Virus record (IMG/VR): IMGVR_UViG_3300035180_001778
Location: 62,001-126,000 of that record
Length of the DNA stretch: 64,000 nucleotides
From: a virus
Direction: 5' to 3' (one strand)
Shown: positions 1 to 64,000 of the stretch, piece after piece
Layout: each line of letters starts with the position of its first letter
Numbering within the stretch: position 1 is the stretch's first letter
Notes under the pieces: generated by a model
Told to the model about the DNA's origin: nothing
Database searches by the model: none
The model's input: the letters and a program-made list of their open reading frames with translations, nothing else
Position numbers and translations under genes: made by a program

Positions 1-215
1 AGGCTCGCAGTCCAAAGCCCTCGTTCGACCAGCCATCGGAAGAGACTGATACCCTCAAGAATAGAGATCCCCACAGGGTGGGAACAGCAGGCGGAGCACT
101 TCACGACACACGAGATTACCCGTCCGAGATCCTCTGCCGTGTCACGAACCGAAGCCTCGAAGGCCCCAGCTCGCTCGAAGCGTTGAGCTTCGACCTCATG
201 TGTGTCTCTCTCCAA
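1..215 (-). CDS. Partial YkgJ-like cysteine-cluster protein
   Basis: The reading frame starts at a TTG (position 215) and runs off the left edge, so only about the first 71 residues are visible. The visible part has the pattern KCSACCSHPV followed by an amphipathic stretch ending in RWLVERGLW. This resembles the CxxCxxCC putative zinc/iron-chelating family (YkgJ-type), in which a CC pair precedes a helix and an RGLW-like turn. The competing ATG at 199 in another frame stops after about 27 codons. Codon third positions support the long frame. The TTG start is a guess, because no ATG or GTG lies between it and the upstream stop region. Confidence 0.5.
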   Translation of the reverse strand, partial: MERDTHEVEAQRFERAGAFEASVRDTAEDLGRVISCVVKCSACCSHPVGISILEGISLFRWLVERGLWTAS

Positions 216-238
216 AAGAAGGGGGAGCGACCGTCGGG

Positions 239-757
239 TCATTCGTCGAACTCGGCGTCATCGAGAAGATGGGTATAGGCGTTCTTCTCGGGTTTCGGCT
301 TGACGGCGACGTGGGCGATTCGTTGCTTGACCGTCTTGAATTGCGCGGTGATGTCGATCCGCGAGCGGCCTTTCTCGTGAACGGCCACGAGGAGGTTCCC
401 AGATTGCAGCCCCAACATGGGCGAGAAGAACACGGGCCCACCCATTCGAGCGGGGTCGCTCGCCACCCAGTCAACGTACAACCTCAAGGGTTCTTCCGTC
501 GGAGTTGCCAGAGGCCCGATGATGCGAGCGATGTACTGCAACCGGCCCAAGCTGGGCCTGGACTGCATGACCACGAACGGCCACTCCGTCTGCGGGTTGG
601 AGAGAACCGTCGCCTCTCCCTTGAGATCCGCATCGAAGCGAATCTCCTTCACCTGCCCGGAGGCTGCGAGAAGCTCCGACATGTGCGTACGCTTCAGGTC
701 GTACTTGCGGACAATCCAGTGCTGCCCATCGTGCAGAAGAAGGTCTCCGAGCTTCAT
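239..757 (-). CDS. Hypothetical protein, 172 aa
   Basis: No family recognised. The protein starts MKLGDLLLHDGQHWIVRKYD and reads like a soluble mixed alpha/beta protein with no membrane segment or cysteine cluster. The C-terminus is acidic (LLDDAEFDE). The ATG overlaps the stop of the upstream gene by four bases (ATGA), which supports the start and indicates translational coupling with the 754-1125 gene. Confidence 0.75.
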   Translation of the reverse strand: MKLGDLLLHDGQHWIVRKYDLKRTHMSELLAASGQVKEIRFDADLKGEATVLSNPQTEWPFVVMQSRPSLGRLQYIARIIGPLATPTEEPLRLYVDWVASDPARMGGPVFFSPMLGLQSGNLLVAVHEKGRSRIDITAQFKTVKQRIAHVAVKPKPEKNAYTHLLDDAEFDE

Positions 758-1125
758 GCTTCCACCACTGCCGGAATCAGGAGGTCTTGAGGCGTGAACT
801 GCTCCTCGAACTTCTTGAGGATGGGGAACGCCGTTGCTGCGTCATCTTCGAACGACCGACGCACGTCGTAAAGCGCATTCCGGAAGGAATTCTCTATGAC
901 GTGCGTCAGGATGGCTTTTTGAGGAGGATCCGAGAGATCCCAGGTCTTGAGGTGCCCCACCCACTCGGCGTGAGCGGACTTCTCGATGTCGTCTTCCAAC
1001 CCGAGCATGCGATGGTAGGGACCGATGTCCCCCTCCTCTCGACTTCTCGGGAGGTAGACAGTCCTTCGAGCCAGACTGCGAAGAAGGCGTTGGGCGAGGT
1101 GTTGAGCGAGAAGAGCGGAGGGCAT
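754..1125 (-). CDS. Hypothetical protein, 123 aa
   Basis: No family recognised. The N-terminus is basic and leucine-rich (LLAQHLAQRLLRSLARR), followed by an acidic helical body. It resembles in spirit, but does not clearly match, the RVxxRF tag seen on other proteins here. The start has GGTGTC at a 16-nt distance, a one-base variant of the start-site motif found elsewhere. It ends in an ATGA overlap with the next gene. Confidence 0.7.
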   Translation of the reverse strand: MPSALLAQHLAQRLLRSLARRTVYLPRSREEGDIGPYHRMLGLEDDIEKSAHAEWVGHLKTWDLSDPPQKAILTHVIENSFRNALYDVRRSFEDDAATAFPILKKFEEQFTPQDLLIPAVVEA

Positions 1126-1170
1126 CGCCTATACTGACACCGAATCCGCTCCCAAGCAGAGAGGGATCGT

Positions 1171-1965
1171 TCAGCCGCCGAAAGGACCGCCGAGTTCGAG
1201 GCCGGCATCCTTGAGGACGTCGTCCGTGCTCTTGCGCTTCACGACGGACGCCTTGGGAGTCGTGGCGGGAGCCTCGTCTTCGACGGGAGCTGCCTTCACT
1301 TCCGATTCCGCCTTCTTGTCTTCGTCCGAGGACGCCTTGACAGGCTCGACGGCAGCCTTGGGCGAGCTGCCCTTGGCGAGCTTCTGCGCGACGAGGGCAG
1401 GGGGAGCCTCGTACGAGGACACGACGCGATAGAAGCCGCGTCCCTTGGCCGGGACCTTCTCGAAGGTCTCCTTGGCCGAGGAGAGGGTGTACGAGATGTA
1501 TCCTCGCGGGTTGTCCGAGAAGGGCAACCAGCCCATCTCCTTCATCTCCGTGAAGAGGGTGTCCGCGTTCACGATGCGATCCCCAGCCGTGACTGCCATG
1601 GCGTCGTGCAGCTTGGGACGATCCCCATTGGCCACCTGGCGACGGCCTTCCGCGGCTCGGCTCATGCCCGCCACCTTGGGCTTCGGGTCTGCGGCGGACT
1701 CGTCCTTGGCCTTCGGCTTGCGACCCGGCTTGCCCTTCGGCTTCACAGGTTCCGGAGTGCTCGTGGCATCCTCCGTTGCAGCCTTCGGCTTGCGGCCGGG
1801 CTTGCCCTTGGGGGCCGCTGCGGGAGCTGCTGAGGCCGACGATCCGTCACCGAAGATTTCGACGAACTTCGTCACCTTGTCCGCGGCCTTCACCGCTTCG
1901 GCCTGCTTCGTGGCAACTTCGGCCTGAAGCTCGGATAGGGTGCTCTCGTACGTGATCTTGTTCAT
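1171..1965 (-). CDS. Putative DNA-binding protein with AT-hook-like repeats and HARE-HTH-like domain
   Basis: 264 aa in three parts. Residues 1-40 are predicted helical. Residues 45-115 are low-complexity, Ala/Pro/Lys-rich, with two copies of KGKPGRKPKA, an AT-hook-like GRKP core with basic flanks. Residues about 115-185 run from KLHDAMAVTAGDRIVNADTL to KGRGFYRVV, matching the layout of the HARE-HTH winged helix (helix, TADEI-like helix, then a basic F.RV hairpin). The last 80 residues are again charged and low-complexity. The overall design resembles histone H1-like or chromatin-associated proteins, so binding of phage or host DNA is inferred. The gene is free-standing, with 104 bp of non-coding sequence before it. 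Confidence 0.6.
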   Translation of the reverse strand: MNKITYESTLSELQAEVATKQAEAVKAADKVTKFVEIFGDGSSASAAPAAAPKGKPGRKPKAATEDATSTPEPVKPKGKPGRKPKAKDESAADPKPKVAGMSRAAEGRRQVANGDRPKLHDAMAVTAGDRIVNADTLFTEMKEMGWLPFSDNPRGYISYTLSSAKETFEKVPAKGRGFYRVVSSYEAPPALVAQKLAKGSSPKAAVEPVKASSDEDKKAESEVKAAPVEDEAPATTPKASVVKRKSTDDVLKDAGLELGGPFGG

Positions 1966-2069
1966 ATTGGGATGATCTCCAGATGCACATGCCGTCTCTC
2001 GGTCCCTTTGGGGTATGCCGAAGACGGTAAGATGGTTCCCTGTGATAGGACCCTAACCTGGAGGATCTG

Positions 2070-2384
2070 TCAAGGATATATTTTGGGGTCGGTTCCAATT
2101 CGAGAATTCAGGACTCTGAGATGCTTTTTGGAAACGTCCTCTTCACGAACGTTTCCAAAATTGCACTTCTTGATCTGGAAACACGTTGCAACCACGCCAG
2201 GCCCAGCCTTGAGCCCTTCACAACGTTCGCAGATAGCTGTCCCAAAATTCAGACGGAACCGTAGCCGAGCACCTTCCGCGAGAAGCTCGTGGTAGGCCTC
2301 AGAGAGCTTCTCAACGGCGGCAAAGACCTGGGTGGGGTCTCCGGTCGAGAAGCTCTGGAGAGCTTCGTCAGCAGGGTCTACTTC
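2070..2384 (-). CDS. C-terminal half of a frame-split protein with a possible zinc ribbon
   Basis: This reading frame has no ATG, GTG or TTG at its beginning, but good coding character through to a TGA at 2070. It contains CERC followed about 20 residues later by a C..K.C pair, suggesting a metal-binding knuckle. It continues the 2378-2602 product if a -1 shift occurs at the GGGG run at 2387-2390 (CCCC on the coding strand). The joined protein would be about 178 aa. Either the sequence lacks one base there, or ribosomes shift. See the finding on single-base shifts. Confidence 0.5.
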   Translation of the reverse strand, partial: EVDPADEALQSFSTGDPTQVFAAVEKLSEAYHELLAEGARLRFRLNFGTAICERCEGLKAGPGVVATCFQIKKCNFGNVREEDVSKKHLRVLNSRIGTDPKIYP

Positions 2385-2602
2385 TTGGGGAACTCCCGCT
2401 CGATGTCCGCCTGGCAGATGATCCCCATCCGACGGAGAGCTTGCTCGGTCTGCCCCTTCGACACGGCCATTCGTAGACCGGGAAGATGACGGGAGTCGAT
2501 CGTCTGAGCGGAGGTGAGGACCTGCGTCATCAGCCTGTGCCACTCGATTGCGTTCTTCGGAGCCAAGGACTGCGTCTGCGTCTCCAGTAGGCGGGTCTTC
2601 AT
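2378..2602 (-). CDS. N-terminal half of a frame-split protein, 74 aa
   Basis: Starts MKTRLLETQTQSLAPKNAIE directly after the TGA of the upstream gene (TGA then ATG) and ends in EREFPKK. It is helical and charged with no recognised domain. The stop lies immediately after a CCCC run. The neighbouring -1 frame continues without a start codon, so this is probably the front of one 178-aa protein rather than a complete 74-aa one. Confidence 0.55.
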   Translation of the reverse strand: MKTRLLETQTQSLAPKNAIEWHRLMTQVLTSAQTIDSRHLPGLRMAVSKGQTEQALRRMGIICQADIEREFPKK

Positions 2603-2950
2603 TCACGACCCCACCCAGGGAGAGATCCCCTTGAACGTCGAGTAGAGCACGTTCGTCTTGGGGCCCTCCCGGTTGAAGTCGCTCTGCATCGCGTCCATCA
2701 GCTCCACAGTCGGGAGCCGTGTGACCGTGGCAGCCAGCTCCAGGAGGTCCGGGTTGGATGTGATCCGTAGGAGGTCCGCTCGGGACTTCTCATCGTGCTC
2801 CAGGCAGTAGATGACCTGCTCTCGGGTCATCGTGTCGAGGAGGCAGATACCGATCGCCCCCGGCGTGCCTCGCTCCAGCCACACGTTGTTCTTCGTGTCC
2901 CGATCGCAGTTGGTGCATCGGGGCTCCTCATCGCAACAGTTGTCGCTCAT
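2603..2950 (-). CDS. Small cysteine-rich hypothetical protein, about 115 aa
   Basis: The chosen start gives MSDNCCDEEPRCTNCDRD, so the N-terminus carries five cysteines (CC...C..C), probably a zinc site. The rest is helical (EQVIYCLEHDEKSRADLLRI). The ATG overlaps the stop of the upstream gene (ATGA), which favours this start over the one four codons earlier. Function unknown. Confidence 0.65.
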   Translation of the reverse strand: MSDNCCDEEPRCTNCDRDTKNNVWLERGTPGAIGICLLDTMTREQVIYCLEHDEKSRADLLRITSNPDLLELAATVTRLPTVELMDAMQSDFNREGPKTNVLYSTFKGISPWVGS

Positions 2951-3216
2951 CGTCCGATCCAATCCGTCTGGAAAACCAAGATCCGCTCGTGTCCCTCAAG
3001 GCAGCGTAACCCCACCTTCCAGTAGAAGTGGGAGGCCTTTCGACGAAGGGCGTACGAGGTGGGCTCCGGTCGAGCCGCACAAGAGCAGCATGACAAGTTT
3101 TTCAGCGCTTGGACAACATCGTCGGCTCCGCCTGTCGGTTGAGCTTGACGGATATCTTCGTCCGTGAGGTCGGGGGAGTCTTCGTCCAGAGTACGGATAG
3201 ATATGTCAGGAGTCAT
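2947..3216 (-). CDS. Small hypothetical protein with CxC motif, 89 aa
   Basis: The start MTPDISIRTLDEDSPDL overlaps the upstream stop by 11 bases, the same geometry seen at other junctions here. A longer in-frame extension exists but would run deep into the upstream gene. It has a central SCCSCAARPEP and a downstream single cysteine, so metal binding is possible. No family recognised. Confidence 0.6.
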   Translation of the reverse strand: MTPDISIRTLDEDSPDLTDEDIRQAQPTGGADDVVQALKNLSCCSCAARPEPTSYALRRKASHFYWKVGLRCLEGHERILVFQTDWIGR

Positions 3217-3637
3217 CGTCGAGATCATCCTTCCCCAGAAGAGCTTTCGCCATAGCCGTCTTGAACTTGCGCGACTTGACGGGCTTGGGGATCTTGACGA
3301 TGGCATCCCTTCCTCGGGGGTCCGGCTGCAACCCTTTACTCTTCTCGAAGAGTTCGTACGCCGCGTCAAAGAGATAAGGCAACAGCCCGCCAATCAACTT
3401 GAGGGCTGTAACATGCCCCAACTCATAGGCATGCACCCTTTGTTCATCCCGCCGATACTGTATGTGCTTTTCACCGTTGACCCAACGATACTCCCCCACC
3501 TCGTAGGCCAAGCAAATCGTCGATTTGTATTCGATGTGTTGGACCCCCGGCAGCCTGCGCCGGCTGAATACCTTCCATTCGGTCGTGCGGGGCTTGTCCT
3601 TGGGGAGGGGTTTCCCCTTTTTCTTGGCTGGGGTCAT
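3206..3637 (-). CDS. Hypothetical protein, 143 aa
   Basis: The start MTPAKKKGKPLPKD is set by a four-base ATGA overlap with the stop of the DUF1848 gene. The N-terminus is very basic. The body includes EYKSTICLAYEVGEYRWVNG and a long helix with an acidic tail (KDDLDDDS). No domain recognised. It lies in a coupled run 4476 to 2070. Confidence 0.65.
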   Translation of the reverse strand: MTPAKKKGKPLPKDKPRTTEWKVFSRRRLPGVQHIEYKSTICLAYEVGEYRWVNGEKHIQYRRDEQRVHAYELGHVTALKLIGGLLPYLFDAAYELFEKSKGLQPDPRGRDAIVKIPKPVKSRKFKTAMAKALLGKDDLDDDS

Positions 3638-4476
3638 CGCACGAGAGGAAGAGACCTCTTGGTTGTGTTGCGCTTCTTGTCCGCGAGGTTCACGTCTGCC
3701 GCGTAGCAGTACTTGCACCCCATCGTACAGGTCTCGTTGATGGTGAACGGGTCGACCATCAGGACGCAGCCACAGCCCTCCGAAGGGGCCTTTTCCCGAC
3801 CTGCGAGGAAGAAGTCTTCCGGCGGAGCACAGATACCCGAGGCGAGGTTCGCATGGGCATCCGGATGTCCGATGAGAAGCCGGTCCTCATTGCAGAGGAG
3901 GACCTTGACGCCGTGCTTCTCGCCCAGCTCGGCAATCTGCACGAGGATGTTGAGGCGATCGACGTCGGTCCGGGTTTCGGCCATGAGGTCGTTCGTCTGG
4001 AGGAAGGACAGGAAGACGCTCTTGAGCCCAGCATCCGCCGCGTGAACGAGGATCCGGCCGAACCGCTCGACGACGTTGGGGACCAGCGGGACGGGCGAGA
4101 AACGCCAGGTGACGTTCTCAGGGCCATAGATGACTGAGGCAGCTTTCAGTCCCGATGCCCCCTGGAGAAGGGTCGGGGCTCCCTTCTCCACTTCCTCCCA
4201 GCCCGTGACGGTGACGTGGATCTTGACCTTGAAGTCCCGGGGGAGACGCTGATCCATGACCAGGTTCCAGGGGTCCTTCGTCCAGAAGACGAGCCCGAGA
4301 GTATCTTCGGGCGCGAGAGACCACTTCGAAGGGACGCCGGTCCGCGGGTCGAAGCCCTCCATGAAGCCTTCCCGGAGGCTTTCCTTGAACCAGTCCCACT
4401 TGGCGGCCGGGACATCCGTCCACCGGCTGAGGCTGTAGGGGAGATTTTCTTCGCGACCGCTTCTGAGATTTCTCAT
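3634..4476 (-). CDS. DUF1848 family protein (radical-SAM-like cysteine motif)
   Basis: 280 aa. It begins MRNLRSGREENLPYSLSRWT and contains the GLVFWTKDP signature early and FTINETCTMGCKYCYA near the C-terminus. Both are characteristic of DUF1848 proteins, which place a CxxGCxYCYA iron-sulfur-type motif at their C-terminal end. The family is thought to be radical-SAM-related, but its reaction is unknown to me. The ATG is chosen over a much longer ORF because CGTGTA lies 15 nt upstream and the extension overlaps the next gene antiparallel to its coding frame. Unusual cargo for a phage. Confidence 0.75.
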   Translation of the reverse strand: MRNLRSGREENLPYSLSRWTDVPAAKWDWFKESLREGFMEGFDPRTGVPSKWSLAPEDTLGLVFWTKDPWNLVMDQRLPRDFKVKIHVTVTGWEEVEKGAPTLLQGASGLKAASVIYGPENVTWRFSPVPLVPNVVERFGRILVHAADAGLKSVFLSFLQTNDLMAETRTDVDRLNILVQIAELGEKHGVKVLLCNEDRLLIGHPDAHANLASGICAPPEDFFLAGREKAPSEGCGCVLMVDPFTINETCTMGCKYCYAADVNLADKKRNTTKRSLPLVR

Positions 4477-4485
4477 CGTCGTCTC

Positions 4486-4491
4486 TACACG
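4486..4491 (-). promoter_or_regulatory. TGTA start-site motif
   Basis: CGTGTA, 15 nt upstream of the ATG at 4476 (DUF1848 gene). Confidence 0.4.
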
Positions 4492-4511
4492 CGTCGAGGG
4501 TCTCGGATCAA

Positions 4512-5024
4512 TCAGGCGCGGTACAAACCCACACCCAGGCCGGTGAAGAACCCAATCGCCGAGATGACGCCCCACCAAAAGTAGAACTGGACATTCGGGA
4601 AGAGCGTGATGCCCGAAGGGACGGTCACCACTTGCCCATCGAGCAACGTCTCCCGGAGCTTGAGCAGCATGTTGCTCCGCTCCAGCATGGCGGTCTCGGG
4701 CGTCACCTTGGCCAACTCCGCCTGGGAAGCGCTGAGGTTCGTGAACCAGAAGCCGATGTCGTTGTTCGGGGTGTCGAAGAAGACCGACGTGTTGCCAGAC
4801 GTGAGCCCCGCCCACTTGATGTACTGGAGGGCCGTCCCCAGCTCCGTGTATGCCAGCTCGACCGTGTTGGCGTCAGCGGCTCGCTTGAGATGCCCCTCGC
4901 AGTTCTGATCGAACCGGAGATCCTTGCACCCCGCGGTGATTCCGAAACCGAGGAGGAGGATGAGAAAGAACACTCCGAGGATGAGGGGGTTCTTGGGGGA
5001 GGGCTTATTTCCGTAGGTGGGCAT
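4512..5024 (-). CDS. Membrane protein with N- and C-terminal transmembrane segments
   Basis: 170 aa. A hydrophobic segment at about residues 14-33 (LILGVFFLILLLGFGITAG) is followed by a cysteine, which could be a lipobox-like or simply a TM end. A second segment near the C-terminus (FYFWWGVISAIGFFTGLGVG) makes a hairpin topology, with about 100 soluble residues between them. The chosen ATG has GGTGTA 16 nt upstream and a GGGGGA just before it, whereas the alternative TTG six codons earlier has neither. Function unknown. Confidence 0.7.
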   Translation of the reverse strand: MPTYGNKPSPKNPLILGVFFLILLLGFGITAGCKDLRFDQNCEGHLKRAADANTVELAYTELGTALQYIKWAGLTSGNTSVFFDTPNNDIGFWFTNLSASQAELAKVTPETAMLERSNMLLKLRETLLDGQVVTVPSGITLFPNVQFYFWWGVISAIGFFTGLGVGLYRA

Positions 5025-5034
5025 GTCCCCCAAG

Positions 5035-5040
5035 TACACC
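5035..5040 (-). promoter_or_regulatory. TGTA start-site motif
   Basis: GGTGTA, 16 nt upstream of the ATG at 5024 (membrane protein). Confidence 0.45.
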
Positions 5041-5051
5041 AACTGGAGGGA

Positions 5052-6311
5052 TTACTCTGAGTCCATTTCCTTGAGGGCCGCCTCGATCGCGTCCATGTCG
5101 AGGTCCTGGATCTGCTTGGCGACCTTGGCCATGACGAACTTGGCGATCCCCTCGTCCACCTTGGCGTCCTCATCCGATGCGAGGAAGTGGTGAACATGCT
5201 TGTGAATGCCCTCCCCAATCTCGATGTACTCGCTGAGCCCGTCGATGTGTCCCAGGATGTCGGCTGCCGCTCGTGCTGCCAGGTTCTTGGTGAGGGTCTT
5301 TCCGAAGGCCCCTGCAAGAGCGAGAGGCCCACCACTGACTGTCAGAGCCGTTGCCGCAGCGGTGATGGCCATGTGCTTGGCCAATGTCTTGAAAGCGTGC
5401 TTCTGCTCGGGGGTCATCGAACCCCCCTTGATGACAGCCTTCACCCCGGCTGCCGCTTCCTTGTACTCCTTCACCTCGTTCTTCACGGTGGTGATGGCAT
5501 GCTGCACGACGTTGTGCGGGGCGTCCATCAGCTTCTTGTGGGCCCCCATGAGGGCCGTTCGACGATAGGCATCGTCGGTGAAGAACTGCTTGACGGCCGC
5601 GGGCGCATCCTCGTAGAACTTCTTCGCTTTGGCCCCGAGTCCTTGCAGGCGCTCCTTCCAGGACTTCTTGGGTGCATCATGCTCATGCTCCCCGCCACCC
5701 CCATGATCTTCCTTTTTGGTGACGGTGTGATTCGCAGGGTCGGCTTGAGGGTGCTCGTGCAGGTACTCTTTCATTTCCTCGGGCGATGAGTGCTCCATCG
5801 CAAGCTGCATCTGGAAACGAGCGACAACGCGGAGAAGTGTGCGGGATTGCGTCATGTGAGGCCTCGGTCGAAAAGTAGGGAGCATCAGTCGTCGGTCGTA
5901 GCGATCTCGCAGCTCTTTCCAATCGTTCCCCGAGGGGATCAACTGGGCCAGTTGCTTCGCTTCTTTTTCAGCGAGCTGCCAGGCATGCGGTCCCAACGTC
6001 GTCAGGATCTTGTTGGGGTCATGGGGCCATTTCTTCCGCATCATGTCCAAAATGGGGGTCTTCATCCAGACCTTCCCCAAATCACTGAGGTCGTAGATGA
6101 CGAACGCGCTCAGCTCGTTAATCTGAGCGTAATTGGCCATGCCCTTGTGGTAACTGGCCCCATCCGTTTCCTGAATCCCAGTGAACCCCGTGTCTTGGAG
6201 AGAGTGCAGGCACGCGAGGATCTTCGACATGGCCTGACGAAAATCCTCGGGCAAGGCTGAAGCCCAAGATGCTTGAAAGCTCCGCGCGACACGATAGACG
6301 ATGGGTAGCAT
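5052..6311 (-). CDS. Two-part protein with two RVxxRF-type tags, 419 aa
   Basis: The N-terminus MLPIVYRVARSFQ carries the recurrent RVA tag. A domain of about 150 residues follows. Then MTQSRTLLRVVARFQ (from residue 153) looks like a second N-terminus fused in frame. After it come a His/Glu-rich linker (KKEDHGGGGEHEHDA), long charged helices and an Ala-rich hydrophobic segment (AITAAATALTVSGGPLALAG). The second half could in principle start separately at ATG 5855. The gene starts in a TGATG overlap with the gene before it. No enzymatic motif recognised. A virion-internal or ejected protein is possible but inferred only from the tag. Confidence 0.65.
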   Translation of the reverse strand: MLPIVYRVARSFQASWASALPEDFRQAMSKILACLHSLQDTGFTGIQETDGASYHKGMANYAQINELSAFVIYDLSDLGKVWMKTPILDMMRKKWPHDPNKILTTLGPHAWQLAEKEAKQLAQLIPSGNDWKELRDRYDRRLMLPTFRPRPHMTQSRTLLRVVARFQMQLAMEHSSPEEMKEYLHEHPQADPANHTVTKKEDHGGGGEHEHDAPKKSWKERLQGLGAKAKKFYEDAPAAVKQFFTDDAYRRTALMGAHKKLMDAPHNVVQHAITTVKNEVKEYKEAAAGVKAVIKGGSMTPEQKHAFKTLAKHMAITAAATALTVSGGPLALAGAFGKTLTKNLAARAAADILGHIDGLSEYIEIGEGIHKHVHHFLASDEDAKVDEGIAKFVMAKVAKQIQDLDMDAIEAALKEMDSE

Positions 6312-7102
6312 CAGGCGTACTCGGTGGAAAGTCGGTCAAGGACGGTATCTTTGACGTCGCCGATGGCCCAGTAGGTCGCCTGGTTGTCTTCGTGGGGGGA
6401 ATGCACGTTGATCCCCATGTGGACCAGAGCTTCCTCAACCTTCGCGAGGTCCAACTCCCTCTTGAGGACCATACCCACGTTGTAGCCGATAGCTTGGCTC
6501 TGTGTGGATCGATGGGGGCTATCGTAGGGCTTGAACCCCAAAGGAATGGCCCCGTTCAACACATCAGAGATGGCCCGGTCCACCTTCGGCTTGACGTACT
6601 TGGCGTAGTACTCCTGAACGCCTGCATTGACCTTCTTTTGGAAGTCGCTGTCGTTCTGCTCGAAAAAGGTCTTGAGCCCAGACACGGTCTCATCGTAGAC
6701 CCGCTCCATCCTCTTTTCGAGGTCGTGGTACTCTTCGTGAGTGACCCGGTTGAGCTGGCCCTTCTTTTCGAGATGCACGATCATCGAAGCGAAGTGTCCC
6801 GAGGGACCATGGATCTTCAGGTCCCCCTCAGAGACCTGCCACATCGCCACGATCTTCTTCTCGGCATCGAACACCCACAGGTATCTCCAGGGGGTGTTGC
6901 TCGGGAGGTGAATGTAGCGAGCATGTCCCGTCCCCGGGCCGCCCTCATCGACCTTTTCCGAGACGTCCATCCCCTCTCCACGGAACGTGCTCAGCACGTA
7001 CTTCCGACCCCCAATGGTGGCCGTCGGGACCCCAGGTTTGGGTTTGAAGGGGATGACCACCGCTGCATAGCGGGTCGCAACACGATGGACGAGGTCACTC
7101 AC
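6311..7102 (-). CDS. Hypothetical protein with N-terminal RVATRY tag
   Basis: With the GTG at 7102 the protein starts (M)SDLVHRVATRYAAV, matching the tag shared by its neighbours. A TTG at 7120 would add six residues. The body has GGRKYVLSTFRGEG, a Trp-containing segment and long helices (EEYHDLEKRMERVYDETV). No domain recognised. It is immediately followed by another tagged gene (5052-6311) and preceded by one (7130-7480), so three tagged proteins are adjacent. Confidence 0.6.
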   Translation of the reverse strand: MSDLVHRVATRYAAVVIPFKPKPGVPTATIGGRKYVLSTFRGEGMDVSEKVDEGGPGTGHARYIHLPSNTPWRYLWVFDAEKKIVAMWQVSEGDLKIHGPSGHFASMIVHLEKKGQLNRVTHEEYHDLEKRMERVYDETVSGLKTFFEQNDSDFQKKVNAGVQEYYAKYVKPKVDRAISDVLNGAIPLGFKPYDSPHRSTQSQAIGYNVGMVLKRELDLAKVEEALVHMGINVHSPHEDNQATYWAIGDVKDTVLDRLSTEYA

Positions 7103-7129
7103 ACTGAGGGGAGGGCACAAGAGAAAATG

Positions 7130-7480
7130 CTACCGGGGGAGGGGATTCTTTTCCCGGTACTCCTTCGAGTGAAGGACCATCTCCAGGAACTCCTCGACCG
7201 ACATCTTGCGAATGTCGTGATCGTAGTTGATCGTTCGAGCGTCCCCGTACTCATGCCGCCCGCGGTCGTTGGGCAGGGTGAAGTACACAGACTGCGCCTT
7301 GAACCAGAGCTTGAACTTGCCGTCGGGTGAGGTCGCGTGGGGCACCTTGAGCCCTTCCGTGACCTTCCAACCCTTCGTCTTGAGGAAGGCGAATATCTCG
7401 GCTTGAGCTTGCGGGTAGGTGCGTTGCTTGGCTGCCGCTGCCTCCAAAAACCGAGCCACCACGCGCTTGTTCAGATCCAT
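7130..7480 (-). CDS. Small hypothetical protein with N-terminal RVVARFL tag
   Basis: The start ATG 7480 gives MDLNKRVVARFLEAAAAK. A GTG two codons upstream is the alternative. After the tag comes a compact domain of about 90 residues (KGWKVTEGLKVPHATSPDGK, then a strand-rich segment) that might be a small alpha/beta fold. CTTGTA lies 19 nt upstream of the ATG. Function unknown. Confidence 0.65.
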   Translation of the reverse strand: MDLNKRVVARFLEAAAAKQRTYPQAQAEIFAFLKTKGWKVTEGLKVPHATSPDGKFKLWFKAQSVYFTLPNDRGRHEYGDARTINYDHDIRKMSVEEFLEMVLHSKEYREKNPLPR

Positions 7481-7493
7481 GCCCACACCCCCC

Positions 7494-7499
7494 TACAAG
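7494..7499 (-). promoter_or_regulatory. TGTA start-site motif
   Basis: CTTGTA, 19 nt upstream of the ATG at 7480; the loosest spacing in the set. Confidence 0.35.
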
Positions 7500-7503
7500 A
7501 GGA

Positions 7504-7962
7504 TCAATCCTGTTTCACTTCGACATCCATGTCGCTCTCGAATGCACTGGCCAGTCGAGCGATGTCCCGAGAGATGTGATCCACTCGTTTCTTCTGACCA
7601 GCTCCGTAGGGGACCTTGAAGTGCGCTCCCAGAAAGTTGGTCGGGTCCGTGTAATTCCCCGCGTGCAGCGACCCAAGGAACTTCTTCAAGCTGGCGACGG
7701 GTTCGCAGTAGGTGACGGAACCCTCAACCCCATGCTCCTCGAAGAACTTCTTCAGGGAGTCCCGAACAGTTGCGGCCAATGCAGCCACCTGCTCCGGGAT
7801 CTCCGGATCGAACTGAGGGCGAGTAACCCCATTCCCCCCACCTGATGGGTCCTTACCCAAGGGTGTTTTTTGGTTCAAGATCACAGACGCCGTGATGTTG
7901 ACCTGAGCGTAGGGCTTGGCGCTGGAAGGCTTCCCGATACGGAAAATGCAGGTGGGCTTCAA
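7504..7962 (-). CDS. Hypothetical protein, about 152 aa
   Basis: The frame begins at a TTG (MKPTCIFRIGKPSSAKPYAQ). It continues with VNITASVIL and a C-terminal helical half including FKVPYGAGQKKRVDHISRDI. The in-frame sequence upstream has coding character but no ATG. An ATG at 8024 would reach this frame only after a -1 shift near 8000, so the true N-terminus is uncertain. No family recognised. Confidence 0.6.
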   Translation of the reverse strand: MKPTCIFRIGKPSSAKPYAQVNITASVILNQKTPLGKDPSGGGNGVTRPQFDPEIPEQVAALAATVRDSLKKFFEEHGVEGSVTYCEPVASLKKFLGSLHAGNYTDPTNFLGAHFKVPYGAGQKKRVDHISRDIARLASAFESDMDVEVKQD

Positions 7963-8036
7963 GCGAGACTCTTGAAACCTTCGGAAAACCTCAAATGCCA
8001 GACGATCCCTGCCACAGCCGCCATATCAAAGAACTC

Positions 8037-8756
8037 TCAGACTTCGACCGTCAGCTCGAAATTGAACTTGGGGTTCTCTTCTTTCCGCGCGTACCCGAAC
8101 GGGTTGCAGAGCACTCGGGTTTTCCCAAGCTGGTAGTCGAAGGACCCGTGGGTATGGCCGTGCATACAAATCGCAGGCTTCTTCGCGAGGATCAACTCCT
8201 CCATGTTGCAGACGAAGAACGAGTTGATCTCGGATCCCTTGTACTGCTCTGGAGTCGACCGCGGAGAAGGGAGATGATGGGTGACGACGATGTCCCCCTC
8301 TCGCACCTCCTTCTGGAAGAAGGCAAGGGTGGCTGCATTGTCCTGGTACACCCAGGACTCCAGCTCGGGGATGAGCTTGAAATCCCACATCTCATCCTTC
8401 GGGGCAATGGGGTCGTGACGAAACCACATCGTACCCCCAAGGAAGCGCTGCCCTCCGAGAACCACAGAGCTGTTGTCCAGCCAGTGGAAATTCTTGTGTC
8501 GGCCGGCGAAGTTGTGCAGCCGTTTGCGAAGCTCCCCACGAGTCATCCGGTAGTACTCGTGGTTTCCAGGGACGTAGACCACCTCCGTGTACTGGTGGCA
8601 GAGGAGACTCAGCGCCGGGATCAGCTCGGCTCCCACCGTAAGGTCTCCCGCCACAACGAGCACATCGCAACCATCGGGGAGGATGCTCTCCAGAAGAGAG
8701 CGTCCCGAGTCCCGTTGGAACTCGAAGTGAAGATCCGAGATGATGCCGACTTTCAT
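8037..8756 (-). CDS. Calcineurin-like metallophosphoesterase
   Basis: 239 aa with the full metal-ligand set of the superfamily: SDLHFEF (residues 7-13), AGDL, GNHEYY, THHLPS and a C-terminal HGHTHGSFDY. These bind two divalent metals and hydrolyse phosphomonoesters or diesters. The substrate (nucleic acid, nucleotide or phosphoprotein) cannot be told. The architecture is the compact single-domain form often seen in phages. It starts directly after the upstream gene stops, without an obvious promoter of its own. Confidence 0.88.
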   Translation of the reverse strand: MKVGIISDLHFEFQRDSGRSLLESILPDGCDVLVVAGDLTVGAELIPALSLLCHQYTEVVYVPGNHEYYRMTRGELRKRLHNFAGRHKNFHWLDNSSVVLGGQRFLGGTMWFRHDPIAPKDEMWDFKLIPELESWVYQDNAATLAFFQKEVREGDIVVTHHLPSPRSTPEQYKGSEINSFFVCNMEELILAKKPAICMHGHTHGSFDYQLGKTRVLCNPFGYARKEENPKFNFELTVEV

Positions 8757-8759
8757 GGG

Positions 8760-9029
8760 TCAGATATCGAAGACTGCGCCGGGTTCGTACGGGTCCCATC
8801 CCTTTGCAATGCCTTGCCGGATGGCATTGATAATGAGGGAGGGAGTCACACTCTCGATCACCATTGAGGTGCGGAGTATTTGTCCAGGCTTTTCCGTGTC
8901 AGCCTGGATCAAGATGAGCCGACCCCCCGCATGACGTTGGGGGTCGGTGTTGGTAGGGGTCTTCACCAGATAGCGATAGGCCCTACCCTCTACCTGAATA
9001 CGCCTGCTCTTCTTCTTGGGGAAGCTCAT
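8760..9029 (-). CDS. Small hypothetical protein, paralogue of its upstream neighbour
   Basis: 89 aa. It shares the layout of the 9033-9329 product: a basic start, VEGRAYRYLVK, a central strand pair with a lysine-rich turn, then VTPSLIINAI and a KGWDP end. The two genes are adjacent and look like a tandem duplication. No function recognised. It is a compact alpha/beta protein with no cysteine cluster. Confidence 0.65.
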   Translation of the reverse strand: MSFPKKKSRRIQVEGRAYRYLVKTPTNTDPQRHAGGRLILIQADTEKPGQILRTSMVIESVTPSLIINAIRQGIAKGWDPYEPGAVFDI

Positions 9030-9032
9030 GGG

Positions 9033-9329
9033 TCACTCGTCGATCGAGTCGCCAACGTAGAAGGCGATACCCCTGGCGCTGGGGTCCCAGCCTCGCTTCA
9101 GCGCCTTCGGGATCATCTCCGCAACCAGGCGAGGCGTGATGACCCTGTAGTAGGACAGGCGGCGAAAAAGAACCCGACCGGGTTTCGGCGTCACCTCCTG
9201 GACGATCAGGACCAGCTCTTTCTGGTCTCGCTCCTCAAAGCGATGGGAAATCTTCACGAGGTAGCGGTAAGACTTCCCATCGACCACGATAGGGCGGCTT
9301 CCTTTTCGAGGGATGCCCATCTCGATCAC
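9033..9329 (-). CDS. Small hypothetical protein, paralogue of its downstream neighbour
   Basis: 98 aa. VDGKSYRYLVK, VTPKPGR, ITPRLVAEMIPKAL and RGWDPS mirror the 8760-9029 product. The GTG at 9329 overlaps the clpX stop as GTGA. An ATG three codons later (MGIPRKGSRP) is the alternative start. Similar small proteins with a V.G..YRY strand and a GW.P C-terminus occur as uncharacterised genes in bacteria, as far as I recall. The role is unknown. Confidence 0.65.
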   Translation of the reverse strand: MIEMGIPRKGSRPIVVDGKSYRYLVKISHRFEERDQKELVLIVQEVTPKPGRVLFRRLSYYRVITPRLVAEMIPKALKRGWDPSARGIAFYVGDSIDE

Positions 9330-10576
9330 CCCACCGCTTCTGCCGGGACATCCCGGCGGAGGATGACAGCTTGACCCTTCCCCATGGCCGCTTCCTCCGT
9401 GATCCGGATCGAGACGATCGTGGGGTCGCTCGGCGAGATGTAGGCGTACGGAGCCAGGATGCTCTCGACGACGGACCGAAGCCCGCGGGCTCCCGTCGGC
9501 CGCTTCTTGGCCTCCTTGGCGATGTGCCGGAGGGCAGCATCATCGAACTGGAGATCGATGCGGTCCATGTGGAAGAGGGCCTTGACCTGCTTGATGATGG
9601 CGTTGCGGGGCTCCGTGAGGATCTTCAACATCTCCTCTTCCGTCAGCTCGATCACCGTCGTGAGCACCGGGACGCGCCCCATCAGCTCGGGGATGATCCC
9701 GAAGCTGAGAATGTCGTCTTCCTTCACCTCCAGGTAGGTCTCCGTCTTGGAGAGCTTCTTCTTGTCCTCCGCTCCGAATCCAAGGCTCGACTTGTGGTTC
9801 ACCCGCTGCGAGATGATGTCCTCGATTCCGGCGAAGGACCCGGCGCAGATGAAGAGCACGTTGGTGGTGTCGAACGGGTCCGATTCCCCACCTGACGTGA
9901 CCATCTTGCCCTGCCCGCGGGGCACGTTGATCTTGTTCCCTTCGAGGAGCTTGAGGAGGCTCTGCTGAACGCCTTCCCCCGTGACGTCGCGATAGCCGGT
10001 CGACCCGCGGCCCGACTTCCTCGCCAGCTTGTCGAACTCGTCGATGAAAATGATCCCCCACTGAGCACGCTCGATGTCCCCGTTGGCATCCGCGATGAGC
10101 CCCTGAATCAAGCTCTCGACGTCATCCCCGACGTAGCCCGCTTGCGTCAGCTTGGTCGCGTCCGCGTTGAACATGGGCACGCCCAACATCCGGGCGAGGG
10201 TTCGAGCGATCTCGGTCTTGCCGCAACCGCTCGGGCCGATGACCATCATGTTGCTCTTCTGGATCTCGACCCCAAGATCCAGGTTTTGACGGACGGCATC
10301 CCGCCGCTTGTAGTGGTTGTAGACGGCCACCGCCATGTCCACCTTCGCCCGTTCCTGCCCGATGACGTACTGATCCAGGAAGGCCCGGATTTCCATGGGC
10401 TTGCGAAGGACTTCCTTCTTGTCGGCGTTCTTCTTCAGCTCCGCTTCGCCGAAGGCTCGACCGATCTGCCCCACACACTTGTCACAGATGAGGGCGCCCC
10501 CCTCAACCCCCGCGAGGGCTTTCACCTCATTGCGGGGTTTTCCACAGAACGAGCACTTGGCGATGTTTTGGGCCAT
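9326..10576 (-). CDS. clpX: ClpX-like AAA+ unfoldase
   Basis: 416 aa, full-length for ClpX. It has a zinc-binding N-domain with Cys 8, 11, 31 and 34, Walker A GPSGCGKTE (about 114-122), pore loop GYVG (147-150), Walker B IIFIDEFDK and sensor/arginine motifs near GARGLRSVVE. ClpX unfolds tagged proteins and feeds them to ClpP. Here the ClpP-docking loop reads LGF (SSLGFGAE), a permitted variant of IGF. The RKH substrate loop is absent, replaced by a GQGKMVTSGG segment. No clpP is in the window, so it may recruit host ClpP with altered substrate choice. The ATG has GGTGTA exactly 16 nt upstream. Confidence 0.93.
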   Translation of the reverse strand: MAQNIAKCSFCGKPRNEVKALAGVEGGALICDKCVGQIGRAFGEAELKKNADKKEVLRKPMEIRAFLDQYVIGQERAKVDMAVAVYNHYKRRDAVRQNLDLGVEIQKSNMMVIGPSGCGKTEIARTLARMLGVPMFNADATKLTQAGYVGDDVESLIQGLIADANGDIERAQWGIIFIDEFDKLARKSGRGSTGYRDVTGEGVQQSLLKLLEGNKINVPRGQGKMVTSGGESDPFDTTNVLFICAGSFAGIEDIISQRVNHKSSLGFGAEDKKKLSKTETYLEVKEDDILSFGIIPELMGRVPVLTTVIELTEEEMLKILTEPRNAIIKQVKALFHMDRIDLQFDDAALRHIAKEAKKRPTGARGLRSVVESILAPYAYISPSDPTIVSIRITEEAAMGKGQAVILRRDVPAEAVG

Positions 10577-10586
10577 GTTGATCTAG

Positions 10587-10592
10587 TACACC
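10587..10592 (-). promoter_or_regulatory. TGTA start-site motif
   Basis: GGTGTA, 16 nt upstream of the clpX ATG at 10576, in a true intergenic gap. Confidence 0.5.
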
Positions 10593-10624
10593 ACAAAAGC
10601 CCAAAATGCCGAATCATTTTGGGG

Positions 10625-10957
10625 TCAGTCGACGTACTTCCGGTTCGCGATCATGTCCGCGAGCAGCGGGCCCATGGCGTCGTCAAAGAAGACCCGGACG
10701 ACGCCTTTGTAAACGGCACGCTTCACCGCTTCCTCTGTGACCTGGACTCCGTCCATCTCGACACTCTTCTCGGCTTCTGCAAGAGCAGCTCGGAAGAAGT
10801 CCGAAATTGCCTGTCCCTGTTTGATGTACTCTCGAAGGTAGGCCTCGATTTCCTTCTTCACAGACTTACCGTCGTGTTTCTGGTCCAACACGTTGTCGAT
10901 CACCCAGTCGACAGCCGAGGTAGGGTCAGACGCGCGACGATCGTAGGAGTAGCTCAT
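10625..10957 (-). CDS. Hypothetical helical protein, 110 aa
   Basis: Almost entirely predicted helix (DWVIDNVLDQKHDGKSVKKE, then DFFRAALAEAEKSVEMDG). No cysteines or catalytic motif, and no family recognised. Its ATG overlaps the stop of the upstream zinc-finger ORF by four bases, which fixes both gene ends. Confidence 0.65.
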   Translation of the reverse strand: MSYSYDRRASDPTSAVDWVIDNVLDQKHDGKSVKKEIEAYLREYIKQGQAISDFFRAALAEAEKSVEMDGVQVTEEAVKRAVYKGVVRVFFDDAMGPLLADMIANRKYVD

Positions 10958-11184
10958 GCCGGGATCTCCGCGTTTTTCTTGATCAGAGCCCGCTGAACGG
11001 ACTCACAAGACCTGCAACGACGCTGTACACCATAGGGTAGGCCATCGTACCGTCGATACTCCGAGCACTTTTTCGGTGTCTTACATTTACTGCAAGCCTT
11101 CACAGCACTCGGGTCGTACACCCCAAGCCATTTGGTACGCGTACGAGCATGGTGCGCTTGAGCTTCGGCCCGTTCACGTACCAC
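10954..11184 (-). CDS. Zinc-finger C-terminal part of a GIY-YIG endonuclease (frame-split)
   Basis: The frame encodes HARTRTKWLGVYDPSAVKAC and then two CxxC pairs (CSKC and CRSC, about 25 residues apart), a treble-clef or zinc-ribbon-like DNA-binding end typical of phage homing-type endonucleases. The nominal GTG start at 11184 lies inside the coding frame of the GIY-YIG ORF. The coding-like frame continues upstream to about 11220 without a start. A single -1 shift at the GGG at 11220-11222 joins it to the GIY-YIG catalytic part. The stop is coupled to the next gene by ATGA. Confidence 0.6.
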   Translation of the reverse strand: MVRERAEAQAHHARTRTKWLGVYDPSAVKACSKCKTPKKCSEYRRYDGLPYGVQRRCRSCESVQRALIKKNAEIPA

Positions 11185-11585
11185 AGTCTGAATTGGATCT
11201 TGTGCTCCAACTTTGTTGAGGGTTGGTATTTGGCGATTGCGTCCATTTCGTACTTCCTGGCATCCCCATCACTCGCTACCAACCAAACCTTCAAAAGAAG
11301 GCCTTGCTCTCGCACAGCTTGACCAATTCTCCGATCATGCTTGCATGTGGTTTGATTCGGTTCCCGGCGGTATTGCAGAATTCGACGCCAAACCCCAACC
11401 CCATTTGAATGTACCGCACACCCCGACCCAATGTAGCTAGGGCTTCCCGTTTTGGGATCGTAAAAACAGTAGACGCCGATACCTTCGGGTATCGATTTGC
11501 GTCCAAAATCAATCGCCCACATGTTCAACCCTTCTGCGTCAGGCGTGGTCAACATGAGATCGGTTACAGGTAGTGCAGGAAGCAT
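11100..11585 (-). CDS. GIY-YIG endonuclease, catalytic part (frame-split)
   Basis: The start MLPALPVTDLMLTTPD follows directly after the stop of the nitrilase-like gene. The catalytic layout is visible: GVYCFYDPKTGSPSYIGSG (GIY...YIG equivalent, with GVY and YIG), a downstream RR.L basic patch and YEMDAIAKYQP with the conserved glutamate. These enzymes cleave DNA and are often mobile. The last 40 codons, after about 11220, lose coding character while the -1 frame gains it, so the natural protein probably continues into the 10954-11184 frame, giving about 210 aa. Confidence 0.7.
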   Translation of the reverse strand: MLPALPVTDLMLTTPDAEGLNMWAIDFGRKSIPEGIGVYCFYDPKTGSPSYIGSGCAVHSNGVGVWRRILQYRREPNQTTCKHDRRIGQAVREQGLLLKVWLVASDGDARKYEMDAIAKYQPSTKLEHKIQFRLWYVNGPKLKRTMLVRVPNGLGCTTRVL

Positions 11586-11587
11586 CT

Positions 11588-12361
11588 TCAGGTAGGAATA
11601 TCGCAGTAAACAACGCAGTCCTGGAGCCAGTGCCCCTTGAGGCCGTCGCAGTGGACCTTCCCCGAGGGCTCGATGACGCAGATGCCGCCCTCGCCGAAGT
11701 CGTTCGGGACCTCTTTGCCGTAACGGTTCGCGACGATGAGCCAGGTGTTGTTGTCCTTCGCGAAGTCCCACCACGTCGTTGAAGGGAAGCCCCCGTTGCC
11801 CCAGTTGGCCGAGAAGCACACGACGTCAGCATCCCCCGATTCGTAGAAGTCGGTCCACTTGTCGTCCTTCTTGTTTCGGACGTCTCGGCAGATGAGAAGC
11901 CCGACCCGAAGCGTGGTGGAAGGCTCTCCAATCCCTGCCTCGAACTTCGCTCGGATGACGGGTGGATTCCCCTTCCCCTCGTGCGCCCAGAGGATGTCGT
12001 TCCCCCACAGGTTGACCTTGCGATAGGACTCGAAGTAGCCCGTGGGGTCGATGTAGACCTGGCTGTTGTAGAGCTTGTTGGTGCCCACCTCGCGCTCGAC
12101 CATTCCCCAGACGAGGTGGACGTTGTAGGCGGACGCGAGCGCGTGCATCGCCTTCATCGTCAGGCTGTTGAGGGATATCTCCTCAGCCACGGGGATGGCA
12201 TCCTCCTCGCCCATGAAGCTGTACCCCGTGGTGACCAGCTCCGGGAGAACGATGAGCCGGGCCCCGTTCTCCGCCGCGTGGAGAACGAGCCTGGCGACTT
12301 TGCGGAGATTTCCGAGCTTGTCCCCATACGTGGGGGCGAATTGAACAGCGGCGACCTTCAT
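11588..12361 (-). CDS. Carbon-nitrogen hydrolase (nitrilase superfamily)
   Basis: 257 aa starting MKVAAVQFAPTYGDKLGN. The catalytic triad of the superfamily is present: Glu41 in LPELVTTGYS, Lys115 in YRKVNLWG and Cys158 in LLICRDVR. Family members hydrolyse amides or nitriles, and the closest-looking groups are N-carbamoylputrescine amidase and omega-amidase types. The substrate cannot be assigned. A longer ORF extends upstream, but this ATG is the natural start for the fold and the extension overlaps the RNA-ligase gene. No polyamine or NAD genes are adjacent, so the metabolic role is open. Confidence 0.85.
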   Translation of the reverse strand: MKVAAVQFAPTYGDKLGNLRKVARLVLHAAENGARLIVLPELVTTGYSFMGEEDAIPVAEEISLNSLTMKAMHALASAYNVHLVWGMVEREVGTNKLYNSQVYIDPTGYFESYRKVNLWGNDILWAHEGKGNPPVIRAKFEAGIGEPSTTLRVGLLICRDVRNKKDDKWTDFYESGDADVVCFSANWGNGGFPSTTWWDFAKDNNTWLIVANRYGKEVPNDFGEGGICVIEPSGKVHCDGLKGHWLQDCVVYCDIPT

Positions 12362-12390
12362 ACCAGAGGCCCCGATATGAGAAGAAACCG

Positions 12391-12956
12391 CTACTCTGCC
12401 TGAGCCCCTTTGGGGGACTCGTCGTTCTTGAGGGTCACCTTGAAAAGGGACGAGGAAGCCGTGTGGAAGATGACCACGCCTTCGGGGTCCATGTAGCCAG
12501 GAGCTGCCTGGCTCCCCTTCTCGCGAAGAAGGGTCAGAGCGTTCTCCGTGACGACTCGGATGTCCGTGCCGCGCCCGAGAACGGGAACGACGTGGCAGCA
12601 CTTCGGGCGAACCGCATCGTCACCCCAGATCGCGGTGTTGAAGAGGGAGAAGCGCTTCTCCTTGAGACCGTAGCCTCGACCGAGACCCGAGCCCCACCAC
12701 TCTCCGTTGTGACGCCCGGGGCCGAGCTTGAGGACCTCTTCCCGGTTCTCCTCGATCCAGCGGGCGAAGCCCTTGTAGTCGTCCTTGTAGGAGATGTACT
12801 TCGTGCGGGAGTTGACCCGGTAGGTCTGGAAGTCGTCGGCGATGGTGATCCCGACGTTGGCCCCGTCGAGCTTCTCCGTGGCGACACACTCGCGGTTCAA
12901 CCGGCTGATTTTTGGAAGGGATCGAAAGCGGTCTGGAGAAGTTCTTGAGCGTCCAT
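12391..12956 (-). CDS. RNA ligase (Rnl2-like), apparent frameshift near the N-terminus
   Basis: The nucleotidyltransferase motifs are clear: motif I TEKLDGANVG with the adenylated lysine, NGEWWGSGLGRGYGLKEKRF (motif III region), PEGVVIF (motif IV) and FKVTLKND (motif V). This fits the short Rnl2/T4-gp-like RNA ligases that seal nicks in RNA. The main frame has no start before motif I. ATG 12956 (MDAQELLQTAFDPFQK), with GGTGTA 16 nt upstream, is in the other frame and joins it after a -1 shift at the T5 run 12909-12913, giving the family-typical K-ISRLNRE lead-in. Total about 189 aa. Confidence 0.78.
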
Positions 12957-12965
12957 GTGGACTCT

Positions 12966-13355
12966 TTACACCGAGAACTGGTCCTCCCAGCTCTTGATCT
13001 TGGTCCCGCGGTACATGCGCTGGTTCCCCGGCTTGGGTTCCGCGTGCATCGTCAGCGTGTTCATGGGTCCCGAGCGGCCCCCAGGGAGCTTCACCACGTA
13101 GGTCTTCCCCTGGCACTCGATGACGCCCCGACCGCCCGCCAAGAGCGCACCGAAGACCGCTCGGGGCGTCCCGAGGTCGGCCCGGAACCGGATGAACGTA
13201 GAGGTTCCGACGCTCATCGTGTCGAGGCTTTCCAACCTCCGGAAGAGCACCTGTGCTGTCTTGGAGGCCATCATCACCGCTTTTGCCACGTCATGCGACG
13301 TCTCATAGCGCGTGGACTGAACTGCGAAGTATGTCGAGAGGTCGATATCATCCAT
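12966..13355 (-). CDS. Hypothetical protein, 129 aa
   Basis: The start MDDIDLSTYFAVQS overlaps the stop of the metalloprotease-like gene by eight bases. The protein has a helical N-half, then GVIECQGKTYVVKLPGGRSG, which reads like a small beta domain, and ends KIKSWEDQFSV. No family recognised. The final codons of this gene contain the GGTGTAA that serves the ligase start. Confidence 0.6.
   Translation of the reverse strand: MDDIDLSTYFAVQSTRYETSHDVAKAVMMASKTAQVLFRRLESLDTMSVGTSTFIRFRADLGTPRAVFGALLAGGRGVIECQGKTYVVKLPGGRSGPMNTLTMHAEPKPGNQRMYRGTKIKSWEDQFSV
12967..12972 (-). promoter_or_regulatory. TGTA start-site motif
   Basis: GGTGTA, 16 nt upstream of ATG 12956 (RNA ligase); overlaps the stop of the preceding gene. 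Confidence 0.5.
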
Positions 13356-14619
13356 TGAGGATCGCTTCAATCAAAGGGATTTGAACTTTGGGCAGCTTGC
13401 CCAGTGCGTAGTAAGACACCATCTCACAGAAGTTTTCGTCGGGGTCCGTTGCGGCGTATTGCGTCACAAACCCCTTGAATTCTTCCGGGGGGACAACTTG
13501 AATGTTGTTGACCCGACACCAAGCATCAATCTTCATCGAGAGCAAGGACTTGGGGTCGTCTGCGATGGCCAGATTCACCTTCGACTTCATGAAGTCGACA
13601 CCCGTGACGACCAAGTTCTCCCCCTTGAACACCAATTTATCCCCTGCGTTGGGGTAAAGGGCCAAGGGGATCTGAATGTCATTTTGGTGGTTCTGAACTG
13701 TCCGAAAAAGGTTCCGGATCTCAGCCTTTTTCGAGGCTAGGAACTTGTGAATGAGCCGGTGCGTCAGCTCGTGACAGACGGTCTGAACCGTATCCCACCC
13801 AGGCCGAATATTGGCCCTGACGAACATCTCGTCATTCTTGATGAGATAGAACGCCATGATGCGAGAGCTTTGGCTGATGGTCTTCGTGACCAGTATGTCC
13901 CCGTAGCACACCTTTGCAAGTCCGATCTCACGGAGAGCCCGCTCAGCTTTGGCGACGACCTCTTTGTTGGTGGCCATCACCTTCTCGTCGAAGTTGCCTG
14001 TGTTGACCAGCGTGAAACTACCCACAGGGATCCGGGTAGTCGCTGCGACATCAGGGTCACTGTGAAGCTTCGCCGTGGCAAGGACTTTCTCCCCAAGTAC
14101 CACTTGAGCGTTTAGAAGGTCCATCACCTCAACATAGGCATCGAGGTACTCGATCCACGCCGCCCACCCGAACTTGTAATCGCTCTTGAGACGAACCGTT
14201 GTACGGGTCTTATCCCAGAATCGAGTGGCTGCTTCTACCCCCTTTGAAAGGGCAGGGAGGATTGCGTACTGTTGTAGGAGAGAGAAGAAGAGAGAGGTCG
14301 CCAAAGGCTTGGCTCTCTTGTACCAATTCCCCATGCCCATCGTAGACACGATGTCTCGGATGCCTTTAGCGTAAGGCTCCAGATTGGGGGGCATGGGGGC
14401 TCTGTATCTGTCTCGGTCCTCGTTGAGGGGCAACTTGTCAAGCGCCTCCCGCAACAAGGTCGAAGACGTCATGGCAAAGTCTCCGTTTTCAGCGAATAGA
14501 GAGACCCATTTTTTGAACTGAGCCAGGAGTTCAACCGGATCGCCAATGGCGTCAGCCATGAATCGACGGTAAACCCTACGGGCGATGTTCGTAGCGTTGG
14601 ACGCGAAGTCGGGGGTCAT
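13348..14619 (-). CDS. HExxH metallopeptidase-like protein with N-terminal RVYRRF tag
   Basis: 423 aa. The N-terminus includes ATNIARRVYRRFMADA, another copy of the tag seen at 5052-7480. Around residue 280 is VCHELTHRLIHKF, an HExxH zinc-binding motif, and near residue 405 is ENFCEMVSYYA, whose glutamate could be the third zinc ligand. This suggests a zinc metallopeptidase, but no named family is evident. The tag argues for ATG 14619, which overlaps the DHFR end by 44 bases. ATG 14559 would avoid the overlap but lose the tag. A prohead or virion peptidase is a possibility only. Confidence 0.65.
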   Translation of the reverse strand: MTPDFASNATNIARRVYRRFMADAIGDPVELLAQFKKWVSLFAENGDFAMTSSTLLREALDKLPLNEDRDRYRAPMPPNLEPYAKGIRDIVSTMGMGNWYKRAKPLATSLFFSLLQQYAILPALSKGVEAATRFWDKTRTTVRLKSDYKFGWAAWIEYLDAYVEVMDLLNAQVVLGEKVLATAKLHSDPDVAATTRIPVGSFTLVNTGNFDEKVMATNKEVVAKAERALREIGLAKVCYGDILVTKTISQSSRIMAFYLIKNDEMFVRANIRPGWDTVQTVCHELTHRLIHKFLASKKAEIRNLFRTVQNHQNDIQIPLALYPNAGDKLVFKGENLVVTGVDFMKSKVNLAIADDPKSLLSMKIDAWCRVNNIQVVPPEEFKGFVTQYAATDPDENFCEMVSYYALGKLPKVQIPLIEAILNG

Positions 14620-15187
14620 CGGTGAGGGCACTCTCTCTCACCATCTCCCAGTCCGAAAGAAGATCAGTGGGAAATCGGGTCACAGAAGCGCCGGGCGGGA
14701 TGTCCACAGGAGGGACGATCGTGAGATCGATGAAGTCCACCCGACGTCCCTCCAGTGCCAGCCGGTAGATATGTGCTCCCCCGGCGATCCAGATCGCGTG
14801 GGTGTCTGCGATGTTCTCCGCCGTCAGGATGGCCGACTCCAGGCTCTCGCAGACAAGATCAGGTTGTACTTTGTCCGCCCTCATGTCGCCACGGCTCACG
14901 ACGAAGTGCGTCCTTCCATGGAGCAGCCCCGGGAGAGACCGGAAGGTCTTGCTCCCCATGACGAGGACGCCACCCATGGTGACCTGCTTGAACCGTCGGA
15001 AATCTGCCGGGTACTTCCAGGGCATCTTCCCGTCGATGCCAATGACTCCGCTGGGGTCCATGGCTGCGATCAGCGCCACAGCAATCGAGCTATCTTCCAC
15101 CTGATCCTCTCCTTCAGCCAGGACTGTGTTTGAGGGTACGGGCATCGAGTGCGCCCACGCGAGGAATACTTCGTCGTACGTGCTCAT
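14576..15187 (-). CDS. Dihydrofolate reductase
   Basis: 203 aa. The DHFR core runs from SSIAVALIAAMDPSGVIG through GKMPWKYPADFRRFKQVTMG, VLVMGSKTFRSLPGLL, RTHFVVSR and IWIAGGAHIYRLAL. It reduces dihydrofolate to tetrahydrofolate with NADPH and pairs with the thymidylate synthase at 19690-20817, which consumes methylene-tetrahydrofolate. There are about 35 extra N-terminal residues before the usual start (MSTYDEVFLAWAHSMP). The ATG overlaps the previous stop as ATGA, supporting the extension. Confidence 0.9.
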   Translation of the reverse strand: MSTYDEVFLAWAHSMPVPSNTVLAEGEDQVEDSSIAVALIAAMDPSGVIGIDGKMPWKYPADFRRFKQVTMGGVLVMGSKTFRSLPGLLHGRTHFVVSRGDMRADKVQPDLVCESLESAILTAENIADTHAIWIAGGAHIYRLALEGRRVDFIDLTIVPPVDIPPGASVTRFPTDLLSDWEMVRESALTDDPRLRVQRYEHRP

Positions 15188-15342
15188 ACGAGGAACCCCA
15201 GGACTTCGGCTTGCCCAACGGCTCGCGCGCGACGTTTTCCAGCTCGCTCTTCCCGAAGACGACCCGCTCGAAGTCTTCGTCTCCGGTAGCGACGAAACCG
15301 ATCCATGAGACACTGCTCGGGTCGTCCGCTATACGTTTTCAC
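15184..15342 (-). CDS. Small ORF, probably frame-disrupted
   Basis: The GTG at 15342 overlaps the upstream stop (GTGA) and the TGA at 15184 overlaps the DHFR start (ATGA), so a gene clearly occupies this slot. The single open frame between them is arginine-rich and has poor codon third positions. In the middle another frame (FVATGDEDFERVVFGKSE) has strong coding character. That frame could rejoin the terminal FLV stop by a -1 shift at the run 15196-15199. The protein sequence is therefore uncertain. Confidence 0.4.
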   Translation of the reverse strand: MKTYSGRPEQCLMDRFRRYRRRRLRAGRLREERAGKRRARAVGQAEVLGFLV

Positions 15343-15809
15343 CCGAGCATCTCCTTCGGGATGTTCCACGCACTCATGTACCCCACAGCCCGATCAAGAC
15401 GCAGCTTGAATTCAGCCTCGTCTACCTCACTCATGACCGGATCCCCGTGAGCATGCCTGTACCACTTCTGGTATGTGTCCAGCCTCTCGGGGACACCTTT
15501 CCAAGAACCAGGGAAGCCCTCATCAGAGCAGAGGCCCTGGAAGTACTCCGCCAGTGATTCCTGAATGTACCCCGGAGCCCATTCCGTCAGCGGCCATGAC
15601 GCAGGGCGAAGGCTGATCCTTCGAGGATTCCTCAGCTCAACCGTCAGGCTGAGAGCCCCTTGCAGCTCGATCACCCACCACTCATTCCCGTTGTAGGTGA
15701 CGGTGACCTTGTCACCCCACTTCCTCTGAACGAGCTGAATGAGGAAGTGGTTGATCTTCCCCGCGCTGAATCGACCTCCAGCAACAGTCACGAAAGCGTT
15801 GTTGGACAT
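15339..15809 (-). CDS. Hypothetical protein, 156 aa
   Basis: The start MSNNAFVTVAGGRFSAGKIN is fixed by a TGATG overlap with the previous gene. It has a beta-rich first half (VTVTYNGNEWWVIELQG) and a second half with many aromatic residues (YQKWYRHAHGD). No domain recognised. Soluble, no cysteine cluster apart from one residue. Confidence 0.65.
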   Translation of the reverse strand: MSNNAFVTVAGGRFSAGKINHFLIQLVQRKWGDKVTVTYNGNEWWVIELQGALSLTVELRNPRRISLRPASWPLTEWAPGYIQESLAEYFQGLCSDEGFPGSWKGVPERLDTYQKWYRHAHGDPVMSEVDEAEFKLRLDRAVGYMSAWNIPKEMLG

Positions 15810-16116
15810 CAGAAGGTCACCCAGTCGGGCTTGGGTTTCGGGATGTGGCCTGCCCACAGAGGCCCCGTACCGTAGTACCGTTCGAGGACTTTACCACAGA
15901 CGGCACAGGAGAAGAGACGATGCGTGTTCGGTTTATTGAACCGAGCGGCCCACCCATCCCAAGCGAGGTCCCGCATGCAGACCGGCGTGTGCTCGCGACC
16001 CTCATGGCCGCCGCACCAACGCTTCTTGTCCTTCTTTGCAGGGATCGACCGAGGAGCATCAGGCCGGGAGCTTGACGCTCTGCCTTCTTCGCCGCCAGCT
16101 CTTCCTTGTAGCTCAT
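15809..16116 (-). CDS. Small zinc-binding protein, apparent frameshift
   Basis: ATG 16116 overlaps the previous stop as ATGA and gives MSYKEELAAKKAERQAP. This frame then degrades, while the -1 frame reads DAPRSIPAKKDKKRWCGGHE and ends with a Cys/His-rich domain (WCGGHEGREHTPVC, then FSCAVCGK). The two join if one base is missing at the GGG run 16066-16068 (CCC on the coding strand). The joined product, about 102 aa, looks like a single zinc-ribbon protein. Function unknown. Confidence 0.55.
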
Positions 16117-16496
16117 CGTCGGGTCTTCTTCCTGACCAGCTCGTACTCGCCCTCGAAGAGTTCTTCGACGAACGCACGGCGGTTGTCTTCGTTTCCGAGG
16201 AGCGCGGGGCCGTAGATGCAGTTGAGCTTCTCGGCGAGGTACGTCAGGTTGTGAGGGTGGACCGGAAGTGCCTGCCCCGAGTGGGTATTGGCCATCGTGA
16301 AGTCTTGGCCGGCGCTCTGGGCTCTTTCGCAGACCTGTATGAACTCGTTCATCAGCCCGTTGAACTCGATGAAGGCGTGGACGCCCGTCCCCACTGCATC
16401 CCTGTAGTAGGTGCCCGACGCGAGCTTCATCTTGAGGATCATCACCGCCCGCTGTTCGGGGGTGTAGGCGTCGGGATCGGACGGGGGATTCTTCAT
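16113..16496 (-). CDS. Hypothetical protein, 127 aa
   Basis: Starts MKNPPSDPDAYTPEQRAVMI. It is mostly helical (ILKMKLASGTYYRDAVGTG, then FIEFNGLMNEFIQVCERAQS) and ends in a basic KKTRR. No domain recognised. GGTGTA lies exactly 16 nt before the ATG, and no purine-rich ribosome site is obvious, which makes this one of the cleaner examples of the motif. Confidence 0.7.
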   Translation of the reverse strand: MKNPPSDPDAYTPEQRAVMILKMKLASGTYYRDAVGTGVHAFIEFNGLMNEFIQVCERAQSAGQDFTMANTHSGQALPVHPHNLTYLAEKLNCIYGPALLGNEDNRRAFVEELFEGEYELVRKKTRR

Positions 16497-16506
16497 GGAG
16501 TCCTAA

Positions 16507-16512
16507 TACACC
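16507..16512 (-). promoter_or_regulatory. TGTA start-site motif
   Basis: GGTGTA, 16 nt upstream of ATG 16496. Confidence 0.5.
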
Positions 16513-16517
16513 AGGAC

Positions 16518-16985
16518 CTACCCGATATCCTCTTCCTCGTCATTCTGATTGAGGATCGCCGCCACATTTGAAGGGTGATACTTCAAGCAGGCCGCACAGA
16601 GAAGCGTACCCCCAAAAGGACGGACTTCTGCCGCTCGGGCACTGCACTGGCTTTTTCGATGCCCTGCCGTACAGGTGACGCACAGGCATCGAACCTTCGG
16701 GATCTTCTGCCCGTTAGTGTAGAAAGAGAGGTCTTGGAAGGCGAGGCCGATGTTCCGGTAGCTGTGCAAGAGCTGTTGCGCCGCCGAGTCGTAGGACTCG
16801 GTGCTGCCCGTGCTGCAAATCTGGAAGAGCACCGAGTTCTGCTCGTTCTCTGCGAACATGACAATTCGCACGATGTAGTGATCCCCGGCAGAATTGAGGA
16901 TCGCCCCCACGCGGGCCGGCTCGTTGAGGACCTGCTTGTAGAAGTGGATCAACTCCTGAACCGCGGAGGGGTCTTTCTCAGCCAT
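16518..16985 (-). CDS. Hypothetical protein with C-terminal cysteine cluster, 155 aa
   Basis: The start MAEKDPSAVQELIHFYKQVL is preferred over an upstream GTG because GGTGTA is 15 nt upstream and overlaps the stop of the CYTH gene. The first 100 residues look alpha/beta. The C-terminal third has CLCVTC, a downstream cysteine and LLCAACLKYH, suggesting a zinc site. Ends acidic (NDEEEDIG). Function unknown. Confidence 0.7.
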   Translation of the reverse strand: MAEKDPSAVQELIHFYKQVLNEPARVGAILNSAGDHYIVRIVMFAENEQNSVLFQICSTGSTESYDSAAQQLLHSYRNIGLAFQDLSFYTNGQKIPKVRCLCVTCTAGHRKSQCSARAAEVRPFGGTLLCAACLKYHPSNVAAILNQNDEEEDIG

Positions 16986-16993
16986 ACCCCAGA

Positions 16994-17479
16994 TTACACC
17001 GGGTCTTCTTGAGGGATCCCCCATTTGATGAGGTTCACGTTCTGGTAGCGCGCGTCGAACGTGACTTCCTTCCCGAGCCAGGCGGGGTGCTCGATGTACT
17101 CCGTCGAGTTCTTCAGCTCAACCTCCGCAAGCCAGAGCCCTTCGAGGTGGCCCCCAAAGCGGTCGACCTCCCAGAGATGCACCGCAGTGTACACCTTGAA
17201 CCTGACCTTCGTCAGGGTGGCCGGGCACATGGCGAGCAACGAAACTCCGTCCTTGTAGGGAATTTCGTACTCGAACTCGGGACGTTCGAGTAGACCCGGA
17301 CCTTTGACGGTGAGGAAAGCCTGGAATGCGTTGGGAGCTTCCAGCGTGGTACGAACCCGCACGCAGGGTTTCTCCGAGAGGTAGCCCTGGACGATGTTCG
17401 TCCCACCACCCCGATAGGCCTCGGGGTGGAAGTACTCGGTGGTGGTGAGGAGGAACTTGCGCTCGAATTCAGTGCCCAT
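16994..17479 (-). CDS. CYTH-domain phosphatase/cyclase-like protein
   Basis: 161 aa. The first residues read GTEFERKFLL, containing the ExExK signature of the CYTH superfamily (class IV adenylate cyclase, thiamine triphosphatase, inorganic triphosphatase). Further acidic/basic strand pairs expected of the triphosphate tunnel are visible: CVRVRTTLE, FLTVKGPG, FEYEIPY, WEVDRFGG and LAEVELKN. Small stand-alone bacterial members are mostly tri/polyphosphatases. Which triphosphate this one hydrolyses is not evident. The ATG has GGTGTA exactly 16 nt upstream. Confidence 0.85.
   Translation of the reverse strand: MGTEFERKFLLTTTEYFHPEAYRGGGTNIVQGYLSEKPCVRVRTTLEAPNAFQAFLTVKGPGLLERPEFEYEIPYKDGVSLLAMCPATLTKVRFKVYTAVHLWEVDRFGGHLEGLWLAEVELKNSTEYIEHPAWLGKEVTFDARYQNVNLIKWGIPQEDPV
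16995..17000 (-). promoter_or_regulatory. TGTA start-site motif
   Basis: GGTGTA, 15 nt upstream of ATG 16985; overlaps the CYTH gene stop. Confidence 0.45.
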
Positions 17480-17489
17480 ACGGGCATAG

Positions 17490-17495
17490 TACACC
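17490..17495 (-). promoter_or_regulatory. TGTA start-site motif
   Basis: GGTGTA, 16 nt upstream of ATG 17479 (CYTH gene). Confidence 0.5.
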
Positions 17496-17502
17496 GAAAG
17501 CG

Positions 17503-17745
17503 CTACCCGGTCTTGACGGTCCTGGTAGGCGCCCACGGGTCGAAGTCGCCCTGCATGGGGATGATGGGGTTCGAAACGATCACGGTCGTCGTTTCGTCGA
17601 AGCTCAGCTCGATGTAGACGTCCATCTCCTTCAGCTTGAGGAGAGGGAATTTGGGGTCATTCAGGGTGGCCGAGATCTCGTGCCAGGCCTTCTCCATCGT
17701 GTCGAGGAAGCGCTTCCTGTGCGCCGCCAGTTCTTCAGGACTCAC
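17503..17745 (-). CDS. Small hypothetical protein, 80 aa
   Basis: GTG start at 17745 gives (M)SPEELAAHRKRFLDTMEKAW, overlapping the previous stop by 11 bases. A helix is followed by three strands (MDVYIELSFDETTTVIVSNP). No family recognised. It ends just upstream of the CYTH gene. Confidence 0.6.
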   Translation of the reverse strand: MSPEELAAHRKRFLDTMEKAWHEISATLNDPKFPLLKLKEMDVYIELSFDETTTVIVSNPIIPMQGDFDPWAPTRTVKTG

Positions 17746-17944
17746 TGGAGAATCCCCCCTTCGAGGGCCTCTTGATGGTGTCGAGAGCCTCTTCGGGGAA
17801 GCTATGCGTGACCACATTGGCCCCGTCGAACCAGACGCATTTGAAATAAGGGGGCCTCACGTCGGAGGGGGAGGAGGCCCCCTTATCCACCACGGTCATC
17901 TCGGGACCGCCGGACTTGAGCTGAACCACATCACCGATCTTCAT
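17735..17944 (-). CDS. DUF2158 (YodC-like) small protein
   Basis: 69 aa. MKIGDVVQLKSGGPEMTVVD followed by a short insert and YFKCVWFDG matches the DUF2158/YodC pattern (GDVV.LKSGGP.MTV ... C.WF). The family is widespread, small and of unknown function, with an SH3-like beta fold expected. The ATG overlaps the previous stop as ATGA. Confidence 0.75.
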   Translation of the reverse strand: MKIGDVVQLKSGGPEMTVVDKGASSPSDVRPPYFKCVWFDGANVVTHSFPEEALDTIKRPSKGGFSSES

Positions 17945-18450
17945 AGGTCGTCTCCAAGTTTGTCCCACAGGGTAGGACGTGCGTTTATGACTTCTACAGT
18001 ATCTCCAATCCTCACAACCCCCTTGAGGTTGAACAGGAGAAGGTTTCTGGCGGCTGGCGTGTCTTGCACGTTATCAGACATGATGTACCTCCCGAGAGTT
18101 TCGGGGGTAGCCACAGCCAATTCACAGCCCTTGTAGGCTATGCGACTCCCCTGGTAGTCGAGGTCCTGCGATTCAAACCAGGTTGCAAGAGTGTCTTCAG
18201 GGACCCGAGCATTCGACAATGCCGCTCTCCACAGCATCTCAATCGCGCGATCCTCAAGTATCCTATCAAAGATCGCGACGGGCTCGCACAAGACACGACG
18301 AGCCCTGTCCTTGACTTCCCCTTCCATGATGAGAGGGTATCCGTGAGCCGGAGACTCCCCCAGCCGATAGTACAACCCTGGGTCCAAGTCGAAGTACGCA
18401 GGGACCCCCATGGGGAGAAGTTCAGGAAGGAAGCAGTCGAGAGCCTGCAT
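17941..18450 (-). CDS. Hypothetical protein, 169 aa
   Basis: ATG 18450 (MQALDCFLPELLPMGVPAYF) is preferred over the GTG at 18498 because GGTGTAG, which includes the stop of the upstream gene, lies 18 nt ahead and the longer form overlaps that gene by 37 bases. The product has a helical middle (DRARRVLCEPVAIFDRIL) and a beta-type end (GVVRIGDTVEVINARP). No family recognised. Confidence 0.6.
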   Translation of the reverse strand: MQALDCFLPELLPMGVPAYFDLDPGLYYRLGESPAHGYPLIMEGEVKDRARRVLCEPVAIFDRILEDRAIEMLWRAALSNARVPEDTLATWFESQDLDYQGSRIAYKGCELAVATPETLGRYIMSDNVQDTPAARNLLLFNLKGVVRIGDTVEVINARPTLWDKLGDDL

Positions 18451-18461
18451 CGCCCAGAGAC

Positions 18462-18803
18462 CTACACCGCGAATTTGAGATTCAAGTTTACGGGCCACCC
18501 ATTATCTCGGAGAAGATTGTCGACCGCCTCTTTTGCGGATTCGATGGACGTGTATTTTTTGGGAGAGACCGCAGAGGAGTCCAGTTGACGGGACAAATTA
18601 CCATTGTACCCGTCAGTCACATACCAGTATCGGGGTTTCCCTTCCTCCCCGCACTCCTTGACACGAACGAGGTCTTCCCGCATGAGATGGACACCATCTT
18701 CCCCCAACTCGAATAGCTGTCTACGATGGTAGTTGTGGTGAGGGCGGTATTCCCACCCTCCAACCATAAGGGCCGGGTACCTATCTCGCTGTAGTCGTTG
18801 CAT
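18462..18803 (-). CDS. Hypothetical protein, 113 aa
   Basis: MQRLQRDRYPALMVGGWEYR; aromatic-rich first half (PHHNYHRRQLFELGEDG), then KPRYWYVTDGYNGNLSRQ and a helical SIESAKEAVDNLLRDNGWP end. No family recognised. It begins two bases after the stop of the HNH endonuclease gene, which probably inserted between this gene and thymidylate synthase. Confidence 0.65.
   Translation of the reverse strand: MQRLQRDRYPALMVGGWEYRPHHNYHRRQLFELGEDGVHLMREDLVRVKECGEEGKPRYWYVTDGYNGNLSRQLDSSAVSPKKYTSIESAKEAVDNLLRDNGWPVNLNLKFAV
18463..18468 (-). promoter_or_regulatory. TGTA start-site motif
   Basis: GGTGTA, 18 nt upstream of ATG 18450; its following TAG is the stop of the upstream gene. Confidence 0.4.
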
Positions 18804-18804
18804 C

Positions 18805-19665
18805 TCAAGTACTCCTGTAGTTCTTTTGGTAGTTGCCCGCGTAAGAGGGCGTCTTCTTGTGACACGAAATGCAGAGCGTTCGACCGTTGGTCAAGTCCCA
18901 GAGGGCGGGACAGTTGAACGCATCTTCGAGGGTCTTGATACGATGCTCGTCGAGGAGTCCCGCAAGAGGTTTAATGTGGTCCGCCTGTAGTTGACCCCCA
19001 ACTTGACCACATCCCTGGCAAGTATAGGCGTCCCTCTTGAAGACATCCTTTCGCCATCGGATAGCCGGTTCGGAGTTCCGAATCAGAGCTGAGAGGCGAG
19101 TTTTCCCGCCCTTCCAGTTGGACCCCTTCTCCCCTAGAAAACGACCTCGGTTGGCTTGAGCTATTTTCTGCTTGATCTCGGAGCTATGCTCACGCCCAAA
19201 GAAGGGATTCTTCTCCCCCACTCGTTGGGAGGCGCTCTCCGAGAGAGCTTGGCGAACCTCCAGTCGTTGCATTGCAGCTTTTTGAGCTGCCACAAAGTCT
19301 GGTGTGTGTCGTATAGAATTCAGCCTTGTGTGTGCGGCTTCCTTCACCTCTTCTGTATGCGTTCTCCCATACATGGGATTTCGGATCCCCGAAGTTGAGG
19401 CACTTCGGCGGGCCTTTACCTCGGGATCCTTATTTGTGACTTGAAGGGTCTCTGAGGTTTTCCGCCGGGTCGCGTCTGACTTCGTCTTCCCGTGCATGGG
19501 GTTTTTGTCCCCAGAGAGCGCCTCGGATTTCGTTCGCCTTGGAATTCCGTAGCGCGCCATGTGGTAGCGGATCGTGCTTGCGGACTCACCACAAAGAGAA
19601 GCGATCTGCCGAAGGGACAGCAGATCGCCAAGGTACTTCTGTCGGAGGAACTCTTCAGTTACCAC
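18805..19665 (-). CDS. HNH homing endonuclease with NUMOD3 motifs
   Basis: 286 aa. Residues 1-45 form a helix-turn-helix (LSLRQIASLCGESASTIRYH). Three NUMOD3-type DNA-binding motifs follow (KNPMHGKTKSD, RNPMYGRTHTEE, KNPFFGREHSSE). The C-terminal HNH nuclease has CQGCGQVGGQLQADHIKPL, DAFNCPALWDLTNGRTLC and a final CxxC partner. This is a free-standing mobile endonuclease. Thymidylate synthase next to it is uninterrupted, so it is not an intron ORF in this copy. Unlike the other two nuclease genes here it is intact. Confidence 0.9.
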   Translation of the reverse strand: MVTEEFLRQKYLGDLLSLRQIASLCGESASTIRYHMARYGIPRRTKSEALSGDKNPMHGKTKSDATRRKTSETLQVTNKDPEVKARRSASTSGIRNPMYGRTHTEEVKEAAHTRLNSIRHTPDFVAAQKAAMQRLEVRQALSESASQRVGEKNPFFGREHSSEIKQKIAQANRGRFLGEKGSNWKGGKTRLSALIRNSEPAIRWRKDVFKRDAYTCQGCGQVGGQLQADHIKPLAGLLDEHRIKTLEDAFNCPALWDLTNGRTLCISCHKKTPSYAGNYQKNYRST

Positions 19666-19689
19666 GTCCAGGGCGTAGCACAGTGAACA

Positions 19690-20817
19690 TCAGACTGCAA
19701 CTTTGAAGTTGATGGCCGGGTGCGGATTGTATCCTTCCAAGCGGAAGAGACCCATGATTTCCTCTGTAGTGACCGAGGGATCCATCAGGCGTTCGATATC
19801 GCTGAGATCCTTGATGCTGTCATCGATGATGAGACGAGGAAGAGGACGAGGCTCTCTGGTAAGTTGCTCGCGAGCCCCAGGGGTGTGGTCGTATTCGGCC
19901 ATAGACCCATCGGGCTTGGCACAGTAGATGTGCATGTCGACCACGGAATGCCCAAAAATCCCAGGCTTGATCCCCGTAAACCTGCTGAAAAGCTCGATGA
20001 GAAGAGCGTAGCTGGCAAGGTTGTACGGTGCGCCAAGCATTACATCCAGCGATCTTTGGGTCAAATGAAGACAGAGGCGACGCGGGTCGTCCCCCACAGG
20101 AGGATTCTTGAAGACATCCCCCCCACGCGCTCCGTTGAGAATGACCTGGCAGTCAGGGCACCACGCCTCCCTGTACTTCATCCCTTCCCCGTGCGGAAGA
20201 ACCCGTCGGCCGTCCTTGTAGTTGCCGCACACGGGGTCCTCTCCCCTGTTGTGCCCGTAATGCACGTACCTCGGCGTCGGGTCCTCGTTCTGCACGTTGA
20301 ACACGTAGAGGCAGTGGCAGGGCGGGAGCTTGCTCGTCTGAGCGTTCTGGGGAGCCCAAGCCGAGACGACCATCCGCCGGCTCATGGGGTTCTTGCGCAT
20401 CTCGGCGAGCACCCAGGCGATCTGGTCGTTGAAGGTTGCCCAGACGCCCTGGGGGAGCTGAAAGCCGCCAGGGGTGTTTTCGAACATCGTCTGATTGTAT
20501 GTGTGAACCGGGAAGTTGCGCCAGAAGTTCCCATAGGCGCTCGGGACCTTGCCCGTGACGGGGTCGGCCCATGCGTCCCAGAACTTGCACCCGTGGCGCT
20601 TGAGGATCGCGATGTCCGTCTGGCCCGATAGGAACCACAACATTTCAACAACGATATGAACCCAGTTGACCTTTTTCGTCGTGAGAAGGGGGAAGCCCTC
20701 ACTCAAGTCGACCTCGTAGTAATACCCAAATGTGCTCAACGTATCCACACCAGTACGGTTTTCCTTCCTGGTCCCGTTGCTGAGCACATGGTTCACCGCG
20801 TCGAGGTATTGCTTCAC
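19690..20817 (-). CDS. thyA: Thymidylate synthase (ThyA-type) with a cysteine-rich insertion
   Basis: 375 aa from the GTG at 20817, which overlaps the previous stop as GTGA. It converts dUMP to dTMP. Core motifs: RTGVDT (21-26), NWVHIVVEMLWFLSG, catalytic Cys167 in LPPCHCLY, QRSLDVMLGAPYNLASYA (about 254-271) and DMHIYC. The asparagine in PYNLAS indicates dUMP rather than dCMP as substrate. Between YVFNV and LCLHLTQRS lies an insertion of about 70 residues (176-247) with Cys197, Cys220 and Cys223, which E. coli ThyA replaces with a short turn. Pairs with the DHFR at 14576-15187. Confidence 0.92.
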   Translation of the reverse strand: MKQYLDAVNHVLSNGTRKENRTGVDTLSTFGYYYEVDLSEGFPLLTTKKVNWVHIVVEMLWFLSGQTDIAILKRHGCKFWDAWADPVTGKVPSAYGNFWRNFPVHTYNQTMFENTPGGFQLPQGVWATFNDQIAWVLAEMRKNPMSRRMVVSAWAPQNAQTSKLPPCHCLYVFNVQNEDPTPRYVHYGHNRGEDPVCGNYKDGRRVLPHGEGMKYREAWCPDCQVILNGARGGDVFKNPPVGDDPRRLCLHLTQRSLDVMLGAPYNLASYALLIELFSRFTGIKPGIFGHSVVDMHIYCAKPDGSMAEYDHTPGAREQLTREPRPLPRLIIDDSIKDLSDIERLMDPSVTTEEIMGLFRLEGYNPHPAINFKVAV

Positions 20818-20984
20818 GATTCCATTCTTTCGCGTTCGTGAGGGCACATTCCGTAGAATCCGCGTGCCATGTTGCAGTTGTGGCAGAGAACCCGGAATCC
20901 TCCCGGGAGCCCTTGCCAGTAATTGAAAGAAGATCCACTTCGGACCTTGTCTTTCTTCCTTTGCTGGTTCCGGCGTCTTCTCAT
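20814..20984 (-). CDS. Small endonuclease VII/HNH-like zinc protein, 56 aa
   Basis: Starts MRRRRNQQRKKDKVRSGSSF and ends with GFRVLCHNCNMARGFYGMCP followed by HERERMES. LCHNCN...G.CPH is the C-terminal half of many phage HNH/endonuclease VII-like proteins, but the D-H/N catalytic front part is missing, so this is either a truncated nuclease or a small DNA-binding protein. The ATG sits at the end of a 9-bp hairpin stem and has GGTGTA 16 nt upstream. The stop is coupled to thyA (GTGA). Confidence 0.65.
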   Translation of the reverse strand: MRRRRNQQRKKDKVRSGSSFNYWQGLPGGFRVLCHNCNMARGFYGMCPHERERMES

Positions 20985-21006
20985 CCGGTGCGTCTACACC
21001 GGATGA
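20983..21006. promoter_or_regulatory. Inverted repeat enclosing a start codon
   Basis: Perfect 9-bp arms (CATCCGGTG and CACCGGATG) around a 6-nt loop. On the minus strand the right-hand arm contains the ATG of the 56-aa gene and the left-hand arm contains its GGTGTA motif. A hairpin here could hide the start codon or act in transcription. No T-run follows, so it is not a standard terminator. Confidence 0.5.
20995..21000 (-). promoter_or_regulatory. TGTA start-site motif
   Basis: GGTGTA, 16 nt upstream of ATG 20984, inside the 9-bp hairpin. Confidence 0.45.
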
Positions 21007-21009
21007 GAC

Positions 21010-21234
21010 TCAGTATTCTCCGGGAGGAAGCTGAACGAGTGGTTCAGGCTCGGACAGGTTGTTGACCTGGCGAACCTCAACCCGAGCTTCCCTGAGACAG
21101 GCAAGGAACCCATCCAGGTCTTCCAGTTGAGCGTTGAAGGCGTTCATGCCAGGTTCGAGGAGCAAGAGGTGCTCCGGAAGCGGCACCTCTTCCACAGCCC
21201 AGACAACGAACGAGTAAAAGCCGCCGGTATTCAT
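21010..21234 (-). CDS. Small hypothetical protein, 74 aa
   Basis: MNTGGFYSFVVWAVEEVPLP; compact alpha/beta, ends in a proline-rich tail (VQLPPGEY). The ATG overlaps the stop of the 21231-22415 gene. No family recognised. Confidence 0.6.
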   Translation of the reverse strand: MNTGGFYSFVVWAVEEVPLPEHLLLLEPGMNAFNAQLEDLDGFLACLREARVEVRQVNNLSEPEPLVQLPPGEY

Positions 21235-22415
21235 CGGACGATCTGAACCTCGACGGGAAGGTCTGTCAACATCATGCCCTTGACGTGACGCCAATCGACC
21301 CAGAGTGTGTACTCGAAGGTAGCCACCACATCCCAGCGATCGTGAACCTCGCGAGCCTCGATTGTGAACGAGTCCGGGTGGATGACGATGACCCCCGCGG
21401 GTCCCTCGATCTCAGTCAGATTCCCCCCCTCAACAGGCATGATAAACGCCCGTTGTTGAAGGGGCCCGAATTGACTTCGGATAACGTCTTTTTGATGGGG
21501 ACTCGCCAACCAAAAAGAGTCCTCCGAATATCCTTCCAGGGGGATCGCAAAGACAGGGTCCAAGTATGATATCTTCTTGGAGTTTCTTCCTTGTGCAACC
21601 ACCGAAAGCGTTCGAGCGATCTCTGCCACCCACTGAGCGGCGATTCGAGCCGTGATGGCCGTCGTCTGATGGAAGTTGAGGTTGATGGTTGTCGGATCGG
21701 CGATGTTGGATCGTCCCGACGCAACCCCGATGCTCCGAACCAGGGGTGTGAGCTTGGATTCTTCCGGATCTGTGTCCCGCAGCTCGAAGCGAGCCAAGAA
21801 CGCTCCCATGTTCCCCCGGACGCGGTTGGGAATCAAGGACGGGAGCTGCTCCCGGATATCTTCGACGATCGTCTTCCTCCCCCGTTTCGTGATGGGAAGG
21901 AAGCGCGGGTCGTCTTCGACGTGGGTCCCCTTGGCCGCAAGACGTCGATAGGTGTCTCGCAGGACGTTCGTCTCCCGAGCTTCATCGAAGACCCATTGGA
22001 CCAGGAAGCCTTCGAGAGCGGGCCGAAGACGACGGAGCGGGGTAGACATCCCCCCGCTCTCACGAGGCACGTCAGGAGGCTGCCAGATGTCCTCCTCCGT
22101 GACCTTGTAGATGGCACGCCCCGTCGTTGACGAGATGATGAGCATCCCGTCGCCGAGCTGGAGGTACTCATCGGCGAGGTAGGCCGCAGCCGCCTGGATC
22201 TCTGCGTTGTTGCCTTCGACATGGTCGAAGAGCACCTCAGCAAGGTCCGAGGCAAACCGAGATGAGTCTTGCTTCTCGTCTCGGGCTCTGCGGAAGAGCT
22301 GTTGAAGGGCAGGGTTGCGTTGGATCTCTTGCCGAGCGGCGAGAAGATCCCCCGAGGCCGGACAAGCGAGTGTCCGGACCTCGGGGATCAGCGGGACCAA
22401 AGAAGAGCTGGGCAT
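21231..22415 (-). CDS. Hypothetical protein, 394 aa, downstream of the AAA+ gene
   Basis: MPSSSLVPLIPEVRTLACPA. The first half is helical and charged (QEIQRNPALQQLFRRARDEK). The second half has NRVRGNMGAFLARFELRDTD, NLNFHQTTAITARIAAQWVA and a beta-rich end. No domain recognised. It starts within three bases of the AAA+ ATPase stop and may be co-translated with it, so it could be a client or accessory protein of that ATPase. A longer in-frame start exists but overlaps the ATPase. Confidence 0.6.
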   Translation of the reverse strand: MPSSSLVPLIPEVRTLACPASGDLLAARQEIQRNPALQQLFRRARDEKQDSSRFASDLAEVLFDHVEGNNAEIQAAAAYLADEYLQLGDGMLIISSTTGRAIYKVTEEDIWQPPDVPRESGGMSTPLRRLRPALEGFLVQWVFDEARETNVLRDTYRRLAAKGTHVEDDPRFLPITKRGRKTIVEDIREQLPSLIPNRVRGNMGAFLARFELRDTDPEESKLTPLVRSIGVASGRSNIADPTTINLNFHQTTAITARIAAQWVAEIARTLSVVAQGRNSKKISYLDPVFAIPLEGYSEDSFWLASPHQKDVIRSQFGPLQQRAFIMPVEGGNLTEIEGPAGVIVIHPDSFTIEAREVHDRWDVVATFEYTLWVDWRHVKGMMLTDLPVEVQIVR

Positions 22416-22416
22416 G

Positions 22417-23991
22417 TCACTCGACGAGCTTGAAGCTGCTTCCCTTGCTCGGGGCCGAAGCCAGGCGAGCCTTGATCCCTTCGTTGGCTTCCGTGTCGAA
22501 GCCAACCCACTCGACCAGCTCGCGGATCTCGTCGACCATCGTCTTGAGGATCCGGGGCTTCTTCACCGCGATGTCCAGAAGGATGGTCTCGTCGAGCTTC
22601 TTGCTTCGAGCCTTGAAGCTCTTCCGCATACCCGCGCCGACCGCCTGCTCGATCTCACGACCGACCATGCCCTTGCAAGCATCGGACAGAGCGGCGAGCT
22701 GGTAGTCACTCGGGTTCTGCCCCGCCTTGCGGAGGTGGATCCGGAGGATCTCGATCCGCTCTTCCTCGCTCGGGATGTCGAAGAAGAACCGCTCGTCCAT
22801 ACGGTTGACGAACTCGATGGGGAGCGTCTTCAACGAGTTCGCCGTGAGGGCGAGGCAGATCGGAGACGTGGTCTCCTGGAGCCAGGTCGAGAGGATACCG
22901 ATCGTGCGGCTCGTCGTTCCTGCATCGGAGGCCGCCGAAGATGCCCCGCCGCCGAGGCTCTTCTCGGCCTCATCGATCCACACCACACAGGGAGCGATGG
23001 ACTCGATGTGCCGGATGGCCTTGTAGACGTTGGCTTCGGACTGGCCGACGTTGGCCGACCGGAGCTTGCCCATTTCGAGCTGGACGACCGGCATGCCCCA
23101 CTCACGAGCCATCGCCTTCGAGGCGAGCGACTTGCCACAGCCCCAGACGCCCACGAGGAGGACACCCTTCGGGGGCTTGAGCCCGAAGGCCCGCCCTTCC
23201 TCCGACCAGGAGTCCTTCGTTTCGATCGCCCACTCCTTGAAGCGATGGTTGCCGCCGAGCTGATCGAAGGACACGTTGTCGACGTCGAGAAGCTGGAGAA
23301 GGTCCGTCTTCTTGAGATGGTTCCGGCGATACTTCGTGATGTGCGCCGGGTCGATCCGCTTCGGAGCGGACTCGTCCTTCTTGGTGGCCACGATCGACTT
23401 GGCCACGGCCATATCGATCTGGTAGCTGTTCATCCCAGCGAAGAGCTGCGCACAGTTGGGCGGGGGCTCGACTCCGGGGAGGTGCTTGCAGGCCGCCTCG
23501 ACCGTCGACATGATCTCTTCCGACGTCAGCCCGGTGTCCTGGATGACCTCGACGTAGGGTTCGAGGCAGGCCGGGATCTGCTTGCGGGTCCCGACGAAGA
23601 TCAGGATCTTGAGGGTGCGGATGTCCTGGTGGACCTGGTGAATGATGTTCATGAACCGGCGGTTCACATGAGCATCGTTGAGCCAACGCTCCGGGTCCGT
23701 GAAGACGTAGAAGTTGCGCTCGTCCTTGGGGTCATCCTTGTAGATGTGCTCCAAAGCACTGTGAATGTCCGCCTGCTCCCGATTGACCGCGTGCTGCTTC
23801 GAGGTCCAATCCGTGATCAGGTTCTTGAGCGTCACCAACCCGAGGGTTGCGTTGAACACCCAGCACCGATCGGCGTGCTTCTTGAGGGTGTCCCGCAGCT
23901 TCACGAGGAACCGATCTTCCTCGTCGGTGACGTAGTAAATCACGCGGCTCAGGCTGCGAAGGTGGAAGACGAGTTCTTCGTGGGATGACAT
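22417..23991 (-). CDS. AAA+ ATPase, Ycf46-like
   Basis: 524 aa. An N-terminal region of about 240 residues (LVFHLRSLSRVIYYVTDEED, FYVFTDPERWL, ILIFVGTRKQIP) matches the Ycf46 layout, an ATPase-like but degenerate front half. The C-terminal AAA+ module has Walker A GVWGCGKS (about 280), Walker B CVVWIDEAEK (about 335) and the second-region arginine NRMDERFFFD. Ycf46 proteins are of unknown function. GGTGTA lies 16 nt before the ATG. The genes before it encode DUF1257 and DUF2997 proteins, the partners seen with Ycf46 in cyanobacteria. Confidence 0.85.
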   Translation of the reverse strand: MSSHEELVFHLRSLSRVIYYVTDEEDRFLVKLRDTLKKHADRCWVFNATLGLVTLKNLITDWTSKQHAVNREQADIHSALEHIYKDDPKDERNFYVFTDPERWLNDAHVNRRFMNIIHQVHQDIRTLKILIFVGTRKQIPACLEPYVEVIQDTGLTSEEIMSTVEAACKHLPGVEPPPNCAQLFAGMNSYQIDMAVAKSIVATKKDESAPKRIDPAHITKYRRNHLKKTDLLQLLDVDNVSFDQLGGNHRFKEWAIETKDSWSEEGRAFGLKPPKGVLLVGVWGCGKSLASKAMAREWGMPVVQLEMGKLRSANVGQSEANVYKAIRHIESIAPCVVWIDEAEKSLGGGASSAASDAGTTSRTIGILSTWLQETTSPICLALTANSLKTLPIEFVNRMDERFFFDIPSEEERIEILRIHLRKAGQNPSDYQLAALSDACKGMVGREIEQAVGAGMRKSFKARSKKLDETILLDIAVKKPRILKTMVDEIRELVEWVGFDTEANEGIKARLASAPSKGSSFKLVE

Positions 23992-24001
23992 AGGGACTCT
24001 T

Positions 24002-24007
24002 TACACC
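24002..24007 (-). promoter_or_regulatory. TGTA start-site motif
   Basis: GGTGTA, 16 nt upstream of ATG 23991 (Ycf46-like gene). Confidence 0.5.
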
Positions 24008-24045
24008 GTTGGGGCCTAAACCCCATCTTGATTGAACTTCTACCC

Positions 24046-24096
24046 CTGAAATGCGAGTGCCCTTCCTCTTGTGAAGGAAGGGCACTCGCATTTCAG
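24046..24096. repeat. 22-bp perfect inverted repeat
   Basis: The arms at 24046-24067 and 24075-24096 are perfectly complementary over 22 bp around a 7-nt loop. It sits in the 142-bp gap between the DUF1257 gene and the AAA+ ATPase gene. No T-run follows on either strand, so it is a strong hairpin but not a textbook intrinsic terminator. It might attenuate or protect the transcript, or be a protein-binding site. Confidence 0.8.
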
Positions 24097-24133
24097 TTAC
24101 CGGGGACTCACCCGGCCGCCGAAGGGAACCGGA

Positions 24134-24457
24134 TCAGGCGCTCGCGCACATCAGGGTGATGGTGCCGTCCTTCTCGACGGTGCGGCTCTCGATCGTGATG
24201 CCCTGCTTCAGGCACTCGAAGCGGTAGGACACCTCTCCATAGGCCTGCTTGATGGCACCCAGCGTCGAGGCGCTGTGGCGATCGGTGTCGCCCGTGATCG
24301 TCCCCGTGGTGAGGTCGAGCGAGGCCGTGTTGAGGGGCCCGCTCGTGAAGCGGATGGTGTTGCCGGTCTCCTGGAAGGTGACGCCCTGCTGCTTGCAGGC
24401 CTCCTTCACGTTGGCGGCATTCTTCATCTCGGTTTGGGTCGTGACGCGGTGGGACAT
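24134..24457 (-). CDS. DUF1257 (Ycf35-like) protein
   Basis: 107 aa. MSHRVTTQTEMKNAANVKEA, then TIRFTSGPLNTASLDLTTG, AIKQAYGEVSYRFECLKQG and TVEKDGTITLMC follow the DUF1257/Ycf35 pattern (MSH start, a helix with K.AC...G, several strands, a final I.L.C). Function unknown. In cyanobacteria and some phages it accompanies an AAA+ ATPase and a DUF2997 protein, as here. AGAGGAA before the ATG is a good ribosome site. Confidence 0.82.
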   Translation of the reverse strand: MSHRVTTQTEMKNAANVKEACKQQGVTFQETGNTIRFTSGPLNTASLDLTTGTITGDTDRHSASTLGAIKQAYGEVSYRFECLKQGITIESRTVEKDGTITLMCASA

Positions 24458-24496
24458 GTTCTGGGATTCCTCTCGAAAGGGTACTTCTGGTGAGGC

Positions 24497-24679
24497 TTAC
24501 AGCGAAGAGTCGCTGTTGACCTCGGTCTGCGGATCGCACTCGGGGCCGATCTCGTCGTCGCTGAGCTGCTTGCCGATGGCGTTGGTCACCTTGTAGATTT
24601 CGCTGCAAAGGTGGTTCTCGCGGGCGAGAACTTCGGTGACGACCTTGCCGTCGGTCTTGATGGAGGCCTTGAATTTCAT
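24497..24679 (-). CDS. DUF2997-like small protein
   Basis: 60 aa. MKFKASIKTDGKVVTEVLAR then a cysteine, a helix (CSEIYKVTNAIGKQL) and an acidic tail. The pattern (short strand, D G, strand, cysteine, helix) fits DUF2997, which is found beside DUF1257. A longer ORF upstream is rejected: a GGAGAGA ribosome site lies just before this ATG. A GGTGTA element is 62 nt upstream, at the end of the preceding gene. Confidence 0.7.
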   Translation of the reverse strand: MKFKASIKTDGKVVTEVLARENHLCSEIYKVTNAIGKQLSDDEIGPECDPQTEVNSDSSL

Positions 24680-24732
24680 GTCTTGTCTCTCCGGTAGCTC
24701 CGGTAGCTTCGGTGGTGTGGGGGACAGCCTAT

Positions 24733-25278
24733 CTATACACCAGAACCGCGGAGCTTGACCGTGCCTCCAGGTGAAATAGTCGGATCCGTTGTGGGAGGAA
24801 GAGAAGAAGCGGCCCACGGATCTCTTGAAGGAGTGACGGGGGCCCCTACCATTTTTCCCGATTGATCCGGGGCATTTGCCAGGGACAACCGGCGCGGGAG
24901 GACCAGCTTGGAGCTGGGAACGGGCGGAACCGAAATGATGGAAGCCGGGGAAACGGGAGCCGTCTCCAGCTTTTCAGCTTCCGCCAGGGGGTCGATCCAC
25001 CCCGAAGAGCGAATCTCAGGGGTGCGCCCGACATACAGGGTCAGGAATCGTTGACCCTGGATCTTCATGTAGCGGGGATCTTGGGGATCCATCTGCGGGG
25101 GGTTGTTGAACAATCGATCCTCCCAGCTCTGGATTCGACGCTCGAATTTAACCCCACTCAAAAGGCTACGAGAACACTCCGAAGTCATGCAACGGGAGCA
25201 GCACTCGGCCGTGAACTGGTCGAGCGACGCCCCGTCCACGTTGCATTCCCCGTACAAATCTCGACGTTCCGAAGCCAT
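24733..25278 (-). CDS. Cysteine-rich N-terminal protein with proline-rich tail, 181 aa
   Basis: The start MASERRDLYGECNVDGASLD leads into ECCSRCMTSECSRSLL, five cysteines in 15 residues, then a helix with RRIQSWEDRLFNNPP. The last 80 residues are Pro/Ser/Ala-rich and likely disordered. It precedes DUF2997, DUF1257 and the AAA+ ATPase and may belong to that unit. A zinc or metal cluster is suggested. No family assigned. Confidence 0.6.
   Translation of the reverse strand: MASERRDLYGECNVDGASLDQFTAECCSRCMTSECSRSLLSGVKFERRIQSWEDRLFNNPPQMDPQDPRYMKIQGQRFLTLYVGRTPEIRSSGWIDPLAEAEKLETAPVSPASIISVPPVPSSKLVLPRRLSLANAPDQSGKMVGAPVTPSRDPWAASSLPPTTDPTISPGGTVKLRGSGV
24736..24741 (-). promoter_or_regulatory. 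TGTA motif, distant copy
   Basis: GGTGTA, 62 nt upstream of ATG 24679 (DUF2997); overlaps the stop region of the preceding gene. Confidence 0.35.
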
Positions 25279-25318
25279 GAGTGAGGATAATACCCGAACG
25301 TTTCAGTATATGCCAGGA

Positions 25319-28180
25319 TTACGAGCTGGGAAGATACTGTCCGTCGGAAAGATGCATCTCCTTGAGAGCCCCCGCGACCATCTCGGGGTTGATCTTGACT
25401 CCGAGCTTGGGGTCAATGATCGTCTTCCCCGACATCGGGTCAATCAACCGGAGGATCGATCCGTTGTCGGGATCGATGTACTGCGCGCACACCCCACGGA
25501 CTTGCCGAAGCGTGGACGGGGACAGTTCTCGAAGCCGAATCGTGACGACCTTGGGCGGCGGACCATCCTGCTTCAACGTCTGTTGAGACAAGGGAGCCAT
25601 CGGCGAAGAGGGAGGCGTCTCCTTCTCACGACCACCCGAGGACGGGGGAGTTGAAGGGGGCGGTGAGCTGGAGCCCCCCTTGAGCCACGGGGGGTCGATC
25701 TTCAACCGGATGGTGAAGACCTTCTTGCCGCTCTTCTCCTCCGTCTTGACGATGACTTCCTCTTCCAGGATCTCAGCTTCCTTCTCGACCACACGGGTGA
25801 GAGAGTAGACGAATCCGCCGAGGAGCACTTCGAACTCCTTGAGGACATACCCTTCCTTGAAAAGAACGACACCATAGCCCGCGCCCCAGTTGAAGCCGAT
25901 CAAGGGCTCGACAATAAGAGGGACCTGCCAGATAGGCGAGTAGGGAGGACGAGCCATCTTCGTCGGCATCTCCATCTGCTCGACGATGAGGGGGATGGCT
26001 TCCGCCACACGATCGAAGCGAATCTCGAAGACAAGCTCGTCGTGAACCGTGAGGAGCATCCGAACCGAATCGTCACCCCCATTTCGGAGCCAGCCCCGGC
26101 GGTGGAACTCCTTGTGGAGCAGAACCATCGCGATCTTCATGATGTCCGCGCCGCTCCCCTGAATCGGGTAGTTCGTCGCGTGACGCTCACAGGCAGCTCG
26201 GATCATGTTCGCGTCTTGCGACGACAAGATCCGACCGTTGTGCATCTCCCCTTCCATCACGTTGGCATCGGGGATGGCAATCCAACGACCGAAAGCCGTC
26301 CAGACGCCCTTGTCCCTCTTGACCTTCGTGTGTTGCTGCTTGACCCACTTCGCGAAGGTCGGGACCGCCTTATCGAAGGCCGCCTTCCGGCGTTGCCCCT
26401 CGACCTTGTCACAGCCCGTCGCCCGCATGATGGCCGCCGGCCCACCACCGTAGACGAGAGTGAAGTTGGCAATCTTGCCCATCTTCCGCTCGTCCTTGGT
26501 GATGTCCGCCTTGTTGAAGAAGGCCCTGGCGGTGATGCTGTGGAGATCGCCCGACCCTTCCTTGAACTCCTTGATCCAGACGCCTTCGTTCGAGAGGTTC
26601 GTGACGATCCGCAGCTCTTGGCCTGCGTAATCGCACTTGCACATCGCATAGCCCGGCCGGGCCTCGAAGCACGTTCGAATGTCGGACGTCGAAGGAATCC
26701 CGTGGCTGGGGACGCCACTGAAACCATGGTCGAGATGGTCCTTCCGGCTCGGAGCCGAGAAGCGCCCTGTGGCCGCTCCCGTCTGCTTCCAGTCGAACCG
26801 CATCTCCGACAGAGGCATCGCGTGCTTGTCGTAGTTCTCGTAGAGGTTGTGCAGGTAGGTCCCGAGGAGCTTCTCTTCACCCCGGAGCTTGACCATCCAT
26901 TGGAGGATCATGGGGGCATTGGGGCCCATGTCCTTCGTGAGGGTTTCGAGAGTCTCCCCGTCCGTCTTGTACTGCTGAGACTTCTCGTTCTTCTCGGGCT
27001 TGGGGGAGATGTCCAGACCCTTCTCCCCGAAGAGGAACTCTCCGAGCTGCTTGGTGCTCGCAGGGTCGAAGCTGTGGAAGCCCTTGCTCTTGGCGAGAGC
27101 GTCGATGAGAACGAGAAGCTCATCGCGCTTCTTGGTGTGCCTGTCCAGGAGGAGCTTGACCTTGCCCCGGTTCACCATTGCGCGGTTGCGTTCCATGACG
27201 CGAACCACCTGGGATACTTGCTTCTCCAGGCGGTAGGTGAAGCCGTACTTGTCCCGGCTCAGCTTCACGAGGTCGTCTCGTAGGCAGAGGAGGTTCGTGC
27301 AGATAGCGTCGGAACAGGCGTATTTGATCACGCCCGGCTCATCCGGCGAGAGCGAATCGAACTTGATCGGGCGGCCCTTGAGGAACAGCTCCTTCAGCTC
27401 GATCATCTCGTAGGCGTACTCGACCCTCAACCGCTTCCCGTCCGATCCCGTGACCTCTTCCGAGACTCGGAGACGAGACTTCGAGTTCTCCTTGAGACCA
27501 AGCCAGTCGTCGGAGTAGACCGTGAAGGCCGCCAGGCAACCATCCTCGAAGGAGTCGGGGTGCCACCAATCGATCCCCGTGATGGGGTAGAGGAACTCCT
27601 GATCGAACTTGGCGTTCCAGAAGTTGATGACGAGCTGCGGTCCCTCCTCGAACTCCTTGAAGGATAGGAGGTCCTTGGGGGTGCCCTTGGGGGTCGGCTG
27701 CGAGGCGAGACACAGTCGACGGATTTCCGCTTCGACCTCGCTCGGCTTGACGTTCAGATCCGGCATCCCTTCGCCGGTCTTGTGGCGGACAGGGATGTAG
27801 TAGCCCGTCTTGGAGTCGACCGAGATGCAGAACCCCACGATCTTGTGGACCGTCTGAGGCTTGCCCTCCGCATCGTAGAAGATGCGGTTGTCGAGGCCCT
27901 GGGTTTCCAGGTCGAGCGAGCAGTTCTTGGCAGCGATGGCCGCATCGACGATCGTTCGAACCTCTTCGATGGCCTTCACGAGCACGAACTCGTGAAAACG
28001 CATCCACGGCTTCGTCGGGTCGGGGACATCGCGTTCCCTGACCATCCCGGTGTTCGACATGAAGTCGTCGAGCCCACCCTCATCCTCGAAGGACTCGATG
28101 GGGCGATCCTTCTCCTTGCGTCCGAGAGGAGCCGGGGAGTTCAAGAAGTCAATATCGTCGTCATCGAACTCGTCAGCCAT
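25319..28180 (-). CDS. DNA polymerase, family A, with long C-terminal extension
   Basis: 953 aa from ATG 28180 (TGATG overlap with the previous stop). The exonuclease domain is near the start (CSLDLETQG), with IKYACSDAICTNLL later. Polymerase motif A is CKCDYAGQELRIVTN, motif B KMGKIANFTLVYGGG and motif C LLTVHDELVFEI, at about residue 715. Family A enzymes usually end within about 60-80 residues of motif C. Here about 180 more follow, including a Pro/Ser linker and a terminal charged domain (KVVTIRLRELSPSTLRQVRG). It is the replicative polymerase of this phage. Confidence 0.92.
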   Translation of the reverse strand: MADEFDDDDIDFLNSPAPLGRKEKDRPIESFEDEGGLDDFMSNTGMVRERDVPDPTKPWMRFHEFVLVKAIEEVRTIVDAAIAAKNCSLDLETQGLDNRIFYDAEGKPQTVHKIVGFCISVDSKTGYYIPVRHKTGEGMPDLNVKPSEVEAEIRRLCLASQPTPKGTPKDLLSFKEFEEGPQLVINFWNAKFDQEFLYPITGIDWWHPDSFEDGCLAAFTVYSDDWLGLKENSKSRLRVSEEVTGSDGKRLRVEYAYEMIELKELFLKGRPIKFDSLSPDEPGVIKYACSDAICTNLLCLRDDLVKLSRDKYGFTYRLEKQVSQVVRVMERNRAMVNRGKVKLLLDRHTKKRDELLVLIDALAKSKGFHSFDPASTKQLGEFLFGEKGLDISPKPEKNEKSQQYKTDGETLETLTKDMGPNAPMILQWMVKLRGEEKLLGTYLHNLYENYDKHAMPLSEMRFDWKQTGAATGRFSAPSRKDHLDHGFSGVPSHGIPSTSDIRTCFEARPGYAMCKCDYAGQELRIVTNLSNEGVWIKEFKEGSGDLHSITARAFFNKADITKDERKMGKIANFTLVYGGGPAAIMRATGCDKVEGQRRKAAFDKAVPTFAKWVKQQHTKVKRDKGVWTAFGRWIAIPDANVMEGEMHNGRILSSQDANMIRAACERHATNYPIQGSGADIMKIAMVLLHKEFHRRGWLRNGGDDSVRMLLTVHDELVFEIRFDRVAEAIPLIVEQMEMPTKMARPPYSPIWQVPLIVEPLIGFNWGAGYGVVLFKEGYVLKEFEVLLGGFVYSLTRVVEKEAEILEEEVIVKTEEKSGKKVFTIRLKIDPPWLKGGSSSPPPSTPPSSGGREKETPPSSPMAPLSQQTLKQDGPPPKVVTIRLRELSPSTLRQVRGVCAQYIDPDNGSILRLIDPMSGKTIIDPKLGVKINPEMVAGALKEMHLSDGQYLPSS

Positions 28181-28605
28181 CACGCCTCCTGAACCAACAC
28201 GATGTACACACCCTCACGCCAGAGCCGAATGATCTCGGCCGCGAGGGGCCCCGTAAAATCATCCGTTCCTTCGGGCTGAAAACACCAAGGCATCTTCTTG
28301 GCCGACGGGACGCAGTAATGGGGGATGTAGAGGCTACACCGCTTCCTCTGGACACACTGAGAATGTGTCTCAGGGAGCTTGCGTAGAAGTAGAGCTGGCG
28401 CCGGGCCTAGCTGGTCGAGGAAGGGGCGGGTCCAACCTCGAAGGGCATGGTCCATCGTCGCCTTCGAGACTTGAGGGATGTTGGCCGTGATCGGCTGGCC
28501 TTGAAGCTGGAACCATTCATCTTCCCAGGCCTCGCCGTAGACGTAGATGAGGAACAGCTCCAGGAAGCCCAGCTCGTTGGTCCGGATCTTCAGACGTCGG
28601 GACAA
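28180..28605 (-). CDS. Hypothetical protein, 141 aa
   Basis: Starts at a TTG (MSRRLKIRTNELGFLELFLI) inside the end of the CHC2 gene. It has a central MDHALRGWTRPFLDQLGPAP and a cysteine-containing segment (HSQCVQRKRCSLYIPHYC). No family recognised. The TTG start is uncertain, because no ATG is available before residue 50. It lies between the zinc-finger primase-like gene and the polymerase, so a replication role is possible. Confidence 0.55.
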   Translation of the reverse strand: MSRRLKIRTNELGFLELFLIYVYGEAWEDEWFQLQGQPITANIPQVSKATMDHALRGWTRPFLDQLGPAPALLLRKLPETHSQCVQRKRCSLYIPHYCVPSAKKMPWCFQPEGTDDFTGPLAAEIIRLWREGVYIVLVQEA

Positions 28606-29216
28606 GCCCGTTCCCTCTGGCCGATCTTGTCGAGCACGAGCCGGATGGTCTCCTTGGCCTTGAGCGGGAGCACCCGACGATCGTCGAGAGAGCCGTAGAG
28701 CCGATCGAGGATCGTCCCGAGGACCAGATAGGCCTTCATGTCGAAGAGTTCCTTGGCGGCGAGGAGGCGGCGTTCGCAGATCCCGAGAAGGCTGTGAACC
28801 TCAGCGTCTTGAGCCAGAGCTTCTTCGTCTTCCCCGTGAGCTTCCGGCGGAGGACCTTCAGGCGCGGTGAGCCCGTTGTCCCGCTCGATCATCGCGAGGA
28901 GCTGGGTGAACTTGCCCTCGAAGCCCTCGAACTTCTTGTAGAGCGCGATGCAGTCCCAGCGCTCCTGGCACACGAAGCACCACGCGTGAGAGGGGCCGCG
29001 GTTCGACTCCGGGTGATACCGAACGGAGGGCTTGTTGTCTCGCCCGTGGAAGGGGCAGGCGAACTGCTCCTCGCGAGCACCACCGTTCCGAAGGCTCACC
29101 CCGTTCCGTCGGAGCACGTCATAGGCCGTCACCTGGCGGTGAATAGCCTCGATGCGAGCCTGGATCCATCGTCGGAAGACTTCCTTCCGCTCGTGGTCTT
29201 GGGGTTCAAATGCCAT
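28590..29216 (-). CDS. CHC2-type zinc-finger primase-like protein without TOPRIM domain
   Basis: 208 aa. A DnaG-type CHC2 zinc-binding domain spans FACPFHGRDNKPSVRYHPES and SHAWCFVCQERWDCIALYKK. The remaining 110 residues are helical and contain no TOPRIM or other catalytic primase motif, so this is either a regulatory/DNA-recognition subunit or a primase whose catalytic part is elsewhere. ATG 29216 (MAFEPQDHERKEVFRR) has the 11-base overlap used at other junctions. An ATG three codons earlier is the alternative. Confidence 0.72.
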   Translation of the reverse strand: MAFEPQDHERKEVFRRWIQARIEAIHRQVTAYDVLRRNGVSLRNGGAREEQFACPFHGRDNKPSVRYHPESNRGPSHAWCFVCQERWDCIALYKKFEGFEGKFTQLLAMIERDNGLTAPEGPPPEAHGEDEEALAQDAEVHSLLGICERRLLAAKELFDMKAYLVLGTILDRLYGSLDDRRVLPLKAKETIRLVLDKIGQRERACPDV

Positions 29217-29376
29217 CGTCGTCATCCTCCAAAAGGTGAGTCCAAAAGACCGGGAGGTTCGCTCGTTCTCGTTGCTTCTCCTGAACGAGAAGCGCGAACA
29301 TCTCATAGACCTTCAAGGTCGCAGGTCGGAGCCAGGCCCAATCCGCCTCCCAATCGTCAGATGTGCGTTCGTTCAC
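29206..29376 (-). CDS. Small hypothetical protein, 56 aa
   Basis: GTG at 29376 overlaps the previous stop as GTGA, giving (M)NERTSDDWEADWAWLRPA. One long helix (LKVYEMFALLVQEKQRER) and an acidic tail. Likely a small replication-associated helper, by position only. Confidence 0.55.
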   Translation of the reverse strand: MNERTSDDWEADWAWLRPATLKVYEMFALLVQEKQRERANLPVFWTHLLEDDDDGI

Positions 29377-29603
29377 AGGTCGTCCTCCAGGTAATACCAC
29401 ACTGTCTTATGGGTCGGAATCGCACAAGACAACGCATACCCATGTCGAGTCATGGGCTCCAGGTCTTCCGGCTCCAGGTCCAAAAGGGCCATGGCCGTCT
29501 GTTCTTTCCCCTCTTGAGACAGATGAGGGAAGAGATTATGCACCACCCGCACAACCAGGAGCGCGTGAACCCGAAACTTTTCTTCCGTCTCGATTTGGGG
29601 CAT
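29373..29603 (-). CDS. Small hypothetical protein, 76 aa
   Basis: MPQIETEEKFRVHALLVVRV; helical with LSQEGKEQTAMALLDLEPED. Starts two bases after the helicase stop. No family recognised. Confidence 0.6.
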   Translation of the reverse strand: MPQIETEEKFRVHALLVVRVVHNLFPHLSQEGKEQTAMALLDLEPEDLEPMTRHGYALSCAIPTHKTVWYYLEDDL

Positions 29604-29604
29604 C

Positions 29605-31068
29605 TCACACGTTGAACATCTCGTCGAGCACTTGCTTGTGCTCCTCGACGCTCATCCCCTTGCCCTGGTACATATCCATGTTGTAGATCCGCTTCGAGCT
29701 GAAGTGGACCGACGCGAGGAAGGGCTCGAAGATCGGGTTGTCCCGATTCTTGAGGTTGCAGAACAGGGTGGTGCCGTTCGCCCGATGGTTCTCATCCAGG
29801 TAGGTTGTCGTCAGCACATCGGCCGACTTCTCGACCTGGTTGGCGTAGGCCACGGCGGACATCTTGTATTTGCCCTCGTTCTTGGACGCCTCGTCCTTGC
29901 CTTGCCGGTTGATCTGGAAGAGCATGAGGACAGGGATCCGCTCCCCGTGATTGAAGTGCAGAGCGAGACGCTTCGCATCCCGAACGACAGAGTTCAGCTC
30001 GACGCCGTAATCCTTGGACCTCTTGGTCTTGCGGGCCTCGACCTCTTGCCCGTGGTCGATGACGATCAGCCCCACTTCCATCTGCTTGTGGAGAAGCTCG
30101 CACTCCAGGCGAATGTCATCCATGGTCACCTCCCGGTCAGGGGAGATGATCTCGCAGTGGCAGTAGTCCGGGTTGTTGGCGAAGTCGTCAACAACCCTCT
30201 CGTAGAAGGCTTCCTCCGCGGGGGATAGCTCCCCATCCCGGACCTTCCGGTAATCGAGAGGCACGTACCCCATGGCCCGCCACTTCATGTTGGCCGAGTG
30301 GAGCACGTAGAACTGGAGGCGGATCTGCTCGTAGGGCATTTCCAGCGACCAGTAGACGATGTTCGTCCGATACCGGGTGACGAGGTTGTAACACCAGTTG
30401 AGCGAGAACGTGGTCTTCAGCTCGCCGGGGAAGGCCGCGTGAACCCACAGCTCTCCGCGCTTGATCCCGTGGGTGTTCTTGTCGATCTCGTTGAGCCCGC
30501 AGAACTTCCCCCAGGTCTTCTCCTTGTTGACCTTGGCGTCCTGGTATTGATCGAGGATGGCTTGGCCATCCTTCCGGATGTCCCCCGAGGTCCTCGCGTT
30601 GTACTCCGGGATGATCAGGTCGTGAGACTTCGAGGTGAAATGCACGAGAGCATCTCGAACCCCGTGCTTCCGGATCTTCTCGCGCCCCTCGACGATCTCC
30701 AAACCGCGGGTGACGATCTCGTGCGTCTCCTTGAGGAGGGCGATCGTCTTGTTCGTGTTCTGTTGCTCCAGGATCGTTTGGAGCAGGGCGGCGAAGTTGG
30801 TTCGGACGTAGGCCGGCGAAGCCTCGATGTCCGGGATGCGCTCCTGGATCTCGACGTCGTCCATGCGGACGAAATAGTCCCGGATTGTCTGGACAGCGGG
30901 GATCTCCAACCGCTGTTGGAAGTACGACTTGACGTACTCGAAGATTTTCTCGTCGTCGGGACGATTCCAGCCGATCTGAGCGGCAATGAGCCGCTGGAGG
31001 TTCTGCGTCAGGTGCTCTTGGGGTGTCTGCCCATCAAAATCGATGATGGATCGAAGTAGGCGCTTCAT
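29605..31068 (-). CDS. DnaB-like replicative helicase
   Basis: 487 aa. A helical N-domain of about 150 residues is followed by a RecA-like core with Walker A AAFPGELKTT (about residue 220, a relaxed GxxxxKT form), a sensor region (NIVYWSLEMPYEQIRLQ), Walker B VGLIVIDHG and a switch-like VLMLFQINRQGKDEA. This is the DnaB/phage gp41-type 5'-3' helicase layout. It starts in an ATGA overlap with the preceding zinc-finger protein and sits beside the CHC2 protein and polymerase. Confidence 0.85.
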   Translation of the reverse strand: MKRLLRSIIDFDGQTPQEHLTQNLQRLIAAQIGWNRPDDEKIFEYVKSYFQQRLEIPAVQTIRDYFVRMDDVEIQERIPDIEASPAYVRTNFAALLQTILEQQNTNKTIALLKETHEIVTRGLEIVEGREKIRKHGVRDALVHFTSKSHDLIIPEYNARTSGDIRKDGQAILDQYQDAKVNKEKTWGKFCGLNEIDKNTHGIKRGELWVHAAFPGELKTTFSLNWCYNLVTRYRTNIVYWSLEMPYEQIRLQFYVLHSANMKWRAMGYVPLDYRKVRDGELSPAEEAFYERVVDDFANNPDYCHCEIISPDREVTMDDIRLECELLHKQMEVGLIVIDHGQEVEARKTKRSKDYGVELNSVVRDAKRLALHFNHGERIPVLMLFQINRQGKDEASKNEGKYKMSAVAYANQVEKSADVLTTTYLDENHRANGTTLFCNLKNRDNPIFEPFLASVHFSSKRIYNMDMYQGKGMSVEEHKQVLDEMFNV

Positions 31069-31958
31069 CCGAGCGGTCCCCCTCCCCCGCCGCCATTCCC
31101 GAACTTCTTCGGCTTGAACTTCGACTTGTAGCCGCCGTTATCCCCCAAAGCCCCGTCTGAATTGTTGCTGGGGTAGCTCCGAGCTTCGAAACGAGGCTTC
31201 GGGGCTGCTTCCCAGGTCTTCTCCGTCACGATCTGTGTCTGTGGCGCAGAGTCCATATCCACGTCAACAGGCCCCGAAGGAACGTAGAATCCTTGAGGTG
31301 CTTCTTTCGGCCGATGCTTGTTCGTCAAGTCCATGATCGTGAATCTCTTTTCGATGTACTCAGCCACGTTCTCATCGTAGGAGAAGTGACCGGGACCGAA
31401 AAAGCTATCTGGAGTCTCGTTGATCCATGTAGCCTTTGAGGCAGCTTCACGAAGCATGAGAGCTTCCTTGAGAATCCCGGGCATGGCTTTATTGGGGTAC
31501 CCCAATTTGCCAATACGGAGGATCACAAGGTCGACATCCGGCCCCAAGATGTCGGTCAACGAGTTGAACGTCGGGGCCTCATCACGCTTGCTTTTGGAAC
31601 GAGCCTTGTAGCTCTCATCTCCGACGTAAACGATCTTGAGTCGCTCGTCGGTCAGGACTCGGAAAGAGAAGAAGAGCCCTTTCCCAACCAGAGCGCATTT
31701 TAGATGAGGGAGAAGGTCTTCCCATGCCCCCTTGAGGAAGAGGTTCTTGGCGGTCAGGTCGGTCTTGGGGTCCTTGTCAACGCCTCCCATCTCGAACAGA
31801 GGGCTCGACGTGAGGGAAGGGGCGAGAGCGATCTCTGCCCCAAGGTGTTCCTTCATCGCTCGGGCGAACGCGCAGATGCACTGGCGGACCGTGAGGTCGT
31901 CCACTTCGATCCGCCCCGTCCCCCCACACTTGGAGCAGACCTTTTTCTCGTCAGTCAT
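31065..31958 (-). CDS. Zinc-ribbon protein, possible helicase loader
   Basis: 297 aa. The N-terminus has CSKCGGTGRIEVDDLTVRQC followed by ICAF, a four-cysteine ribbon. The central region (KCALVGKGLFFSFRVLTDER, VDLVILRIGKLGYPNKAMPG) resembles DnaC-like phage loaders without a clean Walker A. The C-terminus is a Gly-rich low-complexity tail. It immediately precedes and overlaps the DnaB-like helicase, which is the main reason for suggesting a loader. GGTGTA lies 18 nt before the ATG. Confidence 0.6.
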   Translation of the reverse strand: MTDEKKVCSKCGGTGRIEVDDLTVRQCICAFARAMKEHLGAEIALAPSLTSSPLFEMGGVDKDPKTDLTAKNLFLKGAWEDLLPHLKCALVGKGLFFSFRVLTDERLKIVYVGDESYKARSKSKRDEAPTFNSLTDILGPDVDLVILRIGKLGYPNKAMPGILKEALMLREAASKATWINETPDSFFGPGHFSYDENVAEYIEKRFTIMDLTNKHRPKEAPQGFYVPSGPVDVDMDSAPQTQIVTEKTWEAAPKPRFEARSYPSNNSDGALGDNGGYKSKFKPKKFGNGGGGGGPLG

Positions 31959-31970
31959 TCGCTTCGTCTC

Positions 31971-31976
31971 TACACC
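31971..31976 (-). promoter_or_regulatory. TGTA start-site motif
   Basis: GGTGTA, 18 nt upstream of ATG 31958. Confidence 0.45.
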
Positions 31977-31977
31977 G

Positions 31978-32685
31978 CTAAATGTCCGACTCGAAGTCCA
32001 GGATGTCCCACGACGTCAGGCGTCCGTAGGTCCTGGGGGTCTCTTCCACAGGAGGGGCCAACGCCACAAATGGATTCGCATCAGGGTTCTCTTGCCCCAC
32101 CCTCATCTCCCCATTCTCTCGAAGAACGTAGTCGACGGGCACTTGGGGCTGGGGCCCATTCTCGACACGTACCGGAAGTGCTCGTTGCTCTTGTGCCTGA
32201 GCCAAGAGGGTTTCTTCTTGGCTTGCTACTCTATAATTACGTAAAATCATCGAGTAATTGACGCCATAGGATTCCCACCTCCCTCCTTCTTGAGGGAGGG
32301 ATATCAGCATCACTTCAGAGTTGTCGATCTGCGTGATTCTTCGGAGGGAATTCCCCGTGTCCCCTCCGAAGTTGTCCGTAGGTAGACGGAACACCCAGGA
32401 GTTCCGCCGTACGAAACTCAACTGTTCGGCCGTCCCAATGTAGTTGAACGACGAGAAATCAGAGAGCATACCCTGTGTAGGCACCCACACCTTCTCGAAC
32501 TCTTCTTGGAAGAGAGTCCCACACAATAGTTGGGACTCACCCACATGAAGAACCTCTACCACTCTCGTGTAGGTATATTCTCGTACCGCACCGTCATCTG
32601 TGGCGCGGTAGTCTTGGGTCCACCGCGTGCCCACGAGAAGTTGGGGGTTGGCTCGAAAGGAAGCACCGAGGTCGGAGGGAACCAT
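31978..32685 (-). CDS. Hypothetical protein, 235 aa
   Basis: MVPSDLGASFRANPQLLVGT; beta-rich first half (YTYTRVVEVLHVGESQLLCG) and a second half with QEETLLAQAQEQRALPVRVE. No family recognised. GGTGTA is 16 nt before the ATG, and the gene ends just before the zinc-ribbon gene. Confidence 0.65.
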   Translation of the reverse strand: MVPSDLGASFRANPQLLVGTRWTQDYRATDDGAVREYTYTRVVEVLHVGESQLLCGTLFQEEFEKVWVPTQGMLSDFSSFNYIGTAEQLSFVRRNSWVFRLPTDNFGGDTGNSLRRITQIDNSEVMLISLPQEGGRWESYGVNYSMILRNYRVASQEETLLAQAQEQRALPVRVENGPQPQVPVDYVLRENGEMRVGQENPDANPFVALAPPVEETPRTYGRLTSWDILDFESDI

Positions 32686-32695
32686 GTGCTTGACC

Positions 32696-32701
32696 TACAC
32701 C
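32696..32701 (-). promoter_or_regulatory. TGTA start-site motif
   Basis: GGTGTA, 16 nt upstream of ATG 32685. Confidence 0.45.
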
Positions 32702-32702
32702 G

Positions 32703-34463
32703 TCATTCGCCGGAACGCATTTGCTTGAGCAGCTCCTTCGTCCCCGCCCCAACGCCGTCCTTCTTGAAGTCGAGGGCCCCAACGGCGGCCTCCCCGAGAA
32801 CCTTGTCGACGAGGTTCTTCTTGCCCATGAGGAGGGTCAGGATGTGGTGGTCGATCGTCTTCTTGTTCTTCCCCGACGCCTTGGGACGAACCGCCACGAT
32901 GTGGTAGGCGCACACATTGGGGTGAGGGCTCCCGATGCGAATCGGCCTCCCAAGGGTCTGCACGTAGTTCCCCCAGCTCCAGGGGGCATCGTAGAACACG
33001 AGAGCGCTGGCCGCCTGGAGGTTGATGGCCTCGCTTCCGGCGTCCGTGATGAAGATGACCTTCATGTCCGAGTCGAGGTTCTGGAACTCCTTTTGATGGT
33101 CCCGGCGAGCCGAGTCCGAGTCCTTCCCCGTGATGCGCCCGCTCTTGATCCCCTTCTCCTTGAGAATGGCCTGTAGGCGCCCCACAAGAGACTCGAAGCG
33201 GGTGTAGACGATGACCTTCTCGCCATCCAGCTCGTCAAGGATGAGGTCCTGGAACGCCTGCTCCTTGCTTCCGAGCTTCGCGATCGTGTGGCTGGCGATC
33301 TCGGCGTCGAGCCGTTCATGACCCCCAGGGAGCAGCTCGTCCCCCGCCTTGTACTTGAGCAAGGTGAGAGAGTCGACGACCTGTTGGCAGTAGCAGAGCG
33401 AGACGAAGGCCTTGTGCTCCTCGTAGTCCTTGGTGGACCCGTCCCCCATTTCGAGGACACCCGAGAGGGCCTCCTGGTACTTCTGGTCTTCTGCGGCCGA
33501 CAGTTCCACGATGATCTGCTTCGTGGTGAGCACGGGTAGCTCGGCAGACACCGCGTGCTTCGGACGCCCAAGGAAGTAGGGGTCGATCCTCTCCCGGAAC
33601 ACCTCCAGGTTCTTGTACCCCACGACCATGGGGATCTTCCGGTTCCCTGCCACCCTCTTCTGCTCGACGATACAGAAGGATGCCAGGAAGGCGGTCTTCG
33701 TCGCAAAGAGACGAGGAACGATCACCTTGAAGATCGAGAAGCCCTCCATCAAGTTGTTCTTGAGGAGCGTCGCCGTGAGCCCGTAGCACCTCTTCGCTCG
33801 ATCCGAGAGGTAGCGACACGTCTGCCACGTCTTGGTAGAGTGGTTCTTGAATGCCGTCGCCTCATCGTAGATGACGACCAGATCCATCCCCCGAGTGAGC
33901 CCGTCAAGATAGCCAGGCAACACGGTCGGCTTCTCCTTGGGGGTCTTCCCAGGGATAGACTGGCTCCCCTGGTCCCAGTCCCGAACGATGATCGCGTAGT
34001 TGACGATGAGCACAGAGAGAGGAGCGTCCTCTCCGAGGGGTGCTTTGGCCCACTTCTCGTAGACCGCTTTGCGTTCTTCGAGAGACCCGCTGACGACGTA
34101 GCACTTGACGCCCGTCGTGAAGCGTTCGATCTCTTCTCCCCACTGGCGTAGGACGCTCTTGGGGGTGACGATGATGACCCGGTTGTTGGGCTCCCGGGGA
34201 CGTAGGTAGCAGAGGGCGGCGATCACCTGGATCGTCTTCCCGAGCCCAGTCCCATCCCCCAAGATCATCCGGGTCATGGTCAGAAGGTGGAAGACCCCCT
34301 GAACCTGGTAGTACCGTAGGCGGAAGTCCTGCGCTTGCCCGTCAAGGCCGAGGATGCTCGCCCTGAGCATCGGGGTGGGCTTCAGTGCAACAGTCGTTGA
34401 AGCCCGAACCTTCTTCAGCGTTTCGTAAGCTGTCGTGTCTTGCGGCGATAGAGCGGTCGTCAT
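32703..34463 (-). CDS. SNF2-family DNA helicase/translocase
   Basis: 586 aa. Walker A in GDGTGLGKTIQVIAAL, motif Ia IIVTPKSVL, DEAT box VVIYDEATAFKNH, motif III GLTATLLKNN, and the C-terminal lobe with VIVYTRFESL, VIFITDAGSEAINLQAASA and the arginine motif QTLGRPIRIG. These are SNF2/SWI2-type motifs, as in phage helicases used in recombination or replication fork restart. ATG 34463 is chosen by its GGTGTA 17 nt upstream and the divergent promoter-like region beyond it. Confidence 0.88.
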   Translation of the reverse strand: MTTALSPQDTTAYETLKKVRASTTVALKPTPMLRASILGLDGQAQDFRLRYYQVQGVFHLLTMTRMILGDGTGLGKTIQVIAALCYLRPREPNNRVIIVTPKSVLRQWGEEIERFTTGVKCYVVSGSLEERKAVYEKWAKAPLGEDAPLSVLIVNYAIIVRDWDQGSQSIPGKTPKEKPTVLPGYLDGLTRGMDLVVIYDEATAFKNHSTKTWQTCRYLSDRAKRCYGLTATLLKNNLMEGFSIFKVIVPRLFATKTAFLASFCIVEQKRVAGNRKIPMVVGYKNLEVFRERIDPYFLGRPKHAVSAELPVLTTKQIIVELSAAEDQKYQEALSGVLEMGDGSTKDYEEHKAFVSLCYCQQVVDSLTLLKYKAGDELLPGGHERLDAEIASHTIAKLGSKEQAFQDLILDELDGEKVIVYTRFESLVGRLQAILKEKGIKSGRITGKDSDSARRDHQKEFQNLDSDMKVIFITDAGSEAINLQAASALVFYDAPWSWGNYVQTLGRPIRIGSPHPNVCAYHIVAVRPKASGKNKKTIDHHILTLLMGKKNLVDKVLGEAAVGALDFKKDGVGAGTKELLKQMRSGE

Positions 34464-34474
34464 TGAGTCCTGTC

Positions 34475-34480
34475 TACACC
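34475..34480 (-). promoter_or_regulatory. TGTA start-site motif
   Basis: GGTGTA, 17 nt upstream of ATG 34463 (SNF2 gene). Confidence 0.5.
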
Positions 34481-34487
34481 GAGCTTT

Positions 34488-34493
34488 GGTGTA
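34488..34493 (+). promoter_or_regulatory. TGTA motif, outward-facing plus-strand copy
   Basis: GGTGTA on the plus strand, paired with the minus copy at 34475; 58 nt upstream of ATG 34546. Confidence 0.45.
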
Positions 34494-34529
34494 GGAAATC
34501 GGAGAGCGGTTGATCCGGGGGGAACCATC

Positions 34530-34535
34530 GCTGTA
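34530..34535 (+). promoter_or_regulatory. TGTA start-site motif
   Basis: GCTGTA, 16 nt upstream of ATG 34546. Confidence 0.4.
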
Positions 34536-34545
34536 GGGCCAAAAT

Positions 34546-34935
34546 ATGAAAAGCATCGACACCGAGGTCATCGACGCGGAGTGGCCGGAGGTGCCTCCGC
34601 TGGCTTCTCCGACCCTGAAGGTCTCTCAGGCTGTCCTGGAAGAGCTGTGTGCTCCCCTGGTCAGGCTGGCCCGCGAGCGCAAGGAACGACGTGGGGCAAC
34701 CCCCTGCGCGGCCGAGATCCAAGCTCGGAGCTTCGTCATCTCAGTCCTCGAAGGACTCGGGGTCGAATCCGTGGTGGGCCCCGGCTGGAAGGTGACCTGC
34801 GTCCCGACCCGCTTCCGCCAGGTGGGGGATGAGCTGATTCCGATCGCGGATGCTGGCCTCCGGGTCACGATCGCAAAGGTTCGTGCTCGCTTCCAAGTCG
34901 AGCACGAACACGAGGTTTCTGCCATCATTCACTGA
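34546..34935 (+). CDS. Hypothetical protein, 129 aa, first gene of plus-strand island
   Basis: MKSIDTEVIDAEWPEVPPLA; a helix (QAVLEELCAPLVRLARERKE), then a strand pair with GPGWKVTCVPTRF and a beta end. Soluble; no family recognised. It runs against the transcription of nearly all other genes. GCTGTA is 16 nt before the ATG. Confidence 0.65.
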   Translation: MKSIDTEVIDAEWPEVPPLASPTLKVSQAVLEELCAPLVRLARERKERRGATPCAAEIQARSFVISVLEGLGVESVVGPGWKVTCVPTRFRQVGDELIPIADAGLRVTIAKVRARFQVEHEHEVSAIIH

Positions 34936-34960
34936 AGGGGTTGATCCCTCCCCCTTTCAT

Positions 34961-34966
34961 CTTGTA
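34961..34966 (+). promoter_or_regulatory. TGTA start-site motif
   Basis: CTTGTA, 14 nt upstream of ATG 34975; TGTAGGACCCCC is identical to the next gene's leader. Confidence 0.45.
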
Positions 34967-34974
34967 GGACCCCC

Positions 34975-35475
34975 ATGGCTACCAAGAAGAAGCTGCCGCC
35001 CAAAGCTGTCCGCGATGATCGCTACCTTGTCCTCACGCGAGGTCTGAGCGGGCTGACGGGCTACCCCGGCCCTCGTGAGGGGTACGGACCGATCACGGTA
35101 TCCATCCCCCACGACGACTTCGAGAGGGAGCTGGAGAACGTTGTCGACGACGTCGACAACCTCGACAACGACAACATCGTTCGGGCTGTTTTCGCTGCCC
35201 CCATGCTCGACACGCGGATCCCGAAGGACGAGGTCAAGGCCTGCCCCGACATCCCCGACTACATGGCAAGGGGCTTCGAGGGCGGGTATGCCGACTTGAT
35301 TGCGCTGAAGATCGCGCAGCCCGCCTGGAAGGGCCTCGATTTTGTAGGCGTCGAGATGTTCGTCGCCTACTGGAGGGCGAACGGGGCCAAGATCGGCCGG
35401 AAGGTGGACGGGCTTCGTCTGGGAGACGAAGCCCGTCGAGAAGATCGCCGAGCAGCTCTCGCTCTTCTAGGTTGA
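34975..35475 (+). CDS. Hypothetical protein, 166 aa
   Basis: MATKKKLPPKAVRDDRYLVL; basic start, then acidic (DDFERELENVVDDVDNLDND) and a helical end (ARREDRRAALALLG). Shares the leader TGTAGGACCCCC before its ATG with the next gene. No family recognised. Confidence 0.65.
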   Translation: MATKKKLPPKAVRDDRYLVLTRGLSGLTGYPGPREGYGPITVSIPHDDFERELENVVDDVDNLDNDNIVRAVFAAPMLDTRIPKDEVKACPDIPDYMARGFEGGYADLIALKIAQPAWKGLDFVGVEMFVAYWRANGAKIGRKVDGLRLGDEARREDRRAALALLG

Positions 35476-35491
35476 TCGGCGGGGGGTCCGG

Positions 35492-35497
35492 TCTGTA
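35492..35497 (+). promoter_or_regulatory. TGTA start-site motif
   Basis: TCTGTA, 14 nt upstream of ATG 35506; same leader as the previous plus-strand gene. Confidence 0.45.
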
Positions 35498-35505
35498 GGA
35501 CCCCC

Positions 35506-35796
35506 ATGCTGAACATCACCAACGAAACGGGCTGGGTTCTAGTCGATGACAACTTCGTCCAGTTGACCGACAACGGTCAAGACGGCGAATTTCGAGTTCG
35601 GATTATCATGGGGGAAGGAGTGTGGGGCTCCAAGAGGAGCAGCACCTTCCGTGAAGACATGGTCCTCTTCTTCAAGGACACTGCGGAAAGTATGCTGGAA
35701 GGGTGGGATCCTGTGATTCACCCCCAGTGGGAGTTCCTCGGAAAGGGTGACCCCAAGCTCCTCGCGTTCGTCCGCGAGTGCATCATTGAGTCCTAG
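35506..35796 (+). CDS. Small hypothetical protein, 96 aa
   Basis: MLNITNETGWVLVDDNFVQL; beta-rich start with a C-terminal helix (FFKDTAESMLEGWDPV). The stop TAG shares CTAG with the stop of the convergent 35793-37172 gene. The leader is identical to that of the previous plus-strand gene. Confidence 0.65.
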   Translation: MLNITNETGWVLVDDNFVQLTDNGQDGEFRVRIIMGEGVWGSKRSSTFREDMVLFFKDTAESMLEGWDPVIHPQWEFLGKGDPKLLAFVRECIIES

Positions 35797-37172
35797 AGCA
35801 GGTTGCCGGGTCCGATGGCGGGCCCGATGATGCGAAGGAAGCCGGTGAAGAGGGTTCGCGCTGCGGACGCTTGACCGGCTTCTTGCATCAGAGCCACACC
35901 AAAGGCCGCCGTCTCGTAGACAGCGAAGCTGATCTCATCCGAGACCTGCCCTCCGAAGTCCTGCACGACATCGTCGGGAGGGTTCTTGGTGGCGATCGAC
36001 TTGAGGGTAGACTCGGCGAAAGAGGACGCCTCGCTGTAGTTCGCCTGGTCGAGAGCGTACGAAACAACCAGCGCAGCCACGCCGGGATCCTTGATCTGGC
36101 CGTAGAGCGTCTTCGCGAACGGAATCTGGTCCTTCACCATCTGGAGGAAGGTGTCCTTCGCCGTCGGGGTCTTCCCTTTCTCTTCAGGAGGCCCGGCCAT
36201 GTCGATCGAGGACTTGAGCGCGTCCCTCAAGATGACGTTGGCTCGCTGAGCCTTGGTCGGCTGCTTGGAGCGCTGGAGAAGCGAGATCCCAACGGCTGCC
36301 GCCTGAACCTTCCCCTTGTCCCCATGGTCAAGGTGGGGCGTGATTCGCCAGACGAGCTTGTTGATCGCAGCTCCGACATCGAGCCCCGCGGAGGAATCGA
36401 GGAGATTCCAGAGCTTGTCCGCAACGGCCTTCCCAGCCTTTTCCTCCATGAGGAAGTACAAGACCCCGCCGCAGATGCTCTTGATGTCCCCCTTCTTGAA
36501 GGTGTCGGCCGCTGCCATCTTCTTCGCGGCGAGGAGGATCTCTTTCACGAGGTTCTCCTTCGAGCCGAGCATGTCCGGGAGCCACACCCCTCTGTCATCG
36601 GCTGTGACAATTGAAGGGTCCATAAACCGAGCTGCAACGCGAAGAACGAGATCCGAGTACATGTCTACTCCGTTGGAGAATACAGAGCTGTTGTGCCACT
36701 TGTTGAAGGTGGTGATGAGGTCCACGGTGCCAGGTCCGATGGTGGCGAACACGATCTTGAGCCCCGTTTTCGGGTTCACCCATTCGATCTTGTCCCCTGA
36801 GCCGAGCGTCGAGAGCATCCGCTCGTAGGCAGGGCTCTTCAACGCTTTCCAGTTGTTGAGCTGTGTCACGAAGTGTTTGAGGACATCCTGGACATCCTGG
36901 ACAGACACCCCTCGGAGATCCATCCGGTATTGGGCGTGCGCTGTGATCTGGATCCGCTTGATCAGGCCGATCCCAGGCTCGATGTCCAGGTGATAGACCT
37001 TCGAGGCGTCAGCGTTCGAGAGGTCCTCCCCCTGCTGAACCTCGTCAACGAGGTCATGCTGAAGATGGGGGTTTTGCACCCTTTGAAGGATGCGCTGCAC
37101 GACTGACGAGGGCCCCCCGGGCTTCCCGAGAGGCGGATTCAAGTCCGCCTGATGTGAGCCCTCGTTACTCAT
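35793..37172 (-). CDS. Two-part protein: DUF4258/BrnT-like domain fused to RVAARF-tagged helical domain
   Basis: 459 aa. Residues 1-165 include ITAHAQYRMDLRGVSVQDVQ and IEWVNPKTGLKIVFATIG, resembling the small RelE/BrnT-like or DUF4258 fold. At residue about 173 MYSDLVLRVAARFMDPS carries the recurrent tag, and the remaining 280 residues are helical (KENLVKEILLAAKKMAAADT). The tag being internal suggests that a separately tagged gene was joined, or that a start codon inside is used. No toxin activity is shown. Family assignment is by pattern only. Confidence 0.55.
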   Translation of the reverse strand: MSNEGSHQADLNPPLGKPGGPSSVVQRILQRVQNPHLQHDLVDEVQQGEDLSNADASKVYHLDIEPGIGLIKRIQITAHAQYRMDLRGVSVQDVQDVLKHFVTQLNNWKALKSPAYERMLSTLGSGDKIEWVNPKTGLKIVFATIGPGTVDLITTFNKWHNSSVFSNGVDMYSDLVLRVAARFMDPSIVTADDRGVWLPDMLGSKENLVKEILLAAKKMAAADTFKKGDIKSICGGVLYFLMEEKAGKAVADKLWNLLDSSAGLDVGAAINKLVWRITPHLDHGDKGKVQAAAVGISLLQRSKQPTKAQRANVILRDALKSSIDMAGPPEEKGKTPTAKDTFLQMVKDQIPFAKTLYGQIKDPGVAALVVSYALDQANYSEASSFAESTLKSIATKNPPDDVVQDFGGQVSDEISFAVYETAAFGVALMQEAGQASAARTLFTGFLRIIGPAIGPGNLL

Positions 37173-37351
37173 CAGGTGTCCGAAGTACGCTTGATGGCGT
37201 CTTCTCGTGCCTTGTCCATCTCCGCGAGGTCCGGAAGAGGGGTTGTCACAAGCTCAGGATGCTTTCCCTGAGCCACAGCGACCATCTTGCCTCCCAGCTC
37301 GAAGAGGTCATCAAGAAACTGGAGAAGAACGAGAACTTCCTGAGTGCTCAT
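37172..37351 (-). CDS. Small hypothetical protein, 59 aa
   Basis: MSTQEVLVLLQFLDDLFELG; a helical start, then a short polar tail (KHPELVTTPLPDLAEMDKAR). The ATG overlaps the lipoprotein stop (ATGA) and the stop overlaps the next start (TGATG). Confidence 0.6.
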   Translation of the reverse strand: MSTQEVLVLLQFLDDLFELGGKMVAVAQGKHPELVTTPLPDLAEMDKAREDAIKRTSDT

Positions 37352-37716
37352 TGCATTTCCCCCGCGATCTGCTGGAGCTTGGCGAGAGTCTCACCCAACT
37401 CCCGACCTGCATCGTTGAGTTCTTGAATCGTCACCGTCCCGCTCTTCGCAGCGTTGAGAAGAGTGAGCATCTGGCCCCAAGCCGCCTTGGTGGACACATA
37501 GGCGGCTTCCGCCGGCAGACACAGCTTGTCGACATCCTTGACTTCCGTCGGAGTCGATGCCGCCTTGTACCGAGGAACACAGTAGTCGAGGATGACCTTG
37601 TGCTCGGTGGCGGCGATGTCTCGGGTTTCATTTGCTGCCAGAGTTGCGGCATCCTTCGCCGACAACTGGCAGCCCATGAGGCTGAGAGGGAGAACGAGGT
37701 AGAGGTACTTTTTCAT
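37348..37716 (-). CDS. Small lipoprotein
   Basis: 122 aa. MKKYLYLVLPLSLMGCQLSA is a lipoprotein signal with lipobox LMGC. The mature part is helical with a cysteine pair (ILDYC, KLCLPAE). Phage lipoproteins of this size include outer-membrane spanins. It sits just after a membrane protein, so it could belong to a lysis set, but no sequence motif proves it. ATG 37716 was chosen by the signal peptide; a longer ORF upstream is rejected. Confidence 0.65.
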   Translation of the reverse strand: MKKYLYLVLPLSLMGCQLSAKDAATLAANETRDIAATEHKVILDYCVPRYKAASTPTEVKDVDKLCLPAEAAYVSTKAAWGQMLTLLNAAKSGTVTIQELNDAGRELGETLAKLQQIAGEMQ

Positions 37717-37721
37717 GGGTA

Positions 37722-38186
37722 TCAGTTGAGGTTGTCGGTCTTGCTGCTCAGGGTGGTGGTTGCGAGCTTTGCATCGAGGAGCTTCTCCCCAGAGGGGTCG
37801 GCCGGCGTGGGGGTCGGCTCCGGATCCTTGGCCAACTCCGCCAAGAGCTTCTTGATGGCGAGTGCTTTGAGGGTCGACTGGAAGCGCCCGTAGACCCATG
37901 CCGATCCGATCCCACAGAGGCCGCTGTAGGTGAGCCGAACCCAGATCCCGTAGGTCTCCACAGTCGCCGGCCACGGGAAGGACTTCCCGATGAGTGCGAA
38001 CAGGAGACCCGTCCCGATCGGCCCGAGGGGAAGACACACCTCCGTCCAGAGGAGCTTGGTCTTCACCTTCGGGAAGACCCCCTCAATCGACGTCCTCACG
38101 AAGTAGGTCGTGAGGTAGATGCCGAGACAGAGGAAGAGAGTGGGCCAGAAGTAGACGTCGAGAAGGTGGTCAACCTGTGTGCTCAT
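37722..38186 (-). CDS. Multi-pass membrane protein (holin candidate)
   Basis: 154 aa from MSTQVDHLLDVYFWPTLFLC. Hydrophobic segments at about 10-30 (TLFLCLGIYLTTYFV), 45-65 (LGPIGTGLLFALIGK) and 80-100, then a soluble Pro/Lys tail. Size and topology fit phage holins, but they also fit other small membrane proteins. Adjacent to the lipoprotein gene. Confidence 0.55.
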   Translation of the reverse strand: MSTQVDHLLDVYFWPTLFLCLGIYLTTYFVRTSIEGVFPKVKTKLLWTEVCLPLGPIGTGLLFALIGKSFPWPATVETYGIWVRLTYSGLCGIGSAWVYGRFQSTLKALAIKKLLAELAKDPEPTPTPADPSGEKLLDAKLATTTLSSKTDNLN

Positions 38187-38400
38187 GGGAATCGCCTCGA
38201 TTATCGAGAGGTATAAGGGGATCAAGATCCCCCCGTTCCCACTGGTCGATACGACGGATCTGATCTTGGAGGGCCTTCACCTGGTCCGAAGAAAGCAGCG
38301 GCGTCGAGAGGAGGGTCTGAATCCTCCTCCGAGCCTCTTCCGACGCCTTCTGTCGCTTCTCGGGCGGGATGTCGAGATACGAAAGGTGTTGGACCGCCAT
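38170..38400 (-). CDS. Small charged hypothetical protein, 76 aa
   Basis: MAVQHLSYLDIPPEKRQKAS; Arg/Glu-rich helix (EEARRRIQTLLSTPLLSSDQ). Begins two bases after the fibre gene stop and overlaps the membrane-protein start. No family recognised. Confidence 0.6.
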   Translation of the reverse strand: MAVQHLSYLDIPPEKRQKASEEARRRIQTLLSTPLLSSDQVKALQDQIRRIDQWERGDLDPLIPLDNRGDSHEHTG

Positions 38401-38401
38401 A

Positions 38402-41400
38402 TCAACCCTTCAGAGAAATCGTGAGCGGGATGGTCGACGGGTCGATCGTGTACCGACTGTTGTTCGAGACGAGGGGGTGACCCTCAATGCGGTAGAGGTC
38501 CGCCGCCGAGTACCCTTCCCCAGTCCCATTCGTTCCGATGACGACGAGCCCCGGGTGACTGTTCGTATCCGAGATGAGGATGGCCGTCGTGACCACCACC
38601 ATCATCAGCTCATCTCCCGCAGAGACTTCCGTCGAGCCCACCAGAGTCCCCGTGTTCCGCACGAGGAAGGCCCGTGCCGTGAGCACGTTCGTTCGGCCCG
38701 ACGGAGCGAGGACCGTGGGATGCACGACCGCCATCTCTCCCCCAGGGTGCGATCCCGAGGCACAGAAGAGGCTCCCACCCCGGTAGGTCCGGAAGTTCGT
38801 GAGGAGAGAGTAGTTACCCTGCTCCCCATCCACATGGACCCCCATATCACCCGCGGTCCCCGAGATGATGGAGGCAGACGAGACGTTGACCTCCGTCTGC
38901 TCCAGCTTCTTGGCGTTGCCCTGACTTGCCAGGAAGCCCACCCCACAGTCCTGGAGGTAGATGAAGGGCATGTCCACCGTGGAGTTGAAGGTTCCTCCTC
39001 GGAAGTCCTTGTCTCGGCACAGCGCCCCAAGGGGTAGACGCTCGGTGCAGCCGTGATACTCCGTCCCGATGTTCACCGTGTTGGACTCACTGCTGAATGC
39101 CGCCGGGAAAATGGTAGGACGGGCAGCAATCGACGAAACGGGAGGGAAGGTGGAAGTGTCCTCGTAGCTGACATTCCGCAGATCGATGACCTGTGAAATG
39201 GCGTCCCCCGAGAGACGCCCCGTACCCAGCGTCGTCGTGAAGCCGATCGAGGCGAGCACCTCGAAGACCTTCTGATTCGGCCGCGTCAAGTTCGCTGCGT
39301 CGAGAGACGTGGAGGCTACCTGGAAGGCAGACCCCGACGGAATGGGCCCCGGGGCGTACCCGATGTCCGTGTAGCTGGTCTGCGACCCCCAAGCATCGCC
39401 CTGGTAGACCGTCCTGGAGTAGTTGGCCACAATCTGGTCCGAGACCGTGGCGGGCCCCGGGAGAACACCAACAGGACCCGCCACAACGACCCCCACGTTG
39501 TTGGCCCGGGTGACCGTATCCGCCGCCTGACTCCGCATGAGACCCGCGCTCGTCGGCCGGGTCATCACCAACCGGAAGTCCTTCGTGATGTCGAAGGACC
39601 CACGGTCGAAGCCGAAGATGTTCGTCTCGATGACGTAGTTGCCAGAAGCGAAGGTGGCAATCGTGTTCGGCGACCGTGCGAGGTCGATCACCGCAGCGTT
39701 GAGGATGAACGTCGAGTCCCCATCAGCATCCAGCTCGACCCAGAAGGTCGGACCTGCGAAGTTCTGCCGAAGGAGGTTCGTTGCTCCGCTGCCCGTGAGA
39801 TTTCGCGTGGTTGCGTCGTACGCCGACCCGTTGAGCTTGTAGTCGTTCGCTTCATAGACCGCGAACAGCCGAGTGATCCCATAGAAGGGAGGCAGCTCCA
39901 GGCCTTCTCGACCAAGGCCGCGGGTGTCGGTGAAGAACCGCATCCCTGCGAAGGTCTTGCCGCCGAACGAGAAGGCCGCGTTGTAGGTCGCCGTCACCGC
40001 CGGGGGGTTGAAGTTCAACGTCGAGAAGGCCGCGTACGTCAACGGCCCGTTCGAGTAGGGGCAGTAGTTCTTGTCCGAATCCGCGAAGGGCGATCCACCC
40101 TTCCGGCTGATCAACATGAAGTCGACGCCTTCTGCGAAGACCCCGTTGTCCTGCCAGAGGACCGGCACGTAGTACGCGCCCCAACCGGGCACCATGTGCC
40201 GAGGAATCGTGACGTAGATGTTCTTCGTCGCAGCCGTCGACTCAGTTGTACCCGAGAAGAGCTGAAGCGGGTCCGTCGTAGTCCACTTCGCCGTGACGCC
40301 GTCCGGCTTGAGGAGAGGCATCAACCCCTGCGTATGGGCGACCTCGTAATCGAACGGGAACCCCGAAGCAAAAGCCCTGTTGAGGACAATCTTCGAGACA
40401 TCCGCTCCAGGGGCCACTGCCGTGACCACATAGTGTCCCTTGCGAACACCATGCGGCATGTACACGGAATCCCCGACGAGTACCCCCAAAGAGACGAAGT
40501 CTTGGAAGGCATCGGTGAGCGTAGTTCCACCCGTGCTCGAAGCCTGGCTGCCCACCCAGAACGCGACGTTGGGATTCGCGATCGTCCCATCCATCGTCCT
40601 GAACTCGTCAGGCCAATCGATGCGACGGAACGGAGTGAGAGCCACCGTCTTGCTCCCAAGGTCGGCATAGGCTTCCGCCGTCACCGGGAGAAGACCCTGA
40701 TAGGTCGCCCCACGGAACTTGCTCCAGAGCGCCAACCAAGAGGTTCGAAGCGTCTGGTTGGCCATCGGGACCGCCGAGGTCTGAAGGAGAAGCTCCGTGC
40801 TCGGGTTGATGAAGGCGAGCGAGTGTAGAGCATCCGGGCGACGAGCCAACCCGCGCCCCGGCCCATACTGAACGTGGGCCGTGATGTATATCTGATTTGT
40901 CGTTGAAGGGAAGCTCGATCCCAGCGTGATGATCAGGTTATCCGTCGGCGTGGGCGTGTTGGGGGTCACCGTGTAAAGGCTCGGGTCAACGGGATCCTGT
41001 GACCCATCGATCCGAAGAACCACAGCCTCATTTTGGAAGTCGGTGAGCCACCGAATCTGGTCCGCGTCGCTCCCAGAGAGACCCGCCTTGAGCTGGGACA
41101 CCGGAAGCGAGATGACGTCGTTCGCGCTGAACGTGTTCGAGACCGAACGAGTCGTGTGGTTCGCGTTCATGGTCAACGACCACGCGACGTTCACAGCCGC
41201 CGGCAAGGAAGCCGAGTTCGCCTTCACCACGAATTCGACGGCTTGAGTGACAGCGGCATCCGAGAAGACCGTTCGGATGTTGTCCGGCCCGTCGAGCTTG
41301 GTGACCCCGAGAGCCGAAGACCCGTTGACGATCTTGTCCTGGTAGAAAACGAAGGGGCCTTGCGGACCCGCTCCCGAACGCTTCCAGTTCGCCCTCATCT

Positions 41401-42709
41401 GCCCCCGGAGCATCTTGTCCAGGTTCGTCCTGAGAAGGACGTCGTAGTTGAACCCGTTGGGATTCACGACATGACGGAGATCCAGGATGTCCGTCGCCGC
41501 GATCTGATCCGAGAAGAGCCCGTCAGGTCGTCCCGAAAGAATGGTGACGACGGTCCCGGCCTTGTGGGTCTCCGCCCGCGAACCATTCACACCCCGAGTC
41601 AGGCCTCCCAGAATCGGGGGTGATCCCGAGACAGAAGAGTAGGTGAGAATCTCGTCGCCGATCTGAATGAGAACAGGGAGCGTCGGGGCGAGAGGAAGAG
41701 GGATGTTCGAGGAAGACACGAGCTGGATCGAGACGGCCGAAGCCGAGAGGTCCAACGCCAGCGTGGCCGTCGTCGAGAAGGTCCGAATCCCCGTCCGATC
41801 AACCGCCGTCGTGTTGCGGTTGAAGGCTCCGTTGAGGTTCTGAGACGGGTCCCCGTTCCAGGCGACCGAGTTGCGACGGAAGATCGACGCGATGGGGATC
41901 GCGTACACATAGCCGTCGATCGTCCCGAGAGCATTGGAGGGCACCCCATCCCCAGCTCGCCACAGGCCCGCGTCTCCGAGAGTCTTCCGCATGTTCGAGA
42001 AGACATAGCTCGAAGGCGTCGTCGCCCCACCCTGAGCCTTCACGACCACAGGATCGAATCCCGACGGGTAGCTCGTGAGCCCCACGAGCCCCTTGACCAC
42101 CCGAATCCGGTACTGAAGCTGGACACGCTGCGTGATCTCGAACCCGAGAGCCGGGTCGATGAGATCGTCCGTGAGGAAGGTGAAGCCCCCTTCCACGTTG
42201 CCATAGCGGTAGACCGAGTTCGCAGCGGGCTTGTTGAGCGTCGAGGGGTTGGGCGGGATTCGTGCCTGCCACACTTCCAGGAAGACGTAGTCGATCCTGA
42301 AGTCACCCGAGTTCGAGGGAGGCGGATCCAGAGCGATGACATTCCAGGTGTCGACGTCATCCGGATTCCCTGGCGGAGTCCCCGTCTTCGTGCCCATGAC
42401 CGGCACAAGCCAGCCGTTGACGGCCGCCCACTCGATGGCCGCTTTCTCCCCCGTCCTCTGCCGACCGAACTGAAACCAGTTCGACCAGATCGGGCTGGTC
42501 ACGTAGTCTTCCGTCGCGTTGGTCTCATTGCTGAGCCACCCGCTCGGCGTGCCACGCATGACGATCTGCCGGCAGAAGTTCTGAGAAAGCTCCTGGAGGA
42601 GGTTCAGATCGGCATCCATCGGGGGCTTCCCCTGTTGCCAGATCACCTCTGTGTAGGAAGTTCCAGTGGGGTCCAGAACCCGAGAGACGCCGCTGCCAAG
42701 GTTTGTCAT
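38402..42709 (-). CDS. Large virion fibre-like protein, 1435 aa
   Basis: The N-terminal 480 residues match the 45481-48066 protein in layout: LDPTG...Q.GKP..D.DLNLL, then LEVWQARIPP, QLQYRIRVVKGL, TIDGYVYAIP...IFRRN and RPDGLFSDQIAATDILDLRH. The rest is beta-rich with a module of the form DF..LGV..GDSVYMP..., and C-terminal repeats with charged loops. It is probably a tail fibre or baseplate-attached adhesin. No catalytic motif seen. One of two paralogues in the window. Confidence 0.75.
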   Translation of the reverse strand: MTNLGSGVSRVLDPTGTSYTEVIWQQGKPPMDADLNLLQELSQNFCRQIVMRGTPSGWLSNETNATEDYVTSPIWSNWFQFGRQRTGEKAAIEWAAVNGWLVPVMGTKTGTPPGNPDDVDTWNVIALDPPPSNSGDFRIDYVFLEVWQARIPPNPSTLNKPAANSVYRYGNVEGGFTFLTDDLIDPALGFEITQRVQLQYRIRVVKGLVGLTSYPSGFDPVVVKAQGGATTPSSYVFSNMRKTLGDAGLWRAGDGVPSNALGTIDGYVYAIPIASIFRRNSVAWNGDPSQNLNGAFNRNTTAVDRTGIRTFSTTATLALDLSASAVSIQLVSSSNIPLPLAPTLPVLIQIGDEILTYSSVSGSPPILGGLTRGVNGSRAETHKAGTVVTILSGRPDGLFSDQIAATDILDLRHVVNPNGFNYDVLLRTNLDKMLRGQMRANWKRSGAGPQGPFVFYQDKIVNGSSALGVTKLDGPDNIRTVFSDAAVTQAVEFVVKANSASLPAAVNVAWSLTMNANHTTRSVSNTFSANDVISLPVSQLKAGLSGSDADQIRWLTDFQNEAVVLRIDGSQDPVDPSLYTVTPNTPTPTDNLIITLGSSFPSTTNQIYITAHVQYGPGRGLARRPDALHSLAFINPSTELLLQTSAVPMANQTLRTSWLALWSKFRGATYQGLLPVTAEAYADLGSKTVALTPFRRIDWPDEFRTMDGTIANPNVAFWVGSQASSTGGTTLTDAFQDFVSLGVLVGDSVYMPHGVRKGHYVVTAVAPGADVSKIVLNRAFASGFPFDYEVAHTQGLMPLLKPDGVTAKWTTTDPLQLFSGTTESTAATKNIYVTIPRHMVPGWGAYYVPVLWQDNGVFAEGVDFMLISRKGGSPFADSDKNYCPYSNGPLTYAAFSTLNFNPPAVTATYNAAFSFGGKTFAGMRFFTDTRGLGREGLELPPFYGITRLFAVYEANDYKLNGSAYDATTRNLTGSGATNLLRQNFAGPTFWVELDADGDSTFILNAAVIDLARSPNTIATFASGNYVIETNIFGFDRGSFDITKDFRLVMTRPTSAGLMRSQAADTVTRANNVGVVVAGPVGVLPGPATVSDQIVANYSRTVYQGDAWGSQTSYTDIGYAPGPIPSGSAFQVASTSLDAANLTRPNQKVFEVLASIGFTTTLGTGRLSGDAISQVIDLRNVSYEDTSTFPPVSSIAARPTIFPAAFSSESNTVNIGTEYHGCTERLPLGALCRDKDFRGGTFNSTVDMPFIYLQDCGVGFLASQGNAKKLEQTEVNVSSASIISGTAGDMGVHVDGEQGNYSLLTNFRTYRGGSLFCASGSHPGGEMAVVHPTVLAPSGRTNVLTARAFLVRNTGTLVGSTEVSAGDELMMVVVTTAILISDTNSHPGLVVIGTNGTGEGYSAADLYRIEGHPLVSNNSRYTIDPSTIPLTISLKG

Positions 42710-42731
42710 GTGGATCTATTGGGGGATCGAA

Positions 42732-43349
42732 TCAGTACACTAGCGACCAAGAGCCCAGATTGAGCCTTGAGCTATAGCCGTAGATTTGGATCACGAGGGT
42801 CGACCCCTGAGACACGGGGGGGATTTGGAAGGGGATGCCGGAGAACACACTTGTATAGGAGGCACCCCCATCGAAGCTCAGAAGAGCCGAGAAGAGAGCC
42901 GGGTTACCCTCCCCATACGACAACACGAGATTCTCGGAGGCGAAGTCAAGAAGGTTGTACCCAAAAAGCTCCCACGAGAAAATTGCTTCGGTCGGTTGAC
43001 TATTCAAAGTCACGGGGACGGTCCGGAAAATCGACGAGTTGTCACGAAGAGACACCGCTCCCCGTTTCCCGACATAAATCCCCCTCGAATTCAGGAGGTC
43101 AATCCCGGAAGTGTCGAAGAGGTCATCGTAAGCGATGTTTTGATACCCCGGGTACTGAGCCAGTTGACCTGCGTGCTTTTGGCTCAGCACATCAGAGGCG
43201 TACACAGCGTACGTGATAGGAATCGAATCCGGGACTCGGATCACCATCGAGCCGGTCGACACAACCGGGCCCGAGATCACGGTACGGACGTCCCGTACCA
43301 GACCGAACGAAGTAGAACCGAAGTAGTCGATGAAGTAGAGGGTGCTCAT
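42732..43349 (-). CDS. Structural protein, 205 aa
   Basis: MSTLYFIDYFGSTSFGLVRD; beta-rich throughout (FSALLSFDGGASYTSVFSGI). It overlaps the neighbouring fibre gene as ATGA, fixing the start. Probably a virion component by position and composition only. Confidence 0.6.
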   Translation of the reverse strand: MSTLYFIDYFGSTSFGLVRDVRTVISGPVVSTGSMVIRVPDSIPITYAVYASDVLSQKHAGQLAQYPGYQNIAYDDLFDTSGIDLLNSRGIYVGKRGAVSLRDNSSIFRTVPVTLNSQPTEAIFSWELFGYNLLDFASENLVLSYGEGNPALFSALLSFDGGASYTSVFSGIPFQIPPVSQGSTLVIQIYGYSSRLNLGSWSLVY

Positions 43350-45481
43350 GACGCCGTCCATTCGAGTTCAGTCAGAATTCGCCCGTTACCCGTGCTCTTG
43401 ATGTAGCTCACTCGAACGAAGATCAAGTATTGACCGCTCCCATTGTTCACGGTGGGAAGAGACGTGTCGTATTCCACATACGCATCAACCCCAATCGTGG
43501 GGGAGATGGTGAGCCGGGTACGACACCCATGGAAGTCCACCGTGGTGAGATCCGGGTCTCCCTTTGCTCGACCCACGTCCATCCACCCAGTGACCCCAGG
43601 AACCTTGACCTGGACGATGGCACCCCCCAGGTGGTCTGCGACCTCGGCTCCGGTGTACGTGACGCCCCCCGAAGCGAAGTCTGCCGGGTTCAGCCCTCGT
43701 AGCCTGAGCTTGCCCGTGCTGGTCGGGAATCCTGTATCAAATGCACGGATATACCGGCGGATATGGGTCGAAGAATCCCCTGAGAAGACCGTCGAGTAGT
43801 CCGGCCCCGTCGCCGGAAAGTACCCTGTCGAGTAGTTCACGCGGGGGTAGGTCAGATACCCAAGATGGCACTGGAGTTCGCCATTATTGGCCGTGAGTGC
43901 AGTCGCAGAAACGAACTTGTTACCACCCACCGGGATGATGGGAGTAGTAGACGAAGCTGCCGTGAACGAACCCACATGACGATAGGTTTCGTCGCTGAAA
44001 AGCTCCAGGGTGTTCGTTGACGCCAGCACCGAAAGGGCGTTGTACATGTACTTCTCGGTGCTTTGCACCACCAAGGCGGACCGAAACAACGCCTGATATT
44101 GAATTCGGATCACGGAGTGAGGCCATACCGGACCTTCCCCAAGAACCGGAAGTGCATTGGCCTGAAACTTCACGACCGTGCCAGGCATCGGAGGGGACCC
44201 ATTGGAGAATGACGAAGAGGTCCCGTTATTGAAGATGTTGGAGGGCGACGCGAAAAGGTCGAACGTCTGAACGGCCCCCCCGAAGTCTGCCCAGTCGATC
44301 GTGATCGGAGTGGTAGCCGAGGTGTACCCATTAGGCACCGACCCCGTCACATGGGTGTTCGTGTAGTACGAGTTCGCGAACAAGTTGTTCGCAATCCCCG
44401 TGATCGAGAACGCGAGACCCGTGCTGTTGTAGTAGGGCACCCCCGAAGACTTCGAGGTCGTCACCGTACCTGCGGGAGCCGTGGTGAGAGAGACACTTGT
44501 CGGAAGGGTGGCCGTCGTATCTGCGTAGATGCTCGTCCGAATGACATTCTCGAAGTCAGGGGACGAAGGAGTCGCCGAGTAGCAGTTGGCAGCAACAAGG
44601 GTCAAGGGCGTGATCCCCGCCGGCTGAATTGCCGCAAGGGTGGTCGCGTAAGACTCCTTCCAGTGAACCAGGAGGTAACTCCCATTGTCCCCTGAAGCGA
44701 TGGTGAAGGTGTACCCGTATTCGGCGATCTGATACGCCGAGAAGTTTTGGGGATACCCCGAAAAGGAGCCACCCATGGATGCCGTGCTCTGTGGACCACG
44801 GTACTGCAACATGAGATTGTCGATACCCGAGAGCGTGGGGTTGTAGTCCGCTTGCCCCACCGCTCGGAGAGACTCATCGAAGTTCGAGTAGGGGACGCTG
44901 TACGAAGGAGGCGCGGACCCCAACCAGAGAGCCCCGACCAACGTCGTGTTGGCGCTATCGGAAAAGTCGGTCGCCGTCGTCTTGTAGATTGCGAGAACCC
45001 CACGATCTGCGGGGTAGAGAAACCCCGTGATGGTGTTCGACAACCCGAAGGTGTGCATCAAGGACTTGGTCACTCGACCGTGAGTCGAATCTTGAGACCA
45101 TGCCCCGTTAACGCCCGTGTTTGAGATCGGGACACCCCAGTAAGGGATCCCCGAATTGACGGTGAGGCCGTTGTCCGACCCCAAGGTGTTGGGGGGAGGC
45201 GGAGCAAGATCCTTGAACTGCCGGATGAAGTCGAAGACACTCTCGCCGCGAATGACCCCGCCAGCACTCTCCAAAAGGGGAGCTGAAGTCAGGGGGTCAA
45301 TCGGAGCCACCCCGATTGCGGACGCCATGTGTGCGTCAGTCGGATCCGCGATGTGACTGGAGAGAACCACCCCACCCCCCTCACCCACCGGAAAGAGTAG
45401 TGACGAGGCATTGGCCACGTTTGCCGGGAGCTTGCCGGAACCAGGGGCGACGGTGACGGTCGGATTCTTCGAGCTGGGCAT
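43346..45481 (-). CDS. Large virion protein, 711 aa
   Basis: MPSSKNPTVTVAPGSGKLPA; Ser/Thr/Gly/Tyr-rich, beta-type, with no charged coiled coils and no enzymatic motif. The middle has many short TTxT and YSTG repeats. Composition and location between two fibre paralogues suggest a tail adhesin. ATG at 45481 shares TGATG with the upstream stop. Confidence 0.65.
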   Translation of the reverse strand: MPSSKNPTVTVAPGSGKLPANVANASSLLFPVGEGGGVVLSSHIADPTDAHMASAIGVAPIDPLTSAPLLESAGGVIRGESVFDFIRQFKDLAPPPPNTLGSDNGLTVNSGIPYWGVPISNTGVNGAWSQDSTHGRVTKSLMHTFGLSNTITGFLYPADRGVLAIYKTTATDFSDSANTTLVGALWLGSAPPSYSVPYSNFDESLRAVGQADYNPTLSGIDNLMLQYRGPQSTASMGGSFSGYPQNFSAYQIAEYGYTFTIASGDNGSYLLVHWKESYATTLAAIQPAGITPLTLVAANCYSATPSSPDFENVIRTSIYADTTATLPTSVSLTTAPAGTVTTSKSSGVPYYNSTGLAFSITGIANNLFANSYYTNTHVTGSVPNGYTSATTPITIDWADFGGAVQTFDLFASPSNIFNNGTSSSFSNGSPPMPGTVVKFQANALPVLGEGPVWPHSVIRIQYQALFRSALVVQSTEKYMYNALSVLASTNTLELFSDETYRHVGSFTAASSTTPIIPVGGNKFVSATALTANNGELQCHLGYLTYPRVNYSTGYFPATGPDYSTVFSGDSSTHIRRYIRAFDTGFPTSTGKLRLRGLNPADFASGGVTYTGAEVADHLGGAIVQVKVPGVTGWMDVGRAKGDPDLTTVDFHGCRTRLTISPTIGVDAYVEYDTSLPTVNNGSGQYLIFVRVSYIKSTGNGRILTELEWTAS

Positions 45482-48066
45482 CAGAACCTCCGAGAGAGCG
45501 GGTTGCCCTTGATGCGGACTACACCTGCTGTCGTCGTATTCAGAGAGAGATTGGGGTCAAACGCCACCCAATTCCCATCGTCGAGCGTTGCATTCCGAAC
45601 GAGCATCACGAGAACGAGTTGCCCCCGGAAGCCCAACGGAGAATCAGAGGAAAGCTCCGCAAGCACAGGGAGGACATTCCTGTGCGTCTTGGAATCCGAG
45701 AAGTTCTGAGCGTAGGCATTGGGGGTATACCCACTGGGCACGGATTTGAAGAAGCTTCGTCCCTCGATATCCGTGTCGACCAGCGCACGATCGAACGTCA
45801 TGGCTTCAGGACTCGGGACGAAAGGCACGTACAACGGCAACTTGAGGAAGCCCGTCTGCGAGCTGAAGTTCATCACCGAGAGCTGCTTCGACCCCGTCAG
45901 CTCATGGTCCCCGTTGAAAGAACTGCTGTCCGTCGGGTAGATGCCCCCCACCTGGACGTAGGCAAAGGGGAACGGATACCCCTCGTCCTGAGACCCGCTC
46001 CCCGTGGAGAAAGTGAAGAGAGACTCCCCGACATGCCTCGGGGTCAAAGTCAGGGTCATCCCGATCAACTCGGATCTCGCCGTTTGAGGAGCCCTCGCTT
46101 CGTAGTAGACCGTCAACTGCTCCCCATTCTGAGGGAGCGGTCGAATGGCGACGTAGGAGATGTCGAGCACATCTCCCGGGGTGGTCGAATCCGCAGTGAG
46201 GTCGAAGTAGCGACCGCTGAAGTGCAACGAAGTCGTCCCCGCGATCGGAGACCCGTTCTTGAGCACTGACACGATGCTATCTGCGCGTTCCGGAAGTCGG
46301 TAACGCGTGGCGATCTGAGTCCTGTCCGCGTCCATCGTCAGCGTGATCGTTGACGTGTTGTACTGGAGGCGAACCTCTCGATGGGGGGCATCAATGTCAT
46401 TCGTTGACGCCAGAGCCGAGAACGAAATGGGCGAGGATCCCGGTAGGGCCCCGGGATTGTTCACCTCAACAGAGGCAGCCCCAAACGTGGTGGTGGGCGT
46501 CTTCGAGAGTCCCACCCCAGCCGGATATGCCACCAAGAGATCCACGTATAGGGTTTCATCCGTCAACCCAAACCCAAAGAGAATCCCCATCTTGATCGTA
46601 AGGGTATTCACAGGGATTTCGCCGAGTCCCGTCACGAGATAGACCCCGTTGGCGGCATCTCGCGTGACCTTCCCGCTCCCATCCCCAATCCATTGGGCAC
46701 TCAGGTAGTCCACGAAGGCCACGGTGGCAGGGTTGTAGGAAGCCCAGTTGAAGGCAGCGTAGGGGTAGATGGCCAGAGCTGTGGGGTCAATGGTGACCAC
46801 TGACCCATCAACCCAGCCACCGCCGGGTGCGGGCACAGCAACCGTGATGACCTCGTAGACCACACGATCCGAGAACGACCTACGAGCAGCATCGAACTCC
46901 CCGATGAACGCCGCTCCCGGGGTGTTCCCCGTCGTTGTCCCATCCCCACCGTTGGCGTTCGAGACCCCAATCGAGTCAGCCCAGAGAACCGTGTGCCCAT
47001 TGGACCCGCCGCCGATTGTAGTCGACGTCCAGTCCGTCTGAACCGAGTTGTCGAGGAGCGCGTTGAAGCTCTTCTCCAGGAGTTCGCGGTAGTCCCAGCC
47101 CGTCGGACTGACCGCATGACGGAGGTCGGCGATATCCTTCGCTGCAAGGATGTCGTGAAAAAGCCCGTCCGGCCGATCACTCGGTCCCGGGCTGGCGACC
47201 CCTCCGTTGTGATTCGTGTTGCGAGCGAACGCCGTGGTGTTCCGCCGGAACACGGCAAGGAGAGGGATGGCGTACATGTAGCCATCGACCGTCCCCAAGG
47301 TGTTCGATGTGGTGCCGTTGCCAGCGACCCAAAGACCAGGGTCACCGCTCGTCGACTGATTGACGTAGGGGAAAAGCGTGGCAACACCATCCGGGGTGGC
47401 CGCGTTGGTCGGGATTGAATTCGCGACCACAGTCGGGTCATCAAGACCGTAGGGCGTGGCGAAGAGGTCGACCCCATGAAGGACCCTCAGCCGGTATTGG
47501 AGCTGTACCCTCTTGGTGGTCTCGGATCCCACGTTGGTGTCCAAGATGTCGTCGGCGTAGTTCAATGCCAGGTCGTTGGCGGAAGCGACCTTGACGTTGC
47601 CATTCCTCCAGATGCGACCCGCGGGGCTCTTGTTCGTTGCATCGGGGGATGCCGAGATGAGAGCCCTCCAGACTTCCAGGACAACAAGGTCCGTACGGTT
47701 GGCCCCAGCTCCAGCGGGAGCCGCCCCCATGTTGAGCTTGTTGGACCCGTTCGCGTTGGTGTGGGCGACGAGGAACGTCCAGCCGTTGACCTGTGCAACG
47801 AGATTGTTGGGCATCGCGAGCTGGTTGGCGACCACGCTCGTCGTGAAGATGCCCGAGGAGGCGCTACTCGTCCCCAAGAAGTCATCCGCAATACAGCCCG
47901 AAGGCATGCGTTGAGCAAGCCCTTGCGAAAAGCCCTCTGCGAGGTCCTGCGAAAGGTTCAGCTCCTTGTCGAGAACCGGCTTCCCAGCCTGGCTCACGGT
48001 CGACTCGAAGTTGCGGCCCGACGGATCCAGATAGCCGCTCACCGCGGCTCCGAAGTACTTGTTCAC
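45481..48066 (-). CDS. Fibre-like protein, paralogue of the 38402 gene
   Basis: 861 aa. LDPSG.NF...Q.GKPVLDKELNL, LEVWRALISA, QLQYRLRVLHGV, TVDGYMYAIPLLAVFRRN and RPDGLFHDILAAKDIADLRH align with the N-terminal 480 residues of the 1435-aa protein, but the C-terminal half is shorter and different. A duplicated anchor with divergent distal ends is typical of tail fibres. Function inferred from position and pattern. Confidence 0.75.
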   Translation of the reverse strand: MNKYFGAAVSGYLDPSGRNFESTVSQAGKPVLDKELNLSQDLAEGFSQGLAQRMPSGCIADDFLGTSSASSGIFTTSVVANQLAMPNNLVAQVNGWTFLVAHTNANGSNKLNMGAAPAGAGANRTDLVVLEVWRALISASPDATNKSPAGRIWRNGNVKVASANDLALNYADDILDTNVGSETTKRVQLQYRLRVLHGVDLFATPYGLDDPTVVANSIPTNAATPDGVATLFPYVNQSTSGDPGLWVAGNGTTSNTLGTVDGYMYAIPLLAVFRRNTTAFARNTNHNGGVASPGPSDRPDGLFHDILAAKDIADLRHAVSPTGWDYRELLEKSFNALLDNSVQTDWTSTTIGGGSNGHTVLWADSIGVSNANGGDGTTTGNTPGAAFIGEFDAARRSFSDRVVYEVITVAVPAPGGGWVDGSVVTIDPTALAIYPYAAFNWASYNPATVAFVDYLSAQWIGDGSGKVTRDAANGVYLVTGLGEIPVNTLTIKMGILFGFGLTDETLYVDLLVAYPAGVGLSKTPTTTFGAASVEVNNPGALPGSSPISFSALASTNDIDAPHREVRLQYNTSTITLTMDADRTQIATRYRLPERADSIVSVLKNGSPIAGTTSLHFSGRYFDLTADSTTPGDVLDISYVAIRPLPQNGEQLTVYYEARAPQTARSELIGMTLTLTPRHVGESLFTFSTGSGSQDEGYPFPFAYVQVGGIYPTDSSSFNGDHELTGSKQLSVMNFSSQTGFLKLPLYVPFVPSPEAMTFDRALVDTDIEGRSFFKSVPSGYTPNAYAQNFSDSKTHRNVLPVLAELSSDSPLGFRGQLVLVMLVRNATLDDGNWVAFDPNLSLNTTTAGVVRIKGNPLSRRF

Positions 48067-48076
48067 GCGGGTGCCT

Positions 48077-48742
48077 TTAGGTGGTCAAACGCCACACGAT
48101 GGTCATCGTGGAAGTGGCCGGCTTGTTGATCACGGGGAACGTCAGGTAGTTGATCAGCGTCTCTTTGGTCGTGAGGTCCACCGTCGGGTCATACGCCCCA
48201 TTGGGAGGGGAGACGGGGTTCTTGATCGCGAGGTTCGAGGAGACGTTGCCCCCAATGAGGCCCATCTCGACCAGGGGCCCCACAGCCTCCGACTGCGTGT
48301 ATGTGGTCGTGTAGTCCACCACCTTGGTAGGGATGGCCGAAGGAAGACCCCCAGCGTCGATGTAGGTCGTCGTCGTGAACGTCTTCCGCGTCAGCTCGGA
48401 GAAGAGCGCCCGTTGGGTGTTCGTCGCCGCCGGGGGGCTCATCGGGTTCCAGCCGACGTCCCCCGTCCCAACCGCAAGAGCGAAGATGCCCGTGGGAGGC
48501 TCCTGGCTGTTCTTGAGGAGCCTCGCGATCAGGATCGAAGCGTCGAAAACGACAAGGTTCCGAACTTCCCGGTGATCTTGGACCTCGTCGGTCTCCCCGT
48601 CGCGGAGGGTGATGAAGACATCGCCTCGGATCCAGTGCCCTTTTTCAGCAGGATCCGCGAACGTCTCGCAGAGCTGATTCAGAGCATAGGTCTGCGGAGG
48701 GGCCGCGAAGAGCTGAGCGAATTCGTCCACATTGAGTGCCAT
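48077..48742 (-). CDS. Structural/tail protein, 221 aa
   Basis: MALNVDEFAQLFAAPPQTYA; central FALAVGTGDVGWNP and a beta-rich end (STMTIVWRLTT). The VGTG-type segment occurs in other phage tail proteins. The ATG is chosen one codon inside the longer frame. Confidence 0.6.
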   Translation of the reverse strand: MALNVDEFAQLFAAPPQTYALNQLCETFADPAEKGHWIRGDVFITLRDGETDEVQDHREVRNLVVFDASILIARLLKNSQEPPTGIFALAVGTGDVGWNPMSPPAATNTQRALFSELTRKTFTTTTYIDAGGLPSAIPTKVVDYTTTYTQSEAVGPLVEMGLIGGNVSSNLAIKNPVSPPNGAYDPTVDLTTKETLINYLTFPVINKPATSTMTIVWRLTT

Positions 48743-48768
48743 CACTCGTCCCCACGGATAAGAGAAAA

Positions 48769-49290
48769 CTAGGGTTCGAGAGTCACAACTGTCGTCGTCC
48801 CCGGACCGATTGGCGCCAGGTTGGCCGCTGTGATGAAGGGGTGCCCGATTCCGTTGAACAACGTCCAGTAGACGTTGTTCAACAATGAAACCTTGGTCGG
48901 GTCCATGGGCTCAGTGAGGGTCGCAATTGCGCGAGAGCTGGTTGCTCCCCCGATGGTGTCGGAGTTCTTGTAACCGAAGTCGAAGGTGGCTTCCGAGAGC
49001 CTCGACGCCGGAGCCCAGAGGACAGATCCCACCCCAAGCAGCGACGGGGTGAAGGTCATCCCAGGGTTCAAGGGGTACGTGAAGAGGGGGACAGGGTCGA
49101 CCAGCGCGGGGAACTTGTAGGTGTCGTACGCCTTCGTGCAAACGTCGACCTCATCGATCTGAATGACCGAGTTCGCCGCCGCCGCTTCCATGGCCGGCGA
49201 AAAGAAGACCCGTCCCTCGGAGGACCCGTAAAATAGCCCTTGAGCAACCCCTGAGAAGGCGCTCAGCTTGACGATGATCGGGGTTCCCAT
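48769..49290 (-). CDS. C-terminal part of the LamG-repeat protein (frame-split)
   Basis: 173 aa in its own frame (MGTPIIVKLSAFSGVAQGLF). It directly follows the LamG gene, whose last module ends abruptly in VTIYIDG then TAA. In the other LamG modules VDG is followed by a hydrophobic strand and a GSS turn, exactly as here (IIVKLSAFSG...FYGSSEG). A single missing base at 49299-49301 would give DGVKHMGTP in one frame, so this is probably the end of a protein of about 1480 aa. As a separate gene its function would be unknown. Confidence 0.55.
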   Translation of the reverse strand: MGTPIIVKLSAFSGVAQGLFYGSSEGRVFFSPAMEAAAANSVIQIDEVDVCTKAYDTYKFPALVDPVPLFTYPLNPGMTFTPSLLGVGSVLWAPASRLSEATFDFGYKNSDTIGGATSSRAIATLTEPMDPTKVSLLNNVYWTLFNGIGHPFITAANLAPIGPGTTTVVTLEP

Positions 49291-49295
49291 GTGCT

Positions 49296-52200
49296 TTACC
49301 CGTCGATGTAGATGGTGACAGTACCCTCGCCCGGACTACGAACGAGACGGTACGTGTGGAACTCCCCATCGAGGAAGTCGAAAGGAGCACCCCCAACCAC
49401 CGTATCCGAAGCCACATCTTTGACCAAGATGTACCGCTCTCCAAGGGATGAGGTGACGAAGGCCAACGAGAGGGTCATCCCGGGAGCTGAGAAGCCCACT
49501 CGAATTTGGGAGTCCCCCGTCCCGCCCGTCGAGTCGCTGAGGACCTTGAATCGGAACTTGAACTCGGTCTCCAAGCTCGGGGAATTCGGAAGAGGCGTGG
49601 CGTTCCGATAGATGGTCCGAGTCCCAGTCCCATCCGTCCCGTAGGTGAGGATCCCAGAGAAGGACGACCGGGTGACATGGGAGGCATTGTCTGAGGCGAT
49701 TACCCATGGAGTAGGAGCTGTTGCGTCCAGCTCCGGAAGGACATCCCCCGTGTACACCAGACACACCTCATCCTGCCAGTTGAAGGCGCCGATGTCTGAG
49801 AGAAGGTCGTCCACCGGAGCGATGAGGTTCGGAAGCCCCGTGGTGGTTTCGATGACCTGGAGAGAGTTGTACAGAACGTCATCCGGGACAGCGTAACGGA
49901 ACCGGAAAGCCCCATCGTTGAGCTTGAAGTCGGAGTCCGTGTTGAGCACGTCCTCGGGCTTGTTGAGCCCCGAGATGGGTTCCACGACGGTCACAGGGTG
50001 ACGGACCTCTGCGGTCTGTGTCGACGGGACCAGCGGGGTCTTCTCGTTCAGCAGAGTGAAGGCGATGAGCCCTGCATTCTGTAGGAAGTCCGGATCGATC
50101 GCCGGAGGGATGCCCGTCGAGCTGCTCCAGAAGTCCGTGTGCGTGTGCGGAAGATTCATCGTCAAGTGCTCCGGGGAGGCCATGACGTTCCGCTGGTTCA
50201 AGACTTGGTGGTGGGGGACAATCCTCAGCTCGGTGGGCGAGCGAGTGATCCCATAGCGAACGAAATCCCATGACGATTGGGAGATGTTCGTCGGGTCGAA
50301 GGCCCCGAAAACGATAGACGGAAGTCCCCCTGCCAGGATCCTGGGGATTCCGACGGTGTTCGAGGGAAGGTCGATCGTGTTGTACCCCAGCTCGATGAGC
50401 TGGGTCATCCCCTGGTAGACTTCAACGTCTCCAGCCGGGCTGCGCGTGACCCTGTACTTGCTGGCGACCGACCAATCCGTTTCCTTGGGGATTCGGTAAC
50501 TCGCCGTCGAGGGTTGGTTGACGATGATCGAGGCCAAGGTGAGGGTCGTGGAGTTCGGCACGGCCTGAATCGTGTAGACCCCCTTGTTGGGGCCTGCGTC
50601 GATGATGAGGCGATCTCCGGTCACCACCCCCAAAGCGAAGAAGTCCGTGAGGGTATCCGTGATGACGTTCCCGACGACGTGGACATCCCTCCCCAAGCCC
50701 TTGAGGGGAAGATGGTAGCCCGTCAAGGCATCCGAATCGAAGCCCTTCCAGACCCCCACATAGCGACGGTAGCTTGAGAGCACCCGCCAGGCATTCGTGT
50801 ACACCCAATCGACCACGGAGGTGGACTGCATCGAAGCCGGGGACGAAGACCCGAAGGAGATGGTGCCGTCCGTAACGGGAGGCCCCACAGCCACAGGGAA
50901 CGAGCTGTAGGCGACGGTGCCCGTGAAGATCCCATCGACGAACAGAGTGACGAGGTCACCCCCAAAGCTCTTGACAAGACGGTAGGTGTGGAACGCTCCG
51001 TCCTTCCACTCGAAAGCAAACTGCCCGCCCACAACAGGGGCGCCGTCCGAGTGCAACGTGATGTAGCGGATCCCGCTGGCTTCCTGGAGGAAGAAGCCAA
51101 GGGAGCGAGAGCCGTCGTAGACTTGAGCCGTCGCTCCAGCGAATCCGCCCCCATCGGGGATGAAGGAAAGGACCTTGAGTCGTGACTCAAGGATGAAGTC
51201 CGAGGTGGCGTCGACAACACGATCGGGAGATCCTGTGGGAGCCGTGTCGTCAACGAAGTAGACCCGAGCGTCATTCGTATCTGCGTCCGAGATCCGAAGT
51301 ACCTGCCCCACCATTCGCACGGGAGCTGTACCCATCGAATTCCAGGGGACGGGCTGCGCCTGGTCCGGGTAGGTCCGCCCGCCGTAGCTGAGCTTTGGTG
51401 CTGCCACATCCGAGAAGAAGCAGAGCTGGACAAGACGATCCCCGTCGTCGATAGCTGCCATCAAGGCGTTGGGGGTGATTCCGTGGGTGAACGTCCGGAG
51501 CTGCACATTCACGTCGAGAACCACATCCGCGGCCGATGACAGAAGAGGCTCAATCCGAACGAACCCTCGGAAGTCTCCGTCAATGAGCCCCGCAAGAGCT
51601 TCCACAGAAGGCGTCGTCGCACTCGTGGAGTCGAGGAGCAGGAAGTCTCCCCCAAGAATCGTCTCCGTCCCATGGGCCCCAACAGGCGTCCATGCTCCCG
51701 GTGCCACCTCGGGGATCTTTGTCCCCTCGTAGGAGACGAAGATTGAAGGAGCCGTCTGAACAGGGTTCGTCGGAAGAATCAGGTAGCGGACGAAATCCCA
51801 GGTTGATGTGCTCGTGGCCACGATCGACAGGGACCCGAAGAACACCCCCTCCAGATTCACGAACGGCGCATGAAGGCTACTCAGGAACGGGAAGCTCCCT
51901 TCCCCGAGCTTCAACGTCTCCAGCACCGCGCCATCAACGAAGAGGCGGACAACCTGGTCTTTCCCTCGGAAGATGCGGTAGGAGTGAAGCACCGCCCAGT
52001 CGAAAACAACCGGGCTGCCCGTCGGGTTTCCGTTCACATACAGGCCGCCGGCCCATGACGTGATGAGGCTCGGGTCCTCCCCATCAACGAGGAACCCAAT
52101 CTTGAGGGTTCCCGCATCATTCAGGTAGCCCACAACCATCGCCCGCTCGGAGTCCGAGTAGCCAGCGACCACACCCGAGAACACCCCTTCCAACGTGGGG

Positions 52201-53216
52201 GTCGCGTTGATGTACATCTGCCACGTCGCAGCGAAGACGTGGGGGAACGTCAAGTCGATCGAACGCGTCCAGAAGATGGGCTGCCCCCCAGGGAAGACAT
52301 CCCCCAACGTGTCGCCAACGACCAGCTCATGGGCAACGATAGCTGCCGTCCCCGAACCCATCCGAGCCCAAGGGTTGACGTCGTTCTCTGGGAGGACAAG
52401 CGCCTGGTATGGGACGAACGTCGAGTTGATCACCCTTTGAAGCGGAGGGAACGCGATCTTGTGCGTCGGGGAATTCAGGAGTAGCAGGTTGGGATCGTTC
52501 AAGACTGGCGTGTAGGCTCGCTCGAACGCTCGGTACTTGAGGTCTCGCTGAAGAGGCTGGTCCAACACCGCCTGCATGTCCGCTGCCACATAGTCGCCCG
52601 GGACAAGAAGCACGTTGTTGTAACGGTACTTGTGTCCATTCCCCATGGGGGGCTGCCCGTTGTCTCGATTCCAGTTGTTGAGCTTGAACTCCTTGGAATT
52701 GAGACCCCGAACCTCAACCGTAGGATTGTGGATCCAGGAGTAGCCGACCTTGACGTCATCTCCGTGAGCAGGGACGAAGGGAAGAACAATCTGCCCGAGG
52801 AGCCCTGCGACCGCGTCGGGGATGACAGGAGAGCCGTTGACGTGAACAGTCACATCGCTGGGGTCATCGGCAATCTGCCCATCTCGGGGGTCGATGATCT
52901 GCCAGGCAATCGTCCCGGTCTCCACATTAGGAAGCGTGAAGCACACCTGAAGACGAACCTTGGTGGCGCTGATCCTTGCTGCGATACGGTACGACCCCCC
53001 ATTCAACGTCGAGGTCAACTTGACGTCGAGGCCGACATAGGAGAGAAGGACATTGGCCCCCGGCAACGTCACGGTCGTGTACGAATCGAGGGTAGCCCCT
53101 GTCCCCGTTGCAAGAACGAGCGGGGGCTTGGAGATGGGCCCTCGGTCCGTGTAGATGCTCTGCGCGTCAATCCCTGACGACGACGTGTAGAGAACCTGGT
53201 TCAAGGTCGTAGACAT
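49296..53216 (-). CDS. Large virion protein with LamG-like modules, 1306 aa (probably frame-split)
   Basis: MSTTLNQVLYTSSSGIDAQS, then a 250-residue N-domain and repeated concanavalin/LamG-like modules. The module end motif reads (F/L)H(T/S)YR(L/I)...V.LFVDG near residues 410 and 745 and FHTYRLV..VTIYIDG at the very end, with a related YRVTRSPAGDVEVY near 918. WDFVRYLIL and WDFVRYGI follow other modules. Such modules bind carbohydrate in fibres and adhesins. A DFFALGVVTGDRLIID module near 860 recurs in other proteins here. Stops in mid-module (see the 48769 gene). Confidence 0.72.
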   Translation of the reverse strand: MSTTLNQVLYTSSSGIDAQSIYTDRGPISKPPLVLATGTGATLDSYTTVTLPGANVLLSYVGLDVKLTSTLNGGSYRIAARISATKVRLQVCFTLPNVETGTIAWQIIDPRDGQIADDPSDVTVHVNGSPVIPDAVAGLLGQIVLPFVPAHGDDVKVGYSWIHNPTVEVRGLNSKEFKLNNWNRDNGQPPMGNGHKYRYNNVLLVPGDYVAADMQAVLDQPLQRDLKYRAFERAYTPVLNDPNLLLLNSPTHKIAFPPLQRVINSTFVPYQALVLPENDVNPWARMGSGTAAIVAHELVVGDTLGDVFPGGQPIFWTRSIDLTFPHVFAATWQMYINATPTLEGVFSGVVAGYSDSERAMVVGYLNDAGTLKIGFLVDGEDPSLITSWAGGLYVNGNPTGSPVVFDWAVLHSYRIFRGKDQVVRLFVDGAVLETLKLGEGSFPFLSSLHAPFVNLEGVFFGSLSIVATSTSTWDFVRYLILPTNPVQTAPSIFVSYEGTKIPEVAPGAWTPVGAHGTETILGGDFLLLDSTSATTPSVEALAGLIDGDFRGFVRIEPLLSSAADVVLDVNVQLRTFTHGITPNALMAAIDDGDRLVQLCFFSDVAAPKLSYGGRTYPDQAQPVPWNSMGTAPVRMVGQVLRISDADTNDARVYFVDDTAPTGSPDRVVDATSDFILESRLKVLSFIPDGGGFAGATAQVYDGSRSLGFFLQEASGIRYITLHSDGAPVVGGQFAFEWKDGAFHTYRLVKSFGGDLVTLFVDGIFTGTVAYSSFPVAVGPPVTDGTISFGSSSPASMQSTSVVDWVYTNAWRVLSSYRRYVGVWKGFDSDALTGYHLPLKGLGRDVHVVGNVITDTLTDFFALGVVTGDRLIIDAGPNKGVYTIQAVPNSTTLTLASIIVNQPSTASYRIPKETDWSVASKYRVTRSPAGDVEVYQGMTQLIELGYNTIDLPSNTVGIPRILAGGLPSIVFGAFDPTNISQSSWDFVRYGITRSPTELRIVPHHQVLNQRNVMASPEHLTMNLPHTHTDFWSSSTGIPPAIDPDFLQNAGLIAFTLLNEKTPLVPSTQTAEVRHPVTVVEPISGLNKPEDVLNTDSDFKLNDGAFRFRYAVPDDVLYNSLQVIETTTGLPNLIAPVDDLLSDIGAFNWQDEVCLVYTGDVLPELDATAPTPWVIASDNASHVTRSSFSGILTYGTDGTGTRTIYRNATPLPNSPSLETEFKFRFKVLSDSTGGTGDSQIRVGFSAPGMTLSLAFVTSSLGERYILVKDVASDTVVGGAPFDFLDGEFHTYRLVRSPGEGTVTIYIDG

Positions 53217-53221
53217 GAAGG

Positions 53222-54040
53222 TCAGAAATCCTTCGAGTGATCTTCCGCGGACACGGCTTGATTTTGCTTCATTCCAAGCCGATCACGATTCCGAACTCCA
53301 CCCCAATAAGACCTGAAGTCCTCGTAGTAGTAGTTCGCGAGAGCCCAGCGCATGCTGTCGATGATGGTGCCTGTGGTATCCCCATTGGGGATGATCGGAT
53401 CCTGGAAGATGTACCGGATCTTGAAGAGGGTGTGCGCCGGCCGGATGATGTCGAGGAGCATCCTCAGCGTGGCATCGACCTGGAACATGTTCGTCGGAAG
53501 CTGTCCCCCAACAGGGATGACCACGTCAACGTTGAAGCCGAACTGGTCCGAGATATCCAGGCCCGAAGCCCCTTGACGAACGAGGAGGAAGTTCTCCGTC
53601 ACTCGCACGTCCCCCGAGAGAAGGAGCTTCGTCAAGTCCGAAATCGATTTGGGGGTCGACCCTTGGAAGTAGATTCGGATGAGGTTGATGACAAACTGCC
53701 GGAACTCCTCGTCGGAGAAGTCCATGGGCGGGAGCCGCCCATTCAAAAAGAGGAGGTAGCCGACGATCGAGTAGAGGAAGTCCGGCCGCGTCGTGTCGAC
53801 GGAGCTGTCTGTGTTGACGTCCTCCAGGGCCAGCTCGATCCGCGCCAGCTCGACGGCCACAGCCTTCAGCTCCAGCGTGTAGTTGGGCCCCTGAATCGCC
53901 GAGATGTACGTGCTCGGGAGCAGGTTGAGCAGGGTCGTGAAGATGGCCTGCCCTCGTTGCTGTAGACGTAGGTTGAACTCCCGACCCGTCTGGGAGACGG
54001 TCGTGTTGAGCCGATTGGGGTCAGGAGTAAAACGCGGCAT
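53222..54040 (-). CDS. Baseplate/tail-end protein, gpI-like
   Basis: 272 aa. LQQRGQAIFTTLLNLLPSTY then ELKAVAVELARIELALEDVN and DFLYSIVGYLLFLNGRLPP. Location directly after the baseplate J-like gene and the helical N-half resemble the P2 gpI/tail-end proteins that follow gpJ. Weak by motif, supported by order. Confidence 0.6.
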   Translation of the reverse strand: MPRFTPDPNRLNTTVSQTGREFNLRLQQRGQAIFTTLLNLLPSTYISAIQGPNYTLELKAVAVELARIELALEDVNTDSSVDTTRPDFLYSIVGYLLFLNGRLPPMDFSDEEFRQFVINLIRIYFQGSTPKSISDLTKLLLSGDVRVTENFLLVRQGASGLDISDQFGFNVDVVIPVGGQLPTNMFQVDATLRMLLDIIRPAHTLFKIRYIFQDPIIPNGDTTGTIIDSMRWALANYYYEDFRSYWGGVRNRDRLGMKQNQAVSAEDHSKDF

Positions 54041-54043
54041 GGG

Positions 54044-54193
54044 TCACTTGTAGGGCTTGGCAGTCCAGTCGTGAATGGCGTCGATCTTCTTGCTGAGCTT
54101 CTTGAAGCCCAGCTCGTCCAGAATGTCTGCGTAGAACAGCCACTTGTGGGCGATGCAGTTGTGGACGTAGCTGATTGCAAGGCGGCGGATCAT
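54044..54193 (-). CDS. Small hypothetical protein, 49 aa
   Basis: MIRRLAISYVHNCIAHKWLF followed by a helix and a final IHDWTAKPYK. NC.AH...F and HDWT resemble a short phage protein family I cannot name. The ATG overlaps the previous stop as ATGA. Confidence 0.6.
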   Translation of the reverse strand: MIRRLAISYVHNCIAHKWLFYADILDELGFKKLSKKIDAIHDWTAKPYK

Positions 54194-54471
54194 GATCGCG
54201 AACTCCTGTTTTGAAGAGCCTTGAAGTCGGCCTCTCGAATCCGTTTCCCCCCGACATAGTACCAGCGCGAGCCATCGGGGTCATAGTCACAACCCCCACA
54301 TCGAACGGGGGAGACCATGTGCGATGCGATGAGCTTCCTCATTTCGGGGTCTTGGATCATCCTCCGGAGTTGTTCTGCCGGGTAGTCCCCACTCCCAACT
54401 CCTTTGGGGGGTTGAACCATGGCTGCGGCCAGAAGCTTCTTTGCTTCGGAAGGATCTTTTTGAATGCTCAT
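54190..54471 (-). CDS. Small hypothetical protein with CxxC, 93 aa
   Basis: MSIQKDPSEAKKLLAAAMVQ; helical, with RCGGCDYDPDGSRWYYVGGK in the second half. ATG overlaps the baseplate J stop as ATGA. Not recognised. Confidence 0.6.
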   Translation of the reverse strand: MSIQKDPSEAKKLLAAAMVQPPKGVGSGDYPAEQLRRMIQDPEMRKLIASHMVSPVRCGGCDYDPDGSRWYYVGGKRIREADFKALQNRSSRS

Positions 54472-57400
54472 GTGGTGGCTTCCCGGTAGGTGATGGTGAA
54501 GGCCCCCAGATCGATGTACTCGACCTGAGTCGTGAAGATGTCGTGTGCGTTCTTGTCGCCTCGGATGACGTAGCTCGCGGAGTAGGTGTGCTTCCCAGGG
54601 TCGTCCGTGGGAAGACTCGCCCCAAGGAGGGAGACAACAACATGATTTGCTGTCCTCCGTAGCCGTTCGGTCGTCCGGGCATCTACCGTGAGGAAGCCGG
54701 CTGCCGTCAGGGTGGCGTCGTCCGAGTAGCCCGTGATGTCAGCCCCCGTCGCGCCGATGATGAACGCCTGGTTGGAGGCACCACCAACCATGAGAAGGGA
54801 CGATGAGAGCGACATGCTCTCATCGTCCTGGAAGACCCCTCGGTGTTCCGTGTCGAGCCCGCCGCCATCCGTCGTGGGGGATTGGAGGGGGTTGAGCAGC
54901 ATGTAGACGATGTTGCCCACGATATCGAGAATAGGGAGAGGGACGAAGTCCGAGAGAATGGTCTCCCGGAGCTTCCGGGACCCATCTGCGTAGGCCATCT
55001 TGGCGAGCGGCACGATCTGGTAGTCGACCCCTTGCGTCGAGTCGACCGCGTTGATGATGTCGCTTTGGGCGGAGCCCTGCCCAATGAGCTTCTGGTTCAG
55101 CTCCAGGCTCACAGAGGTGTGAATGGCCGGATCCGTCGTGTCCTTGGTCGCCCCTCGCTTGAGCTGAACCGTGGTCTCGATGTCGATCTGGTTCAGAACC
55201 GCCTGCTTCACGAGAACATCTGCCGTCGTGTGCCGGCGGTTGTTCACCACATGCTGCAAGTCCTGAAGCAGGTCGTTGATCACATAGGTGACCGTGAAGT
55301 TCTCGTCGTGTGTGTAGTCGACGCTCACGGACTGCCCATTCTTGATCAGCGAAGAGGCCGTCCGAACGATCTTCGCGGGGGACGTGGGGGTTCCCACGAT
55401 GATCTCGAAGTCAGGGAGAAGCGTCCCCGGACCATCGTATTCCACCGTCCGAGCCTGGTTGAAGACACGGATGGTCTTGGTGTTGACTCCGATGGTGTCC
55501 AGAGGCTCCTGGACGAAACCAATGAGGACGTGGGTCTCATTGTTGATCTGAATGGTGTTCCCCGAGGGCTTGCCATTCGCTTGGAGGATCGAGAGGTAGT
55601 CCTTCGCGATTGTGCTCTCGCCCGTCAAAAGAGGATCGTCGTTCTTGTAGAGGAGGTAGTTCACGGAGGGGTCGAGAGGCCCTGCAACCTCCCCGACCAC
55701 CGACACGACTCGACGCACCGGCTGTAGGGTGAACCGGAACTGGTTGACGACTCGGAAACGGTAGTCCGCGACAATCGAGTCATCGAGATGAGTGACAGGT
55801 TGCGCAAGGGTGCTGTCGATCCTGAACGTCTGGTAGTCGAGAATCACGACCCCAGTGAGGTCGTAGTCCTGACCCGCCGAGACGTTGTGAACCCCCAACC
55901 CCTGAATGGAGTTGTTGAGGATCTCGACGATGGGGGTAGAGAGCGTCACTCGGGAGTCGAGCACCCGGAAGGTGAGCGTCGAGAGGTCGATGATCTGAAC
56001 GAGGACATCCCTGGCAATCTCGAAGGTGAAGGCGAACTTCTCCGTCACTTCGCGCTCGCGAATGCCTTGCACCCAGATGTCGACCTTGCCTCCGATGTGC
56101 TTGTGTCGAACCGGATCGTAGTCGCGCATCATCAGGGCATCCCCCGACTTCACGATCTTGGACTTGACGATGCCGACCTCTTCCGCCGCCGTGGCTGCGT
56201 ACCCACCCTCGGTCCCCGTGTCGACCGAGGAGGGCCCCAACATGGTGCGCTCTGCGAGCCCAGCGTTCGACTCCTGGTTGGTGCCGAAGGTTGTGGCCGC
56301 ACGGTTCGTCACTCGAACCCCAGGGACCCCCTGGATGTTCTTGATGGCCGTCGCCGAACGGTTCCCATCCGTGCCGATCGTCTCCGCGATGATGTCGACC
56401 GTCAGCTCATATTGCTTGGTGTCGAAGTTGAAGTAGGCGTCCGCATTGGCCGCCGGGAGAACGAAGGTGCCACCCACACGGAAGCGCACGGAAGGCGTGT
56501 TGGTGTTGCTGTCCGTGTCCGTCGAGACGAAGGTGCCAGCGGGGACAGGGATGTTCTTGAGGGGCCTCGTCGGCGTGTAGATGACCGCCTGCCCAACAGC
56601 GGGCCGACCCGGGAGCCGAGTCTTCCCATGGTTCCTCGCCAGCTTGTCGAACTGGGTGTCGAGGAGATGCTGAACTGCGGCATCCGTCGTGAACCCGAGA
56701 GCGTCCTTCAATGCTGTCTTGTAGGCGGAGGAGGCGACGTCATCCGAGATCCCATCTCCGTTGGCGTCGTCGATCTGAAGAAGCGTCAGGAAGCTCTGGC
56801 TCCTGTGGACGAAGTCCAGAAGGAACCAGATGCGCTCCGCTTCCGAGGTGAACGGGTCGATCGAGACATCTCGCGTTGTCGAGCCCGGGATGAGAGCGAT
56901 CTCCGAGTTGACCCGTTGGACGGCTCGAACGTAGTCGACAAGGATCTGTTGCTCGACACGACCAGGCAAGTCTTTGATCGCCGTGTCGATGATGAGAGGA
57001 GACCCCACAACCTCTTGGCTCGTCGGGGTTTCCACTTCCTCGCCGGTCAAGTTGTTGTAGTAGATCGCCGACACCACGTAGTAGAGCGGGTCATTGTTCG
57101 AGATGCCCGCGAACTGCTCCGAGTTGATGAGCCCAGTCCCGCCAGCTCGGTTGTGCCGGAACGACACGAACTGGTTCAAGCGATACTGCTCCAGAGAGCC
57201 TCGAAGCCGAACCCGATGAAAAACAGTGTTGACGTCTCGGCGATCATCTAGCCGAACATTCAACTCGTTGCCGAACTCGTCTTCTTCCGTGACTCGAATA
57301 CGAACGAACTTCCGGGCTGAGTCCGGCCACGAAGCGATGATGTCATCCTGGATCAGGATGTCTTCTTCAACGGCAGTCACCACCGGCTGAATGATCTTCT

Positions 57401-57938
57401 CGTTGATCCGGAAGAGCCCCGAGACACCCGCGGGACTTGTCGAGGCGTAGACGTGGAACCCGAGGAACTTGACCGGGTAGACGATCGGAAGACCCGTATC
57501 CTCGGACTGCTCGATGATGTCGGCGTCAGGAGTCGCAGCGAGGATGGTCACGGCATTTCGCATCCGCCGAAGCCGGATGCCCGACGGAATCCGAGTCCAC
57601 ACAAGATCGATCGCCTGGACGCGCGAGATGGTGGCCGTTGAGGCACCGCTCACTCCGCCGACAATGTCAATCGCCCGAACCTGAATGACGTTGTCCCCGA
57701 ACTCCAGAAGGAGCCCCGAGGGATAGGTCGTCAGGTTCGGGATGGTGAAGGTCCCGAGATCGATCTTGACGAGCGTCGGGTCTGAAACGAAGGGCCCCCC
57801 GTTGATCGATACCTGAACCGCAGACGTGTTGACGTCGATCGTCCCCGAGAGGACAACCGATCCTTGGTTTGTCGTGAAAACGAGGTTCTGAGTGAACCCG
57901 AGGCTGTCGCGACTTTCGAATAGGGGTGCTGTGGCCAT
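54468..57938 (-). CDS. Baseplate J-like protein
   Basis: 1156 aa, much longer than P2 gpJ (about 300). The gpJ-like core is around residues 440-600: PVPAGTFVSTDT, YELTVDIIAETIGTDGNRSA, IQGVPGVRVTNRAATTFGTN and GGYAATAAEEVG. The early part is an Ig-like beta domain (SVVLSGTIDVNTSAVQVSIN). J-like proteins form the edge of the baseplate in contractile tails. This gene is the main evidence that the tail is contractile. Confidence 0.8.
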   Translation of the reverse strand: MATAPLFESRDSLGFTQNLVFTTNQGSVVLSGTIDVNTSAVQVSINGGPFVSDPTLVKIDLGTFTIPNLTTYPSGLLLEFGDNVIQVRAIDIVGGVSGASTATISRVQAIDLVWTRIPSGIRLRRMRNAVTILAATPDADIIEQSEDTGLPIVYPVKFLGFHVYASTSPAGVSGLFRINEKIIQPVVTAVEEDILIQDDIIASWPDSARKFVRIRVTEEDEFGNELNVRLDDRRDVNTVFHRVRLRGSLEQYRLNQFVSFRHNRAGGTGLINSEQFAGISNNDPLYYVVSAIYYNNLTGEEVETPTSQEVVGSPLIIDTAIKDLPGRVEQQILVDYVRAVQRVNSEIALIPGSTTRDVSIDPFTSEAERIWFLLDFVHRSQSFLTLLQIDDANGDGISDDVASSAYKTALKDALGFTTDAAVQHLLDTQFDKLARNHGKTRLPGRPAVGQAVIYTPTRPLKNIPVPAGTFVSTDTDSNTNTPSVRFRVGGTFVLPAANADAYFNFDTKQYELTVDIIAETIGTDGNRSATAIKNIQGVPGVRVTNRAATTFGTNQESNAGLAERTMLGPSSVDTGTEGGYAATAAEEVGIVKSKIVKSGDALMMRDYDPVRHKHIGGKVDIWVQGIREREVTEKFAFTFEIARDVLVQIIDLSTLTFRVLDSRVTLSTPIVEILNNSIQGLGVHNVSAGQDYDLTGVVILDYQTFRIDSTLAQPVTHLDDSIVADYRFRVVNQFRFTLQPVRRVVSVVGEVAGPLDPSVNYLLYKNDDPLLTGESTIAKDYLSILQANGKPSGNTIQINNETHVLIGFVQEPLDTIGVNTKTIRVFNQARTVEYDGPGTLLPDFEIIVGTPTSPAKIVRTASSLIKNGQSVSVDYTHDENFTVTYVINDLLQDLQHVVNNRRHTTADVLVKQAVLNQIDIETTVQLKRGATKDTTDPAIHTSVSLELNQKLIGQGSAQSDIINAVDSTQGVDYQIVPLAKMAYADGSRKLRETILSDFVPLPILDIVGNIVYMLLNPLQSPTTDGGGLDTEHRGVFQDDESMSLSSSLLMVGGASNQAFIIGATGADITGYSDDATLTAAGFLTVDARTTERLRRTANHVVVSLLGASLPTDDPGKHTYSASYVIRGDKNAHDIFTTQVEYIDLGAFTITYREATT

Positions 57939-57941
57939 CGA

Positions 57942-59075
57942 TTACCCAGCGAAAACGGGGTTGAGGAGAGACTGTCGAATGTTGCCCTGTTGAAAGGACT
58001 TGATATCGAATGCTTGTGGCAAACGAAGGCCCCGCTCCAGCACAATGGGCTTTTGTGAACGATTCTGAACCGTGACCCGAAGGAAGACCACGGTCACATC
58101 CTGTTTGCTCGGGACGATGTTGACCCCCAACATACGGTAGGGGAACTCGGAGTCCGACACGTACTGCCCGACCTTCTCCTCCTGTCCTCGCTTGATGTCG
58201 TTCCACGCCTTGAAGGTCTGGTAGATGTCCGTCTCAAGGAGACTCTGCATAAGACCTCCCGAGACGATCTTCTTGCCGATGGCCTCGATGAGTGTCGAGC
58301 CGTAAAATGGGTGGAAGCTGTTGCTTCCCCGGATGGTGAGGAAATTCTTCTGTAGCTCCTGAATGAGAAGAGCCTCATCTCGAACCTGAGCAACCTCACC
58401 TGTCTGCCCGTATCGCCAGTCATTCTCGACGCCGATACCCCCACAACGCCGGCAGTCCTGCTTGACGGTCGTGTAGCTGATCTCGACGAAGTCTCCGAAG
58501 CTCCGAAGGGGCTCGTCGAAGATGATGAGCCGGGTAGGCCGATCCGCGAGAGACTTGAGATCCCGAACGAGGGTCCACCCAGGAATGCTTGTCTGCCCTC
58601 GGAACTCTCGGGGAGTCGGGACCCCAAGGAGCGTCGTCATCGTGCTGGTCGCATCGAAGAGGACGCTGGCTCCACGGCCTTCTGAAGCGGTCCTGAACTG
58701 GAGACGCTTTCCCACCCCTCTGAAGGTGACCCCCGTGAGCTGGCGGTTGAGCTGATAGGCAAGGCGATCCGGGGCAAGAGCGGAAGCCGGAGGCAGAACG
58801 ACCGTCTGCAACGGCCCCTGATCGACTCGAACCGCGAGTTTGTCGTTCACCCCTGCGAGGAGGGTAAACGGCCCCTCTTTGCTTCCTGTGGCGGCACCCG
58901 GGAGCTGCAACCCAGATGAGGGGATCAGAGCCTCTCCGTTGAACCGCAGCAAGACAGAGTCCGCCGAAGCAATCGGACGCATCGGCCGAATAGCCCGGCG
59001 ATCCGCTCCGATGTAGAGAGCTTCCTCTGCAACCAGATGGGGGCAGACCTGGTCAATTTGCCGGTCGTAGCTCAT
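57942..59075 (-). CDS. Baseplate/tail protein, 377 aa
   Basis: MSYDRQIDQVCPHLVAEEAL; a central CRRCGGIGVENDWRYG, then LLIQELQKNFLTIRGSNSFH with PFYGSTLIEAIG and a beta end. The LIQELQKNFLT...FYG pattern occurs in wedge/initiator-type tail proteins of phages. Lies before the J-like gene. The cysteine pair is unusual. Confidence 0.6.
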   Translation of the reverse strand: MSYDRQIDQVCPHLVAEEALYIGADRRAIRPMRPIASADSVLLRFNGEALIPSSGLQLPGAATGSKEGPFTLLAGVNDKLAVRVDQGPLQTVVLPPASALAPDRLAYQLNRQLTGVTFRGVGKRLQFRTASEGRGASVLFDATSTMTTLLGVPTPREFRGQTSIPGWTLVRDLKSLADRPTRLIIFDEPLRSFGDFVEISYTTVKQDCRRCGGIGVENDWRYGQTGEVAQVRDEALLIQELQKNFLTIRGSNSFHPFYGSTLIEAIGKKIVSGGLMQSLLETDIYQTFKAWNDIKRGQEEKVGQYVSDSEFPYRMLGVNIVPSKQDVTVVFLRVTVQNRSQKPIVLERGLRLPQAFDIKSFQQGNIRQSLLNPVFAG

Positions 59076-59815
59076 GACCCTTGCTTCTCCCCAGGCGTTG
59101 TAGCCCCGCGCTCGTCGCGGCCGTAGACGTTGTTGGCCTCCCGTGCCGTCCCGCTGGAGAAGGGCAAGAAGGGGGCGTAGACGAGCTTGCCGAACTTGTC
59201 CTTGCCCTGGTCATCCCAGATGGCACGGAACGACGGGTCCCCGAAGAGCTGCTCGACCCTGTCGGCCACATACTCGAAGGAGTCCTCGATGTCCTTGTCC
59301 GCCTTGATGAGGGACAGAAGGTCGATCTCTCCCTGAAGGGAATCGGAGTAGTCGATGGCCCGGCGAATCTTCCTCTCCAGATGATCCAGGCGATAATCGA
59401 GGACCGGACGAACCCACTCACGGGCTTGAGACATCAGCTCTGCGGATTCCCCATCGGCGAGTCCGGGAGCCCCCACGACCTCCCCATTGCTCATGAGCTG
59501 GGCCGGCGTCGTCTCGTCGGTCTTCATCAGGAAGACCGGCTGGTTCATCGACCGCACATGAAGGTCGAAGAGCACGTCCCCGCCAAATACTTCGTAGACC
59601 CCCACAAGCTTCCCGATGTAGGAGTCTGCGGGCTCGGCGACGAACCCCACAGGGACACCTCCAGCATCGTAGGAGAACAGAAGCGACCCCACACGCCCCT
59701 GCTCCGCCGAGAGATGGGTGATTCGGGCGTCAACAACCGTGAGCTGGCTTCGAGCAAACGCCACGAAGCGTTGGAACTGGCTCCTATTAAAAGTGCCTTT
59801 GAAATCGAAGCTCAT
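59072..59815 (-). CDS. Tail protein, 247 aa
   Basis: MSFDFKGTFNRSQFQRFVAF; central beta region (SLLFSYDAGGVPVGFVAEPA) and a charged helical C-half (LERKIRRAIDYSDSLQGEID). ATG overlaps the expected end of the split HNH gene (ATGA). No family recognised. Confidence 0.6.
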   Translation of the reverse strand: MSFDFKGTFNRSQFQRFVAFARSQLTVVDARITHLSAEQGRVGSLLFSYDAGGVPVGFVAEPADSYIGKLVGVYEVFGGDVLFDLHVRSMNQPVFLMKTDETTPAQLMSNGEVVGAPGLADGESAELMSQAREWVRPVLDYRLDHLERKIRRAIDYSDSLQGEIDLLSLIKADKDIEDSFEYVADRVEQLFGDPSFRAIWDDQGKDKFGKLVYAPFLPFSSGTAREANNVYGRDERGATTPGEKQGS

Positions 59816-60391
59816 TTATGAACCCCCAAATAGGCCACTGCCGACAAGAGAACTCAGGGGAATCCTTGAAGTTGCCGAGACCCCTGTTGCAATTTGAGCA
59901 CAGCAGGGCTCGAACCTTGCCCGTGAGATGGTCGTGGTCGGCATGTACTGAAGTGCTGCCGCGGCCCTTCTTGGCCATTTCAATGTGGCATATTGCACAC
60001 TTCCCAGCCTGTATCTGCCACATGGCCTCGAAGTGCCCGTCGTCCACCCGCTGCGTCGTCGCCTCTCATCCTCAAGATGAGCTTGTCGAAAAGCAGGGTC
60101 GTTTTGGTATCGGTCCTTCTGCTTCTCAGATAGACATCCTGGACACTCCGAGCTTTTCTTCTTGAAAGAAGACCTTGGGAAAGGATTCTGACAAGTCGTA
60201 CAGATTCGCGTCTCAGGTAGAAGCTTTGTTCGCGGGCCAGAAGGCTGCAAAGGAGTGCCACGTCGGAGCAACGTGTTTCGGACCGCCCCCACAGAACACC
60301 CATTGAGGATTGCTAGACCCCCCAATGAGGAACCGCCGAGGTACGCCAACACAAGCGTCCCCTCCTGTTCGGGTGTGAGTACCTTGGCCAA
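59812..60391 (-). CDS. Endonuclease VII/HNH-like nuclease, two apparent frameshifts
   Basis: MAKVLTPEQEGTLVLAYLGG, a helix-turn-helix (LAILNGCSVGAVRNTLLRRG), then CTTCQNPFP...CPGC. The nuclease core is in the -1 frame: CAICHIEM, VHADHDHLTGKVRALLCSNC and NRGLGNFKDSPE. It joins by a -1 shift at 60047-60049 (GGG on the coding strand). A second -1 shift near 59851 would give LLSAVAYLGVHK and a TGA overlapping the next ATG. Both look like lost single bases. Homing-type nucleases are common among tail genes. Confidence 0.6.
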
Positions 60392-60418
60392 AGTTCTTCT
60401 CCTACAAGGGGGAGAACT

Positions 60419-62590
60419 TTAGAAGATGAGCTGGAGAGCTAAGACGAGATCCGCAACATCCGGAGCGAGATAGGCCAGAGCGATCCCCGCCGCGTACCCT
60501 TGAGGTCCGCTCGTCGGCTGGTTCTGAGCCCCATCAAACGCCGCGATCCAATCCCCAACATCACCCGAGACCGACGGGATGAAGAGGACGGCGAAGTCAA
60601 TCTGGAGGCTCTCGATAAAGTCAAGAATCGACAGGAGGAACTTGATGAATTTCTCCAGGGTGTCGATCTTGCGAATGAGCAGGTCGATGAAGGCCTTGAT
60701 CTCGTCGACCACCCCTCGGAAGGCGTCCACAAGAGCCTGAATCTTGGCGATGATGTCGTAGAGGAACTGCCCCGCCCACGGGATGATGTCTCGTAGAAGA
60801 GAGACCTGGATCCAGTCGGGACGCGAACCCCCCAACGTGAAGGTCCTCAGATAGTTGACCACTGCCAGGACGTTGAGGCGCACCTGAGGGTTCGCAAAAG
60901 CCAGCTTCCAGGCTTTTGCCGTACCATCGCTCACATGCCCTTGGTCGACCCTCGTGAACGCCAGAACGAGCTTCTCCAGGGTGTCCGTGGGGGTCGGCCA
61001 TGAAATGCTGATCGTCCCCTTGGGGAGCGGACCCTGCATGAGGCCTCGGAAGCCCTCGACGAAGGAACCCCCAGCATCGAGCATCGCCGACGTGATCGCG
61101 ATCGTCAGCCGCGAAGACTGAAAACGAACCGCCTTCCGCTGCCAGGGCATCGACAGAGGATTCCCCGTCACAGGGTTCGAGCTGGTCGTCAGAGACGTTG
61201 CTTGGCTGAGCAGGTTCAGAATCGGGACAGAGGAGAATGCTGCAAGAGATCCCGCCTGACTCGTGAGGGACCCCATACCGATATGACTCGCCAACGTCGA
61301 GTCATCGAGGGGGAGCCCCTGCGAGTTGAATTTGTCTCCAGGGTTCGCCGGCAAATGGAAGTCGAGGGAGAAGGCCGTGAGATAGACGGCCTTCAAAATC
61401 CCAATGACATCGAAGTTGGGAGGGAGCTTTGGAATCCTACCCCGAAGGATAGATGACCCCCGTCCGACGATGGGGGGATTTGTAGTGCTCTTGCCCGGCC
61501 AACGTAGGAAGTACTTTCCCCCATCGTTCAAGTTCTGAGAGGGCTTCTCGAAGGTGATAGTCTTGCCGGTGATAGCCAGTTCACCTGAAAAGGCTCGAAC
61601 CCTGTAGAAATAGGCCTTATCGGGCTCAACGTTCTTGTCGATATACCGGAAGGTGCCTAGTTGCCCGAGGAAGAAAGACAGGGAGTTGACCGAAGCGTCA
61701 ACAACGATGTATTCCTGCATCTTGACGAAGGGGTCCCCGTATTCGTCCTTGAGCTTGATCTTCCGCTTGACCGGCAGATTGTTGTTTCGGGGGTCGATAT
61801 AGTTGGACTCGATTTGCGTCGTGACGTAGCCCGCAAGGGAGTTGTCGCCGAGCTGGTCATCCGGGACTTCTTGAACCGGAGGGGTCGTGCTCTTTTCGAT
61901 GAGCCACTTCGGAGGGTAGAACTCCGTGCTGATCTGGGATGTGACCCCCGAGAACCCCGGGTCATGACCCGGGGTTGTGGAAGGAAGAGACCACTCGATG
62001 GCAAGGGCCGTCGGGGGCGTCGTGAAGATTTTGGAGGTCGCCAGAATGGGGTCTCCCTTCGCGCCCACAGGGAGGACCCTCACGTTCGACGGAGCTGCGT
62101 AATGGGGGTTCAGGAACTCCTGTCCGAAGAGACGAAGAAGAACCTGGATCCGCGTCAACAACTGAACCGGCCCGTCCACGTCAACGAGGAGGACGACGTA
62201 GCCTCCCGTCAAGAAGCCCGAGATGGGCTGAGGGCGGTTGGGGTCCTTGCTGTCGACGAGGGAAGACTTGAAGCGCTGGGCGAACCCGCGGTAGCCTCCG
62301 ACCTGCCTCTTGAAGCTCGGGTCCTTCGAGGGGTCCGGGATGTCCAGGTAGAGGTAGAAGCCCGACCGTTGCAGCGTCTTGAAGAGCTTCGTGACGAGGT
62401 CGATCAGGGCTTGAACAATGGCCTTGATGGGGTTCCCGAAGTCGATCAGGAAGACCTTGACTGTCTCCAGAATGGCCTTGAGGACGTCCAAGAGGGTGAC
62501 GAGCGTCTCCAGCGCCGTACTGATTTTCTTCAGTAGGGGCTCGCCGGGCACCTGTAGCTTGTACGACTTCCAGTTGGCCTGAGCAGCCAT
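60419..62590 (-). CDS. Large tail/baseplate protein, 723 aa
   Basis: MAAQANWKSYKLQVPGEPLL; a helical N-region (ETLVTLLDVLKAILETVKVF), a central beta part and a long hydrophobic-helical C-region (IIAKIQALVDAFRGVVDEIK, KIDTLEKFIKFLLSILDFIE). The heptad-like C-half could be membrane-active or a tail-hub helix bundle. No family assigned. Confidence 0.65.
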   Translation of the reverse strand: MAAQANWKSYKLQVPGEPLLKKISTALETLVTLLDVLKAILETVKVFLIDFGNPIKAIVQALIDLVTKLFKTLQRSGFYLYLDIPDPSKDPSFKRQVGGYRGFAQRFKSSLVDSKDPNRPQPISGFLTGGYVVLLVDVDGPVQLLTRIQVLLRLFGQEFLNPHYAAPSNVRVLPVGAKGDPILATSKIFTTPPTALAIEWSLPSTTPGHDPGFSGVTSQISTEFYPPKWLIEKSTTPPVQEVPDDQLGDNSLAGYVTTQIESNYIDPRNNNLPVKRKIKLKDEYGDPFVKMQEYIVVDASVNSLSFFLGQLGTFRYIDKNVEPDKAYFYRVRAFSGELAITGKTITFEKPSQNLNDGGKYFLRWPGKSTTNPPIVGRGSSILRGRIPKLPPNFDVIGILKAVYLTAFSLDFHLPANPGDKFNSQGLPLDDSTLASHIGMGSLTSQAGSLAAFSSVPILNLLSQATSLTTSSNPVTGNPLSMPWQRKAVRFQSSRLTIAITSAMLDAGGSFVEGFRGLMQGPLPKGTISISWPTPTDTLEKLVLAFTRVDQGHVSDGTAKAWKLAFANPQVRLNVLAVVNYLRTFTLGGSRPDWIQVSLLRDIIPWAGQFLYDIIAKIQALVDAFRGVVDEIKAFIDLLIRKIDTLEKFIKFLLSILDFIESLQIDFAVLFIPSVSGDVGDWIAAFDGAQNQPTSGPQGYAAGIALAYLAPDVADLVLALQLIF

Positions 62591-62591
62591 A

Positions 62592-62768
62592 TCAGCTCCC
62601 GTACGTCAGGCGTCGAACCTTACGTTGCAGAGCAGACAGCTCCTTCTCGGAAGCCTCGATGGTCAACTTGATGACCTCTCGCATGTGCTTCTGGATCCCA
62701 AGCTCCTGACGGTGCTCCCAGCCGGGAGCCGGGGCGGGAGTTTCTTCCGGTGCTTTTTCGTCAGACAT
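62592..62768 (-). CDS. Small helical protein, 58 aa
   Basis: MSDEKAPEETPAPAPGWEHR then one long charged helix (KHMREVIKLTIEASEKELSA). The ATG overlaps the previous stop (TGATG) and the stop precedes the next ATG by two bases. A tail or chaperone-like adaptor is possible but unsupported. Confidence 0.65.
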   Translation of the reverse strand: MSDEKAPEETPAPAPGWEHRQELGIQKHMREVIKLTIEASEKELSALQRKVRRLTYGS

Positions 62769-64000
62769 CAGCCGCCTCCTTGCGTTGCCAGGATCTTGTA
62801 GAGCTGTTTCACAAGCTCTAGTTGCGTCTTTTGGCGATCGGACACGGCTCGGGCCTTCTTCGGGAGGTAGCCCTTCGTGAGGTTGAGACGAGCATCGAGC
62901 CAGGCGTACCTCTTGTCGTAGAGCTTCTCGATGCTCTTGAGGATGTTCTGGATCGTGTTGATGGGGCCCGAGGGGTCCGTCAGCCCCGTGAGTCGAGCGT
63001 CGACCACAGCTCCCCGAGCGAGCACGTCGGAAGGTAGGATGCTGTTGGCGTACATGTTGTGGTCGACGACAGGACCAGGGACAACGACAGAAACCGTTGC
63101 CTGCACGAGCGCGTTGAAAGTGTCGAACCCCGCTGCATAGGCCACCGAGTTCTTGAGGATGGTGAAGAGATCCGAGAAGCTCTTCTTGATCGTCACCCCA
63201 AAAGGCCTCGTGACGCGGAAAGTGACCGCGGCATTGACAGCAAACGCCACATCGACGTTGAGGGTGGTGGTCGTCGGAGGGGGATTCACGACCTTGTAGA
63301 ACCCGTCGTTCCCATTGCCATCCGTCGGGATGTAGACGAGGTCTCCAGCTTGAACCCCGGCTGCAACGAAGTCCGTGGTCCCCGTCAACACCGTGCCCGC
63401 GGCCGTCCCAACCTGGGTTGCAGGGGAAAGGAGGTCGGTCAACACGTATTCGAAGAAGGCCTCGATCGCGACCTTCTCCGAATTGACGGGGGTGATTGCA
63501 GGGAGAGCCGGCGCCACATTGGTGAGAATGAGGGCCTTTGCTGCCGTCAAGGACGACGTGAGATGCGCGAGGTCACTGAAGGTGTTGAGGGCATCGTCGA
63601 TACGATACTGGAGGATGATCCCATCCGTTGTGAAGGGGTGGTCCACAGTCAAGTCATTTGCTGTGAAGGTGACGATCTGCCTTCGATCCCCGACAGAAAC
63701 TCCTGACGCGATCACGACAGTATACCCCGCTCGAACGCCACCTGTGGTGAAGTCTGCGGACGGATCCGTCATGACATTTCCCACGCTGCTCACCAGAATA
63801 CCCCCTGTGGTGGTCCGATTGCTCACCGTGATGGTGAACGGGAAGCCGGCATCCTGGGTGGTGAACGCCGTGTCCACCGTCACCGTGTTGGCTGTGACGG
63901 CTGTGATTCGTCGGTAGCTGGTCGCGCCATTGAGCCCACCCGTGATACGCACGAGGTCATACACCTGGGGGACAGGGCTCGGGAAGTTGACGGCCGCCGT
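62768..64000 (-). CDS. Partial virion protein with repeated beta modules
   Basis: The frame runs off the right edge, and a GTG at 63964 lies inside it and is not its start. At least 410 residues are visible. The pattern D..DF...GV..GD.V.I occurs repeatedly (TDFVAAGVQAGDLVYIP, ADFTTGGVRAGYTVVIA), with V-rich strands between. The C-terminal 120 residues are helical (QNILKSIEKLYDKRYAWLDA). The same module appears in the 38402 and 49296 proteins. Probably a fibre or baseplate component. Confidence 0.7.
   Translation of the reverse strand, partial: TAAVNFPSPVPQVYDLVRITGGLNGATSYRRITAVTANTVTVDTAFTTQDAGFPFTITVSNRTTTGGILVSSVGNVMTDPSADFTTGGVRAGYTVVIASGVSVGDRRQIVTFTANDLTVDHPFTTDGIILQYRIDDALNTFSDLAHLTSSLTAAKALILTNVAPALPAITPVNSEKVAIEAFFEYVLTDLLSPATQVGTAAGTVLTGTTDFVAAGVQAGDLVYIPTDGNGNDGFYKVVNPPPTTTTLNVDVAFAVNAAVTFRVTRPFGVTIKKSFSDLFTILKNSVAYAAGFDTFNALVQATVSVVVPGPVVDHNMYANSILPSDVLARGAVVDARLTGLTDPSGPINTIQNILKSIEKLYDKRYAWLDARLNLTKGYLPKKARAVSDRQKTQLELVKQLYKILATQGGG

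Follow-up and report, generated by a model that had tools for sequence, protein, structure and literature searches.

A recurrent short peptide on unrelated proteins of phage G-related huge phages and its possible role in head loading

Why do neighbouring proteins with unrelated bodies share the same short peptide near their N-termini? The question was raised by a first-pass annotation of a 64,000-nucleotide stretch of viral DNA (the window), which proposed that the peptide is a capsid-targeting or prohead-processing signal. The window comprises bases 62001–126000 of the 350,469-base virus record G000, which we analysed in full. A crude home-made gene caller yielded 409 proteins in this record; its calls, gene starts included, are mechanical. 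The MCP of the phage and phage G gp27 (PDB 6wkk, E = 1.5e-62) are homologs, a relationship that defines the phage G-like capsid group; homologs of its terminase are found in IMG/VR huge-phage contigs, in LR745208 and in Tunturi_5.

Recurrence and position of the tag

The tag has the consensus L-A-x-[RK]-[VIL]-[AV]-x-R-[YF]-[LKQ]-x-A, with a shorter form L-A-x-R-V-A-x-R-Y/F-L. The strict expression R[VI][ALVIYF]xR[FY] occurs 12 times in the 409 proteins of G000 compared with 1.08 times in shuffled proteomes (maximum 6 in 500 shuffles), and 7 copies lie within the first 40 residues compared with 0.18 (maximum 2 in 500). A PWM trained on six records, with G012 and LR745208 kept out of training, gave counts that rest on this single PWM and a single threshold: 16 matches in G000, 13 in G002, 23 in G003, 21 in G006, 20 in G008, 7 in G010, 6 in G012 and 10 in LR745208. 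Shuffling left 0.1–0.7 matches across the eight tag-bearing records and 0.1 in the two records outside training; one of the six G012 matches is a recurring false positive, REARRP. At the same threshold, Tunturi_5 and phage G contained zero RVAxR[YF]-type tags, and a de novo search for N-terminal patterns in Tunturi_5 returned nothing convincing. Both the comparison with shuffled proteomes and the profile search had been suggested as checks in the first-pass annotation, and both bear it out: the tag is real and more extensive than first described.

Once two false families that recurred had been discarded, the eight related records held 109 tags on 96 proteins. The first 40 residues, which make up 16% of all residues, hold 62 of these tags; 16 lie near C-termini and 31 are internal. 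Most are N-terminal or at module joints. A methionine precedes 17 of the 31 internal tags by 12 residues or fewer, and internal tags after a methionine may often reflect over-extended gene starts, the G000 topoisomerase IB (TopoIB) being one case. Conserved within the tag are R at positions 0 and +4, V at +1 and a small residue at +2. Forms that may be dialects are RVAxR[YF], the one described here, RLAxR[YA] in G010 and RVAxRH in LR745208.

Some resemblances were set aside. The MCP C-terminus LTRxVVxRF, kept in several relatives, probably forms the last strand in the capsid fold and was left out of the counts, as was 'MANLFKREVRRP', a false positive that recurs in one family. THRLIHKF, within the HExxH helix, resembles the tag by chance.

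The example genes in the window all lie on the minus strand (Table 1). The tag had been reported at four N-termini, which holds for the 6311, 7130 and 13348 genes; at the 5052 gene the N-terminal YRVARSF was rejected because it is degenerate, lacks R at +4 and scores below threshold. The internal copies in the 5052 and 35793 genes do follow in-frame methionines, as described. In the 5052 gene the context of this methionine is MTQSRTLLRVVARFQ, and the homologs G003_195762 and G012_37321 begin at it; the body is homologous to tagged proteins of G003, G006 and G012. The G002 ortholog of the 6311 gene retains the tag as VHRVANRY, and the G010 homolog of the 7130 gene begins with MTLKERLVSRAL, a variant of the tag. 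The reported HExxH carrier is the 13348 protein, which has a weak Peptidase_Mx1 match below cut-off; a fold search of its predicted model against the PDB gave no significant match (best E 0.18). That the bodies differ was likewise upheld, since they fall into many unrelated groups. We also observed a short module, EH.[ST]PEA..KYL.EHP.ADP..H.V, that recurs on different tagged proteins, often directly after the tag; its carriers include the 5052 gene and the homologs in G003, G006 and G012.

Table 1 Features in the window (positions count from its first base)
Feature	Position	Strand	Remark
Tagged protein, 5052 gene	5052..6311	-	Good tag internal (residue 161); N-terminal copy degenerate
Tag LLRVVARFQ in 5052 gene	5811..5840	-	Residues ~158–167, after in-frame Met
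Tagged protein, 6311 gene	6311..7120	-	Function not recognised
Tag DLVHRVATRYAA, N-terminus of 6311 gene	7064..7093	-	Good copy, VHRVATRY
Tagged protein, 7130 gene	7130..7486	-	Function not recognised
Tag NKRVVARFLEA, N-terminus of 7130 gene	7445..7474	-	Good copy
Carrier of second N-terminal tag, MSYSYDRRAS	10625..10957	-	Separate from main finding
Tagged putative zinc metallopeptidase	13348..14631	-	HExxH = CHELTH
Tag IARRVYRRFMAD, N-terminus of HExxH protein	14557..14586	-	ARRVYRRFM; predicted mobile helix
Protein with internal tag, 35793 gene	35793..37172	-	G002 relative matches post-tag part only
Tag LVLRVAARFM in 35793 gene	36621..36650	-	Residue 178, after in-frame Met

The tags have a raised helical moment, 0.54 compared with 0.38 after shuffling. 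In an AF2 model of the window zincin (the 13348 protein) built from 8 sequences, with a mean pLDDT of 80.7, residues 1–23 have a pLDDT below 50 and a helix is predicted at residues 5–19, outside the confident body; the tag is thus predicted to be a mobile helix. The 207157/28500 orthologs have a differing N-terminal stretch between near-identical flanks, and RRV[VL][AS]R[FY]L is encoded in both. The peptide is retained while its codons change, indicating selection on the tag peptide itself.

Carriers of the tag and their fusion to head proteins in relatives

Most carriers match no known family. The recognisable ones are TopoIB, HExxH proteins, 2H phosphoesterases with weak similarity to Acb1, and small head-operon proteins; one further tagged protein has a DnaJ-like stretch just under cut-off, and no replication enzyme was recognised among the tagged carriers. 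Outside the window, G000 carries copies on its TopoIB gene, a second zincin, a 989-aa head protein and small head-operon genes. Two tagged genes sit just upstream of the head protease, the 989-aa protein belongs to the same head operon, and a small protein downstream of p751 is tagged in all six records that have such a protein. The G000 gene 54845 appears ART-like from the short motifs LYRGEP...SWTPS, and its single-sequence AF2 model (pLDDT 42) gave no usable fold. Some members of the cargo families (G010_11321 and G003_230928) have no detectable tag.

Giant ORFs were first met through relatives of a tagged KOW-like module, and the MCP regions of eight relatives were then examined. In six of them (G015, G020, G018, G014, G016 and G013), head-module proteins of 1,015–2,806 aa contain homologs of the cargo modules: TopoIB plus, variously, zincin, KOW-like, 2H and 5052-type modules. 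The 13348 protein has its fused homologs in G020 and G014, and the 5052 body matches residues 739–920 of the 1015-aa protein of G013. The portal lies to one side of the giant in G015, G020 and G014, and homologs of p243, protease, decoration protein or MCP follow it on the other side in all six. In G019 and G021, the place of the giant is occupied by a separate homolog of the 989-aa protein. The G015, G020 and G014 giants include the N-terminal signature of that protein, RLVRPAPK..KPPR..DPDL..LSLNYK, and the G016 giant matches the protein by BLAST; four of the six giants thus include part of what is a separate head protein in the window phage.

Homologs in the giants were found for 22 of 96 tagged and 21 of 3109 untagged proteins (p = 1.6e-23, a pooled value that is indicative only because the records share kinship). 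Within G000 alone the figures are 4 of 13 tagged and 1 of 396 untagged (p = 3e-6), the sole untagged protein being that of the 5052 gene. Several of the untagged giant-matching proteins look like inteins or bear variant tags. Where zincin is encoded by a gene of its own, in G000 and in LR745208, that gene carries the tag, and a TopoIB–zincin fusion in G006 has no recognisable tag at its joint. Several giants retain tags at the joints of their modules, although a single tag would be enough; this counts against a docking role, as do the cargo-family members without a tag and the many carriers that match no known family.

Other features of these records were noted in passing. In the sampled half of G015 (first 200 kb, L240–L249), where the cargo is fused in the giant, 0 dispersed tags occur in 220 called genes. 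In G021, G014, G016 and G013 (L238, L233/L234, L235/L236 and L239), long intein-like insertions that end in VHNC interrupt the gene for the head maturation protease. Four unrelated proteins of G000, compared with 0.05 after shuffling, bear a second tag at the N-terminus, M-x-Y-x-Y-[DE]-R-[RT]; besides the window gene listed in Table 1, its carriers lie at 268102, 291901 and 335387. It is also present in G002, G003, G006, G008, G010 and G012, and over 264 aa its carrier G006_288267 shares 41% identity with a section of the G015 giant.

A candidate docking peptide and its alternatives

Because relatives fuse several of the same proteins to a head-operon protein, the tag most likely steers proteins into the head. 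We regard it as quite probable, from these sequence comparisons, that the tag forms a short amphipathic helix and works as a portable docking peptide, bringing cargo into the prohead for packaging and for injection with the DNA. The helix would dock on a component of the head core, this docking would bring the cargo proteins to the prohead and so cause their packaging, and the packaged cargo would enter the cell together with the DNA. We infer from the fused homologs and the tagged head-operon genes that the tagged proteins are located in the virion. The group that would use such a docking tag is the phage G-related huge phages.

The first-pass proposal had joined targeting with processing. 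The targeting half draws good support from context: the fusions of cargo homologs, the tagged head-operon genes and the nature of the cargo. The processing half found no support. It is rather unlikely that, instead of docking, the tag chiefly serves the head maturation protease as a site to recognise or cut, marking a propeptide or a boundary between modules. A homolog of this protease is encoded in the head module, tags are frequent at N-termini and module joints, and T4 targeting sequences are cut off by the prohead protease (PMC5694885). However, the 30 residues after the tag show no enrichment of [AS]xE (8.6 versus 12.1 per 1000) or [LI]xE (9.7 versus 10.6 per 1000), although the protease may have another specificity; no residue downstream of the tags is invariant, and the 16 of 109 tags near C-termini also argue against cleavage.

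A short, amphipathic, Arg-rich helix could also be addressed to a phage compartment, to the inner membrane or to a common cytoplasmic partner, but we consider such a destination improbable: the conserved positions (R at 0 and +4, V at +1, a small residue at +2) are kept more strictly than a membrane helix requires, the recognisable carriers are not replication enzymes, and homologs of carriers are fused to a head-module protein. That some tagged genes are paralogs and that tagged genes cluster would suit an inert leader that was inherited as genes duplicated and fused and that has no present function; the many unrelated bodies and the retention of the peptide despite codon change make this very unlikely. 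We further observed at window positions 9326–10576 (minus strand) a ClpX-like protein with a zinc-binding N-terminus, identified by reading its sequence. Its presence would allow the tag to be a degradation signal for this ATPase, which we hold to be scarcely credible, as it does not account for cargo homologs being fused to a head protein and the tags occur at N-terminal, internal and C-terminal positions.

If the docking interpretation is true, it would become possible to predict from sequence which proteins huge phages inject as infection begins, including many without known relatives, and the short tag would offer a way to load proteins of choice into phage heads of very large size. Tag and fusion would then be two interchangeable answers to one packaging problem within one lineage. 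We lean slightly towards a broader proposal, in which a portable head-loading peptide code, interchangeable with gene fusion to the portal-neighbouring head protein and with dialects that include KRL[IV]KK of phage G, could make the injected set readable from the genome.

Comparison with known head-loading systems

Phage G lacks the tag of the window phage and has its own analogous one, KRL[IV]KK, at the N-termini of 25 proteins compared with 0.7 after shuffling. Several carriers lie in its head region, and six contain an ART-like HGTS-type motif; the ART identity comes from such short motifs, ART-type Pfam matches of the phage G proteins being below cut-off. Phage G encodes at least 10 ARTs, and phage ARTs have been argued to be often packaged in the head (PMC9503650); T4 Alt is known as such cargo and others are predicted (PMC9503650, PMC5512222).

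The giants of the relatives resemble polyvalent proteins, giant, multi-domain polypeptides with peptidase and ART domains whose packaging and injection have been predicted (PMC5512222). Several unrelated effector domains share one polypeptide in G015, G020, G014, G018, G016 and G013, whereas the window phage encodes the modules as separate genes with a tag on each. The terms 'targeting signal' and 'N-terminal motif' do not occur in PMC5512222, and a search for the motif strings in the full text of open-licence papers found no relevant paper.

The T4 capsid-targeting sequence is likewise a short N-terminal peptide that sends different internal proteins, Alt among them, into the prohead (PMC5694885, PMC9024508), and a short N-terminal peptide on otherwise unrelated proteins is what we found here. 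T4 carriers are internal head proteins; for the window phage, such a location would fit the fused homologs and the head-operon genes, which bear on it indirectly. Unlike those of T4, the tags of the window phage are also internal or C-terminal, and no cleavage signature was found after them; the likeness is one of principle. In P1, DarB similarly has an N-terminal signal, and its first 30 residues are enough for a reporter to reach the capsid (PMC9024508). The P1 Dar proteins yielded no consensus (PMC9024508), whereas the window phage places one consensus on many proteins.

Follow-up and report, generated by a model that had tools for sequence, protein, structure and literature searches.

Ycf46, Ycf35 (DUF1257) and DUF2997 are conserved proteins of cyanobacteria; Ycf46 and Ycf35 are conserved in red-algal plastids as well. 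To our knowledge, none of the three has an established biochemical function. What, then, are such genes doing side by side in a phage, and on what would an ATPase of this type act there? The window considered here, a stretch of DNA of 64,000 nucleotides, covers bases 62001-126000 of a virus record of 350,469 bases (G000). The gene for the major capsid protein (MCP) of this phage lies at 190469-191350 of the record and matches phrog_2522 with an E-value of 6e-52. The MCP is 82% identical to that of LR745208 (a 485-kb uncultured phage), 48% identical to that of Tunturiibacter phage Tunturi_5 and 39% identical to gp27 of Bacillus phage G. Judged by these identities, the source is a huge phage related to Bacillus phage G.

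A first-pass annotation had described four adjacent, co-directional genes at 22417-25278 of the window, and all four are present there on the minus strand, with transcription running from 25278 to 22417. The gene of a fifth protein falls just beyond this span, its ATG 1 nt past the ATPase stop codon. In the order of transcription, the five genes encode P0004 (Cys4), P0003 (DUF2997), P0002 (DUF1257), P0001 (ATPase) and P0005 (394 aa). They are flanked by a gene reading as DNA polymerase I (25319-28183) and a gene reading as thymidylate synthase (19690-20847), and sit in a region of replication and nucleotide genes. The genes for the MCP, the head maturation protease (193460-194947 of the record) and the portal (200338-201990) are found at a distance of ~106-117 kb. 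The features, in window coordinates, are as follows.

24733-25278, minus strand: Cys4 protein P0004, 181 aa (alignment of 18-36 homologues)
24497-24679, minus strand: DUF2997-type protein P0003, 60 aa (clade-independent profile, conservation of Cys25)
24134-24457, minus strand: DUF1257 (Ycf35)-type protein P0002, 107 aa (Pfam match below the cut-off, clade profile)
24047-24095, minus strand: perfect hairpin with a 23-bp stem between the DUF1257 and ATPase genes, probable terminator (fold z -6.7)
24002-24007, minus strand: GGTGTA box, probable phage promoter or start element (enrichment in the gaps of relatives)
22417-23991, minus strand: Ycf46-type AAA+ ATPase P0001, 524 aa (Pfam AAA, phrog_8638, full-length Ycf46 alignment, motifs)
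21231-22415, minus strand: predicted HK97-fold (capsid/encapsulin-like) protein P0005, 394 aa (AlphaFold and Foldseek)

P0001 had been called Ycf46-like, and the identification is borne out from end to end. The protein matches the Pfam AAA family (E 8.7e-21) and phrog_8638, a family of unknown function (E 1e-85, residues 4-497), and a profile made from ten phage ATPases aligns with cyanobacterial Ycf46 over residues 1-493 with E-values of ~1e-89 to 1e-90. A conserved N-terminal domain (residues ~1-232) is followed by an AAA domain with Walker A GVWGCGKS (281), Walker B VVWIDEAEKS (336), sensor-1 TAN (383) and the Arg-finger region NRMDERF (396). P0001 also carries the Ycf46-type motif DExFFxDxPS in the form MDERFFFDIPS. 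Going by its motifs, the AAA domain is of the active type. In three relatives, inteins (two long and one mini-intein) are inserted at one site of the Walker B region, after APC in APC-[IV]-V-W-x-DEAEK, and can be taken as a sign of an important active site. A profile of the N-terminal domain alone matches cyanobacterial and other cellular Ycf46 with E-values of 1e-6 to 1e-9. The possibility that this domain is a degenerate AAA domain has been rejected, as splitting the ATPase gave only a weak lid-like match.

The resemblance to the chloroplast and cyanobacterial AAA+ protein Ycf46 (slr0374) consists of the full-length co-linear alignment, which includes the N-terminal domain, and of a DUF1257 neighbour in both. 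Contrary to Ycf46, the phage clade is without the residues that correspond to RKG before the Arg-finger R, and the phage ATPase gene is followed by the gene for the predicted HK97-fold protein. In a tree of 79 ATPases the huge-phage proteins group in a single clade (100/100), and the proteins of the four cultured phages form a separate one; long branches make the deeper branching order unsafe. The likeness of P0001 to the anti-phage ATPase IetA is that of a generic classical AAA domain, whereas its score falls far under the family cut-off and an IetS protease neighbour was not seen.

P0002 matches Pfam DUF1257 with an E-value of 0.0018 and 18.9 bits, below the gathering cut-off of 22.2; the DUF1257 proteins of phages SM1 and L338C score above the cut-off. 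Among cellular loci pre-chosen by their Ycf46 motif pattern, a DUF1257 profile made from the phage clade only finds the DUF1257 adjoining Ycf46 in nine cyanobacterial loci and in a planctomycete. Despite the sub-cut-off Pfam score, reciprocal profile homology and the shared gene context uphold P0002 as a DUF1257 protein. Its predicted model has a pLDDT of 84 and finds no fold match in the PDB better than E 0.04. P0003 is not matched by DUF2997 in Pfam, and the score of the DUF2997 in a relative (G009) is 21.1 bits, short of the 24.1-bit cut-off. A clade-independent DUF2997 profile, consisting of four cultured phages and one planctomycete with zero sequences from the huge-phage clade, was searched against every ORF in 62 viral loci and matched only the ORF at the module position. 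In addition, Cys25 of P0003 is present in 34 of 34 homologues. The assignment to DUF2997 is thus supported by profile homology through intermediates and by the conserved cysteine, without a Pfam match. A search of P0003 against PADLOC gave a weak PbeC match (E 1e-4). At the level of sequence comparison, the family calls for P0001, P0002 and P0003 are remote but cross-checked; the proteins did not turn out to belong to other families, and their neighbourhood is conserved in related phages.

All five genes occur in the same order in the 13 contigs that were found via the ATPase. P0005 as the query turned up 34 loci and the ATPase profile 28, which brings the total to ~40 distinct contigs, and the five-gene order is identical in all ~40 related viral contigs tested, with the DUF2997 model below threshold in L197 and L200 and with L218 truncated by the contig end. 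In several relatives the ATPase stop abuts the P0005 start or overlaps it by 4 nt; in three, a gap of 0.8-1.5 kb separates the two. The ATPase, DUF1257, DUF2997 and P0005 are all absent from LR745208, and seven MCP-bearing contigs without the ATPase, which may be fragments, are likewise without P0005. P0005 was not found in phage G and Tunturi_5; it is present wherever the ATPase of the clade is present, and absent with it. Across the 80 closest contigs, MCP identity is 90% or more, whereas the P0005 homologues are 26-44% identical, two near relatives excepted, and the median pairwise identity is 31% for P0005 against 55% for the ATPase. Given the ATPase, P0005 and DUF1257 show almost no partial co-divergence (0.05), a point against P0005 as a client of the set. 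Because the MCP gene is elsewhere, P0005 is far more divergent than the MCP, and LR745208 and the seven contigs lack P0005 and the ATPase together, P0005 appears tied to the ATPase set, which argues that it works with this set and not with the head. Gene identity, gene order, co-inheritance and separation from the MCP can all be read from the genomes, and the earlier claim of an ATP-driven unit holds in so far as it is conserved and co-inherited, in the same order in every related contig tested. As far as these contigs tell, the huge-phage clade has fixed a phage version of the Ycf46-DUF1257-DUF2997 set, followed by P0005, a fast-evolving protein with a predicted HK97 fold.

The trio is known from cyanobacteria, as had been stated, but it is not special to them: other phyla have it too, as do several cultured phages. 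Cellular loci with the three genes side by side come from Planctomycetota (L305), Myxococcales (L307), Desmonostoc (L056) and Thermoguttaceae (L066, L313), and DUF1257 comes after Ycf46 in the majority of cyanobacterial loci. The bacterial set of cyanobacteria, Planctomycetota and Myxococcota comprises the same three families, adjacent as in the phages, whereas the cellular gene order varies, radical-SAM or ferredoxin genes are neighbours in some cells, and the HK97-fold partner was found only in huge phages. Pseudomonas phage SM1, Rhizobium phage L338C, Agrobacterium phage JP1 and Rhodobacter phage RcKickapoo carry the ATPase (23-37% identity), then another protein, DUF1257 and DUF2997, a trio that is not annotated as a system. 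These phages resemble the huge phages in having the ATPase close to DUF1257 and DUF2997, but their ATPases form a separate clade, the protein after the ATPase is a different one of 200-243 aa, and a P0005 homologue is not detectable in the four. P0005 is therefore not required by every version of the module. In Firecracker, a cluster O mycobacteriophage, only the ATPase was detected. Overall, these genes make up a phage variant of a bacterial set that is known but functionally undefined, and the surprising part is the recurrent partner with a predicted capsid fold that is not the capsid protein.

In cyanobacteria, DUF2997 and ycf35 lie beside the ferredoxin gene fed7 (PMC4284462). Synechocystis ycf46 belongs to an operon responsive to many stresses, and its loss lowers the activity of the carbonic anhydrase EcaB (PMC7496141). 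The trio may accordingly be a bacterial stress-, redox- or Fe-S-linked AAA+ chaperone that aids host physiology in infection, with P0005 a mere co-transcribed neighbour; a small radical-SAM/4Fe-4S protein in the gene sets of Thermoguttaceae and Clostridium and the invariant cysteine of DUF2997 would agree with this. Such a role is rather unlikely for the phage module, in which a redox gene is not consistently found and P0005 is co-present and co-absent with the ATPase of the clade, often overlapping it. The findings on EcaB and stress (PMC7496141) are compatible with an assembly or remodelling role and do not contradict one, although they do not establish it.

The 394-aa protein had been placed correctly, right after the ATPase, but the description of it as unknown gives way to a predicted HK97 fold. 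The AlphaFold model of P0005, built on an alignment of 11 sequences, has a mean pLDDT of 81.5 and a pTM of 0.59, and shows a helical N-terminal part of ~90 residues followed by a predicted capsid-like fold. The best 50 of 78 Foldseek matches in the PDB (E < 0.001) are encapsulins, phage or satellite capsids and derived shells, with a probability of 1.00. Among viral models, the best 50 of 85 matches comprise one prohead protease fusion besides capsid, head and structural proteins and unnamed or uncharacterised phage proteins, again with a probability of ~1.00. The alignments with encapsulins are almost full-length, with E-values down to 1e-7, and the TM-scores are modest (0.24-0.37 on the query and up to 0.50 on the target). 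At the sequence level, a link between P0005 and any capsid or encapsulin family was not found, a profile-profile comparison of P0005 with the MCP gave no similarity, and PHROG scans of the P0005 homologues gave chance-level matches only. P0005 is thus a predicted HK97-fold (capsid/encapsulin-like) protein, and the fold is called a prediction because no sequence method ties P0005 to a capsid.

P0005 has been rejected as the MCP, the true gene of which is located ~106 kb away. HK97-fold proteins of tailed phages are normally head proteins, and the viral Foldseek matches listed for P0005 are mostly major capsid proteins, phage G gp27 among them. P0005 could on this basis be an accessory head protein, a vertex or minor capsid protein comparable to T4 gp24 in its relation to gp23, with the ATPase set as a head-assembly chaperone. 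This is unlikely, since neither P0005 nor the ATPase is present in LR745208, which builds its head with an MCP of 82% identity, phage G and Tunturi_5 are without P0005, the P0005 gene is among replication genes at 106 kb from the head genes, and an almost invariant MCP contrasts with a P0005 that goes down to ~26-44% identity. The low TM-scores and the absent sequence support would be expected if the fold call were a modelling artefact and P0005 an unrelated protein, but the pLDDT of 81.5, the almost full-length encapsulin alignments and the composition of the top 50 in two independent libraries (HK97-type capsids, encapsulins and unnamed or uncharacterised phage proteins) make an artefact very unlikely. 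It is highly improbable that P0005 acts in anti-defence or superinfection as a capsid-like decoy or poison against the capsid assembly of a competing phage or satellite, with the AAA+ set in control, for although its much faster evolution than that of its neighbours would suit such a role, the defence-family matches are limited to the generic AAA similarity to IetA and the weak match of P0003 to PbeC, and the locus holds no other hint of defence.

The best explanation, plausible though short of probable, is an infection-phase AAA+ remodelling module with P0005, a non-virion capsid-fold protein, as its dedicated client. In classical AAA+ proteins, an active AAA domain joined to a family-specific N-domain implies a protein-remodelling ring, with small partners as adaptors. 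Ycf46 would be such an AAA+ ring and would spend ATP on remodelling or assembling client proteins, while the small DUF1257 and DUF2997 proteins would be adaptors or regulators of the ATPase. P0005, often translationally coupled to the ATPase, is proposed as the dedicated client because of co-inheritance, gene coupling and its predicted fold. Inside infected cells in the replication phase, and not in the virion, it would assemble into a shell-like structure or be held back from doing so. Ring formation, adaptor role, client relation and timing are the steps that we infer. A role in the replication phase is supported by the position of the module among replication genes, and an intracellular role fits the finding that gp96, the ATPase homologue of phage Corndog, was detected in infected cells and in no particle preparation (PMC4351075). 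The earlier suggestion of an action on host proteins or membranes found no supporting evidence.

It is quite unlikely that the huge phages of the phage G group make a second, non-virion HK97-fold shell in the infected cell, a compartment or lattice of encapsulin type that Ycf46, with DUF1257 and DUF2997 as adaptors, would build or load. The likeness to encapsulins lies in the predicted fold of P0005; in contrast to encapsulins, P0005 is without sequence similarity, no cargo was identified and its assembly is putative. A second HK97-fold protein outside the virion would, if true, be a novelty among tailed phages within the literature examined. For the remodelling module with P0005 as client, the recurrent and often coupled predicted capsid-fold partner provides a concrete client hypothesis for Ycf46, DUF1257 and DUF2997, which is testable by simple expression.

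The Cys4 protein P0004 had been attached to the unit, a membership that is not supported. Its motif is C-x14-C-x2-C-x4-C, with four cysteines invariant in the homologues, which continue with a Pro-rich linker that varies and end in a peptide that is conserved, VxxPGAxVKLGG. LR745208 keeps P0004 and its peptide directly after the DNA polymerase, without DUF2997, DUF1257, the ATPase or P0005. Because of this arrangement, P0004 probably belongs with the DNA polymerase and not with the module. The C-terminal peptide, with the Pro-rich linker before it, resembles an encapsulin targeting peptide. The idea that P0004 is an encapsulin cargo and carries a targeting peptide at its C-terminus is weakened by the presence of protein and peptide without P0005 in LR745208; it may still be a cargo because the partial co-divergence of P0004 and P0005 given the ATPase, uncorrected for phylogeny, is 0.45.

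The strong hairpin noted in the first-pass annotation is real, with its 23-bp stem, and is here reinterpreted as a probable terminator followed by a GGTGTA box. Between the DUF1257 stop and the ATPase start lie 146 nt that fold with -71.7 kcal/mol (z -6.7). In most relatives the gap between DUF1257 and the ATPase likewise holds a hairpin, with an unrelated stem sequence and an often T-rich 3' flank. The hairpin of the window has no T-run, and the terminator scan made no call there. Since the hairpin is kept by position and not by sequence, often with a T-rich 3' side, it is most likely a terminator. GGTGTA lies ~16 nt upstream of the ATPase start and is present in the gap of 23 of 28 relatives, against 5% of background 120-nt windows, and is probably a phage promoter or start element. 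The genes are likely transcribed as two units, one with DUF2997 and DUF1257 and the other with the ATPase and P0005. Within the window, GGTGTA recurs shortly before several gene starts.

The ATPase reading frames of the related huge phages L014, L196 and L197, and also that of L204, carry inteins, all at a single site in the Walker B region. By size, two are long and one is a mini-intein; the long ones likely include a homing endonuclease. In L215, the gap between the DUF1257 and ATPase genes holds an HNH-type cysteine-rich sequence, apparently an insertion. Inserts of 0.8–1.5 kb occupy the interval between the ATPase gene and P0005 (predicted HK97-fold protein) in other relatives. In the window, one reading frame resembles an HNH homing endonuclease.

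Window 18805-19665: HNH homing endonuclease-like reading frame, adjoining the thymidylate synthase-like gene

Many start codons in the window have a GGTGTA box a short way upstream, possibly a phage-specific promoter or start element, and the box 5' of the ATPase gene is kept among relatives.

Window 24002-24007, 10592, 16512, 12972, 31976 and 32701, among others: minus-strand GGTGTA box

The Cys4 protein has a variable proline-rich linker followed by a conserved C-terminal peptide, which looks like a docking peptide for some partner.

Window 24733-25278 and L302:5971-6645: Cys4 protein gene, DNA polymerase neighbour

The DUF2997-type P0003 (window 24497-24679) gave a weak match (E 1e-4) to residues 399–440 of the PADLOC model PbeC, which represents a protein from a defence system based on phosphorothioate.

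Among cellular genomes, the DUF2997-ATPase-DUF1257 set of one planctomycete and one Clostridium encloses a Fer4_12 protein gene. In a Myxococcales genome (L332), the ATPase, DUF1257 and DUF2997 genes are followed immediately by an eCIS_core (DUF4157) gene.

L066:2954-3565 and L061:2217-2813: small radical-SAM/4Fe-4S (Fer4_12) protein
L332:8751-9407: eCIS_core (DUF4157) protein
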